From contig JANQNM010000100.1 of NCBI GenBank assembly GCA_028279625.1, positions 1-41,919 on the forward strand: a stretch of DNA of 41,919 nt, written 5' to 3'. Source of the DNA: Candidatus Nitrosopumilus sp. Lineage in GTDB: Archaea; Thermoproteota; Nitrososphaeria; Nitrososphaerales; Nitrosopumilaceae. The notes under the pieces are model-generated. The model searched no databases. It had not been told where the DNA came from and saw only the letters and a list, made by a program, of their open reading frames with translations. This document shows, piece after piece, positions 1-41,919 of this stretch. The position numbers were made by a program, and so were the translations under genes. Within the stretch, counting starts at the first letter, position 1. Each line of letters begins with the position of its first letter.

Positions 1-762
1 TTGATTCCTGACATGATTCAAGGTCAAGTATACAAAGATGAAATCGGACCAAATCTTTCTGAAGGAAAAGCATTGTCATTTTCTCATGCAGCTGCAATCT
101 ATTGGAAATGGATTGAAGCACCAAACAATGTTGACCTAATCATGCTTGCACCAAAAGGACCTGGTTCTAAAGTCAGAGAAACATACCAAGATAACTTTGG
201 AACTCCTGCAATTGTTGCAGTTGAACAAGATTTTACAGGTAAAGCTTGGGATAGAACTTTAGGACTTGCAAAAGCAATTGGAAGCGCAAGAGCTGGATTA
301 ATCCAAACTACTTTCAAAGAAGAAGTAGAAACTGACTGGTTTGGTGAACAAGCAGACCTTTGTGGTGGTGCAGCTTCTATGGTTACAAATGCATTTGAGA
401 CTCTAGTTGAAGCAGGTTACCAACCAGAGATTGCTTACTTTGAAGTTTTACATGAACTAAAACTCATTGTAGATATGATTCAAAGATATGGTATCAATGG
501 AATGTGGAGACGTGTAAGTGAAACTGCTCGATATGGTGGTTTAACACGTGGACCAATGGTTATGGATGCAGCAAACAAAGAGAACATGAAGAAAGTCTTA
601 ACCATGATTCAAGATGGCACATTCAACAACGAATGGATTTCTGAATATCAGAAAAATGGAAAAGATGCATTTGATAAATACATGAAAGAATATGACGGAC
701 ACCAAATTGAAAAAGTTGGTAAAGAAATGCGTAAAATGATGTGGCCTGATTCCACAGAATAA
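1..762 (+). CDS. ilvC: Ketol-acid reductoisomerase, C-terminal part (cut by left edge)
   Basis: This is the C-terminal part of the NADPH- and Mg-dependent enzyme that converts acetolactate-type acids to dihydroxy acids in valine, leucine and isoleucine synthesis. The visible 253 residues begin in the end of the Rossmann domain (LIMLAPKGPG near residue 46) and run through the all-helical domain. The metal-binding stretch FGEQADLCGG (near residue 115) and the helix containing ELKLIVDMIQRYG are characteristic. The first codon of the window, TTG, is probably internal, since the family usually has about 330 residues and the N-terminal nucleotide-binding loop is missing. The gene converges with the mutase small-subunit gene 10 bases away. 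Identification is secure; the true start lies outside the window. Confidence 0.95.
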   Translation: MIPDMIQGQVYKDEIGPNLSEGKALSFSHAAAIYWKWIEAPNNVDLIMLAPKGPGSKVRETYQDNFGTPAIVAVEQDFTGKAWDRTLGLAKAIGSARAGLIQTTFKEEVETDWFGEQADLCGGAASMVTNAFETLVEAGYQPEIAYFEVLHELKLIVDMIQRYGINGMWRRVSETARYGGLTRGPMVMDAANKENMKKVLTMIQDGTFNNEWISEYQKNGKDAFDKYMKEYDGHQIEKVGKEMRKMMWPDSTE

Positions 763-771
763 TCTTTTTTC

Positions 772-1194
772 TTATATTTTTCTTAATTTTGATACACCAG
801 TATTGATGTGATCAATAATTGTTGGCAGTGGTGTACCTGGACCAAATACGTGGTCAACACCTGATTTTACAAGTGCATTATGATCAATTTCTGGAATTAC
901 TCCTCCTCCAACTACAAGAACATCTTTGATTCCTTTCTTTTTTAGAGCCTTTACTACTCTTGGGAAAAGGGTTCCATGAGCTCCATTGAGTAAACTCATT
1001 GCAATTGCATCAACATCTTCATCTTCTGCAATCTGTGCTACTCTTTCTGGAGTTGCAAAAAGTCCTGAATAGATTACTTCCATTCCTGCATCTCTAAATG
1101 CCCTACATAATACGAGAGCTCCTCTATCATGACCGTCTAATCCTAATTTTGCTACTAAGATCTTAACACTTCTTGATGCTACTTTTTGCTTCAT
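772..1194 (-). CDS. mcmA2: Methylmalonyl-CoA mutase small subunit (B12-binding)
   Basis: This 140-residue protein is a free-standing cobalamin-binding domain. It shows the base-off B12 motif DGHDRG near residue 21, whose histidine ligates cobalt, then SLLNGAH (near 87) and GGGVIP (near 117), which line the nucleotide-tail pocket. It pairs with the catalytic subunit encoded at 6487-8085 to interconvert succinyl-CoA and methylmalonyl-CoA. In ammonia-oxidising archaea this step belongs to the 3-hydroxypropionate/4-hydroxybutyrate carbon-fixation cycle. The gene lies 5 kb from its partner and on the opposite strand, so the two subunits are not co-transcribed. Length is typical of the split archaeal form. 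The ATG start is preceded by an AT-rich promoter region shared with the divergent regulator. Confidence 0.95.
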   Translation of the reverse strand: MKQKVASRSVKILVAKLGLDGHDRGALVLCRAFRDAGMEVIYSGLFATPERVAQIAEDEDVDAIAMSLLNGAHGTLFPRVVKALKKKGIKDVLVVGGGVIPEIDHNALVKSGVDHVFGPGTPLPTIIDHINTGVSKLRKI

Positions 1195-1351
1195 ATTCTT
1201 AGTTGTATTGTCGTAAATTTAAAAGCTTTATTTTTTCAAAGGGGAAAATGATAGATAATTTTTGAGTATAATATACGTGAAAGTGAGATTTTATTTTTTG
1301 GTCGACATTGCAAGTATCTGTGTACCTGAATATTAAATCTGATAATCACCT

Positions 1352-1690
1352 ATGATAATTATGCAAGTACTAGAAAAATTAAAAATTGAAGAACCAGAGA
1401 GAAAAGAATCTTTTCTAGAAGTTCTTTCTGACAAATATTGTAGAGCAATCCTTGAAGCAATCATGGATATGCCAAAATCTGTTATCGAAATCTCTCAAGA
1501 GAGAAAAATCCCTATAAGCACTGTCTATAGAAGAATCCAAATGCTCCATGACTCCAATATGATCAAAACATCTGGAGTAATCACTGATGAAGGCAAGAGA
1601 CTCTTTTTGTACAAAAGCAAAATCAAAGAAGTCAATACATCATTTAGAGATGGAAAGATAGATGTATCAATAGTGTATAACACACACTAA
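1352..1690 (+). CDS. Small winged-helix transcriptional regulator
   Basis: This 112-residue protein has one winged helix-turn-helix. LSDKYCRAILEAI (near residue 25) looks like helix 1, VIEISQERKIPISTVYRRI (near 44-62) the helix-turn-helix, and the following SGVITDEGKRLFLY the wing. The recognition-helix pattern resembles that of the three longer regulators at 21047, 26893 and 29242 (P-x-T-S-x-Y-R-K-I), but the N-terminal domain those carry is absent. ATG codons at 1352 and 1361 are both possible starts. It is divergent from the mutase small-subunit gene, from which about 157 bases separate it, so it could regulate that gene, but no operator is evident. An ArsR-like label is a fold-level statement only. 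Confidence 0.8.
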   Translation: MIIMQVLEKLKIEEPERKESFLEVLSDKYCRAILEAIMDMPKSVIEISQERKIPISTVYRRIQMLHDSNMIKTSGVITDEGKRLFLYKSKIKEVNTSFRDGKIDVSIVYNTH

Positions 1691-1695
1691 TTTTT

Positions 1696-2283
1696 TTAAT
1701 AATTGTGTTCACTGAATTCCTCGCCAAGAACAATTGATGCAATAACAGTTGATTCTGTTGTTTGACACTTCATTTCTTTGTCTGGCATGAATTCACGAAA
1801 TATTTCTTTTAACAATTGCTCTGTAAACATAGACCAATTGGAACCTAACTCATGTTGTATGATAAAGTGATGCATTGGTCCTTCTATTCTATGGTCTGAT
1901 TTCATTCCAGAAGCTTTCATGTAATCTTCTAAAGTTTCAATGCATCTTTTCAAATCGTATTTACCTTTGATGAACAAAACTGTGTCTTTGATTACTGGTT
2001 TTATCACGTTGATTATTTCATTGATTTCTTCAGCAGTCATTTCAATTCCTAATGTGTCTAGGATTTTTCTTGGAACAGGAATGATGCCTATTTTTTCAGC
2101 AAATCTGTCCCATTGAACGTATTTCTCTAAAATTTGTCTAGCCATGACATTATGTGATACATTATTGTTCATTGCTTCAGATTCAATCTCTTCGACCAAT
2201 CTAACAGGGAGTCTGTAAGTGACACTTCGAGTCTTTTCTTTTTTTGTAGTCTGCTGATGATGTTTTACGGTTTTAGAATCCAA
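1696..2283 (-). CDS. Ribbon-helix-helix regulator with conserved C-terminal domain
   Basis: The 195-residue protein begins with a basic tail, then a CopG-like ribbon-helix-helix: RSVTYRLPVRLVEEIESEA (near 19-37) followed by the second helix NVSHNVMARQILEKYVQWD. After this comes a roughly 130-residue domain of unknown function ending in HHFIIQHELGSNWSMF. The protein at 27803 has the same arrangement, including an equivalent VIQHDLGKNWPHL motif, so the two are paralogues. The start used is TTG, because no ATG occurs before residue 38. The gene converges tail to tail with the winged-helix gene, five bases apart. A DNA-binding role follows from the fold; ligand and target are unknown. Confidence 0.8.
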   Translation of the reverse strand: MDSKTVKHHQQTTKKEKTRSVTYRLPVRLVEEIESEAMNNNVSHNVMARQILEKYVQWDRFAEKIGIIPVPRKILDTLGIEMTAEEINEIINVIKPVIKDTVLFIKGKYDLKRCIETLEDYMKASGMKSDHRIEGPMHHFIIQHELGSNWSMFTEQLLKEIFREFMPDKEMKCQTTESTVIASIVLGEEFSEHNY

Positions 2284-2408
2284 TTATTACAAGTACGAAG
2301 ATCCGTCTGAATATAAAGTTGAATTCTATCTTAGGCATGTTCTCAGTACTGAACATCATACCTCCTTTTTATAGAAAATAACTGGATTTGGAATTTTGAG
2401 GAAGACCA

Positions 2409-2570
2409 ATGGGCCAATATTGTCTAAATTGTGGAAGATGGATGAAGAATTCTGATTTAACACATTGCTCTGATGCATGTCTCTTATCTACAATACAAGA
2501 TAGTGTTTCTCTTTCTGAAAACGGGATAAATGCAATTTCTTGGGATGACCGAACCGATCCTTGGAAATAA
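2409..2570 (+). CDS. 53-residue putative zinc-binding protein
   Basis: A small ATG-initiated reading frame encodes MGQYCLNCGRWMK near the N-terminus followed by HCSDAC at 19-24. The spacing C5-x2-C8 ... C20-x3-C24 suggests a single zinc knuckle like that of very small archaeal zinc-ribbon proteins. The C-terminus is acidic and ends in DPWK. The preceding GAGGAAGACC provides a possible ribosome site 5-10 bases upstream. It lies alone in the 336-base gap before the aminopeptidase gene and may be transcribed with it. I do not recognise a family. Metal binding is inferred from cysteine spacing only. Confidence 0.6.
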   Translation: MGQYCLNCGRWMKNSDLTHCSDACLLSTIQDSVSLSENGINAISWDDRTDPWK

Positions 2571-2619
2571 TTTTACAACATAGAAAATCTACTTAAAGTG
2601 CATCAAAAGTACATCAGAC

Positions 2620-5121
2620 GTGGATGTAACCCCGATTAATTATGAGCTAACTTTTGAACCTGATCTCAAAAAATTCACCTTTGATGGTACAGAGTCTATC
2701 TTTGCAAATTGCAACAAATCTACAAATAAAATTTCCATGGATTGTGCTGAAATAAAGATAAAATCTTGTCAAGTAAAAGTTGGAGGAAAAATCATTCCTT
2801 CTACTCCAAAAATCAATGAGAAAAAAGAAGAATTAGAAATTAAACTTGGACAAAAAATTAAAGGCAAAGTCACAATCAATTTAGAATTTCAAGGAATTCT
2901 AAATGACCGTCTTTTAGGATTCTATCGTAGCCAATACAAACAAAATGGCAAAACCAAATATCTTGCAACAACTCAATTTGAGGCAGCAGATGCCCGTCGT
3001 GCATTTCCTTGTTGGGATGAGCCTGAAGCAAAGGCTACTTTTGAGATTTCTATAATTGCAGACAACAAGTTTACTGCTATCTCAAACATGCCAGTAAAAT
3101 CAAAGAAAAAACTTGGCGGTAAGACATTATACAAATTTGGGAAGACTCCTGTTGTTTCAACATATTTGATTTATCTTGGTGTGGGTGAATTTGAATATCT
3201 CACTGGTAAAACTGGCAAAATTCAGATTAGAGTTGTAACCACAAAAGGAAACAAATCAAAAGGAAAATACGCTTTAGAATTAGGAAAGAAACTGCTATCC
3301 TCTTATGAGAAATACTTTGGAATAAAATACCCTTTACCTAAATTGGATTTGATTGCAATTCCTGACTTTGCAGCAGGTGCAATGGAGAACTGGGGCGCAA
3401 TAACATTTAGAGAAACAATCTTACTTTATGACCCTAAAACATCTTCTACTAAAACAAAACAGTTCATCGCTGAAGTAATTTCACATGAGATTGCACACAT
3501 GTGGTTTGGTAATTTGGTTACAATGAAGTGGTGGAATGATTTGTGGCTTAATGAAAGCCTTGCCACATATATGGAAACAAAATTCGTCGATAAATTCTAC
3601 CCTGAATGGAATCTCTGGGATCAATTTCTTGAAAATGCAATGAACACCGCAATGGGATTAGATTCATTAAAAACCACTCACCCAATTGTTGTCCAAGTAA
3701 ACTCTCCAGCTGAAATTCGAGAAATCTTTGATGCGATATCTTATGATAAAGGTGGATGCATTTTGAGAATGCTTGAAAATTATGTTGGAGAACCAAATTT
3801 CCGCAAAGGACTCAAAGAGTATCTCTCAAAATTCAAATACAAAAATGCTGAAGGCCAAGATCTTTGGTCATCTATTGGAAAAGCATCCAAAATGCCTGTC
3901 TCTTCAATGGTAAATACTTGGTTAACTCAGCCTGGATTCCCGCTTTTAGAGATTAATCAGGATGGAACCAATCTCAAATTAAAACAAAAGAGATACCTCT
4001 TAGAACATGACAAAAAATTCAGCAAAGGTTTGTGGTCGATTCCTGTTTCAATCGGATTAGAAGATGAAATTTCCAAAAAATTACTAACAAAAAAATCAAT
4101 GACTATGAAAATTCCAAAAAATACTGTTGGTTTTGTTGCTAATTATGGGCGAAAGGGTTTCTATCGTATCAAATACGATGAAGGAATCTTACTAGATCTT
4201 AAAATGCTAGTTGATGAAAAACGAATCCCTCCAATTGACAGATGGGCAATTCAAAATGATTTGTTTTCATTATGCGTTTCAGGTGAAGAACAAGTTAGAA
4301 ACTATCTTGACTTTTCAGATGCATATTATGAAGAAGATAGTTATCTTGCATCTGTTAATGTTGCACATAATTTAGCATCATTATACTTTAGATCATTTAA
4401 TGAGAAATTCTCTGAAGAGATTAGAGGATATGCAATAAATTATTTCAGAAAACTTTTGTCTGAATTGGGATGGGAGCCTAAAAAATCAGATAAGCATACT
4501 GATGCATTATTACGTGCATTTGTAATTTCTACATTAGGTAAGATGGATGACGATGAAGTTACCGAAGAATCTCTAAAAAGATATTCTAAATTCCTAAAAT
4601 CTCCAAGTTCTTTATCTCCTGATTTGATTGAACCGATTTGTTCAATTGCTGCATGGAATGGAAATTCTAAAACTCATGCCGAACTTACTAGACTATACAA
4701 AAATGCAAAAACCATGGAAGAGAAACTCCGTTTCTTAGGATCTATGTGTGGATTTAAGAATACACAACTTTTGATAAAATCTTTGAATTTCTCTCAAACC
4801 TCAGAGGTAAAGTCCCAAAACATGCAATTGCCAATAATGAAGGTTGCAGCCAATCCTTATGGTGAGAAAATTTTGTGGCCATGGCTAAAGAAAAACTGGA
4901 AGAAACTCAACAAGAAAGTAGGTCATGGAAATCCACTGTTTAACAGAATTGTTGCAAGTATTTCTTCTGTAGCTGATGACTCTATGGAAAAAGAGATCAA
5001 ACAATTTTTCAAAAAGAACCCTACTCCTGGAACAGAGAGAACCCAGTCTCAAACTCTTGAACGAACTAGAATAAATTCCAAATTCCTTAGACGTATGAGA
5101 AAAGAGTTCAAAGATGGCTAA
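2620..5121 (+). CDS. M1 family zinc aminopeptidase
   Basis: An 833-residue cytosolic metalloprotease of the gluzincin M1 family (aminopeptidase N / Tricorn-interacting factor type), which trims N-terminal residues from peptides. The substrate-anchoring GAMEN motif is at 253-257, the zinc site HEIAH at 289-293, and the third zinc ligand is Glu312 in WLNES, 18 residues after the second histidine as the family requires. An N-terminal beta domain (QFEAADARRAFPCWDEPEAK near 125-144) and a C-terminal helical domain complete the usual layout. The start is GTG; no ATG fits the conserved N-terminus. Its last eight bases overlap the next gene, which suggests co-transcription. Likely role is the last step of peptide breakdown downstream of the proteasome. 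Confidence 0.95.
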   Translation: MDVTPINYELTFEPDLKKFTFDGTESIFANCNKSTNKISMDCAEIKIKSCQVKVGGKIIPSTPKINEKKEELEIKLGQKIKGKVTINLEFQGILNDRLLGFYRSQYKQNGKTKYLATTQFEAADARRAFPCWDEPEAKATFEISIIADNKFTAISNMPVKSKKKLGGKTLYKFGKTPVVSTYLIYLGVGEFEYLTGKTGKIQIRVVTTKGNKSKGKYALELGKKLLSSYEKYFGIKYPLPKLDLIAIPDFAAGAMENWGAITFRETILLYDPKTSSTKTKQFIAEVISHEIAHMWFGNLVTMKWWNDLWLNESLATYMETKFVDKFYPEWNLWDQFLENAMNTAMGLDSLKTTHPIVVQVNSPAEIREIFDAISYDKGGCILRMLENYVGEPNFRKGLKEYLSKFKYKNAEGQDLWSSIGKASKMPVSSMVNTWLTQPGFPLLEINQDGTNLKLKQKRYLLEHDKKFSKGLWSIPVSIGLEDEISKKLLTKKSMTMKIPKNTVGFVANYGRKGFYRIKYDEGILLDLKMLVDEKRIPPIDRWAIQNDLFSLCVSGEEQVRNYLDFSDAYYEEDSYLASVNVAHNLASLYFRSFNEKFSEEIRGYAINYFRKLLSELGWEPKKSDKHTDALLRAFVISTLGKMDDDEVTEESLKRYSKFLKSPSSLSPDLIEPICSIAAWNGNSKTHAELTRLYKNAKTMEEKLRFLGSMCGFKNTQLLIKSLNFSQTSEVKSQNMQLPIMKVAANPYGEKILWPWLKKNWKKLNKKVGHGNPLFNRIVASISSVADDSMEKEIKQFFKKNPTPGTERTQSQTLERTRINSKFLRRMRKEFKDG

Positions 5122-5521
5122 AAAATTAGGCCCTCCAATCTTACTTGGAGTTATCACTGTTTTTGCATTATACTTTCTTACAGGTGGAGGAACCGATGAT
5201 AAAGATGAACTCCGTCAAACCTTTGAGATAGAGGCAATCTACTTTGATTCAAGTCATATTGAAATTTCATTTCTTGATAAATCTGAAAAAACAAGTTCTG
5301 TAGTTATGGAAATTCTTGGAATGGAAAAAACATTCCAAAAAACCTATTCTGATTCAGAGTTTGTAGAAATTGTTCCATTTCCTAATACTCCAAAATATGG
5401 CTGGGAAATTCATCCAATAGTTTTAGAAATCGAACATGAGGAATTTGGACATATTCAACTTAAAACAGAAGTTCATCCCTTTGGTGAACCTGTTCCTCCT
5501 GTAATCTATTCTAGACCTTAG
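5114..5521 (+). CDS. Membrane-anchored protein of unknown function
   Basis: This 135-residue protein has one N-terminal membrane segment (PPILLGVITVFALYFLTG, residues 7-24) followed by an acidic, beta-rich region with no cysteines. It is probably a signal-anchored extracytoplasmic domain. The gene overlaps the end of the aminopeptidase gene by eight bases, implying translational coupling, and is followed closely by the GTPase gene. I do not recognise a family. The C-terminal part (HPIVLEIEHEEFGHIQLKTE) is regular beta-strand-like sequence. Confidence 0.75.
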   Translation: MAKKLGPPILLGVITVFALYFLTGGGTDDKDELRQTFEIEAIYFDSSHIEISFLDKSEKTSSVVMEILGMEKTFQKTYSDSEFVEIVPFPNTPKYGWEIHPIVLEIEHEEFGHIQLKTEVHPFGEPVPPVIYSRP

Positions 5522-5564
5522 ATCTAACACAAGATTTTATTGCACCTCCAAAATCCTAGTGTAT

Positions 5565-6482
5565 ATGGATTCGCTTGCAGATTTGAAGAAAGGTAAACGT
5601 GGTGCAATTGCAAAGGCCATAACTATTGTTGAAAATGATCAAAAAGAAGCAAAAAAACTCTTAAAGAAAATTTTCAAAGAAACTGGAAACTCTATCATTA
5701 TCGGTATTACTGGTCCTGCAGGTGCGGGAAAAAGTTCTCTTATTAACAAAACTGCTGTAGCAATGAAAAAGTTGGGCACAAAACCTGCAGTTTTAGCAGT
5801 TGATCCTACTAGTCATGTTACTGGTGGTGCAATCTTAGGTGATAGAGTAAGAATGAGCGAATCAACTGATTCAGGAACATACATTCGTAGTATTGCATCA
5901 CGTGGTGCAACTGGTGCTGTATCTCGTTCATTACGTAATAGTATTCGTGTGTTAGAATATGCCGGATTCAATCCAATAATTATAGAAAGTGTAGGTGCAG
6001 GTCAAACAGAAGTAGAAATTTCTAACATTGCTGATATTACTGTTGTAGTCTTCAATCCCCACACTGGAGATAGTATACAGACAATCAAAGCTGGATTGAC
6101 AGAAATTGGTGATATCTATCTTGTAAACAAAAGTGATTTGAGTGGAACCAATCAATTGTATGATGCAGTAAGAGACTTTATTGGAGATTCAGAAAAAAAT
6201 CCTCCCATCCTAAAAACTTCGGTCAAAAAGAATTCTGGTATCACACAGTTCGCAAAAACCCTAAAAGAAATGATGGCTGTTAAAAAGAAAGCCAAAAAAG
6301 AGAAAGACCTTGAACGACTTGAAACAGAACTAAAAGATATCGTTTTAAATAACATCAAAGAAAAGATTGATGATATGCTTGGTTCTGATAAAACGTTTTC
6401 AAAATATCTTGAAAAATTACAAACAAAAAATATTGATCCCTTCCAAGCAGGAGATAAAATTACAAAATCATTGTTAAAGTGA
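5565..6482 (+). CDS. meaB: MeaB/ArgK-type GTPase, methylmalonyl-CoA mutase chaperone
   Basis: A G3E-family GTPase that protects and reloads B12-dependent methylmalonyl-CoA mutase. Seen are the P-loop GPAGAGKSS (about residues 50-58), the switch region ESVGAGQTEVEI typical of MeaB, and the guanine-specificity motif NKSD. The length, 305 residues, is close to the family norm; the C-terminal lysine-rich helices fit the dimerisation arm. I chose the ATG at 5565; a GTG two codons upstream (5559) is equally possible. The large mutase subunit starts four bases after its stop, so GTPase, mutase and epimerase form one operon. Confidence 0.93.
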   Translation: MDSLADLKKGKRGAIAKAITIVENDQKEAKKLLKKIFKETGNSIIIGITGPAGAGKSSLINKTAVAMKKLGTKPAVLAVDPTSHVTGGAILGDRVRMSESTDSGTYIRSIASRGATGAVSRSLRNSIRVLEYAGFNPIIIESVGAGQTEVEISNIADITVVVFNPHTGDSIQTIKAGLTEIGDIYLVNKSDLSGTNQLYDAVRDFIGDSEKNPPILKTSVKKNSGITQFAKTLKEMMAVKKKAKKEKDLERLETELKDIVLNNIKEKIDDMLGSDKTFSKYLEKLQTKNIDPFQAGDKITKSLLK

Positions 6483-6486
6483 TAAT

Positions 6487-8085
6487 ATGGCAGCAAAAAA
6501 ATCAAAATCAAAAGAACCTGAAAAGAAAATCTTTACTGATTCAAATTTTCCAGTAAAACGAATCTACCAAAAATCTTCTAAAAAGAAAGCAACTGAGGAC
6601 GCAGGAAAATATCCTTTCACTAGAGGTATTCATCCTGGAATGTATCGTGATAGATTCTGGACTATGAGACAATATTCAGGATTTGGTGATGCAAAACTCA
6701 CCAATGAGCGTTTCAAATTCATGCTAGAGAAAGGTCAAACTGGTCTCAGTATGGCATTTGATCTTCCAACTCAAATCGGATATGATTCGGATTCTCCACA
6801 AGCTGAAGGTGAAGTTGGAAAAGTTGGTGTTTCTATTACATCTATCAAAGATATGATGACTGCCTTTGATGGTATTCCTCTTGGCAAAGTTAGCTCATCA
6901 ATGACAATTAATTCAACTGCATCTACATTACTTGCATATTACATTGCAGTAGGTGAATCTCAGGGATTCAAAAGTCATGAATTACGTGGAACTACACAAA
7001 ATGATATTCTCAAAGAATACATTGCAAGAAATACGTACATCTATCCTCCACAACCTTCAATGAGATTAATCGGTGACATGATTGGTTACTGTGCAGAAAA
7101 AGTTCCTTCATGGTATCCTGTTTCTATTTCTGGATATCACATGAGAGAAGCTGGCTGTACTGCAACACAAGAAGTTGCATTCACACTAGCAAATGCTATT
7201 GCATACATTCAGACTTGTTTGGATAAAGGATTAAAGATTGATGACTTTGCTCCACGACTTTCATTCTTCTTCTGTTGCACAATTGAATTCTTTGAAGAAG
7301 TTGCAAAATTCCGTGTTGCAAGAAAAGTTTATGCAAAAATTCTCAAAGAAATGTTCCATGCAAAAAATCCAAAATCTATGCAATTAAAATTCCATACTCA
7401 AACTAGTGGTGAATCATTAACTGCTCAGCAACCTGATAACAACATTGTTCGTGTTGCAATTCAAACTATGGCTGCCGTAATGGGTGGAACTCAATCCCTT
7501 CACACAAATTCCAGAGATGAGGCATTAGCATTACCTACTCAGGAATCTGCAAAAATTGCCCTTAGAACACAGCAAATTGTCGCTCATGAGAGCGGTGTAA
7601 CCAAGACTGCTGATCCTATGGCTGGTTCTCATTATCTTGAAGAACTTTGTGACCAAATTGAGGACGGCGTCTGGAAATATCTTAAGAAAATCCAAAAGAT
7701 GGGAGGCTCTGTTAAAGCAATCGAGAAAGGATTCTTCCAATCTGAAATTAGACAAAATGCTTACCGATTAAAGAAAGAAGCTGATGATGGTGAAAGAATT
7801 CTTGTTGGTGTAAACAAGTATTCTGAAGAAGAAAAACAACCAGACTTGCTTCGAATTGATGATAGAATTGAGATTCAACAAAAGAAAGCTCTCAAGAAAC
7901 TCAGATCTTCTAGAGACAATAAGAAATGGGAAAAAGCATTATCTGCTATGCAAAGTGCTGCAGAAACAGACGAAAACTTGATGCCATACATTATTGCATC
8001 AGCAAAAGCATATGCAACAACTGGTGAAATTAGTAACACATTCAGAGAGGTCTTTGGTGAATATCGTCCAAAGGAGGTATTTTAG
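6487..8085 (+). CDS. mcmA1: Methylmalonyl-CoA mutase large (catalytic) subunit
   Basis: A 532-residue TIM-barrel subunit that binds the acyl-CoA and carries out the radical carbon-skeleton rearrangement. Diagnostic stretches include SMAFDLPTQIGYDSD (near 91), GTTQNDILKEY (near 169), SGYHMREAGCTATQE (near 214) and the C-terminal barrel segment TQSLHTNSRDEALALPT (near 335). It lacks the B12 domain, which is encoded separately at 772-1194, as is usual in archaea. The gene lies between meaB (four bases upstream) and mce (no gap), so the whole step including epimerisation is co-expressed. In an ammonia oxidiser the enzyme works in the 3-hydroxypropionate/4-hydroxybutyrate cycle. Confidence 0.96.
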   Translation: MAAKKSKSKEPEKKIFTDSNFPVKRIYQKSSKKKATEDAGKYPFTRGIHPGMYRDRFWTMRQYSGFGDAKLTNERFKFMLEKGQTGLSMAFDLPTQIGYDSDSPQAEGEVGKVGVSITSIKDMMTAFDGIPLGKVSSSMTINSTASTLLAYYIAVGESQGFKSHELRGTTQNDILKEYIARNTYIYPPQPSMRLIGDMIGYCAEKVPSWYPVSISGYHMREAGCTATQEVAFTLANAIAYIQTCLDKGLKIDDFAPRLSFFFCCTIEFFEEVAKFRVARKVYAKILKEMFHAKNPKSMQLKFHTQTSGESLTAQQPDNNIVRVAIQTMAAVMGGTQSLHTNSRDEALALPTQESAKIALRTQQIVAHESGVTKTADPMAGSHYLEELCDQIEDGVWKYLKKIQKMGGSVKAIEKGFFQSEIRQNAYRLKKEADDGERILVGVNKYSEEEKQPDLLRIDDRIEIQQKKALKKLRSSRDNKKWEKALSAMQSAAETDENLMPYIIASAKAYATTGEISNTFREVFGEYRPKEVF

Positions 8086-8484
8086 ATGAAGATTGATCAT
8101 ATTGCCATTGCAGTAAATGATGTTGAAGAATCCGCCAAAATTTACCAACAAGCACTAGGTGTTGATGACATTGAATTTGAAACTGTTGAAACTGAAGGTG
8201 TCAAAGTTGCAATTCTTCATTTAGAAAATGGCCGTGTTGAGTTAATGCAACCAACTAATGATAATAGTCCTATCAAAAAATTCCTAGATAAGAAAGGAGA
8301 AGGACTTCATCATATGGCATTAGAAACTGATAACATTGAAGATGAAGTAGAACGTATGGAAGGCTGTGGTGTTCAATTCCTAGGTCAAATTCGACCTGGT
8401 TCTGCAGGAACTAAAGTTACTTTTATTCATCCAAAATCTCTACATGGTGTTTTAGCAGAACTTTGTTCTCATCCAAAAGAATAA
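8086..8484 (+). CDS. mce: Methylmalonyl-CoA epimerase
   Basis: A 132-residue vicinal-oxygen-chelate protein that interconverts the 2R and 2S forms of methylmalonyl-CoA so that the carboxylase product can enter the mutase. The metal ligands of the family are visible: His in KIDHIAIAVND, His in LHHMALE and Glu in GVLAEL near the C-terminus, in two beta-alpha-beta-beta-beta repeats. The ATG follows the mutase stop directly, and the ribosome site AAGGAGG lies inside the end of the mutase gene. Length is typical. Confidence 0.95.
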   Translation: MKIDHIAIAVNDVEESAKIYQQALGVDDIEFETVETEGVKVAILHLENGRVELMQPTNDNSPIKKFLDKKGEGLHHMALETDNIEDEVERMEGCGVQFLGQIRPGSAGTKVTFIHPKSLHGVLAELCSHPKE

Positions 8485-8491
8485 TCTAATT

Positions 8492-8737
8492 CTATTTCTT
8501 GCTCATATTTTGAACTAATTCTAAGAATTTGTCAATTATTATTTTTGGCTGCGAATCAGCTAATGCTAACATTGCTCGACCCATTTCAGAGATTATCATT
8601 TGCTGTTCAGCTGTTAGTTCTTTTTTGATTGATTCGTATTTTTCTAAATATTCTTCTACAATTTTCCAATTTGGGTCTTGATTCAAAGACTCCAATAACA
8701 TTTGAAAATATTCTTCATTGGGATTCTTTTCACTCAT
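8492..8737 (-). CDS. Small helical protein of unknown function
   Basis: An 81-residue, mostly helical, charged protein (MSEKNPNEEYFQMLLESL ... KFLELVQNMSKK) with no cysteines or membrane segment. I chose the ATG at 8737 because it lies five bases after the stop of the XRE-CBS regulator gene on the same strand; the frame stays open further upstream but that part overlaps the regulator. The spacing implies co-transcription with the regulator. No family recognised. Confidence 0.6.
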   Translation of the reverse strand: MSEKNPNEEYFQMLLESLNQDPNWKIVEEYLEKYESIKKELTAEQQMIISEMGRAMLALADSQPKIIIDKFLELVQNMSKK

Positions 8738-8742
8738 TTTTT

Positions 8743-9300
8743 CTACTCCATCATCTTCAGAGTGTCTGAAGCAGTAATTATTCCCACAATTTTTGATTTT
8801 TTTGATACAAGAATACATTTTGAGTATCTGATCAGTGGCACAAGAACATTTGCTGGTGTTTCAAAATCTACAATTGGTGGCACAGGATCCATTGTATCTG
8901 CAAGCTTTGCCTTTTTTAGTTCGGCTTCACCCAAATCTGCCAAATGCTTTACAATTCCATCTTCTGAAACTACTCCAACAACATCTGAATTGCTAAAAAC
9001 TGGAATCTGACTAATTGATAACTGATGCATTTTCTTAATTGCATCATGAAGTGTGTTAGTTGGTTTTAGCTTTACAATATCTCTACTACAAAAATCCCCT
9101 GCAGTATGTGATGATGATTCCCCTTCCAACTTTGCAAGACTGTCAAAAATCTTTTTTGCGGTATCATAACTTGGTTGGCTTCTTCCTGATTCTATTTGGT
9201 TAATCATTGATGTACTGACACCTGTCATTGTAGCCAGTTTTTTTTGAGTAATTCCTATCTTCTGTCGTATCTGTTTAATTGAATCAATTCTTGGAAGCAA
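8743..9300 (-). CDS. XRE-type helix-turn-helix regulator with two CBS domains
   Basis: The 185-residue protein starts with a Cro/XRE helix-turn-helix (IRQKIGITQKKLATMTGVST, then MINQIESGRSQPSYDT; about 10-48) followed by a pair of CBS motifs (about 70-125 and 130-185). CBS pairs usually sense adenine nucleotides or S-adenosylmethionine, and HTH-CBS proteins are common archaeal regulators. The start is TTG at 9300; the first ATG would remove part of the HTH. A short helical protein gene follows in the same direction. Target genes cannot be read from the sequence. Confidence 0.88.
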   Translation of the reverse strand: MLPRIDSIKQIRQKIGITQKKLATMTGVSTSMINQIESGRSQPSYDTAKKIFDSLAKLEGESSSHTAGDFCSRDIVKLKPTNTLHDAIKKMHQLSISQIPVFSNSDVVGVVSEDGIVKHLADLGEAELKKAKLADTMDPVPPIVDFETPANVLVPLIRYSKCILVSKKSKIVGIITASDTLKMME

Positions 9301-9325
9301 TTCGATTAGGATATGTCTAATTGGC

Positions 9326-9420
9326 TATAAAATATGATGTTTTGATATTAAAAACAACGAGATACATGGAAAACACGGTGATTTCTAGGACGTATACCAC
9401 CTAACATGAAGTGTTTTCCA
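9326..9420 (+). other. TATA-like box followed by nested inverted repeat; possible small RNA
   Basis: In the 264-base gap before the regulator gene there is a TATAAAAT box at 9326-9333. About 34 bases on is a 10-base arm TGGAAAACAC (9367-9376) with its exact complement GTGTTTTCCA at 9411-9420. Directly inside lies a second stem, GGTG (9377-9380) with CACC (9398-9401). A further 6-base hairpin, ACAATG / CATTGT, lies at 9444-9464. No reading frame of useful length covers this part. A structured non-coding RNA or a 3' structure of the leftward DUF1059-like gene are both possible; I cannot tell which. Confidence 0.35.
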
Positions 9421-9564
9421 AACCGCTTATTCTACTACGCAGAACAATGGCTTCTCGTCATTGTATAATACGTCAAAATCATATTTAACAATGATCAACA
9501 TTTTCAACTAGTGTTAATTCCAATTTGGAACTTTTAATAAAATTAGAAAATCAACTTATGCCAT

Positions 9565-9741
9565 CTAGATATCTTTTATGAGTGATTTTATGTTTGAGAC
9601 ATTCTCTGGTGTTAATTCAATCTCTTTGTGATCTGATTTTACATGTTCGATAACTATTTTCATTAACTCTTCTTCAGTTGGTGCTGTTGCAGACCATCTG
9701 CAGTCTTTGCCTGCATCTGAGCAACTAATGCTTTTTGTCAT
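9565..9741 (-). CDS. DUF1059-like small protein
   Basis: A 58-residue protein beginning MTKSISCSDAGKDCRWSATA and continuing with a helical EEELMKIVIEHVKSDH segment. The pattern of a cysteine-containing CxDxGxxCxW start followed by a helix ending in H matches the small DUF1059 family, whose members are about 55-60 residues and may bind metal. Start ATG at 9741, stop TAG at 9565-9567. It sits between ppdK and the XRE-CBS gene, all on the same strand, but with gaps large enough for its own promoter. Family assignment is from remembered pattern, not a search. Confidence 0.75.
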   Translation of the reverse strand: MTKSISCSDAGKDCRWSATAPTEEELMKIVIEHVKSDHKEIELTPENVSNIKSLIKDI

Positions 9742-9790
9742 ACTAAAAACAAGTTTGTCAAGTATTTATTTTCTTTATTGATTCTTCAGT

Positions 9791-12460
9791 TTATTTTTTA
9801 GATCTTTTAGGTTGCTCGATTGCAGCTTGTGCTGCTGCAACAATTGCAATAGGAATTCTATGTGGTGATGCACTAACATAACTGAGTCCTGAGCCATGAC
9901 AGAATTTGATAGAGTCAGGATCTCCTCCGTGTTCTCCACATATGCCAATCTCCATGTTGGGTCTTAATCCTCTACCATGTGCAATTCCTATCTTCATTAG
10001 CCTTCCTAAACCTCTGACATCAATTGATTGGAATGGGCTTCTTTCTAGTAGTTCTTTTTCCATGTATTCAGGAAGGAATTTTCCTTCAACATCTTCTCTA
10101 CTGAAACTAAATGTTCCTTGTGTGAGGTCATTTGTTCCAAAACTGAAGAATTCAGCAGTGCTTGCAAGCTCATCAGCAGTTAATGCTGCTCTGACTACTT
10201 CAATCATGGTTCCAAAGTTAATCTTTAATTTCATTTTGTGCTTTTTCTCCATCTCTTTTTTGATAGAATCGTAAATTTTCTTAATATGATTAAGTTCTGC
10301 AATACTGCTGATTTGTGGAATCATGATTTGAGGATGTGCTTTTACTTTTTTCTTGGTTAATTCTACTAGTGCTTCAAATACTGCACGAATTTGCATTTCA
10401 TAAATTTCTGGATATGTTACTCCTACTCTAACTCCTCTATGTCCCATCATTGGGTTAACTTCTGCAAGTTCTCTTGCTCTTTTTAGAACAATTTCTGTTT
10501 TTTTGATTTCACTTTGTGCTTTCTTTGATTTTAACTTCTGAATTCTCTCAACTAATTCTTCAGGATTTGGTAAGAATTCATGTAGTGGAGGATCTAATAG
10601 TCTAATTGTAACCTCGTAACCTTCCATTGCCTTTAGAATTTGAATGAAATCGCTTTTTTGTAACTGTCCTAATTTCTTTAGAACTTTAGATCTTTCTTCA
10701 ATATTTTTAGCCATAATCATATCTACAAATAATCCAATTCTGTCATTGGCATTGAACATTCTTTCAGTTCTACATAATCCAATTCCTTGGCCTCCGAACT
10801 TTCTTGCAAGTCGTGCAGCTTCTGGTGTATCTGCATTTGCTCTAATTCCTAGTGATTTTGTTTTTTGTGCCCATGACAAAACTTGCTCAAAGTCTTTTGT
10901 CACTTTTGGTTCAACTGTTGGAACTTCTCCAATGAAAACTGTACCTGCACTACCGTCAATTGATATCGTTTGTCCTTCTTTTACAGTTGTTCCGTTTGCA
11001 GAACATGTGTTGTTTTCATAATTAATTTTCAGTTCTGCACATCCTACTATGCATGGTTTACCCATTCCTCTGGAAACAATTGCTGCATGAGATGATTTTC
11101 CACCTAAACTAGTTAGTACTCCTTCAGCTGAGAAGAATGCTGGAACATCTTCTGGTTTTGTTTCTCTTCTTATCAAAATGACTTTTTTTCCTGCATCACC
11201 TAATTCAATTGCTCTTTTTACATCAAAAACCGCAATTCCACTTGCAGCTCCTGGTGATGCTGCAATACCTTTGGCCAATTGTTTGAAATTTTTAATCTTA
11301 GACTCATCCATTGTTCTATGGAGTAATGCTTCTAATTGTTGGGCTGGAATTCTTGTAAGTGCTTTATTTTTGTCAATTAGTTTTTCTTTTACCATGTCGA
11401 CTGATGTTTTTACAAGTGCAACTGCACTCATTTTTGCAGTTCTTGTCTGTAACAAGTAAAATTTGCCTTGTTCGATAGTAAATTCAATATCTTGTGGTTC
11501 TCTGAAATGTTTTTCTAATTTTGAGCATGCATTGCTAAGTTCTTTATGTGATTTTGGCATCTCTTTTTTTAATAATGCCACATTCTTTCCAGTTCTAACT
11601 CCTGCTACAACATCTTCTCCTTGTGCATTGATTAGATATTCTCCTTCTATCTCTTTTTTACCATTATGTCCATTTCTTGTGAATACAACACCTGTTGCAC
11701 TATCGTCTCCCATGTTTCCAAATACCATTGTAACAACATTTACTGCAGTTCCATTAGCAATGTCTTTGGTTATGTTATTTTTCTCACGATATACAACTGC
11801 TCTTTCTCCCATCCAACTTCTGAATACTGCTTCAATTGCTAATCCTAATTGCTCATTTGGTGAATCTGGGAATTTTCTTTTAGTGTGTGTTTCGCAGATT
11901 TTTCTATATTGTGACACGATTTTCTTTAATGATTCAACGCTGAGTTGACTATCGTCTTTTACTCCTTGTTTTTCTTTTGCAGAATCTAAAACATGATCAA
12001 ATTTTTCATCATTGACTCCAAAAACTACTTTTCCAAATAACTGAATGAATCTTCTATACGAATCCCATGAGAAACGTGGATTCTTTGTCTGTTGGGATAA
12101 TCCTTCAACTGTTTTTTCATTTAACCCTAAATTCAAAATTGTATCCATCATACCTGGCATTGAAATTGCTGCTCCCGATCTAACTGAAACTAATAATGGG
12201 TTTTTAGTAGAATTCCATTTTTTACCTGTCTTTCTCTCCATTTTTTCAATATTTTTCATGACTAATGGCATGACATCCTTTGGGAGTTTTTTACCATTTT
12301 CATAATACTTGTTACAAACTTCAGTTGTAATGGTAAATCCTGGTGGCACTGGAAGTTTTAGTCGTGTCATTTCACTTAATCCAGCTCCTTTTCCGCCAAG
12401 AAGCATTCTGTTCTTGCTATCTGCCTCTTCAAATGCGTAAACTGATTTTGTTTTTACCAT
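9791..12460 (-). CDS. ppdK: Pyruvate, phosphate dikinase
   Basis: An 889-residue enzyme interconverting pyruvate, ATP and phosphate with phosphoenolpyruvate, AMP and pyrophosphate; here probably the gluconeogenic entry from fixed carbon. All three parts are present: the N-terminal nucleotide-binding domain (GGKGAGLSEMTRLKLPVPPG near 22-41), the swivelling phosphohistidine domain with the catalytic His in GGKSSHAAIVSRGMGKPC (near 453), and the C-terminal PEP-binding barrel with the active-site cysteine in GICGEHGGDP (near 838). Length fits the family (about 870-900). The next gene upstream on the same strand is triosephosphate isomerase, 27 bases away, so the two sugar-synthesis genes are probably one operon. 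Confidence 0.97.
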   Translation of the reverse strand: MVKTKSVYAFEEADSKNRMLLGGKGAGLSEMTRLKLPVPPGFTITTEVCNKYYENGKKLPKDVMPLVMKNIEKMERKTGKKWNSTKNPLLVSVRSGAAISMPGMMDTILNLGLNEKTVEGLSQQTKNPRFSWDSYRRFIQLFGKVVFGVNDEKFDHVLDSAKEKQGVKDDSQLSVESLKKIVSQYRKICETHTKRKFPDSPNEQLGLAIEAVFRSWMGERAVVYREKNNITKDIANGTAVNVVTMVFGNMGDDSATGVVFTRNGHNGKKEIEGEYLINAQGEDVVAGVRTGKNVALLKKEMPKSHKELSNACSKLEKHFREPQDIEFTIEQGKFYLLQTRTAKMSAVALVKTSVDMVKEKLIDKNKALTRIPAQQLEALLHRTMDESKIKNFKQLAKGIAASPGAASGIAVFDVKRAIELGDAGKKVILIRRETKPEDVPAFFSAEGVLTSLGGKSSHAAIVSRGMGKPCIVGCAELKINYENNTCSANGTTVKEGQTISIDGSAGTVFIGEVPTVEPKVTKDFEQVLSWAQKTKSLGIRANADTPEAARLARKFGGQGIGLCRTERMFNANDRIGLFVDMIMAKNIEERSKVLKKLGQLQKSDFIQILKAMEGYEVTIRLLDPPLHEFLPNPEELVERIQKLKSKKAQSEIKKTEIVLKRARELAEVNPMMGHRGVRVGVTYPEIYEMQIRAVFEALVELTKKKVKAHPQIMIPQISSIAELNHIKKIYDSIKKEMEKKHKMKLKINFGTMIEVVRAALTADELASTAEFFSFGTNDLTQGTFSFSREDVEGKFLPEYMEKELLERSPFQSIDVRGLGRLMKIGIAHGRGLRPNMEIGICGEHGGDPDSIKFCHGSGLSYVSASPHRIPIAIVAAAQAAIEQPKRSKK

Positions 12461-12487
12461 GCAAAAATGCGTAAATTTTTTGGCTTT

Positions 12488-13144
12488 TTAAACTAATGCC
12501 TTGGCAAATTCAGAAATAATTTTGTCCCAATTTTTTGCTTTAATGATGCCACTAGCTACTAAGATCCCTTTTGAACCTAATTCTACTGCTTTAGAAACGT
12601 CTTCTCCTGAAACAATTCCTGCACCACAAAGTAATTTTGTGTTATTTTTTGCACTTTTGACAGCGTCTGCAGCTTTAGTAATTAATTCTGGTCTTTCTTT
12701 TGATACGGCTTTTCCTGATCCAATCAACTCAGGAGGTTCTATTGCAATATAATCTGGATTTAGTTTTGCATATTTTCTTGCTTCAGCAACGTCTTTTACA
12801 CAAACAATTGATAACATCTTCAATTCTTTTAGCTTTAAAACAAGTTTTTGAATTTCTTTACTTGAAATTCTATGTTCGCTGTGATTGATTAGTGAACCTT
12901 TTACTTTGGATTTTTTTAATAATTCTGGAATGACAAATCCTGTTGTACTTCCTATTTTAGAATCATCAATATGTTGAGCTAATATTGGAATTGAGCTGTT
13001 TGAAACTAATCCAATAAGATGTTGTGGAGGTGCAATTGCAATTTTTACTTTGTATTTTTTTGAAATTTTTTCAGCAGTCTTTACAAATTTGATAATCTTG
13101 TCTCCTGCAATCTCTTCATAGTTTTTACAATTAATTACAAACAT
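12488..13144 (-). CDS. tpiA: Triosephosphate isomerase
   Basis: A 218-residue short archaeal-type isomerase that interconverts dihydroxyacetone phosphate and glyceraldehyde 3-phosphate. Catalytic residues are visible in their usual settings: Asn and Lys in INCKNY (residues 4-9), His in NHSEHR (near 91) and Glu in AIEPPELIG (near 135). The phosphate-binding GAGIVSG and ILVASGI loops follow. Bacterial enzymes have about 250 residues; the shorter form is normal for archaea. It lies 27 bases upstream of ppdK on the same strand, consistent with a gluconeogenic operon. Confidence 0.96.
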   Translation of the reverse strand: MFVINCKNYEEIAGDKIIKFVKTAEKISKKYKVKIAIAPPQHLIGLVSNSSIPILAQHIDDSKIGSTTGFVIPELLKKSKVKGSLINHSEHRISSKEIQKLVLKLKELKMLSIVCVKDVAEARKYAKLNPDYIAIEPPELIGSGKAVSKERPELITKAADAVKSAKNNTKLLCGAGIVSGEDVSKAVELGSKGILVASGIIKAKNWDKIISEFAKALV

Positions 13145-13182
13145 CTTTCTTTGAATTTTTTTGTATTCTATTTAACCCTTGA

Positions 13183-13473
13183 TTAGATTTCATTTCTTTT
13201 TGACTGTCTGTCATATTTTTTCTTCATTCCCAAAACTATCATCATCAATGCAATTGCAGCCAAGTTTGTGCCTATGATAAATACGTCATCTACAATCATT
13301 CCATAAATTAACCACAAAATTGCTCCTGCGGAAATGAAGATCATTAGAAATTTTGAAACATCTTTGAGGCTCTTTGTCTTGTATCCTTTGTAGATTTGTT
13401 CCACCCATCCTGTCAGGATCAAAATCCCTGCTGCTACCCCGAGAATTGTTAGTAGCGTTCCATCAATTTCCAT
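13183..13473 (-). CDS. SemiSWEET-like three-helix membrane protein
   Basis: A 96-residue protein with three membrane segments (about 8-25, 42-60 and 64-83). After the first it has QIYKGYKTKSLKDVS, which resembles the PQ-loop signature of SemiSWEET sugar transporters, with Glu in place of the usual Pro. Such proteins work as dimers and transport small sugars. It lies between DNA polymerase B (7 bases) and tpiA (38 bases), all leftward. The link with sugar metabolism is suggestive, but the substrate is unknown. The C-terminus is short and basic. Confidence 0.8.
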   Translation of the reverse strand: MEIDGTLLTILGVAAGILILTGWVEQIYKGYKTKSLKDVSKFLMIFISAGAILWLIYGMIVDDVFIIGTNLAAIALMMIVLGMKKKYDRQSKRNEI

Positions 13474-13480
13474 TTTTGAT

Positions 13481-16039
13481 TTAATTCCAAAAGAATTCGT
13501 CTAATCCTGTTTGTTTAGGTTTTCCTAAAATCGTATCAAAATCCAAATCCATGGATGATGTAATTTGCTCTAATGTTGACTCCATAAACTCCATGTATTT
13601 TTTGGAGTCAATTTCTTCTTTTTTTGCCATTTCCACTGGCTTTACTCCTGGTTTGTTTAGGATTTTGATGTATGATATCCTATCTCCTTTCTTTACTTCT
13701 CTTATTGTCTCTAATTGTTTAGCTGCCCTAATGTGTTGAGGAATTGTTTTTGTATATTCATCTGGCGCTTTACTAAGCATAACATTGAATGTCAAATCTT
13801 CTAGTGGGATTTCTTTTGCTTCTACTTTTTTGCCACAAGTGGCAATTTTTTCTGAAATTTCTTTTTTAGCTTTTTCGAAGTCTTCTATTGATTCTACTTT
13901 GGATAAAACATCTAGCAATTCATAAAATAATTTTTTAATAAATGGCGGTGTGTGTGATTTCTTCCCGGTTAATCCTTTAACATCTACTTTTCCTGTCTTT
14001 GTTACTCCGAGGTAATTCTTCTTTCTGTTACTCAGAACACAATATCTGTATGTTTTGTCAATTTCTAAATCTACACCATGATCTTTTTTTGCTTGTTCGA
14101 TTACTTGATTGATTTGTTCTTGTGTTGGATTTTTGATAAATAGTGAATCTGTATCTCCATATAGAACCTCTATACCTGCTGCTTCACATTTTTTGATTGT
14201 CTCTAAAATTGTGTATCTTCCAATTGCAGTTGTAGCCTCTGCTGCTGGAAGAAAATACAATGGAAATATTTCAGCACCCATTACGCCATAACTGGCATTT
14301 AGAATTACCTTAAGTGCTTGACTGACTACTGTGTATTGCTGTCTTTGTTCTTCTGTTAGTGTTTCTTTTTTTGATAAGCTTTTGTAATAATTTACTCTCA
14401 AATCTCTTAGCGAGCCAATAATTAATGATGTTAGCCCATTTCTTTTAGAACATGTCCAATGGTTGGTTTGTGGAATTGTATTTTTCTTACATTCCTCACA
14501 AGGGCATCGGACTGTTTCATATGAGATGTTTCTAACTTTGATAATACTTGGATACAGGCTTGCAAAGTCCATCACAACAACGTCAAAATGAATTCCTTCT
14601 TTTGGTTCAACTACAAGCCCTCCTCTGTATTTTTTATCTTTGATTACTGCATCAGACATTACTCCTTCTGATCTTCTTTGCAGTTCCTCTCTTTTTGGAA
14701 TCAAACAATTTCGAACTCTGTGTTCATAATACAGTAAACTTCGAATCCATTGTGATACTCCCATTCTAGCAATATCATCAATTGGCATTCTTCCTATTCT
14801 TGCAATAATTACAAGCAAATCCATCAACAAATTGTTGTTAAAGCTGGTCAGTTCATAGGTAAGCAAGGCATCATTGTAACAGTAGTTTGCTGTTTGATAG
14901 AGTGTTAATTGATCAAATTCTAAACCATAATCAATTTTTTCCTTACCAAGTAACGCCTTTGATACACTGTTTAATGAAAAATCAGTATACTTTTGACTAA
15001 ATGCATAGATTTGAAATGAACGATTAGATAACGTTCTGTACAAATCAAGATGAACTCCTTGCTTTAGTGTGGCTGAATCTCTCATCATGTAAAGTGGATT
15101 TTCTTGATTTGGAATGCCTAACCTTTCTGCTCTATTGTATAGATATGGCAAATCAAATTCATCGCCATTGTATGTGACAACAAAAGGAAATTCTTTAATG
15201 ATGTCAAATGCATCTTTGATCATTTCTTTTTCTTTGTCCAAATCATAGAACATTACTTTGATATCTTGACTTAGTTCGTTTGTACCTTCTTCTGTTCCCT
15301 CAGTTTTAAGCACAAAAATCTGATCAAAACCATCTGAACCCTTTAGTCCAATGGCTGTTACTTTTCTTTCTGCAATTTTTGGATCAGGAATTCTTCCTAC
15401 TTCTGCTTCTACTTCGATATCTACACTTAGTCGTTTAATTTTTGGAATTGGTTGATTGAGTAAATCAGCCCATTCTGAAATGAATTTTTTAAATTCTTCA
15501 GCATCAACCATGCTTTCACTATCTACTTTGTCCCACAACAAACTCTTTAGCGCAAGTTTTACTTCATCAGAGATCTCTAAATCGTGTTGTTTTATTTTCC
15601 CACTTTCAATTTCGTAATATTTTCCAACAATGAGTCTTCTATCGTAAAGATAATTTTCATAATATTTGATATCTGATTCCCAGGTTTCGATTACATTTCT
15701 GATGCTCTTATCTCCTGATGTTCCTCCAATTGCTAGAGGATCTGCCACAATAATTTGTGACATGTCAATTTCTTTGTCTTTGTTTAAATCATATTTTTGA
15801 ACGGTTTTGATTTCTAATACATCGTCTCTTTCTTGAAGAAACTCTAATTCATCAGGTGCCAATCTAGAATAACAATATGGTTTGTGATTGATTTCATCTT
15901 TCCACAAAAATAATTTCTGAGTTTTTGGCTCATAGAATTTTAGGACTGCTGATTTTGAATTGTTATCATATGTAGCTGAAACAAGCATGGATGGTGGCAT
16001 TGATTCGATTTTTTTTGTTCCTTCTACACTTACTTGCAT
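13481..16039 (-). CDS. polB: Family-B DNA polymerase
   Basis: An 852-residue replicative-type polymerase with proofreading. The 3'-5' exonuclease motifs are present: SVDIEVE (Exo I, about 205), TYNGDEFDLPYL (Exo II, about 293) and YCYNDALLT (Exo III, about 391). The palm motifs are DFASLYPSII (A, about 490), KVILNASYG (B) and YGDTDSLF (C, about 628). A zinc-like cysteine set CPCEECKKN lies near 512. The protein ends in QTGLDEFFWN, a textbook PCNA-interacting (PIP) box, so it should bind the sliding clamp. Two micro-ORFs end four bases upstream. Catalytic residues all appear intact. Confidence 0.97.
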   Translation of the reverse strand: MQVSVEGTKKIESMPPSMLVSATYDNNSKSAVLKFYEPKTQKLFLWKDEINHKPYCYSRLAPDELEFLQERDDVLEIKTVQKYDLNKDKEIDMSQIIVADPLAIGGTSGDKSIRNVIETWESDIKYYENYLYDRRLIVGKYYEIESGKIKQHDLEISDEVKLALKSLLWDKVDSESMVDAEEFKKFISEWADLLNQPIPKIKRLSVDIEVEAEVGRIPDPKIAERKVTAIGLKGSDGFDQIFVLKTEGTEEGTNELSQDIKVMFYDLDKEKEMIKDAFDIIKEFPFVVTYNGDEFDLPYLYNRAERLGIPNQENPLYMMRDSATLKQGVHLDLYRTLSNRSFQIYAFSQKYTDFSLNSVSKALLGKEKIDYGLEFDQLTLYQTANYCYNDALLTYELTSFNNNLLMDLLVIIARIGRMPIDDIARMGVSQWIRSLLYYEHRVRNCLIPKREELQRRSEGVMSDAVIKDKKYRGGLVVEPKEGIHFDVVVMDFASLYPSIIKVRNISYETVRCPCEECKKNTIPQTNHWTCSKRNGLTSLIIGSLRDLRVNYYKSLSKKETLTEEQRQQYTVVSQALKVILNASYGVMGAEIFPLYFLPAAEATTAIGRYTILETIKKCEAAGIEVLYGDTDSLFIKNPTQEQINQVIEQAKKDHGVDLEIDKTYRYCVLSNRKKNYLGVTKTGKVDVKGLTGKKSHTPPFIKKLFYELLDVLSKVESIEDFEKAKKEISEKIATCGKKVEAKEIPLEDLTFNVMLSKAPDEYTKTIPQHIRAAKQLETIREVKKGDRISYIKILNKPGVKPVEMAKKEEIDSKKYMEFMESTLEQITSSMDLDFDTILGKPKQTGLDEFFWN

Positions 16040-16043
16040 TTTC

Positions 16044-16142
16044 TCACACAGAATTCTTGTATTTGTTGACTATCTCTTTTGCCAATTCTGCTTGAAGCAA
16101 AAAATATTCATTCCAGGTTGGTCTTTCAAAAGAACTACTCAC
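16044..16142 (-). CDS. 32-residue micro-ORF before polB, resembling a truncated dCMP deaminase N-terminus
   Basis: A GTG-initiated frame whose product contains FERPTWNEYFLLQAELAK. The RPxWxEYF start followed by a helix recalls the N-terminus of dCMP/cytidine deaminase-family proteins as I remember them, but the zinc-binding core is absent and the protein stops after 32 residues (EIVNKYKNSV). Its stop is four bases upstream of the polB ATG, and its GTG overlaps the previous micro-ORF stop as GTGA. Tight packing suggests a translated leader or a decayed gene fragment. The family resemblance is unverified. Confidence 0.4.
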   Translation of the reverse strand: MSSSFERPTWNEYFLLQAELAKEIVNKYKNSV

Positions 16143-16237
16143 ACATTGTCTGTTTGTCTGTTCAATATATGGATCACGTTAGTTATTGTTTTATCTGCGA
16201 TCAATTTTGAATGAATTTCTAATTCAACTGATAACAT
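16139..16237 (-). CDS. 32-residue micro-ORF at head of polB operon
   Basis: An ATG-initiated frame encoding MLSVELEIHSKLIADK and a further 16 residues. It ends with TGA overlapping the GTG of the next micro-ORF in a GTGA junction. If real it is the first cistron before polB. There is no recognised family. It could also be the disrupted front half of a gene whose rear half is the next micro-ORF, since both lie in different frames of the same strand. Confidence 0.3.
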   Translation of the reverse strand: MLSVELEIHSKLIADKTITNVIHILNRQTDNV

Positions 16238-16277
16238 TTACACAATCTTCTTTAGGATGTTTGGTGTTTTTTATTTT

Positions 16278-16466
16278 ATGGCAAGTTATACTGCTGAAGT
16301 AAGCGCCATACACAAAAAACTCAACAATGCTGTAAAAAGAGCAAAAACAAAAAAATCTCTTAACAAAGCTTACAGTGTTCACAAAAAAGCCCATGAGCGT
16401 TTACTAAAAAAACATCTCCGTGAAGAGATGGCAATGATTAACAAAGCAAAGAAAAAACTCGATTGA
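16278..16466 (+). CDS. Small basic helical protein
   Basis: A 62-residue, lysine-rich, helical protein (MASYTAEVSAIHKKLNNAVK ... MINKAKKKLD) with no cysteines. I prefer the ATG at 16278; an ATG at 16257 would add seven hydrophobic residues that do not fit the rest. It is divergent from the polB operon, with the promoters sharing about 40 bases. The composition suggests nucleic-acid or ribosome association, but no family is recognised. Confidence 0.65.
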   Translation: MASYTAEVSAIHKKLNNAVKRAKTKKSLNKAYSVHKKAHERLLKKHLREEMAMINKAKKKLD

Positions 16467-16625
16467 GCCTTTTCTTTGAGCTGATTTTTTTGTTATGACA
16501 TTTTGAATTGAATTTTAGGCACAAATCAGGCATAAATCTGATTCTGATTTACATAAAAATGACAATAACTTAGCATTTTACTACACGAAAGCATAAAATC
16601 GTTAAATCGTGTTTTTTCATTGTAA

Positions 16626-18134
16626 TTGAGTCAATTTATTGAGAAAAAATACGTTCAAAAAAATTCCATAGAAAAACGTGATTATCAAGTTAATCTTGCA
16701 AATCAGGCAATCCAAGAAAACTGTATTGTTGTCTTACCTACTGGTCTTGGAAAAACTGCTGTAGCCTTACAAATAATAGCTGAATATCTTACAAAAGGCA
16801 CTGGCGGTGTTTTGTTTTTAGCACCAACAAGAGTTTTAGTAAATCAGCATTATGAATTTCTAAAAGAAAATCTCACACTAGATGACATTGCTTTGATTAC
16901 TGGCGAAGATTCTATTCCGAAAAGAACAAAGCTTTGGAACAACAGTGTAATTTGTGCTACTCCTGAAATTGCAAAAAATGATTTAGATAGGCAAATTGTA
17001 TCTCCTGATCAATTTAATCTTGTAATCTTTGATGAAGTACATCGAACTGTTGGTGATTATGCATATTCTGGAATTGCTCAAAGATTTGAAAATTCTTCAG
17101 CAAGAATTGTTGGAATGACTGCTACTCTTCCAAGTGAAAAAGAAAAAGCAACAGAAATTCTTACGCGTCTACGAATTTCTAGTGTAGCTGAACGAACAGA
17201 AAATAGTCCTGATGTAAAACCATATACTCAAGAAACAAATACTGAATGGATTAATGTTGAACTCCCACCTGAACTAAAAACAATACAAACTTTATTGAAA
17301 TTAGCTTTAGATCAAAGATACGATATTCTAAGAGGTAATGGAATTAAACTTGCAGAACAACAATCACTCTCTGCATTACTTCGAATAAGACAATTTGTCT
17401 TAAACCAAAATAGACGTTCTGCAAAACCTCTCTTTACTGCAATTCGAATTCATTATGCTCTAAACATTCTTGAGGCGCATGGAATTACTCCATTTTTGAA
17501 ATTTTGTCAGCGTGCACAGGCCAAAAAAGGCGCTGGAGTCAAAGAACTCTTTGAAGTTGATCCAAATTTCACTAGAGCCGTACATTTAGCAAAGGAGGCT
17601 CAATCTAGAGGAATAGAGCACTCAAAAATTCCTAAACTCAAAGAAATCATTGAATCTGTTCCAGGAAAAGCTCTCATCTTTACAAGCTATAGAGACTCTG
17701 TAGATTTGATCTTCAATAAATTAACAGAGATGGGCGTTTCTGCAGGAATTTTGATTGGTAAAGCTGGTGAAACGGGATTAAAACAAGAAAAACAAATTGA
17801 AACAGTTAGAAAGTTCAGAGATGGAATCTTTCAAGTCTTAGTAGCAACCCGTGTTGGAGAAGAAGGCTTAGATATTGCTGAAGTAAACCAAGTGATTTTT
17901 TATGATAATGTTCCAAGCTCTATTAGATTTATTCAAAGAAGAGGAAGAACTGGCAGAAAAGATACTGGAAAACTTGTAGTGTTAATTGCCAAAAATACTA
18001 TAGATGAAACATATTATTGGATTGGAAAAAGAAAAATGTCTGCTGCAAAATCAATGGGAGATAAAATGACCAAAGTATTAGAAAAGAATCAAAAAATAGA
18101 ATCTAAAAAGTCTGGTCTTGATGCATTCCTCTAG
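16626..18134 (+). CDS. Hef/FANCM-type DNA helicase (helicase part only)
   Basis: A 502-residue superfamily-2 helicase of the Hef/FANCM group, which remodels stalled forks. Motif I LPTGLGKTA (about 38-46), motif II DEVH (near 137), motif III GMTAT (near 163) and motif VI QRRGRTGR (about 437-444) are intact, with a helical insert between the two RecA-like domains. The XPF-type nuclease domain found at the C-terminus of euryarchaeal Hef (about 750 residues) is absent, so the nuclease must be separate. The C-terminus KSGLDAFL resembles a PCNA-interacting box, though with Lys where Gln is usual. TTG is the best start; none better lies in frame. Confidence 0.92.
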   Translation: MSQFIEKKYVQKNSIEKRDYQVNLANQAIQENCIVVLPTGLGKTAVALQIIAEYLTKGTGGVLFLAPTRVLVNQHYEFLKENLTLDDIALITGEDSIPKRTKLWNNSVICATPEIAKNDLDRQIVSPDQFNLVIFDEVHRTVGDYAYSGIAQRFENSSARIVGMTATLPSEKEKATEILTRLRISSVAERTENSPDVKPYTQETNTEWINVELPPELKTIQTLLKLALDQRYDILRGNGIKLAEQQSLSALLRIRQFVLNQNRRSAKPLFTAIRIHYALNILEAHGITPFLKFCQRAQAKKGAGVKELFEVDPNFTRAVHLAKEAQSRGIEHSKIPKLKEIIESVPGKALIFTSYRDSVDLIFNKLTEMGVSAGILIGKAGETGLKQEKQIETVRKFRDGIFQVLVATRVGEEGLDIAEVNQVIFYDNVPSSIRFIQRRGRTGRKDTGKLVVLIAKNTIDETYYWIGKRKMSAAKSMGDKMTKVLEKNQKIESKKSGLDAFL

Positions 18135-18403
18135 TTTTTGTATTCATTGTTGATCTTTTCAAAAATTCTATTTTTTCTTTGAATTACTTTATTTTTCATC
18201 TTTGATTCTAGATGATGTATGCTACTGTTCTTGGCAACAAGTAAATTTTCTAATCTTATATCAAATTGATTTTGAAGAAAATTCTCTGCTCCCTGTAATC
18301 CTCCTTCAAATTCTAAATTATCAAATGTTTCTTTTGCTAAATTCTCAATGGCTTTTTCCAGATATGTCAAAATTTCCTCTAAAGTGTCTTCTTTTAGAAC
18401 CAT
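18131..18403 (-). CDS. Small coiled-coil protein of unknown function
   Basis: A 90-residue, charged, helical protein (TLEEILTYLEKAIENLAK ... IQRKNRIFEKINNEYKN), probably a coiled coil. Its end overlaps the helicase stop by four bases on the opposite strand, so the genes converge. No cysteine motif or membrane segment is present and I recognise no family. Start ATG at 18403. Confidence 0.55.
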   Translation of the reverse strand: MVLKEDTLEEILTYLEKAIENLAKETFDNLEFEGGLQGAENFLQNQFDIRLENLLVAKNSSIHHLESKMKNKVIQRKNRIFEKINNEYKN

Positions 18404-18510
18404 AATGTTCTGAATTTATGAACTGAAAAAAAGGTTGTGTATTTTATTTTGGTTTTTTAGGTGTGTAATTTGATAATCATATTCTAAACTATTTTGTGAG
18501 ATGATTATTC

Positions 18511-18663
18511 ATGGTCATTGATTCAAAAAAATCAAAAGAAATGAAAGAATTAGTTCAAAAAGAAAAAGAACTACACAAGGAAATTCGTGCTGATTTTAAA
18601 AGAATTAGTCAAAAAATTAATGATGATTTTGAGAAGGTAAAACAATCAAAATCTCTAAAATGA
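18511..18663 (+). CDS. 50-residue charged helical protein
   Basis: An ATG frame encoding MVIDSKKSKEMKELVQKEKE and a similar lysine- and glutamate-rich remainder ending KQSKSLK. It is almost certainly one long helix. The stop codon abuts the stop of the parvulin gene on the other strand (18664). GTGAGATGATT upstream offers a ribosome site. No family recognised; low-complexity composition limits certainty. Confidence 0.5.
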   Translation: MVIDSKKSKEMKELVQKEKELHKEIRADFKRISQKINDDFEKVKQSKSLK

Positions 18664-18942
18664 TTATCCGAATCTTTTGATAATATGATACCCAAATTCT
18701 GTTTTAATAGGCTGTGATATTTCTCCTATTTGCAACTTGAATGCTGCCTCTTCAAATGGTTTTACCATCATACCCTTTGTAAAATAACCTAGATTCCCAT
18801 CTTTTTTGGCACTTCCTGAATCAATTGAAAATTCTTTTGCAAGTTTTCCAAACTTTTCCCCATTTTTGATCTTCTCTAAAATTTCAAGTGATTGGCTTTG
18901 TTTCTCTACAAGAATATGTGAACACTTTATCTTGTTTGACAT
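18664..18942 (-). CDS. Parvulin-type peptidyl-prolyl isomerase
   Basis: A single-domain parvulin of 92 residues that speeds cis-trans isomerisation at proline bonds. The fold is evident from KCSHILVEKQSQS (start of strand 1), FGKLAKEFSIDSGSAKKDGN (about 31-50), LGYFTKGMMVKPFEEAAF and the closing GYHIIKRFG. It has no signal peptide, so it should be cytosolic. A stand-alone parvulin of this size is known from Nitrosopumilus maritimus (NmPin), and this looks like the same type. Confidence 0.95.
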   Translation of the reverse strand: MSNKIKCSHILVEKQSQSLEILEKIKNGEKFGKLAKEFSIDSGSAKKDGNLGYFTKGMMVKPFEEAAFKLQIGEISQPIKTEFGYHIIKRFG

Positions 18943-19019
18943 ATGGTTGTAGTTCTATTTTGTGGTTTTATTTGTATGTGTTATCTCCTGAATTATTTGA
19001 GTTGTTAAGGGTTGTATGT

Positions 19020-19169
19020 TTAGACGGTTTTGAGTCCTTTTCGCAATGTGTTGTTAAGAACACTTGAAAAACTAACAGCTCCGGATGAATCATGAATCAA
19101 TTTTGCTTGTCTTTCACGTAATTTTTTGATTAGATCTTCATCTAACACAATTGTTACTCTTTTTGTCAT
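19020..19169 (-). CDS. 49-residue ribbon-helix-helix protein
   Basis: This short frame encodes MTKRVTIVLDEDLIKKLRER, the strand and first helix of a CopG/Arc ribbon-helix-helix, followed by a second helix SFSSVLNNTLRKGLK. Ribbon-helix-helix proteins bind DNA as dimers through the N-terminal strand (here TKRVTIVL). Start ATG at 19169, stop TAA at 19020-19022. It stands alone between the parvulin gene and the next membrane protein. Probably a small repressor; target unknown. Confidence 0.75.
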   Translation of the reverse strand: MTKRVTIVLDEDLIKKLRERQAKLIHDSSGAVSFSSVLNNTLRKGLKTV

Positions 19170-19240
19170 TTCTCTTTTTCTAAGTCTGAGTAGATATTCT
19201 TTGTATATTGTAGTTATGTTGTTTAAAATGAACTACAAAA

Positions 19241-19516
19241 TTATGTTGTAGGGTTCATCAGCATAGCACGTTCTTTTATGTTCTGATCAATTGGTACATC
19301 GATGTAATCATCTGGCTGTCCATTACAATATTCGATAGTTATTGCATGTCCATCAGGCGTCTCTACAATGCATCCTTCTGCGGTAATTGCTACTATTCTG
19401 ACTCTTTCTATTACCTCATCAGGTGAGACATACCACATAAGATATGCAAAAAGCGAGATTGAAACTGCAATAATCAATCCTGCAAGAACTACAGTAGGGA
19501 ATCTTTGAATAATCAT
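19241..19516 (-). CDS. Single-span membrane protein of unknown function
   Basis: A 91-residue protein with an N-terminal membrane helix (TVVLAGLIIAVSISLFAYLM, about 8-27) and a small beta-rich domain containing ITAEGCIVETPDGHAITIEY. Two cysteines (near 49 and 64) could form a disulfide outside the cell. No family recognised. Start ATG at 19516. Confidence 0.65.
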   Translation of the reverse strand: MIIQRFPTVVLAGLIIAVSISLFAYLMWYVSPDEVIERVRIVAITAEGCIVETPDGHAITIEYCNGQPDDYIDVPIDQNIKERAMLMNPTT

Positions 19517-19618
19517 GAAGACATTTTAGAATCTTTATTCTTAATTGTTTCTTTAAAAATAAATTCAATTTTTGGATTAAGATGAGGATTTTATAAGATA
19601 GTTTAACAGTATTAGATT

Positions 19619-20014
19619 ATGGATGAGCAGATTTTAGATGTAAAAGAATATGATAAGAAATGTAAAGAAATTCTAGAAGATCCTGAGATGCTATTTGCTG
19701 GATTACTTGATGGTGAGGGCAATCTTTTGGCAGGAGGATATAAGGAAGGAACTTGTACCCGATTAACAGACGAACAACACAAATCCATTTGTGGCGAATT
19801 AGCATCACGAGTTACAAAAAGAAAAAAATTCAATTCTGAACTTGGACATGTCAAATACTCTGCATCCCGTAGAGAACAAGTTGTTATCATGAGTTTTCCC
19901 ATATATGATAAAGTAGTCATGATTATCGCTCCTCCAAATATCAATATTGATCGATATGCGTTTAAAATTATCTCAAAACTTGGTAGGCAGTGGGGAGATT
20001 ATGACGGAGAATAA
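19619..20014 (+). CDS. Roadblock-like small protein (DUF6659-like)
   Basis: A 131-residue protein with a helix (DVKEYDKKCKEIL), then LFAGLLDGEGNLLAGGYKEG and VVIMSFPIYDKVVMIIAPPN, the strand-turn-strand pattern of roadblock/longin-type domains. From memory it resembles a thaumarchaeal family labelled DUF6659; this was not searched. Members are small, occur in several copies per genome and have no known role. ATG at 19619 follows a promoter-like AT stretch. It converges with the next gene. Confidence 0.7.
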   Translation: MDEQILDVKEYDKKCKEILEDPEMLFAGLLDGEGNLLAGGYKEGTCTRLTDEQHKSICGELASRVTKRKKFNSELGHVKYSASRREQVVIMSFPIYDKVVMIIAPPNINIDRYAFKIISKLGRQWGDYDGE

Positions 20015-20019
20015 TTTTC

Positions 20020-20250
20020 TCAAATGTTTTCAGATAATCTTCTAATATGACTAGTGTCGTTTTTTACAGCCAAATCTAGAGCTCTTTCCATCTCTTTTTT
20101 GTATTCATCTAAATTCTTTTGATTCTTTTTAATTACTTCACATTCTTGAATAATGGGTAATTCTTTGAAATTTTTGTATTGCTCAAATGTTACAGTACAC
20201 GTATAGTATTTTTTTTCATCTGTGAATTTGTATTTGATTTTAAATGCCAT
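20020..20250 (-). CDS. Small protein of unknown function
   Basis: A 76-residue protein with an N-terminal beta-hairpin (FKIKYKFTDEKKYYTCTVTF) and a C-terminal helix ending in DTSHIRRLSENI. No recognised family, membrane segment or metal motif. Starts with ATG at 20250 and converges with the roadblock-like gene, five bases apart. Confidence 0.55.
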   Translation of the reverse strand: MAFKIKYKFTDEKKYYTCTVTFEQYKNFKELPIIQECEVIKKNQKNLDEYKKEMERALDLAVKNDTSHIRRLSENI

Positions 20251-20330
20251 AGTAACATGAGAATAACATCACTTCATATATTTATCTGTGATTTTATTTT
20301 ATCATAACACTATTATGTAAAAAATAAAAT

Positions 20331-20441
20331 ATGAACATCATAATGTCTAAACGTATAGAATGTAAATTCTGTGGCCAAAAATTAGCTAGTAAAAAATTTC
20401 TTGATAGGCATTATAGGACAAAACATAAATCAGAAAATTAA
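20331..20441 (+). CDS. 36-residue C2H2 zinc-finger micro-protein
   Basis: The frame encodes a single classical finger: C11-x2-C14, then F23 and L24, then H27-x4-H32 (ECKFCGQKLAS ... FLDRHYRTKH). That is the C2H2 spacing of DNA-binding zinc fingers, and little else is present. ATG codons at 20331 and 20343 are possible; the second leaves 32 residues. It stands between the leftward gene at 20020 and the convergent receiver gene. Metal binding is inferred from spacing. Confidence 0.65.
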   Translation: MNIIMSKRIECKFCGQKLASKKFLDRHYRTKHKSEN

Positions 20442-20454
20442 ACACTAAATCAAA

Positions 20455-20880
20455 TTATTTTTTAGTATTTTTTTGTGTAAGCATTGTAATTGATGAACTT
20501 ACTTCCTCAATAGTTTTTGATATCATATCAAAATCAAATGGTTTAAAGATAATTCCTGAAGGCGTGATTCCTTCTAACATTGTTTCAAGATTTGATGAAG
20601 AATTTCCTGTAACAATTACAACCTTTGCATCGGGATTCTTTTTTCTAATTCTTTTTAATGCTTCAATACCATTCATTTTTGGCATTTCTACATCTAAGAA
20701 CATTAGATCTGGCTTGCATTTATCAAAAATTTCTACTGCATCTTTTCCATTGTGTCCAACTTCAATAATTTCTAAACCTTGAAGTTCTAGCATTTCTGCA
20801 AAAATTTCAGTTATTGCTTTATCATCATCAATTACGACTGCTGTTTTAATCGTCAATCCCAAATTTGGTATTACGTTCAT
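20455..20880 (-). CDS. Single-domain response regulator (CheY-like)
   Basis: A stand-alone receiver of 141 residues. The acidic pocket is VVIDDD, the phospho-acceptor Asp lies in MFLDVEMPKMNG, the conserved Thr in VIVTGNS and Lys in IIFKPFDF. There is no output domain, so it must act through protein contacts. ATG at 20880 is used here; TTG at 20862 would start closer to the first strand, and TTG at 20910 gives a longer form. The palindrome CCAAATTTGG at 20859-20868 lies over the possible TTG start. No histidine kinase is adjacent. It is divergent from the winged-helix gene at 21047. Confidence 0.9.
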   Translation of the reverse strand: MNVIPNLGLTIKTAVVIDDDKAITEIFAEMLELQGLEIIEVGHNGKDAVEIFDKCKPDLMFLDVEMPKMNGIEALKRIRKKNPDAKVVIVTGNSSSNLETMLEGITPSGIIFKPFDFDMISKTIEEVSSSITMLTQKNTKK

Positions 20881-20964
20881 ACTATTAATTTCTTCTATTA
20901 TTATCAGCAAATGGATTTTCTTATGAAATTCGTGACTGAAAAAGCAAAAAATTCAATTTAAATC

Positions 20965-20990
20965 CCAAATTTGGAATTTCCCAAAATTGG
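20965..20990. promoter_or_regulatory. Paired CCAAATTTGG-type palindromes
   Basis: A perfect palindrome CCAAATTTGG (20965-20974) is followed 16 bases later by the near copy CCAAAATTGG (20981-20990), in the space between the divergent receiver and winged-helix genes. The same decamer recurs at 20859-20868 and at 29992-30001 just before a transporter gene. The placement suggests operators. The binding protein is unknown. Confidence 0.4.
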
Positions 20991-21046
20991 AACTTGCTCC
21001 TAAATCCCAGAAAATTTAATAAATCATAACATAATACTTTCTTTGG

Positions 21047-21652
21047 TTGGCTGGACTAGATCATTTGTTTGCAAAGGCACTCAAAGATGTAATAGTAGAT
21101 ACACTTGGTGCTAAAACGGTCCAAAAAATTGAAGACCGATTATTTGAGAAATATGGAATTTCACTTAGTCAAGGATTAGAAGAATTTGAGAAATTCGATC
21201 TAGTGTTGCATGAATTCTTTGGAAAAGGTGCTGATGGAATTGAGAAAAAATTCTTTGAACACATATTTCAAACAAAAACAAAAAAATCCAAAGATAGTTG
21301 GTATACTCTATCTGATTCAAATATTACTTCTACAATTCTTCAAAGTTATGGTGATTTGGAGAAAAAAAAGATTCTTGAGTCTGTTTCTGAATCTCCAAAA
21401 ATTATTGCTGAAATTCTAAAAGAATGTGATTTGCCTAGAACTTCTGGATATAGAAAAATAAATAATCTAATTGAGGATGGCCTACTAACACAGTCTGGTC
21501 ATATAATTTCAGATAACAAAAAAATTAACAAATATGTCCGAATTTTCAAAAATCTCAAAATCAATATTGACAAGAATCAAATGACAATAGATGTACAATT
21601 ATCTGAATTAGAGCAAAATCAGAGCTCTATCATAAAAGTAGCACAAGGATAA
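21047..21652 (+). CDS. Winged-helix regulator, family A copy 1
   Basis: A 201-residue protein with an N-terminal domain of about 80 residues (HLFAKALKDVIVDTLGAKTV ... FEKFDLVLHEFFGKGADGIE) and a C-terminal winged helix (KKILESVSESPKIIAEILKE, then DLPRTSGYRKINNLIEDGLL). Copies at 26893 and 29242 share both domains, including L-G-x-K/R-T/R near 20 and the PxTSxYRKIN recognition helix. Start is TTG; the preceding TTGGTTGGC is also found at the start of the copy at 27504, which supports it. Divergent from the receiver gene and followed by a membrane protein, as in the second copy of this gene set. The N-terminal domain presumably senses something; the ligand is unknown. Confidence 0.85.
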   Translation: MAGLDHLFAKALKDVIVDTLGAKTVQKIEDRLFEKYGISLSQGLEEFEKFDLVLHEFFGKGADGIEKKFFEHIFQTKTKKSKDSWYTLSDSNITSTILQSYGDLEKKKILESVSESPKIIAEILKECDLPRTSGYRKINNLIEDGLLTQSGHIISDNKKINKYVRIFKNLKINIDKNQMTIDVQLSELEQNQSSIIKVAQG

Positions 21653-21747
21653 TTCTTAAAAATAATTTATTGTCTTGCAATGCAAGATGATTTGCTATTT
21701 TCATAACACATGGAAAGATACTTGAATAACAATGATTTTCTTAAAAT

Positions 21748-22524
21748 ATGAAAGAACCTGAGATAGTTCCAGGCAAGATCTCAAACCCCTTGAATCTTTA
21801 TGTCATAATTGGAATTTTGGTTGTTGGTGGGATAATTTATGCTGTTTTGAATACTGTATCTGAGGAAGATGCTGGTTCCATAGCATTTCCTCTTTCTGTC
21901 TCGCTTGCAGCGGTAGTAGCTGTTTTTGCCTTTATTGTTGCGAAACAAAATGAGACTGGTATTTTACGAAAAGCCTATCTTTTCCTAGGTCTTGGATTTA
22001 CATCATATGCTATAGCTGAAATTTTGTATTACCTTTTTGATTTGGTCTTGGGAATTGAAGCATATCCATCAATTGCTGATATTTTCTTTTTTGCATTGTA
22101 TCCTTTTACTATGGGTCATTTGCTTCTAAATCTCAAATTTTTTCATACAGGATATTCTACTTTACAAAAACTTTGGATTCCTGCAATTCCTGTCCTTGCA
22201 TTAGTTGTTTACGTAGCATTATCTCTGAGCATTCCTGATGCAGAGTTAAATTTTGACTTTTACTATGGATTCATTTTTGTTGCTGGTGCTTCTGTAGTTT
22301 TATCTTTTACAATTCTTGGTGCGAGTATATTCAAACAAGGTGTTTTGGGATCTGTTTGGTTATTGCTGGTTGTAGGATTGATGCTTAATGCAGGTGGGGA
22401 CGTCTGGTATTATCATTTAGAAATTTTTGGGGAATACCATGATTCTCATTTTGTCAATATAATGTGGTATGTATCAAATCTGTTTATGATATATGCTCTG
22501 ATAAAACACAGAAAAACTATCTAG
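21748..22524 (+). CDS. Multi-span membrane protein, family B copy 1
   Basis: A 258-residue protein with about seven or eight membrane segments. Conserved between the copies are YPSIADIFFFALYPF (near 109) after the third or fourth segment, a DFYYGFIFVAGA segment and GGDVWYYHLEIF (near 215) before the last one. The protein at 28356 shares these (YPSIGDLFYWLFYPF, ADVWYFHIELF). Bacterial sensory membrane modules that precede diguanylate cyclase domains have a similar P-S-x-A-D motif as I recall, but no output domain follows here. Acidic and aromatic residues within the membrane motifs suggest ligand or ion binding. The last four bases overlap the end of the convergent HEAT-repeat gene. Confidence 0.8.
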   Translation: MKEPEIVPGKISNPLNLYVIIGILVVGGIIYAVLNTVSEEDAGSIAFPLSVSLAAVVAVFAFIVAKQNETGILRKAYLFLGLGFTSYAIAEILYYLFDLVLGIEAYPSIADIFFFALYPFTMGHLLLNLKFFHTGYSTLQKLWIPAIPVLALVVYVALSLSIPDAELNFDFYYGFIFVAGASVVLSFTILGASIFKQGVLGSVWLLLVVGLMLNAGGDVWYYHLEIFGEYHDSHFVNIMWYVSNLFMIYALIKHRKTI

Positions 22525-23030
22525 ATGGATACCCATTCTGATTTTGCATCAAATCTCGATTTGTATCTCTTCATTCTTTTAAGAACTAATTCAGCTGTAT
22601 TTCGAACACTCTCATTTTCATCATGACATGATCTTTCTATAGCATCCATCTGATCAGTTGCTCTAATGATCATAAGACATTCTGTAGCTTCATGTCGAAC
22701 AAGAGGACTCTCATCATAGTTTGCAGCATAAGCTAAATCTGGAATGATTCTTCTCATGTTTCTTGCAGCAATTTGATAACAAACTTCATGTCTTACTACA
22801 TCATTATCATCATTTTTTAAAACCCATGCAAACATATCTGTCATTCTTTCAAATATTGGCCCTTTCAAATCTACTTCTACTGGAATTTCTCCTCCAATCC
22901 ATACTGCATCCCATCGTTCAGATTCATCTTTTGATGTTTTGAAAATTTTTTCCAATTCTTCAATTCTTTCTTCAATTGGTAGACTTTTGAGTGCCTTGTC
23001 AAATTCTTGTGGTATATTTACTGAACTCAT
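22521..23030 (-). CDS. HEAT-repeat protein
   Basis: A 169-residue all-helical protein with at least two or three HEAT-like repeats: NDVVRHEVCYQIAARNMRRI (about 76-95), ESPLVRHEATECLMIIR (about 106-122) and ENESVRNTAELVLKRMKR. The repeated VRHE and VRNTA positions are typical. Such proteins are scaffolds; PBS-lyase-type and deoxyhypusine hydroxylase-like HEAT proteins use the His-Glu pair for iron, and two HE pairs are visible here (near 81 and 113), fewer than that enzyme needs. Function unknown. It is convergent with the membrane protein at 21748. Confidence 0.8.
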   Translation of the reverse strand: MSSVNIPQEFDKALKSLPIEERIEELEKIFKTSKDESERWDAVWIGGEIPVEVDLKGPIFERMTDMFAWVLKNDDNDVVRHEVCYQIAARNMRRIIPDLAYAANYDESPLVRHEATECLMIIRATDQMDAIERSCHDENESVRNTAELVLKRMKRYKSRFDAKSEWVSI

Positions 23031-23171
23031 TTTCTAAGTGTTAAGTTATGAACTATCATCTATTTGAATTTTTCATAAATTATGAATTTGTTTTTTTCAA
23101 AAAGTTGTTTGTCAAAAAATAACAAACATTATTTCTAGTATTTCTAAACCGATCAGCTTTTGAAATGGACG

Positions 23172-24170
23172 ATGGAACAATCAATTAAAAACATTCAAAC
23201 ATTTCAAAGAATAAAAAAATTAAAAACAAAAAAGTTTTCAAAATTTTCAAAACTAAAAAACAAAACAGTTGGAGCAGGATTTGCATTTGCAATTTTAGCT
23301 GCTGCATTTTCAGCATTACCAAATGTTATTCCAAAACCTCTAATGGAAGAAAATGCTGCAGTTGGAATCGTTCCAAATCCCCTGATGCTAGTTTTTGTAA
23401 TTTATGTAGTTAACAGTTTACTGTTTTCCCCCTTTAAGAAATCGCAGCGGAAGAATCCTAATGTAAAAAGCAAAAAAATGACAATGATATTGTTAATTTT
23501 ACTGGGTGCAGTAGAGGCATCTGGCACCCTAAGTTATACTATTGGTCTTCAGGAAACCAGTGCAACTAATGCCTCTATCTTAGTCAACTCTGAGACAATT
23601 TTTGCAATCTTGTTGGGAATTATGATTTTCAGAGAAAAATTGTCCAAACAGGAAATGCTGCCCTTTTTCCTCATAGTTATAGGCTCAATATTGATTCCAG
23701 TTGGAACTGATATGCATCACAACAATTGGGAATTATCTGATTTTATGATGGGGGATTTACTCGTGGTTTTGTCTGGATTTTTCTATTGTCTGGATACCTT
23801 TATTGCAAAAAAACTCAGTGACAACATCAAAACTAGACATATTGTCCATATCATGTCCTGCACTGGTGCAATAATGGCATTATCTCTGATGGTTTTCTTT
23901 GAGATTCCATTTGATATTGCTCTGGATCAATTGTCTGTAATGTCAGTTGTTGGCTTTTTGGGAATTGGGGTTACTATGATGTTATTTGTAATGGCTTTGC
24001 GATTGATTGGTGCAGTAAGAACTGTTTTGATCTATTCTACTACTACAGTGTTTAGTATTGCATATTCCGCATTAATCTTGTCTGAAACCATCACTCTTCT
24101 AAACATCACTTCAGCTACGTGTGTTCTTGTTGGATTGTTTGTATTGAGAAACAAAATAGGCTCTGACTAA
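23172..24170 (+). CDS. DMT/EamA-family transporter, family C copy 1
   Basis: A membrane protein of about 332 residues with ten predicted segments in two EamA halves. Typical elements are ETSATNASILVNSETIFAIL in the first half and LRLIGAVRTVLIYSTTTVFS in the second, followed by a last segment SATCVLVGLFVLRNK. A long basic N-terminal extension (KIQTFQRIKKLKTKK type) precedes the first span. The start at ATG 23172 is my choice; a TTG at 23160 is possible. The protein at 30011 is a clear paralogue (TAINASILGNSEIVFGVI, IGAVRTILVFSTTTVF). DMT proteins export amino acids or other metabolites; the substrate is not predictable. Confidence 0.88.
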   Translation: MEQSIKNIQTFQRIKKLKTKKFSKFSKLKNKTVGAGFAFAILAAAFSALPNVIPKPLMEENAAVGIVPNPLMLVFVIYVVNSLLFSPFKKSQRKNPNVKSKKMTMILLILLGAVEASGTLSYTIGLQETSATNASILVNSETIFAILLGIMIFREKLSKQEMLPFFLIVIGSILIPVGTDMHHNNWELSDFMMGDLLVVLSGFFYCLDTFIAKKLSDNIKTRHIVHIMSCTGAIMALSLMVFFEIPFDIALDQLSVMSVVGFLGIGVTMMLFVMALRLIGAVRTVLIYSTTTVFSIAYSALILSETITLLNITSATCVLVGLFVLRNKIGSD

Positions 24171-24259
24171 AATTATCAAAGAGTAGTGTTCCTTTAATAT
24201 CTCATTTTCATATCAAATGGGATAAAACTAATTTTTGCAGTTTTTTGATAAATATCCTC

Positions 24260-24279
24260 GTTTGTTCATTTGAGCAAAC
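24260..24279. promoter_or_regulatory. TGTTCA-type operator before receiver gene
   Basis: GTTTGTTCA and TGAGCAAAC flank a two-base centre TT; the nine-base arms differ at one position. The dyad ends 34 bases before the ATG of the receiver gene and is followed by TAATTTTTTTGAAA, a TATA-like run. This layout matches the dyad at 35888-35907. It is one of five related sites in this window. Confidence 0.65.
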
Positions 24280-24313
24280 TAATTTTTTTGAAATAATGTT
24301 CTGTTCATATAAT

Positions 24314-24685
24314 ATGAAAATCCTTCATGTTGAAGATACTCCTGAAATAAGTCAAATTTTTGCAGATATTTTAGAAACAACTGGTTATGAATTTGATAGT
24401 ATCTCTGATGGTAGAGCTGGTTTAGAGCTTGCAGTAAACAAAGATTATGATTTGATTCTGCTTGACATGTGCATGCCAAAATACAGTGGTGCTGATTTTT
24501 TACTTGATCTAAAACACAGGAGACCTTCAGAAATATGTAAGGTGGTAGTAGTTACTGCGTTGGAGATGAGTCACTCCCAAGAACAAGAATTGATAAAACT
24601 AGGAATTCGCTCTATTCTCAAAAAACCTATCTCTCTTCAATCTCTTTTGGCTCAATTGGAGCAAGAAAGTAAATTACTAACTTAG
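24314..24685 (+). CDS. Single-domain response regulator (CheY-like), operator-controlled
   Basis: A 123-residue receiver that starts MKILHVEDTPEISQIFADIL, with the phospho-acceptor Asp in LILLDMCMPKYSGADF, Thr in VVVTALEM and Lys in ILKKPISL. No output domain is present. I placed the start at ATG 24314, because the frame upstream (open to 24245) runs through a TGTTCA-type dyad and its TATA-like box. The same dyad controls the pilus-like genes at 35.8-37 kb, so this receiver is a candidate signalling partner of that system. The end overlaps the convergent flavoprotein gene by nine bases. Confidence 0.9.
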   Translation: MKILHVEDTPEISQIFADILETTGYEFDSISDGRAGLELAVNKDYDLILLDMCMPKYSGADFLLDLKHRRPSEICKVVVVTALEMSHSQEQELIKLGIRSILKKPISLQSLLAQLEQESKLLT

Positions 24686-25075
24686 CCCCCAACTGATCTT
24701 GTTTTTTGGGATAATTTTCAAAAATGGGGCTTCATTTTCTTTCCAGGGTTCTCTTTGTACCCATTCAAATTTCTTAAAAAACATATCATAAAATTTTGCA
24801 AATTCTTCTCCTTCATTTACAATTTCTGAATTGCCTTGAACACACACTGCCTTATGGCCTCCTGATTTGTAAACATCGATAACGATTCCAGTTTTTGGAT
24901 TTGATTTGATGTTGGAATACGTTCTGGTGTCATAGTCTGTTGCAACAACAATTGCATTGTCTATCAATACAAATGATACAGGTTTTACATGTGGAATGTC
25001 ATTGTGTGATGTGGCAATTCTAGCTTCCTCTAGGGATTCCAGAAATTCAATTTCTTTTTGATTAAATTCAATCAA
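24677..25075 (-). CDS. Pyridoxamine 5'-phosphate oxidase-like flavin-binding protein
   Basis: A 132-residue split-barrel protein of the PNPOx-like group, which bind FMN or F420. Typical strands are ARIATSHNDIPHVKPVSFVL (about 18-37), AIVVATDYDTRTYSNIKSNP (about 42-61) and KAVCVQGNSEIVNEG. Members reduce or oxidise small molecules, and in F420-using archaea often depend on that cofactor; which applies here cannot be told. It overlaps the upstream gene by four bases (ATGA), so the two are co-translated. Confidence 0.82.
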   Translation of the reverse strand: MIEFNQKEIEFLESLEEARIATSHNDIPHVKPVSFVLIDNAIVVATDYDTRTYSNIKSNPKTGIVIDVYKSGGHKAVCVQGNSEIVNEGEEFAKFYDMFFKKFEWVQREPWKENEAPFLKIIPKNKISWGLS

Positions 25076-25350
25076 TTGAAAATTCGTTCTCTAATATCTG
25101 GGATGTACTTGTATACAATGTCTCTTACTTTGATTTGGTCTTCTGGTGTAGGTGCCTCTTTTTGTGCACTGAGAATTGCACCGCTCATTCCTAATGCCAT
25201 TCCCATTACAATACCGTAGACAAACTCTTGAGGATTTTCAACCTTTAGGGTTTCTTTGTTTTCCTTAATTTCATCAAGATATGCTGGAATTGTTGCAATG
25301 GCTCCATTGATTGTTTGAGTAATCAACATCTCTAATTGTTCTTCGCTCAT
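25072..25350 (-). CDS. Small protein coupled to the flavoprotein gene
   Basis: A 92-residue protein with a helical N-terminus (MSEEQLEMLITQTINGAIAT), a glycine- and methionine-rich middle segment (VYGIVMGMALGMSGAILS, about 45-62) that could be a short amphipathic or membrane helix, and a charged C-terminus. Its stop overlaps the next start (ATGA) in the PNPOx-like gene, so the products probably act together. The promoter region contains TTAGGCGCA read on this strand (25382-25390 area). No family recognised. Confidence 0.65.
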   Translation of the reverse strand: MSEEQLEMLITQTINGAIATIPAYLDEIKENKETLKVENPQEFVYGIVMGMALGMSGAILSAQKEAPTPEDQIKVRDIVYKYIPDIRERIFN

Positions 25351-25422
25351 GTTTGAAAATCAATATGAATTCTTAATAAATTTGCGCCTAAACTTTTTAA
25401 TCAAGACTTTCTGAGCAGAGTT

Positions 25423-25824
25423 ATGTTTTCACTTTTTACTGTAAATGAGGCAAATGAAGCGCTACCAGACGTTATAAAAAAATACGAATATGCTTTATCC
25501 AAAAAAAATGAGGTAACCAAATTAGAACAGCAGTTACAAATGAGTATGTCTACTGTCAATTCTTTTGAGGAATATGTGACTCTCAAACAGAATCTTAATT
25601 CTGCTATCACAAAATTTTACGAATCAGTCGAAATTTTGGAAAATACAGGCGTGGTTGTCAAAAGTATTGAGCAAGGACTGCTTGATTTTCCCTCCAAGAG
25701 ATTTGATGAAGAAGTTTGGCTATGTTGGAAATATGGTGAAACAGAGATAAAATTCTGGCATGAAAAAGATTCTGGATTTATGGGCAGAAAACCTATTGAA
25801 GTAAATGATGAGTCTTTAGTTTAA
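25423..25824 (+). CDS. DUF2203-family protein
   Basis: A 133-residue protein that starts with FTVNEANEALPDVIKK, has a long central helix, and ends with the conserved region GVVVKSIEQGLLDFPSKRFD, EEVWLCWKYGETEIKFWHE and GFMGRKPI. These are hallmarks of the widespread uncharacterised DUF2203 family, usually 120-140 residues. No function is established for it. It overlaps the convergent cysteine micro-protein gene by nine bases at the 3' end. Confidence 0.88.
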   Translation: MFSLFTVNEANEALPDVIKKYEYALSKKNEVTKLEQQLQMSMSTVNSFEEYVTLKQNLNSAITKFYESVEILENTGVVVKSIEQGLLDFPSKRFDEEVWLCWKYGETEIKFWHEKDSGFMGRKPIEVNDESLV

Positions 25825-25929
25825 AATTTGAATAACACAGGTTGATCTTACATCTTCCCATTTTTCTGCAAGATGAATACAAAATTCTTCTGGGTTGTCT
25901 GAGGAAAATCCGCAACTACATACATTCAT
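25816..25929 (-). CDS. 37-residue cysteine-rich micro-protein coupled to TrmB-like gene
   Basis: The frame encodes MNVCSCGFSSDNPEEFCIHL, then AEKWEDVRSTCVIQILN. Cysteines at 4, 6, 17 and 31 with His19 could make a small metal site. Its ATG overlaps the stop of the TrmB-like gene as ATGA, which strongly supports translation. It may be a partner or metal sensor for that regulator. No family recognised. Confidence 0.6.
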   Translation of the reverse strand: MNVCSCGFSSDNPEEFCIHLAEKWEDVRSTCVIQILN

Positions 25930-26771
25930 TCAAATTCTCCCTCACTTGATTTTGTTTTTGACCAGATATTGTTGAATAATAATGCCTTTGAATAGATGAT
26001 TGTTTCAGAGTTTGTCCAAATTGCTCTCATCTCTTTACTGTTTCCTTCATTTTTGATAAAGAACAAAACCTCATCATCGTCTTTGATCAAAAAGCACAGA
26101 TTTTCTTTTACTGATGAACATAACTTCTTGACTTTAGATTTGTCAATATCCTCAAAGATGTATTTTGATTTTTTCGTAATTGGAGCTAATAGTTTGTAAT
26201 CTACATCTGATTCTTCTAACGCCTCTAATGCACTAGCATGATAAAATTTCATGAAATCTTTTTCAGAACCTAAAATTCTACACTCATTTTTTGCATTTAG
26301 GATCATGTCGAAGATCTTACTGTTTACTTGATTTCCGCCTTGTAGAACCTTGAATTTTTCTTCTTCATTATCTTCAATTTTTGCTGACGCTTCAGGAATT
26401 TTTCCCCAAACTTTTTCTAATTCTGGAGCTGATTTTTTGAGTTTGTTTAATCTCTCTTTTTCAGTATTTAGTAGAACATAAACTGCTTTTTTGATTGGTA
26501 GTGCTGAGAATTGAATAGGGTGTTGAAATGATGCCTCTACAATTCCTTTGTTTTGAAGAGCAGTAAGCAAATGATATGTTTCACTTCTTGGAACCTCAAC
26601 AGCTTTTGCTATATCTGAGGCTGTTTTTGCACCAATTTTGCCTAGATAGAAAAATACCTTGATCTGATTTGGGGTCAATCCAAATGTTGTAAGATACTCT
26701 TTTACCTCCTCATAATCGGCTCTGTCTACAGGGAACATGCCTAATTGGAGAGTATTAGCTGCTATTTCCAT
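25926..26771 (-). CDS. TrmB-family regulator, copy 1
   Basis: A 281-residue regulator with a TrmB-type winged helix (YLTTFGLTPNQIKVFFYLGK, then ASDIAKAVEVPRSETYHLLT; about 27-70) and a C-terminal part with a PLD-like effector fold (KVLQGGNQVNSKIFDMIL, then ECRILGSEKDFMKFYH). TrmB proteins usually bind sugars or other small ligands. A perfect dyad CTATTTCCA-N4-TGGAAATAG covers its ATG, so it probably represses itself. The next small gene overlaps its stop. The protein at 31100 is a paralogue with the same layout. Confidence 0.88.
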   Translation of the reverse strand: MEIAANTLQLGMFPVDRADYEEVKEYLTTFGLTPNQIKVFFYLGKIGAKTASDIAKAVEVPRSETYHLLTALQNKGIVEASFQHPIQFSALPIKKAVYVLLNTEKERLNKLKKSAPELEKVWGKIPEASAKIEDNEEEKFKVLQGGNQVNSKIFDMILNAKNECRILGSEKDFMKFYHASALEALEESDVDYKLLAPITKKSKYIFEDIDKSKVKKLCSSVKENLCFLIKDDDEVLFFIKNEGNSKEMRAIWTNSETIIYSKALLFNNIWSKTKSSEGEFE

Positions 26772-26783
26772 TAGTGGAAATAG
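26762..26783. promoter_or_regulatory. Perfect dyad over the TrmB start codon
   Basis: The arms CTATTTCCA (26762-26770) and TGGAAATAG (26775-26783) are exact complements with a TTAG spacer. The start codon of the leftward TrmB-like gene occupies 26769-26771. A TTTTAAG box about 28 bases upstream of the start suggests a leaderless transcript, so bound repressor would block initiation. A related site lies at 32040-32061. Confidence 0.65.
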
Positions 26784-26892
26784 TTCATTTTTTGCTTAAA
26801 AGACTGATCGTCCAGATGTAAACAGATTACTACAAATGAATACAAATGAAAAATTTTTTAGATGATATGAGCCTAACATATTCATTGTTTAT

Positions 26893-27504
26893 TCAAATTT
26901 GTACAATCTGAAAAATTGTACTGTTGTTTAGAATTTGTTTTTTTAATTGAATTTTTACTTTCATTCCGTTCTCTTGAATTTCCATTTTGATATTTTGAAA
27001 AACTGTCTCGTACTTTTTTATTTTTTTTCCATCTGTTGAATATTCAAAACCATTTGGAATCAAGATTCCATCTGAAATCATAGATTTAATTTTTCTATAT
27101 CCAGATGTTTGAGGTATTCTTGATTTTTTTAAAATATCTGCAATGATTAGTGGTTTTTTCATAACTGTGCCTAAAATCTTGTTTTTGTCTTTATCTCCAA
27201 GTGTTTCTAAAAACATTTTTGATAATTCTTGATCTTGAATGGTGACCCATTCCTCTTTTCTTTTACTTTTTTCTAACTCTATGATGTTTTGTAATGATTT
27301 TGTTTCGATGTTATCTGCATTTGCTCCTAAAAATTCTCTTAGAACACTATCTAATTTGTAAAAATCTTTGATTGCTTGAACCATATTCATTCCATGTCTG
27401 TCAATTAACCTCTTCTCAATTTTTTCTAATCTCTTTTTCCCAAGACTGCTTTCAATCTGTTTTCTTAATGATGGGACAAGAAGATTGTCTATGCCGTTTG
27501 CCAA
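26893..27504 (-). CDS. Winged-helix regulator, family A copy 2
   Basis: A 203-residue member of the same family as the proteins at 21047 and 29242. The N-terminal domain shows LLVPSLRKQIESSLGKKRLE and FYKLDSVLREFLGANADNIE; the C-terminal winged helix shows KNKILGTVMKKPLIIADILK and RIPQTSGYRKIKSMISDGIL. Start is TTG in the context TTGGTTGGC, shared with copy 1. It is divergent from the ribbon-helix-helix gene at 27803, with a 298-base intergenic region that carries TTAGGCACA (27650-27658) and a long inverted repeat. Confidence 0.85.
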   Translation of the reverse strand: MANGIDNLLVPSLRKQIESSLGKKRLEKIEKRLIDRHGMNMVQAIKDFYKLDSVLREFLGANADNIETKSLQNIIELEKSKRKEEWVTIQDQELSKMFLETLGDKDKNKILGTVMKKPLIIADILKKSRIPQTSGYRKIKSMISDGILIPNGFEYSTDGKKIKKYETVFQNIKMEIQENGMKVKIQLKKQILNNSTIFQIVQI

Positions 27505-27681
27505 CCAATATCCGTGAAAAAATATGATAATAAGAAAGGTGGATTATCTTTCCAGATTGACATCCTTTTTTATACTAAATAATTGCATGTTTTCTCATAT
27601 CTCCTAAAATTCAATTTTTGGACAAAATTTGTCAAAAATTAGCCTGATCTTAGGCACAAAAATGCATGAAAATCACTACAA

Positions 27682-27729
27682 AGTAGTTATTTGCAGAAAG
27701 TTGTACGTGTTATTACCTAACATACTACT
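27682..27729. repeat. AGTAGT / ACTACT inverted repeat
   Basis: AGTAGT (27682-27687) and ACTACT (27724-27729) flank 36 bases; the right part reads TAACATACTACT. A shorter hairpin, ACTAC-AAA-GTAGT, uses the left arm (27675-27687). The same 12 bases TAACATACTACT, again paired with AGTAGT, occur at 30969-30998 beyond the transporter gene, so the two elements bracket the four-gene set between them. Confidence 0.4.
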
Positions 27730-27802
27730 CTATTTTATCCAAAATTAGCCTATTTTTTCTAATAACATGCAAGGTATGATGAAAGGATTGGTGAGTTAGG
27801 AA

Positions 27803-28354
27803 ATGGCATTACAAGAAAATCGTATTTTGAAGAAAACTGATAATGTCTCAATTAGAATTGATTCTAAACTCAGTGCCAAACTACATGAAAAATGTGAAGA
27901 ACAAAAAATCAGTCTTAATACTCTGATTAATCACATTTTAGAAAAACAAGTTGAATGGAATGATCTTGCATATGAGATGGGATGGATTACTGTTTTCCGT
28001 TCTACATTTCGTGAGTTATTGGATTCTACACCAAAAGAGACTGTTCAAAAAATTGCTTTGTCTGTTGGCAATGGTGATTTGAAAAACTCTTTGAATTATT
28101 TTTATGGTCACGTTACTCTTGAATCAATTTTAGACATGTTCAAAAAACGATTCCAAAGCATGAATGTTCAATTTAGAATTATCCATTCTGATGGAAATAG
28201 TAAGGTAGTCATTCAGCATGATCTAGGAAAAAATTGGCCTCATCTTATTGTCACACAAATGAATACGGCACTCAATGATGTAGGCCACAGAATAATTAAT
28301 GATGAATACAACAAAAACGGCTTCTCATTTGAAATAGCATCAGTGGAGGAATAA
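27803..28354 (+). CDS. Ribbon-helix-helix regulator, paralogue of the 1696 gene
   Basis: A 183-residue protein with an N-terminal ribbon-helix-helix (DNVSIRIDSKLSAKLHEKCE, then KISLNTLINHILEKQVEWND; about 13-55) and a domain of about 120 residues ending in KVVIQHDLGKNWPHL. The gene at 1696-2283 has the same two domains and a matching IQHELGSNW motif. The next gene starts one base after its stop, so it is co-transcribed with the family B membrane protein, and may sense or regulate through it. Start ATG at 27803; GGTGAG lies about 12 bases upstream. Confidence 0.85.
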   Translation: MALQENRILKKTDNVSIRIDSKLSAKLHEKCEEQKISLNTLINHILEKQVEWNDLAYEMGWITVFRSTFRELLDSTPKETVQKIALSVGNGDLKNSLNYFYGHVTLESILDMFKKRFQSMNVQFRIIHSDGNSKVVIQHDLGKNWPHLIVTQMNTALNDVGHRIINDEYNKNGFSFEIASVEE

Positions 28355-28355
28355 A

Positions 28356-29159
28356 ATGAGCAATACACATAGAATAGATAAAGAAGAAGACTCTATCAAA
28401 TCTGATTTTGGTCTAAACAATAAGATTCTTGTTTTAATCTGTGGTTTAGCTTTAGCATTTGAATTCTATGTTTTAACTGTAGAATTTGATACATCAATTT
28501 TCAATGTTGCAGATTCATTCTTCTTCATTGGTCCCATTGGAGCAATGGCTGTAGGATTTGCTGTGGCATTTAAGAGTGGAAAAGATTCTATGTATTTCAA
28601 GCCATTTTTGGCATTGTCTGTAGGTATACTATTTTTCATGTTAGGTGATTTGGCATATCTGTATATCGAAATGGTGCTTGAAGAAGACCCATATCCATCA
28701 ATAGGTGACCTCTTTTACTGGCTATTCTATCCATTTGTAATTGGATTCATTGTCTTTGCTCTGAAATTCTTTGCATTCCCATTATCAAAGCCAAAATTAG
28801 GCGTTATCTCAATAATTACTGCAGGATTAATTTTAGCATATACTGGATTATCTTATGAAGCATTTGAAGGAGACATATTCAATTTTGATTTTGCATATGG
28901 AATGATCTTTGTTGGTTCTGCTGCATTGACAGTTGGATTGTCAACACTTGGAATTATCAGCTTTAAGAAAAGTCTCCAAGGATTAGTCTGGGCATTAATT
29001 CTTGCAAGCTTGCTAATTAATGCAACAGCTGATGTGTGGTATTTCCACATTGAGCTCTTTGAAGGATATGAAGCACTACACACTGTCGATACAATGTATC
29101 TTAGTACCTGGATGGTAATGTTTTATGGTCTTTACAGACATTATAGATATTCCACCTAG
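28356..29159 (+). CDS. Multi-span membrane protein, family B copy 2
   Basis: A 267-residue paralogue of the protein at 21748 with seven to eight spans. The shared motifs YPSIGDLFYWLFYPF (near 110) and ATADVWYFHIELF (near 226), and the FDFAYGMIFVGSAALTVGLS region before them, are in the same order. It starts one base after the ribbon-helix-helix gene and is followed 82 bases later by the family A regulator. The coupling of a membrane protein with DNA-binding proteins on both sides suggests a membrane signal input, which is inference. Confidence 0.8.
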   Translation: MSNTHRIDKEEDSIKSDFGLNNKILVLICGLALAFEFYVLTVEFDTSIFNVADSFFFIGPIGAMAVGFAVAFKSGKDSMYFKPFLALSVGILFFMLGDLAYLYIEMVLEEDPYPSIGDLFYWLFYPFVIGFIVFALKFFAFPLSKPKLGVISIITAGLILAYTGLSYEAFEGDIFNFDFAYGMIFVGSAALTVGLSTLGIISFKKSLQGLVWALILASLLINATADVWYFHIELFEGYEALHTVDTMYLSTWMVMFYGLYRHYRYST

Positions 29160-29241
29160 TGGTATTTCTAGCCTCACCAAATCTGTCTGTCAGAAAAAAA
29201 CATACAACTCCTCTAATATTTACAAATCATATCTCCTATAG

Positions 29242-29817
29242 ATGCAAATCTATCAACAGTTGGTATATCAGGCTAGTATTGATACAATAACATCAATTCT
29301 AGGAAAACGTACAGTCTCAAAGCTAGAGTCAGATCTAAACAAAATCTGGAGAACTGACCTAAAATATGCTATACAGGATTTTGATCAATTCCATGAAGCA
29401 TTAAGAAGACAATATGGCCCTGCATCAGACCGACTTGTAGATGAGATTAGAAAGAAGGTTTTAGCAGAAGCAACTCCATTTAACGAAATCCAATCAATTC
29501 AGAGTGGAGATGAATTAAAATTGCAAGATGAAGAACTTGTCAAGAAGATTCTCTTCGGTTATGGGGATGCTGATTTGAGACAATTGCTTCAACTCTGGGA
29601 GCATCCATTATTGTGTGTGGATGCAATTGAAAAGAGTAATTTGCCACAAACTTCTGCATACCGAAAAATCAATGCCATGATCAAAGACGGTCTATTGATT
29701 CAAGATGGAGAGAAAACCGTTGAGGGTAGAAAGGTTCCAATGTACAGACCAACATTCTCCAAGGTTCAGGTAGACTTTTCTCAAAAAGGCACTACTCTCC
29801 TAGTCCAGGTAGCATAA
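29242..29817 (+). CDS. Winged-helix regulator, family A copy 3
   Basis: A 191-residue member of the family at 21047 and 26893. It has TITSILGKRTVSKLESDLNK at the N-terminus, FDQFHEALRRQYGPASDRLV in the middle, and the winged helix with DAIEKSNLPQTSAYRKINAM and IKDGLLIQDGEK. The C-terminus is shorter. It lies 82 bases after the membrane protein gene and before the transporter gene, in the order membrane protein, regulator, transporter, all rightward. ATG start at 29242. Confidence 0.85.
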   Translation: MQIYQQLVYQASIDTITSILGKRTVSKLESDLNKIWRTDLKYAIQDFDQFHEALRRQYGPASDRLVDEIRKKVLAEATPFNEIQSIQSGDELKLQDEELVKKILFGYGDADLRQLLQLWEHPLLCVDAIEKSNLPQTSAYRKINAMIKDGLLIQDGEKTVEGRKVPMYRPTFSKVQVDFSQKGTTLLVQVA

Positions 29818-29991
29818 TCACTATCAATTCTTTTACCATTTGATTGAATTTTTACATCTTTATTCAATAACTCCAAATTTTTACATTCTTGACTGTGCAC
29901 ATGCTCCCGCATCAAAAAAACACGTTATTTCCATATTCTAGAATTTTAGGCTCAAATTGGGACTATAATGATAATAATGATAACGTTATTC

Positions 29992-30001
29992 CCAAATTTG
30001 G
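29992..30001. promoter_or_regulatory. CCAAATTTGG palindrome before transporter gene
   Basis: The perfect decamer palindrome ends nine bases before the ATG at 30011. It sits in a 16-base string shared with 20858-20873 (CCCAAATTTGGTATTA). TTAGGCTCA lies upstream at 29946-29954. Binding protein unknown. Confidence 0.4.
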
Positions 30002-30010
30002 TATTAACCT

Positions 30011-30964
30011 ATGAAAATAGAAAACGAATCTTCATCAATTTTCAGTCGTTCAGCACTTAATTCAAGAAAAGGCAAAATCCTCCTTGGTGTCTCTTTTGCT
30101 CTGGCAGCAGCTGCTATGGAGGCACTTGCCGATGTAATTCCTAAGCCTCTGATGGCAGATACTCAAATTTTACCTACAAGTCCTTTAATGATTGTATTTT
30201 TGATTTACATTGTTAATGGAGCAATCTTTACTCCGTTTACTGCAAAGTCAAAACCGTTAACCAAGTTTCCACGAAAACCTCTCTATGCACTTACAGCATT
30301 GGGAGTAGTTGAGGTTCTAAGCACAATCTTTTTCCTATATGGACTCAAAGATACAACTGCCATCAATGCATCCATCCTTGGAAATAGTGAAATTGTATTT
30401 GGTGTGATAATTGCAATGATTGTTTTAGGGGAGAGACTAAAACGCAAAGAAATTTTTCCCTTTATGTTGATAGGAATTGGAGCAATCTTGATTCCTCTTG
30501 GTTCTGATATCTCTCAACATGGGTTTATGACAAATTTCGTAATTGGTGACTTTATGATTTTGATGTCGGGACTCTTCTTAGGTGGTGTGATGACCATGTA
30601 TAAGAAAATGGGCGATGAATTTGATTCAAAGAGGATTATTCAATATACATCATTTATTGGAGCTGCAGTAGCACTTGGTGGCATCTTAGTAATGGGATTG
30701 CCATTTGAGATAGATCCTTCTCACCTACCTACAATCTTCATTACTGGCGTGATTGGAGTTGGAATGCCTGTTTTCTTTGTATTGATAGCCTTGAAATACA
30801 TAGGTGCAGTTAGAACCATTTTGGTATTTTCGACCACAACTGTCTTTGGTGTGCTATTCTCTAGTTTGCTTCTTGGGGAGATCATCTCATTTGCTAATGT
30901 GGGTGCAATAGCCTTGGTAATTGCTGGAACCTATATCCTAAGACAGAGATTGGCAAAAGACTAG
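30011..30964 (+). CDS. DMT/EamA-family transporter, family C copy 2
   Basis: A 317-residue membrane protein with ten spans in two EamA halves. It matches the protein at 23172 in the motifs AALADVIPKPLM-type start (here EALADVIPKPLM), TAINASILGNSEIVFGVI and IGAVRTILVFSTTTVFG. Its substrate is unknown. It follows the family A regulator and carries its own upstream motifs. A hairpin and T run lie beyond its stop. Confidence 0.9.
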   Translation: MKIENESSSIFSRSALNSRKGKILLGVSFALAAAAMEALADVIPKPLMADTQILPTSPLMIVFLIYIVNGAIFTPFTAKSKPLTKFPRKPLYALTALGVVEVLSTIFFLYGLKDTTAINASILGNSEIVFGVIIAMIVLGERLKRKEIFPFMLIGIGAILIPLGSDISQHGFMTNFVIGDFMILMSGLFLGGVMTMYKKMGDEFDSKRIIQYTSFIGAAVALGGILVMGLPFEIDPSHLPTIFITGVIGVGMPVFFVLIALKYIGAVRTILVFSTTTVFGVLFSSLLLGEIISFANVGAIALVIAGTYILRQRLAKD

Positions 30965-30968
30965 GAAA

Positions 30969-31014
30969 AGTAGTTCGTTATCTGAATAACATACTACTGT
31001 TATTCTATTTTTTT
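30969..31014 (+). terminator. Hairpin plus T run after transporter gene
   Basis: AGTAGT (30969-30974) pairs with ACTACT (30993-30998); inside, TTAT (30978-30981) pairs with ATAA (30986-30989) around a CTGA loop. A run of seven T follows at 31008-31014. Archaeal termination relies mainly on T runs, so the stem may have another role, as a related inverted repeat lies at 27682-27729. Confidence 0.4.
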
Positions 31015-31099
31015 AGCCCCTCTATTTTATGAGAAAAATGCACCTACTGCGTTTGAGTAGAAAGTGGAATGAAGAATCTTCTGATGATGAATCAGATGA

Positions 31100-31948
31100 C
31101 TAGGAAGTACGTGTTTTTCTAACAAAATTCTTTACATCTATAGTTTTGAGTGGTTTTGATGATTCCCACAAAAATGAACATAGTGTGAATATGTTATCTA
31201 CCATTTCTGTTGAATTTGTGCATAGTGAATAATCTGAATCTGAGCTAGAGTTCTGGGCTGAAGCAGCAGAATCTGACATTATCATTTTTTGGCTTTTTTG
31301 AACGACCATTCTTCCTTTTGATGGAAGTTTTCCAATCTTGGTTTCAGTTGCATTGAATCTTTTAACAAATGGTGTTAGTTTTGGATCATTCATATCCACT
31401 AGTAATCTTACTTTGCCTCCATTCTTCTCACACATACTGATTTTTTCTGGAATAGTACTGTGATACATTCTTGAAACATCATCTAATGTTGTTGCAATAT
31501 AGATTACATCAGTTGCATTCTCAATTAGTTGTGCAATATCTGCATAGATATTTTGTCGTCCTTGAACTACTCTAAATGTTGGAACATTACTCGTCTGATT
31601 TGTTGTAATCTCGTTGTTAATTTTATCAATTATTGCCTCACCCGATTTCTTGATTTTATTTACTTCGTCTTCTTTTTTGCCTAAGGCAATTTTTAGTGCA
31701 TCATGTGGGTCTGCTGCAATACATAATTTTGGACTAGATAGTGTTGTAGAGATAATATTTCTGCTAACTAACTTGTCTACTGTTCGATACATTCTTGCTC
31801 TGTCAATATCAAGCTCTTTTGCAAGTGCGCTTGCAGTAATTGGTCCTGCTCTAAGCAAATTCAGATAAACTTTGGCTTCAAGATCATCTAGGTCTAGAAT
31901 TTCTTCAAGTTCAGATGCTATTCCTTTTACTTGATCCTGGTATGACAT
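31100..31948 (-). CDS. TrmB-family regulator, copy 2
   Basis: A 282-residue regulator with the TrmB winged helix (LDDLEAKVYLNLLRAGPITA, then ASALAKELDIDRARMYRTVD; about 20-60), a helical linker and a C-terminal PLD-like effector domain (FRVVQGRQNIYADIAQLI, then DVIYIATTLDDVSRMYH). ATG at 31948 overlaps the stop of a 33-codon upstream ORF as TGATG; a TTG at 31951 is also in frame. It is a paralogue of the gene at 25926. A TGTTCA-type dyad with a promoter-like run at 32249-32283 faces this gene from about 310 bases away, which could make it part of the pilus regulon. Confidence 0.88.
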   Translation of the reverse strand: MSYQDQVKGIASELEEILDLDDLEAKVYLNLLRAGPITASALAKELDIDRARMYRTVDKLVSRNIISTTLSSPKLCIAADPHDALKIALGKKEDEVNKIKKSGEAIIDKINNEITTNQTSNVPTFRVVQGRQNIYADIAQLIENATDVIYIATTLDDVSRMYHSTIPEKISMCEKNGGKVRLLVDMNDPKLTPFVKRFNATETKIGKLPSKGRMVVQKSQKMIMSDSAASAQNSSSDSDYSLCTNSTEMVDNIFTLCSFLWESSKPLKTIDVKNFVRKTRTS

Positions 31949-32049
31949 CAATTTGTTTTTCTCATCCCCTTTAACCTAGGCTCATTTTGATTGATTGCAT
32001 TTAGTATTTTCGAATAACTTCTCAGTCCCATGTTTTGATTAATTCCCAT
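31948..32049 (-). CDS. 33-codon leader ORF coupled to TrmB gene
   Basis: An ATG frame encodes MGINQNMGLRSYSKILNAIN and 13 further residues; its TGA overlaps the TrmB ATG (TGATG). The start lies in the imperfect dyad at 32040-32061, the same relation seen at the other TrmB gene, where the dyad covers the ATG. It could be a leader peptide controlling TrmB translation, or a small real protein. No family recognised. Confidence 0.4.
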   Translation of the reverse strand: MGINQNMGLRSYSKILNAINQNEPRLKGMRKTN

Positions 32050-32061
32050 AAGTGGAAATAG
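32040..32061. promoter_or_regulatory. Imperfect copy of the TrmB dyad
   Basis: TAATTCCCA (32040-32048) and TGGAAATAG (32053-32061) with a TAAG spacer. The right arm is identical to that of the perfect dyad at 26762-26783; the left arm matches it at six of nine positions. It overlaps the start of a 33-codon ORF at 32049, about 100 bases upstream of the TrmB gene. Confidence 0.5.
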
Positions 32062-32261
32062 TTAGAATAAACTGAACTAAAAGATCTGCTTGTGCAAAAA
32101 TAACAAACACGTTTGTGTTGTATGTTTAATTTATTACAATAAAGTAACATATTATCATAATATCATATGAAAAATTCTTTTCACTTGAAACAATTCTATG
32201 TGTGAAATGTCTAATTTGTGATCAAAATTTTTTCTAACTTGTTATGAAGTTTTTAAAAAAA

Positions 32262-32283
32262 TGTTTGTTCACTTGAACAAACA
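32262..32283. promoter_or_regulatory. Perfect TGTTCA-type operator, leftward promoter without an obvious gene
   Basis: TGTTTGTTCA and TGAACAAACA flank CT: perfect ten-base arms, the best of five such sites. On the leftward strand it is followed by TTTTTTTAAAA, the same run that follows the site at 35888-35907 on the rightward strand, so it should drive a leftward transcript starting near 32225. Between there and 32050 I see no reading frame longer than about ten codons. This 357-base gap (31952-32308) otherwise contains only the leader ORF, the dyad above and an ACAAAC-AC-GTTTGT palindrome at 32103-32116. Confidence 0.6.
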
Positions 32284-32308
32284 ATCTTGAAGATCAGAAA
32301 TTTTTTCA

Positions 32309-33223
32309 TCACATCACGTTAAATGCAATTACTGCAATAACAATCATAATAACAACATGTTTTGTTCCTGCAACATAGGAACCCGCACCAATCTTCCCTG
32401 CTGCCAGTCCTCCAAAAACTGCTTCAATTATTGCCATATTGAATAAAGCTGATTCTAATTTTTCAATCTCCATGCTTGCAAGGGAGCCAAACAATCCCTC
32501 AGTACCGCTTCCAGCATTGAGTAATCCTTCTTGAACTTTTTCAATCTCTGTAAAGAAACTAGTAGTAAGTAAAACTGCTACTGCCAAGAACACTCCAAAT
32601 GAGATGTAAATTGTGTACGTGTAAGGGGCAAGTGCTGATTTTCTACTTTTTTCAATATTTTGCATTTCTGAGACATGTTTTTGGATCATCTCTAGGTTCT
32701 CTGTTACGTCTCCTCCAATTTTCATTGCCATCTCTAAAAGTACTGTGACTCTACGAGAGACTCTTGTTCCTGTTCTTTCAGCAAAATTCTCAAATGCTTC
32801 TTCTATTGGTGTTCCCCAACTTATGTTGGCCCTAAGGTTTTTTAGTTCAGGCGTAAGTGCTCCTAGATTTCTATCTGCAGCTTGCTCTATTGCTTTGATC
32901 AAATTTGAGCCACTTTGAACTGAGCTTAATAATGCCAGCAAAAATACTGGCATGTTTCTATCGACACTATCTTTTCTTTGGACTTCTTTTAATTGATGAA
33001 TAGTTATTGGAACAATTCCAACTAGAATACCAAAAATTAATCCTACATCTCTAATTGTTGTGGAATCTGAATACTCAGAAAAGTAAAAGCTCATTGAAAT
33101 TACACTAATTGATGCAACAATAGAAAATATTGCACTTTTGAGAATTTCATTTTTTAGAATTGACTTTTTTGGTTCTAAATTAATTGCTTTTTTTCTTTTT
33201 GATTTTCTTTCGGCTTTTTGCAT
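32309..33223 (-). CDS. TadC/GspF-like pilus membrane protein
   Basis: A 304-residue membrane protein of the type II secretion F / TadC group: basic N-terminus, two spans (about 29-47 and 57-74), a cytoplasmic helical domain (SVQSGSNLIKAIEQAADRNL, then GTPIEEAFENFAERTGTRVS) and further spans at the C-terminus. It forms the inner-membrane platform of a type IV pilus-like machine. The preceding gene encodes a second protein of the same class, five bases away. In archaella FlaJ joins two such halves in one chain; here they are separate. Confidence 0.88.
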   Translation of the reverse strand: MQKAERKSKRKKAINLEPKKSILKNEILKSAIFSIVASISVISMSFYFSEYSDSTTIRDVGLIFGILVGIVPITIHQLKEVQRKDSVDRNMPVFLLALLSSVQSGSNLIKAIEQAADRNLGALTPELKNLRANISWGTPIEEAFENFAERTGTRVSRRVTVLLEMAMKIGGDVTENLEMIQKHVSEMQNIEKSRKSALAPYTYTIYISFGVFLAVAVLLTTSFFTEIEKVQEGLLNAGSGTEGLFGSLASMEIEKLESALFNMAIIEAVFGGLAAGKIGAGSYVAGTKHVVIMIVIAVIAFNVM

Positions 33224-33228
33224 CTCTC

Positions 33229-34149
33229 TTACCTCTTTGGTACCATCGTATCCATCATTACTAACATCAAAACTCCACTTAGTGGAATAACTGCAAAAGT
33301 TAGAATATTCATTAGTGTAAGCAAACCAAATCCTGCAAGACTAGGACTCATAATTCCCATGATTGATAACATGATTACTGCAAGTAAAGGGAATACAATC
33401 AACAAAATTGTATAAATCTCTGCTACACTTCCAAGTGATTCTGTAGTTTTTTGCATGAGCATCTTTTTCTCTTCGAGTTGAACTTTTGCTGTTGCGTTAA
33501 AGTATTCTTTTAGGTCTCCTCCTGATTGAACAGTAATGATTGCCCCGTCAAGCAGTTCTGAATATGGTCCTACTGGAGTTCTATGAATCAAATCTTTGAT
33601 GGCTGTAATCAAATCCATTCCTAAAATGTCAATATTTCTTACAATGAATCTGGCATCCTTTACAATGTCTTCGTCAGTTTCTTCTTTTGCAATTGCTTTG
33701 AAAATTCCCTCTAAGGTTAAACCACTTGTAGCAAGTGTTGACATGTATCCAATAAAATGAGGAATTTCTTCTACAAGTTTTGCTGCTCTGTTTTTTACTC
33801 TGATGGATGGAATTAATTGCAAAATACCAAAAGTCATGCCAAAAACCATCAGTCCTGTTAATAATGGAAGAACAAAACCAATGCTTGCAGGCTGTATGTT
33901 TACAAACTGTAATGCCACGATTCCCATGATTGCTCCACATGCACCAGCAATCATACTGAAGAATACCATGCTAGCTACATAGACCTCAAATGGTATTGGC
34001 ATCATTGATTGTTTGATGGCTTTTTCCAGGTTGCCTAGTTTTGGATGCAGAAATTTTACATGATCATTTAGCATCTTGTAGCTAAAAACATGAATCTGTC
34101 CTACAGATTCTTCTTGTTTTTTCTTTTGTTTAGTTGAACTTAGTTTCAT
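33229..34149 (-). CDS. TadB/GspF-like pilus membrane protein
   Basis: A 306-residue protein of the type II secretion F family with spans near 56-80, 85-110 and two at the C-terminus, and a cytoplasmic domain (HFIGYMSTLATSGLTLEGIF, then TPVGPYSELLDGAIITVQSG). It starts two bases after the motor ATPase stop. Together with the protein at 32309 it should form the platform through which the ATPase drives pilin assembly. The C-terminus resembles that of the archaeal TadC-like proteins. Confidence 0.9.
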   Translation of the reverse strand: MKLSSTKQKKKQEESVGQIHVFSYKMLNDHVKFLHPKLGNLEKAIKQSMMPIPFEVYVASMVFFSMIAGACGAIMGIVALQFVNIQPASIGFVLPLLTGLMVFGMTFGILQLIPSIRVKNRAAKLVEEIPHFIGYMSTLATSGLTLEGIFKAIAKEETDEDIVKDARFIVRNIDILGMDLITAIKDLIHRTPVGPYSELLDGAIITVQSGGDLKEYFNATAKVQLEEKKMLMQKTTESLGSVAEIYTILLIVFPLLAVIMLSIMGIMSPSLAGFGLLTLMNILTFAVIPLSGVLMLVMMDTMVPKR

Positions 34150-34151
34150 TT

Positions 34152-35783
34152 CTAAATATTCAACCTCTTTCTTTCATAGAATCTTTCAGGATCTGCATAG
34201 TAATCCATAATGTTTGCAGTTACTTCCTTATGATCACGAATGTCATTTTTGACCATCCAATCTAATGCTGTTCTTCTTTTTGTAAGCTCATAGTTTATCT
34301 TCTCTTCAGTATCTCCATCTCTTTCTTGAATTTTCTTAAACACTACACTGTCTCCCATGTAATCATGTGTGTCTGTTTTTGGATTCCATTTGAAAATTTC
34401 ATGGGTTTTAATGTGTCCGGTGTTTTCGTCAATTCCATCAATCTCTGAAACCTGAATGATTCGTCTGGCAGATTTGTCCCCTACTCTGATTTTTAGTTGT
34501 AATGTAATCAAATCAAGACTATTTGCGATAAGTGCTTTAGGAACATCCATTGGTGATGAAGTCAATCTTGTCAATGTTGCATCAACTGAATCTGCGTGGA
34601 TTGATGAAAAACCTCCGTGACCAGTAGCCATTGCTTGGAACAATGTGTAAGCTTCACGCCCTCTTGTCTCTCCTACAATAATGATATCTGGTCTTTGTCG
34701 AAGGGCTGCTCGAAGAAGGTCAAATTGATTGATTTCACCAATTTGTGTATCTGTGAAATTTTGTCTTGAAACAGCTGGTATCCAATTCTCATGTGGCAAA
34801 TTCAATTCTTGAGTATCTTCAATACTGACTACTTTCTGGCCTGGTCTGATAAATGAGGCAAGAGCATTCAGTGCCGTAGTTTTTCCACTTGCAGTTCCTC
34901 CTGCAATTAGCATAGTTGCCCTTTTTTCTGCAAGATACCACATGAATGCTGCAATATCGATTGAAACTGTTCCAAATTTTATCAAATCTATAATTGTAAT
35001 AGGATCTGCTCTAAACCGTCTGATAGTAAATGTACTGCCTCTTTTTGTAATTTCATGACCTAATGTTAGATTGATTCTACTTCCATCAGGTAGTGATGCA
35101 TCAATAATTGGGTCTGCCATGGAAACATGTTTTCCACAGATATAAGCTGTTTTTCTTGCAAAATTGTTTAATTCTGCATCTTTTTCAAAAATGATGTTTG
35201 TTGGCATTGATTCATGTTCTCTGTGCCATATGTAGATTGGAATGTTTGTTCCATCACAACTAATTTCTTCTATCATATGGTCTCTCATTAACGGCTCTAT
35301 TCTTCCAAGATGTACAAAATCTCTTATTGCAAAATAATTTATTTTTGCAATATTTTTTGGTGGAATTTTTAGTCTGTATTTTTTTATCATTGATGCAATT
35401 TTCTTCTTTAATCTCCTTTCAGCATCTTTTTTTGATTTAATCTCATGCAGTGAAACACTGAGTTCAGTGATTAGTAATTTTTTGATTATCTCTAAGGCTT
35501 TTCTGTCTCGTTCAGTTAAGATTGGTTCAATTACTTGATACCTTAAACCCCCCTTTGCAGTTGGGTCTTTGATTATTCCTGCATGAATTTCTGTATTATC
35601 CCATTCTAATTTTGATAGTGTCATAAATTGTGGAATTTTAGGCTCATTTTCCACTTTGGAGATTGATTTTGCTAATGTACCTGTCTTTTCTTTTTTTGAA
35701 GAAATCATCTTTGCAAAATTCATTGGTTCTGTCTGAATTTTTTGTAACAGTGAAAACTTGTCTTTAACAATATTGAATTTCAA
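34152..35783 (-). CDS. Type IV pilus/secretion motor ATPase
   Basis: A 543-residue ATPase of the GspE/TadA/FlaI superfamily. The Walker A motif is GGTASGKTT (about 293), followed by SIEDTQELNLPHENW (the Asp box), the Walker B region RPDIIIVGETRGRE (about 364) and the His box GGFSSIHADS (about 388). It lacks the zinc-binding insert of PilB-type enzymes. It is the first gene of the leftward operon ATPase, TadB-like, TadC-like. The start appears to be TTG at 35783. A TGTTCA-type dyad lies 40-60 bases upstream in the divergent promoter region. Confidence 0.95.
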   Translation of the reverse strand: MKFNIVKDKFSLLQKIQTEPMNFAKMISSKKEKTGTLAKSISKVENEPKIPQFMTLSKLEWDNTEIHAGIIKDPTAKGGLRYQVIEPILTERDRKALEIIKKLLITELSVSLHEIKSKKDAERRLKKKIASMIKKYRLKIPPKNIAKINYFAIRDFVHLGRIEPLMRDHMIEEISCDGTNIPIYIWHREHESMPTNIIFEKDAELNNFARKTAYICGKHVSMADPIIDASLPDGSRINLTLGHEITKRGSTFTIRRFRADPITIIDLIKFGTVSIDIAAFMWYLAEKRATMLIAGGTASGKTTALNALASFIRPGQKVVSIEDTQELNLPHENWIPAVSRQNFTDTQIGEINQFDLLRAALRQRPDIIIVGETRGREAYTLFQAMATGHGGFSSIHADSVDATLTRLTSSPMDVPKALIANSLDLITLQLKIRVGDKSARRIIQVSEIDGIDENTGHIKTHEIFKWNPKTDTHDYMGDSVVFKKIQERDGDTEEKINYELTKRRTALDWMVKNDIRDHKEVTANIMDYYADPERFYERKRLNI

Positions 35784-35820
35784 TTCATAAAATTATGTAC
35801 AGATAATGTGTTTTAACGCT

Positions 35821-35840
35821 TGTTCGTTCATCTGAACACT
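35821..35840. promoter_or_regulatory. TGTTCA-type operator facing the pilus ATPase operon
   Basis: GTTCA and TGAAC flank TC (35826-35837) inside a wider run TGTTCGTTCATCTGAACACT. The arms agree for five bases, then diverge. On the leftward strand the run continues GAACGAACAAGCGTTAAAAC, a TTAAAA-containing promoter about 40 bases from the ATPase start. Confidence 0.55.
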
Positions 35841-35887
35841 CAATATTATTTTTGAAAAATTCACCCTTTATTGATTTTCAAGAAATC

Positions 35888-35907
35888 GTTTGTTCAATTG
35901 AACAAAC
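35888..35907. promoter_or_regulatory. TGTTCA-type operator before Asp/His-rich protein gene
   Basis: GTTTGTTCA and TGAACAAAC flank AT, so the whole 20 bases are a perfect palindrome. ATTTTTTTAAATC follows at once, and the GTG start at 35943 lies 35 bases after the dyad. The reading frame open to 35871 runs through this site, so the longer start is unlikely. Confidence 0.7.
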
Positions 35908-35942
35908 ATTTTTTTAAATCACAATTAGTCCTGCCATTTTAC

Positions 35943-36854
35943 GTGTTAAAGTCTCTTCCTCGTTTTGTGATTTTTGGTGCACTAGTTGGAATTTTGACAA
36001 TTGGTTTAGCCACAAGTACAATCGATGCTGGTGGAAAAGGCCATCACCTTGATAAATTAGTGTGTAATGCTGGTCAAGTTATGGTAGGAATCATGTATTC
36101 TGAATATGGTCATAATAAAATGTCCATAATTTGTCAGCCTGATTTGTTTGCAGCAGCAAATATGATTCCTTTACATTTTGAACAAAAAGGCATTATCTCT
36201 GTACCTGCAGATAGCTCAACATCAAATCTAGTCCAACTTGCAACCTGGGAAATTATCAAAGATCCTCAAGTTGAAAATAATGCCATATTGGGTTCTCTTG
36301 AAGGATTAACTGGTCATATGAAAAGAACTGTAGGAGGAGATGATAATGATGGTGATGTTGTTTATGGTTTCTTTAGCTCTATTGATGGAGTTCAATGGAG
36401 ATCCGAAGAAAGTTTCTCTACCCAATCTGCTGAATTTGTTCCAAAAGTATCTAGAGGAACAAATGAATTGATTCAATCTTTTGATGAGGAGACTGGAGAT
36501 CTTCTTGAGATGAAATATCTTTCATTTGGCGTTCATAGTTCTGATAATGCTGCTGGAGAAATCAAGGATGTTTCAGGAACTGTAGTAGTAACTTTGCCTG
36601 TAGGTTATTCAATTCAGCTTATGGAGGATGAACCAGAACCTCCTATAGGTGATGAAGATAACTGTGATAAAAAATGGAAGAAGTACTATCATGATGGATA
36701 TGAAAACAAATGGAAATCATATGATGATGACGATGATGATGACAGATGGCATCATGATGATGATGATGATGATGACTCAAAATGTCCTCCACACCACGAT
36801 GACGATGATGACAAATGGAACAAATGGAAACACCACGATGACGATGATGACTGA
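35943..36854 (+). CDS. Secreted Asp/His-rich protein
   Basis: A protein of about 303 residues with an N-terminal signal peptide (MLKSLPRFVIFGALVGILTI, then GLATSTIDA), a mature domain of about 215 residues, and an acidic tail. The tail has five runs of Asp (five to seven each) separated by HH, W and K motifs such as RWHHDD and KWNKWKHH. Such tails bind calcium or transition metals. I moved the start to GTG 35943 because the TTG at 35871 lies before the operator dyad and promoter. The gene is divergent from the pilus motor operon and carries its own TGTTCA-type dyad, so it is probably co-regulated with the pilus genes. No family recognised for the middle domain. Confidence 0.75.
   Translation: MLKSLPRFVIFGALVGILTIGLATSTIDAGGKGHHLDKLVCNAGQVMVGIMYSEYGHNKMSIICQPDLFAAANMIPLHFEQKGIISVPADSSTSNLVQLATWEIIKDPQVENNAILGSLEGLTGHMKRTVGGDDNDGDVVYGFFSSIDGVQWRSEESFSTQSAEFVPKVSRGTNELIQSFDEETGDLLEMKYLSFGVHSSDNAAGEIKDVSGTVVVTLPVGYSIQLMEDEPEPPIGDEDNCDKKWKKYYHDGYENKWKSYDDDDDDDRWHHDDDDDDDSKCPPHHDDDDDKWNKWKHHDDDDD
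36792..36851 (+). repeat. Direct repeat in the Asp/His tail
   Basis: A 21-base unit beginning CACCACGATGACGATG occurs at 36792-36812 and again at 36831-36851, a 39-base period, encoding HHDDDDD both times. The upstream tail has further GAT/GAC triplet runs (36721-36775). Such tracts change length by slippage. Confidence 0.7.
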
Positions 36855-36913
36855 TAGTTTGATTACTGTCTAATAATTCTCAAATTATGTATTAATCAGA
36901 ACTGACAAAATAA

Positions 36914-36935
36914 TTGTTCGTTCATTTGAACAAAA
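36914..36935. promoter_or_regulatory. TGTTCA-type operator before zinc-ribbon/pilin operon
   Basis: GTTCA (36920-36924) and TGAAC (36927-36931) flank TT within TTGTTCGTTCATTTGAACAA. It lies 75 bases before the ATG at 37009. CTACATATGTAG, a perfect 12-base palindrome, occurs at 36985-36996 just before the GTGAGG ribosome site. Confidence 0.5.
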
Positions 36936-37008
36936 TTTCCTTTTTACTCTTTGATTGACCATCAATTTTAGTTGAAAATAATATCTACATATGTAGTGAG
37001 GGTTGCCT

Positions 37009-38229
37009 ATGATGTTTAGAAAAAAATCTCAATCTGCAGACACAAAAATGGAAAGTAAGAAAAATAAATATTCATCCACAATGAATGATTATGCATCCGT
37101 TTTTTCAGAGTCTTTAGATGAATCTGAACCTATACCAATTGAGAATGATTTAGAACAAGAATTAATTCCTATAGAAGAACCTGATTTTCCTGAACCCTCA
37201 TCTAGCAAATCAGTAAAACTAATTCAAGAAATTCAAAATCTTGATGATAAAACTATCAAACCATTCATTGATTACAATGAAGGGAAATTATTCTATCCTA
37301 TATTATCCAAAATTGGTGAGACTCAAGATAATGTTGCTTACTTGGATGGTTTAGTTTCTGATGGAATTTTAGAAAAAAATGTCTTTGAAAAATTGATTGT
37401 TTGTCCTCTTCATCCTGATACATTTAGTTCCAGCGTTCGCCTATACTGTCCAAAATGCCATTCTATGGATGTTGAAAAAATGAATTTGTTTGAGCACAAA
37501 AAATGTGGATATATTACAGAAAGCAGCAATTTTGATTTTACATCAAACGGGAATCTTCAGTGCCCCTCTTGTAAGAAACTAATCACAAATTTTGAGAAAG
37601 AAATACGAGTTCCAGCAATGTGGTATCAATGCAATGATTGTACTGAAAAATTTGATAATGCTGTAATCAAACTACATTGTAGAAAGCATGACCATGATTT
37701 TGACACAAATTCTGGTCAATTTGTAACTACTTACAGTTACAAACTAAAAAATTCTGAAGTCTCCATGAATTCTGATACCAGTCAAATTAAAGATGATCTT
37801 CTAAAATTACTTGAAGGATTCAATTTTGCAACAAAACAGAGTGTCTCAATTAAAGGAAAAAGTGGAAATGTTCATGAAATCCCTATCTATGCAAAACGTT
37901 CAAACACAAATGAAACTCTTGCAATTTTCATAAAGAACCAAACAGATGGAATTGATCAAACAGAAATGAATTCTGTCTTAGTTCCAAAATTAGATGTAGA
38001 CCCAACTCATACAATGTTTTTGACCACTTCTGGAATTAATGATGGTGTAGAAAATCTTGCTAAGCATTATGGCATCAATCTTATTTCTAATTCTGATGCA
38101 TCACAAATAATTTCACAAGTTGAAAGTTTTGTATCCAAATGGCACTCTAAAAACTCTAAAAAAGAAAAACCATCTTCTCTAACATCTTTGATGTCTGATT
38201 TCAAACTAAAAAAAGGTGGTAAAAACTGA
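37009..38229 (+). CDS. Zinc-ribbon protein with Mrr-like C-terminal domain
   Basis: A 406-residue cytoplasmic protein. After an acidic low-complexity N-terminus (to about 65) comes a cysteine-rich region: LYCPKC, then HKKCGY, QCPSCK, YQCNDC and LHCRKHDHD (about 145-230), which should bind two zinc ions. It recalls the thaumarchaeal output domain TackOD1 as I remember it; this was not searched. The C-terminal part (VHEIPIYAKRSNTNETLAIF, then TMFLTTSGINDGVENLAKHY) resembles the Mrr-type endonuclease fold, but a complete catalytic set is not evident. ATG at 37009 or 37012 follows GTGAGG; a TTG at 37003 is less likely. It is first in the pilin operon and its stop overlaps the next start. Confidence 0.75.
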   Translation: MMFRKKSQSADTKMESKKNKYSSTMNDYASVFSESLDESEPIPIENDLEQELIPIEEPDFPEPSSSKSVKLIQEIQNLDDKTIKPFIDYNEGKLFYPILSKIGETQDNVAYLDGLVSDGILEKNVFEKLIVCPLHPDTFSSSVRLYCPKCHSMDVEKMNLFEHKKCGYITESSNFDFTSNGNLQCPSCKKLITNFEKEIRVPAMWYQCNDCTEKFDNAVIKLHCRKHDHDFDTNSGQFVTTYSYKLKNSEVSMNSDTSQIKDDLLKLLEGFNFATKQSVSIKGKSGNVHEIPIYAKRSNTNETLAIFIKNQTDGIDQTEMNSVLVPKLDVDPTHTMFLTTSGINDGVENLAKHYGINLISNSDASQIISQVESFVSKWHSKNSKKEKPSSLTSLMSDFKLKKGGKN

Positions 38230-38753
38230 ATGCTTCCAAAAAACCTGGACTAGAAAAAAGACGTGCAGTAAGTCAAGTAATGGGCAGTCTTGTTATATTA
38301 GGAATTGTCAGCTCTGTTGGTTCTGTAATTTTGTTTAACGGAATGGATAGTATTAGTGCATTTACATATGATTTGTCATTTCATGAAAAATCAAAAAATC
38401 AAATCCATAGAGAAGATATTGTGTTTGAACATGTACGTTTTGAGCCTAATACTGACAACATGTCAATCGATTTGGCAAATATAGGCACAGTGGAATCTAC
38501 AATTTCCACAATTACAATTTTGAAGATTGACAGCCAAGAAATTGTTGCCAATTGGGTTGAGATAAATCAATCAATTCCAATCAAAGAAAATCAACAAATT
38601 TCTCTTGATAATTTAGATGATGCTGAAATAATCCTAAATCCACCTACTTCAATTTGGAATGATGCTAATTATCTTAATTCAGAATATAAAATTTCATTAA
38701 CAACTACTCGAGGCAATTTCTTCTCTACAATTGCCAGTCCGTTTAATACATAG
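38226..38753 (+). CDS. Pilin-like protein with class III signal, probable CTG start
   Basis: A 175-residue protein with an archaeal prepilin signal: EKRRAVSQVMGSLVILGIV, cleavage expected after Ala, then a hydrophobic helix and an extracellular beta domain. The first ATG in frame, 38280, lies inside the hydrophobic core and would destroy the signal. Upstream, between the in-frame stop at 38220 and that ATG, there is no ATG, GTG or TTG; CTG at 38226 is the only near-cognate candidate at a sensible position. It overlaps the previous stop as CTGA, in the position of a usual ATGA junction. The gene is followed by two more pilin-like genes. Confidence 0.75.
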   Translation: MNASKKPGLEKRRAVSQVMGSLVILGIVSSVGSVILFNGMDSISAFTYDLSFHEKSKNQIHREDIVFEHVRFEPNTDNMSIDLANIGTVESTISTITILKIDSQEIVANWVEINQSIPIKENQQISLDNLDDAEIILNPPTSIWNDANYLNSEYKISLTTTRGNFFSTIASPFNT

Positions 38754-38763
38754 GTGATTAAAG

Positions 38764-39465
38764 ATGTCAAAGAAAATTAAATCAAATTCTCGTTTAAGAA
38801 AAAGACGTGGAGTAACTGATGTAATTAGTACAATGTTGCTCATGGCAGTAACCGTTACTGGTGCAAGCACTTTAACATTTTTTATGAATGACGCATTTGT
38901 TTCAGGCAATCTTAGCTCTGTAAACACACTTGAATCTTCATCATTGAATGTTTTGCTTTTAGCTTATGATACAAGAGATTCATCTTCTTTACTAACATTG
39001 ACTGATGTTGATAATGAAAATACTGTAAATTCATTTCTGTGTGCTTCGACATGTAGTAGTTCTACAAATAGAATTCCTGATAATGGTGGAACTGAATTTA
39101 TTGTATTACAACTTCAAAATAACGGCATTGATCCAATTTATCTTGAAAATGTTATCTTAAATGGAGTTAATCATGAATGGGATCCTGGAACGTCTGGAAT
39201 TCAACTTGATGCTTCTGCTGATGATTTAGTTGGCCCTGATAGAAGTTATCCTTCTGATGGAATGTATTCAATTTTGCCAGTTGGGTCTAGTCCAATCATT
39301 CAAAATGAAAATATCCAAATTTCTAATGGTCAAATTGTAAATGTTCTTGTAAAACTTGGATCTGATGACTCTGATATTCAAATTAACAAAGGAATTCACG
39401 TTTTGTTAAACACCGGCAGTGTACAGTCTGTTGAATTTTTGATTGAGAGTGGTAATGCCCAATGA
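38764..39465 (+). CDS. Pilin-like protein with class III signal
   Basis: A 233-residue protein with the prepilin signal LRKRRGVTDVISTMLLMAVT (about residues 11-30), cleavage after Gly, then the rest of the hydrophobic helix and a beta-rich extracellular domain (DNGGTEFIVLQLQNNGIDPI, then IYLENVIL). Two cysteines (FLCASTCS) may form a disulfide outside. GGTGATT lies upstream as a ribosome site. Its stop overlaps the next start (ATGA), so it is co-translated with the large pilin-like protein. Confidence 0.88.
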   Translation: MSKKIKSNSRLRKRRGVTDVISTMLLMAVTVTGASTLTFFMNDAFVSGNLSSVNTLESSSLNVLLLAYDTRDSSSLLTLTDVDNENTVNSFLCASTCSSSTNRIPDNGGTEFIVLQLQNNGIDPIYLENVILNGVNHEWDPGTSGIQLDASADDLVGPDRSYPSDGMYSILPVGSSPIIQNENIQISNGQIVNVLVKLGSDDSDIQINKGIHVLLNTGSVQSVEFLIESGNAQ

Positions 39466-41288
39466 ATGTCAAAAAAGTCTCGTTTGAGCCTAAAAATAGG
39501 CGTGGATTGTCTTCAGTTGTTGGGGCATTATTTTTCACAGTTTTGATGGTTGCAGGATTTTCTGTTTTAAGCTTGGCATTAGATGCTCAGACTGATATTG
39601 TAACTACTCAAAGAATGGTTTCAGATGTAGAAATAAAAAAACAACAAGAACAATTTGGAATTATAGCATCAGTTGATGGGAATAAAATTCTAGATGTTTC
39701 AATAAATAATCAAGGACAAAATTCTGCAGAAATTTCAAGTGTTTGGATTGTAAACAAAACTTTGCCAAATCAACCTGTTCAGAGATTTGAAGTAAATTAT
39801 GATGATGCGTACATTCCATCTGGATTTACTTCCAACATTTTAGAATCTCAAACACTACAAATGGTTGATGATACTTATGACATCAAAGTTGTTTCTGCAT
39901 TAGGAACTATCAAAATTATAGAATTAACCGTTGGAAGTGGTGGTGGAGGTGGTTCAGGATTACGTGCTGAATTAATTACAGATCCTCCTGACGTGATTAT
40001 TGGACAAAATGTTACAGTTGCATTGATGGTAACAAATACTGGAATTGATACTATAAACAATGTTCAACCCGATCCAATTACATTTACTCCAACTGGAAGT
40101 GGTGCTGCTACTGCTTTTTCGTCTCATACTCCAGATTCTGTTGATTTGAATGGAGGTGCTTCTGTATTGTTCTCATGGGATTATCAAGTTACAGGAGATA
40201 GTGGCGATGAACTTTCTTTTTCATCAATAGCTAGAGGTGATGGGGCAGCAAGTAACACTGTATCTGATATTAGCATATTACGTGAACCGACTGATGGTGG
40301 TTCAGGAGGCAGTGGAGGAGAAGAAATTGTTGTGAGAAATGAATTATTTGGTAAACCTCAAATCTTTATGATTTTTCCAAATCCTATAGGTTGGGATAAC
40401 AATAACAGAGCACTTTGGGGTGTGATGGTAGCAAATCCTACTGATCAGCCAATAGAAGTTTCTAAAGTTGCAATAGTTGCAATGTCTCCAAGAGCAACCT
40501 CAAGTGATAAGATTTTTGCACCTGAATGTGAAGATCAATCCAGTCCTCTTGATCCTAGAACAGTTTCTCCTACCACAGACCGTTGGTCTTGTCCTGAAAG
40601 TAACCAATTACAATGGAAAAATACAAACAATCCTCAGGTAATTCAACCAAGATCAGTTCATCCATTTTTAGTAGAAATTGGAACTGAATCAATAGGAAGT
40701 ACAACTGGAGAAGCTAATCTGATTCCAATTCAAGTAACTGTTGCAAGTACACTAGGTCAATTTGGAAAAGCAGGTTATCTTAGTACAATGGCTGAAGAAA
40801 ACGTTGCAATGCCAAATGTTTTTCTTTCTACTGCTGTTGGAACAACAAACTCTGCAAACATTATAGGTACTGTGACAGGAATTACTGAAGGAGCGTCTGT
40901 AACTTTTAATGCATCTATAGGTGACTTTGATACTGGTTCTGGAAATGAAATAAAATCTGATTCAAGATTGATAATCAACATTCCAAAAGATTGGACCTAT
41001 ACTGGAATTAACAGCTTTACAGGATTTGATAATCCCCCTGATGTGCAAACTTTTCCTGATGGTTCAACACAAATCATTGGAACTTTATCAAATGATCTAA
41101 CTGGAAGTGGCGATGTTGCAAGAACAATACAATTTACAGCAACTGCCCCTGATGTAACAAATGCAAAAATGTATGTAATGCACATCCTTGCTGACGGCAT
41201 TGCTACTGGTTCATCAAGCAATAATTACACCATAGGACCCCTTTCCGAATCTGTTTTACAAGTTTGTCCAACAAGTGGTTGTCCATAA
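39462..41288 (+). CDS. Large pilin-like protein with extracellular beta domains
   Basis: A 608-residue protein with the class III signal NRRGLSSVVGALFFTVLMVA (about 12-31), cleavage after Gly. After a domain of about 125 residues comes a Gly/Ser linker GSGGGGGSG (about 157), then a CARDB-like beta domain (DVIIGQNVTVALMVTNTGID), a second linker GGSGGSGGEE (about 278) and a large beta-rich C-terminal part (to 608) with CPESN and a final CPTSGCP. This is far longer than usual pilins (100-250), so it may be a tip or adhesin subunit. ATG overlaps the previous stop. Confidence 0.85.
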   Translation: MNVKKVSFEPKNRRGLSSVVGALFFTVLMVAGFSVLSLALDAQTDIVTTQRMVSDVEIKKQQEQFGIIASVDGNKILDVSINNQGQNSAEISSVWIVNKTLPNQPVQRFEVNYDDAYIPSGFTSNILESQTLQMVDDTYDIKVVSALGTIKIIELTVGSGGGGGSGLRAELITDPPDVIIGQNVTVALMVTNTGIDTINNVQPDPITFTPTGSGAATAFSSHTPDSVDLNGGASVLFSWDYQVTGDSGDELSFSSIARGDGAASNTVSDISILREPTDGGSGGSGGEEIVVRNELFGKPQIFMIFPNPIGWDNNNRALWGVMVANPTDQPIEVSKVAIVAMSPRATSSDKIFAPECEDQSSPLDPRTVSPTTDRWSCPESNQLQWKNTNNPQVIQPRSVHPFLVEIGTESIGSTTGEANLIPIQVTVASTLGQFGKAGYLSTMAEENVAMPNVFLSTAVGTTNSANIIGTVTGITEGASVTFNASIGDFDTGSGNEIKSDSRLIINIPKDWTYTGINSFTGFDNPPDVQTFPDGSTQIIGTLSNDLTGSGDVARTIQFTATAPDVTNAKMYVMHILADGIATGSSSNNYTIGPLSESVLQVCPTSGCP

Positions 41289-41297
41289 ATTTTCTAT

Positions 41298-41306
41298 TTA
41301 GGCTCA
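41298..41306. promoter_or_regulatory. TTAGGCTCA motif before the terminal pilin gene
   Basis: One of several intergenic copies of TTAGGC-N-CA in this window, 114 bases before the ATG at 41421. A half-site TGAACAAA (41373-41380), at a distance from the start similar to the TGTTCA-type dyads, lies between, along with the palindrome TTTGTACAAA (41342-41351). Confidence 0.35.
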
Positions 41307-41420
41307 AATCTTTGATTTCTTGTTGTTCATTTTAGTACACATTTGTACAAACTATCTGATTGTAGTCCATTTTGAACAAAGATCTCTTTAACATCTTTTT
41401 GAGTTTTAAGAAATTCAGAA

Positions 41421-41919
41421 ATGACAAAACTACAGTCAAAACAAAACAAATTGACATCAAGAAGAGCAGTTGCCCCAGTAATTGCAACACTCCTCTTAGT
41501 AGCAATCGCAGTCGTTGGTGGAAGTATTGTCTTTGTGTTCTCACAAGGATTCTTTAGTTCTGCTCAAATCAGTGGTGCCCCAACAATTGAGTCACTACAA
41601 TTTACAGGCTATGATGCAACTGACGGTGCAGTCTTAGAAATCCATGATGGCGTAGACAGTGGTGTAGCACAAGGTGGTGCAACAAATGACGGTCTATTGT
41701 CTGGTGAAAGAATTGCAGTATACATACAAAACAATAGTGTACAAAAAGTCACTCTAAGTGAAGTTCGCTTTGCTGGAACTGAATACACCTTTGTTTCAGG
41801 CCCTGCATCTCCAGGTAACCAAATCGATGCCTTTGGCAGTGGTACTGGCTTGCTAGATTCTTCAACTGCAGGATACATGATTGCAACCAATTCTAACACC
41901 GCAGCAGCAGCCGATGTTT
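41421..41919 (+). CDS. Pilin/archaellin-like protein (cut by right edge)
   Basis: The first 166 residues of a pilin-like protein. The signal reads TSRRAVAPVIATLLLVAIAV (about 13-32), with cleavage after Ala; the VAPVIATLLLVAIAV helix matches the archaeal type IV pilin N-terminal family. An extracellular domain rich in Gly, Ser, Asp and Thr follows, with no cysteine seen. Codons here are richer in C- and A-ending forms (GTC, CTC, GCA) than in the neighbouring pilin-like genes, which fits high expression. It has its own promoter region of 132 bases. Probably the major filament subunit. The stop lies beyond the window. Confidence 0.85.
   Translation, partial: MTKLQSKQNKLTSRRAVAPVIATLLLVAIAVVGGSIVFVFSQGFFSSAQISGAPTIESLQFTGYDATDGAVLEIHDGVDSGVAQGGATNDGLLSGERIAVYIQNNSVQKVTLSEVRFAGTEYTFVSGPASPGNQIDAFGSGTGLLDSSTAGYMIATNSNTAAAADV

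Follow-up and report, generated by a model that had tools for sequence, protein, structure and literature searches.

Archaeal type IV pilins with a class III signal have been described, and Nitrosopumilus maritimus SCM1 has been reported to have no secretion ATPase (PMC4858521). The start codons accepted for archaea are AUG, GUG and UUG (PMC7531240). Starting at CTG is uncommon but has precedent: CUG makes up 0.024% of bacterial starts, and in E. coli it gives 0.86% of the output obtained with AUG, compared with 58.4% for GUG and 29.8% for UUG (PMC11497404); a switch from GUG to CUG was found at 1 of 5,080 ancestral GUG starts (PMC5622118). In both archaea and bacteria, coupled genes are most often arranged with a four-base overlap, and such overlaps support termination–reinitiation (PMC10666635). 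A limited search of the literature found no archaeal CUG start anchored by orthologues. Here we describe a candidate of this kind, which opens a pilin-like gene of a Candidatus Nitrosopumilus sp.

A predicted type IV pilus-type locus

The window, by which we mean the whole 41,919-nucleotide stretch analysed, is contig C26 of a 1.47-Mb genome represented by a single assembly of 119 contigs. In the named collection, this genome is closest to Nitrosopumilus assemblies. Judged by its predicted genes (Table 1), the locus is of the type IV pilus type. Inspection of the alignment revealed a class III signal in the pilin, consisting of the charged leader EKRRA, a cleavage site and then the hydrophobic VSQVMGSLVILGIVSSVGSVILF. 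The protein had no Pfam match at an E value of 0.1, and the pilin N-terminal model was not matched; we therefore call it pilin-like on the basis of the class III signal, its orthologues and the neighbouring genes. Two further pilin-like genes follow it and, as the initial annotation had stated, this pair uses an ATGA overlap. A distant second pilin-like relative is found in the same genome (G000:C89:92-361; 25% identity, E = 5.7e-5). The window also encodes a predicted protein with Asp/His-rich repeats that had no Pfam match; it may be a surface protein that binds metals or calcium.

Table 1 Features of the pilin locus, with positions in the window
Feature	Position	Strand	Evidence and remarks
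Pilus platform protein (T2SSF)	33229–34149	−	PF00482, E = 4.2e-14
Secretion/assembly ATPase (T2SSE, PilB3-like)	34152–35783	−	PF00437, E = 1.9e-43
Asp/His-repeat predicted protein	35871–36854	+	327 aa; N-terminal hydrophobic stretch; C-terminal repeats (DDDDDD, HHDDDDDDD)
TackOD1-domain protein gene	37009–38229	+	PF18551 TackOD1, E = 1.6e-26; stop TGA 38227–38229
SD-like GGTGG	38215–38219	+	Spaced 6 nt from CTG; pairing with archaeal 16S tail estimated at about −8.9 kcal/mol (computed with a generic tail, which may differ from this genome's own)
Type IV pilin-like gene	38226–38753	+	175 aa, LNASKKPGLEKRRA, cleavage site, VSQVMGSLVILGIVSSVGS...; full-length genus orthologues, 68–77% identity
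CTGA overlap	38226–38229	+	Putative pilin CTG start shares bases with upstream-gene TGA
Out-of-frame ATG mini-ORF	38230–38253	+	MLPKNLD*; A AAA AAC at 38238–38244
Second pilin-like gene	38764–39465	+	ATG start after GGTGAT; Pilin_N E = 0.049, below cut-off
Third pilin-like gene	39462–41288	+	Class III-like N-terminus; ATGA overlap with second (39462–39465)

The CTGA junction

Re-reading the junction bore out every coordinate of the initial annotation. TAA at 38220–38222 closes the pilin frame and is followed by AAA and by CTG at 38226–38228, after which the frame runs AAT GCT TCC AAA AAA CCT GGA CTA GAA AAA AGA CGT GCA GTA AGT CAA GTA before it reaches ATG 38280. CTG 38226 had been called the only plausible start before that ATG, and it is indeed the sole in-frame codon of this interval within one base of ATG; no in-frame ATG, GTG or TTG between TAA 38220 and ATG 38280 would preserve the conserved pilin N-terminus. 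A start farther upstream in the frame was ruled out, as TAA 38220 blocks it. The upstream TackOD1 frame, which begins at ATG 37009 or possibly at TTG 37003, terminates AAA AAC TGA, so that the CTG shares bases with this stop, as claimed, in the overlap CTGA.

ATG 38280 is the first in-frame ATG and would be the choice of a gene caller restricted to ATG, GTG and TTG. The initial annotation placed the class III signal upstream of this codon, and a start there would indeed lose EKRRA/VSQV (the slash marks the cleavage site), leaving a protein with neither charged leader nor cleavage site. KRRA/VSQV is conserved in all orthologues, several of which have no ATG at the equivalent of 38280 (ATA or ATT in L003, L013 and L015). 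We rejected this start because it loses a signal common to all orthologues, and we find it scarcely credible.

A further ATG, which the initial annotation had not mentioned, lies out of frame at 38230, just after the TGA. Initiation there could reach the pilin through a −1 frameshift on the heptamer A AAA AAC, which falls in the right phase within the seven-codon mini-ORF, and the product, MLPKNPGLEKRRAVSQV, would retain the full signal. The orthologues, however, start at NTG in the pilin frame itself without any shift, and the arrangement is not conserved; in most orthologues the letters of ATG 38230 are produced, as AAATG, by a conserved Asn codon, and this A-rich genome contains many copies of AAAAAAC (361 in 0.9 Mb of strand), the one here lying on a Lys-Lys stretch. 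We regard such a frameshift as highly improbable. Entry into the pilin frame by read-through or frameshifting out of TackOD1 was also disfavoured, because the orthologues carry their own start codon at this point.

Orthologues start at the equivalent codon

We compared the junction with those of 19 other Nitrosopumilus loci (L003–L018, L028, L039 and L096), in all of which a TackOD1 orthologue sits upstream of the pilin. The codon equivalent to CTG 38226 is GTG in 13 of the 19 (L004–L007, L010–L015, L018, L028 and L096), ATG in four (L009, L016, L017 and L039) and TTG in two (L003 and L008), and CTG in none of them. The orthologue comparison suggested by the initial annotation, which had asked for ATG, thus gives a canonical start in 19 of 19 loci and ATG itself in 4 of 19. 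Because every orthologue has GTG, ATG or TTG here, the position of the CTG is more than chance. In 17 of the 19 orthologues the start and the TackOD1 stop codon TGA share a four-base NTGA, and in nearly all loci the start lies 6 nt after GGTGG. As the orthologues share the codon position, the stop–start overlap and the upstream SD-like GGTGG, sequence comparison supports the proposed pilin start at 38226 well. The initial annotation had expected ATGA where CTGA stands; the NTGA start–stop overlap was confirmed, but the tetramer to be expected is mostly GTGA.

The type of overlap can vary while the start position is kept, with an 8-base overlap in L012 (GTGAGTAA) and a 1-base overlap in L015 (TAGTG). 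In the closest match, L011, the leader is the same up to the start codon, where AAAAAAAGGTGGTAAAAA-GTGA stands in place of the CTGA of the window (AAAAAAAGGTGGTAAAAAGTGA in L011 versus AAAAAAAGGTGGTAAAAACTGA in the window). When 95 genomes were scanned for the pattern GGTGGTAAAAANTGAR, only eight matches came up; those at the pilin locus were ATGA in G003, GTGA in G032, G055 and G034, and CTGA in the window genome only, and the others lay elsewhere.

The whole CUG claim hangs on one base in one assembly. No second sequence of the window's species was found in the relatives' collection, the genus genomes or the viral contigs, other species carrying other NTG codons, and the viral contigs held no second copy of the junction. 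The true codon could be GTG, TTG or ATG if the base at 38226 came from a minor strain variant or from an error of consensus or assembly: a single base is decisive, it comes from one fragmented species assembly (119 contigs), and CUG starts are so rare that errors compete with them. We nevertheless consider this decidedly unlikely, since an isolated substitution error at exactly 38226 is improbable a priori and there is no indel or broken frame nearby.

Codon history and constraint

The tree built from TackOD1 and pilin leaves many forks unresolved; within it, the smallest group with good support to include the window comprises six loci with GTG, one with TTG and the window with CTG. Going by these codons, the ancestral start was probably GTG, not ATG, and a single transversion (G to C) is the simplest account of the CTG. 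The same change turns the last TackOD1 residue from Lys to Asn, and Asn is likewise found in L003 and L008.

The pilin gene is full length, its frame is intact and it keeps every invariant column of its orthologues. Compared with genus orthologues at roughly 68–77% protein identity, its dN is about 0.14–0.21 and its dS exceeds 1, values that point to long-standing constraint, although a very recent loss would be invisible to this measure. The pilin–TackOD1 pair is patchy within Nitrosopumilus, and the locus was probably gained or lost often.

It is possible, if unlikely, that the C is real and that the start codon has been lost, so that little or no pilin is translated by this strain, the gene being a recent knock-down or an early pseudogene. 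Measured CUG starts are very weak (PMC11497404), and gene-wide constraint mirrors long-term history and is blind to recent loss. The pilin would also appear dispensable, given that only roughly one in five of the searched Nitrosopumilus genomes keep it (19 of 95 at E = 1e-20, its own genome included). Arguing against loss, the frame is free of decay and few SD-like leaders in the set are as strong. Taken jointly, a consensus error and an allele that is lost or lowered in output have an appreciable, though clearly minor, chance of being correct.

CTG as a candidate start codon in this genome

In a 450-kb sample of this genome that included the window, we surveyed long frames terminated by TGA for an overlapping NTG that opens at least 100 codons. 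The first base at these NTGA junctions was A in 17 cases, T in 7, G in 1 and C in 1, the last being this pilin, whereas C was common in the null set (21 of 80). CTG is therefore no routine overlap start in this genome. In a relative, a single CTG case (L084) was judged probably due to chance; 7, 10 and 27 codons further on it has canonical starts.

Several observations count against a CUG start. Its output in E. coli is only 0.86% of that of AUG (PMC11497404), no other genome of the genus set carries CTG at this codon, this CTGA junction is the only one in the 450 kb surveyed, and the genome encodes an intact aIF1, a factor that acts against unusual start codons. Because aIF1 is intact, we also rejected its loss as a source of relaxed initiation. 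The SD-like duplex is as stable as that of L011 and is exceeded in the orthologue set only by that of L039. Such a strong duplex may help initiation, although GGTGG, which is common to nearly all orthologue junctions, also encodes a conserved Gly-Gly of the upstream protein.

On balance, our best reading is that CTG 38226 is a real, rare and probably weak CUG start that operates by termination–reinitiation. We think it probable that the pilin starts here, by reinitiation at a CUG that arose from an ancestral GTG, with a yield that is probably lowered. Ribosomes would end the TackOD1 gene at its TGA, held by the SD-like GGTGG 6 nt upstream, and would then use the usual initiator Met-tRNA to restart at the CUG overlapping this stop. 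The predicted product is a methionine-initiated prepilin, MNASKKPGLEKRRA, which would be cut before VSQV. The one G-to-C change from the ancestral GTG would probably have brought pilin yield below that obtained from GUG.

Discussion

A broader proposal, which we put forward as speculation and think unlikely, is that termination–reinitiation at overlaps in these archaea tolerates any NTG, so that CUG, though poor for fresh initiation, would be usable, or tuned down, for a minor pilin. Orthologue-anchored archaeal CUG starts are scarce, and the loci compared here offer a natural test: the 19 relatives have A, G or T as the first base of one overlap codon, the window adds C, and the surrounding sequence hardly changes. 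Such natural variation could show whether coupled reinitiation relaxes the choice of start codon. The junction also matters for annotation, because gene callers that accept only ATG, GTG and TTG would truncate or miss this pilin.

The locus resembles three described systems. With archaeal type IV pilins that carry a class III signal (PMC4858521), it shares KRRA followed by the hydrophobic VSQVMGSLVILGIVSSVGS, as well as nearby T2SSE and T2SSF genes; it differs in that the window pilin matches no Pfam pilin model and the locus is patchy in Nitrosopumilus. Like the CUG starts of other prokaryotes (PMC11497404, PMC5622118), the CTG stands at a start defined by orthologues, one base away from GTG. 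Here, however, the host is an ammonia-oxidising archaeon and the CTG, whose use we infer, lies inside a four-base stop–start overlap. The ATGA and GTGA overlaps of Haloferax volcanii and E. coli (PMC10666635) have the same geometry, with two serial genes and an SD-like motif upstream, whereas at this junction, where coupling is putative, the first base is C and not A, G or T.
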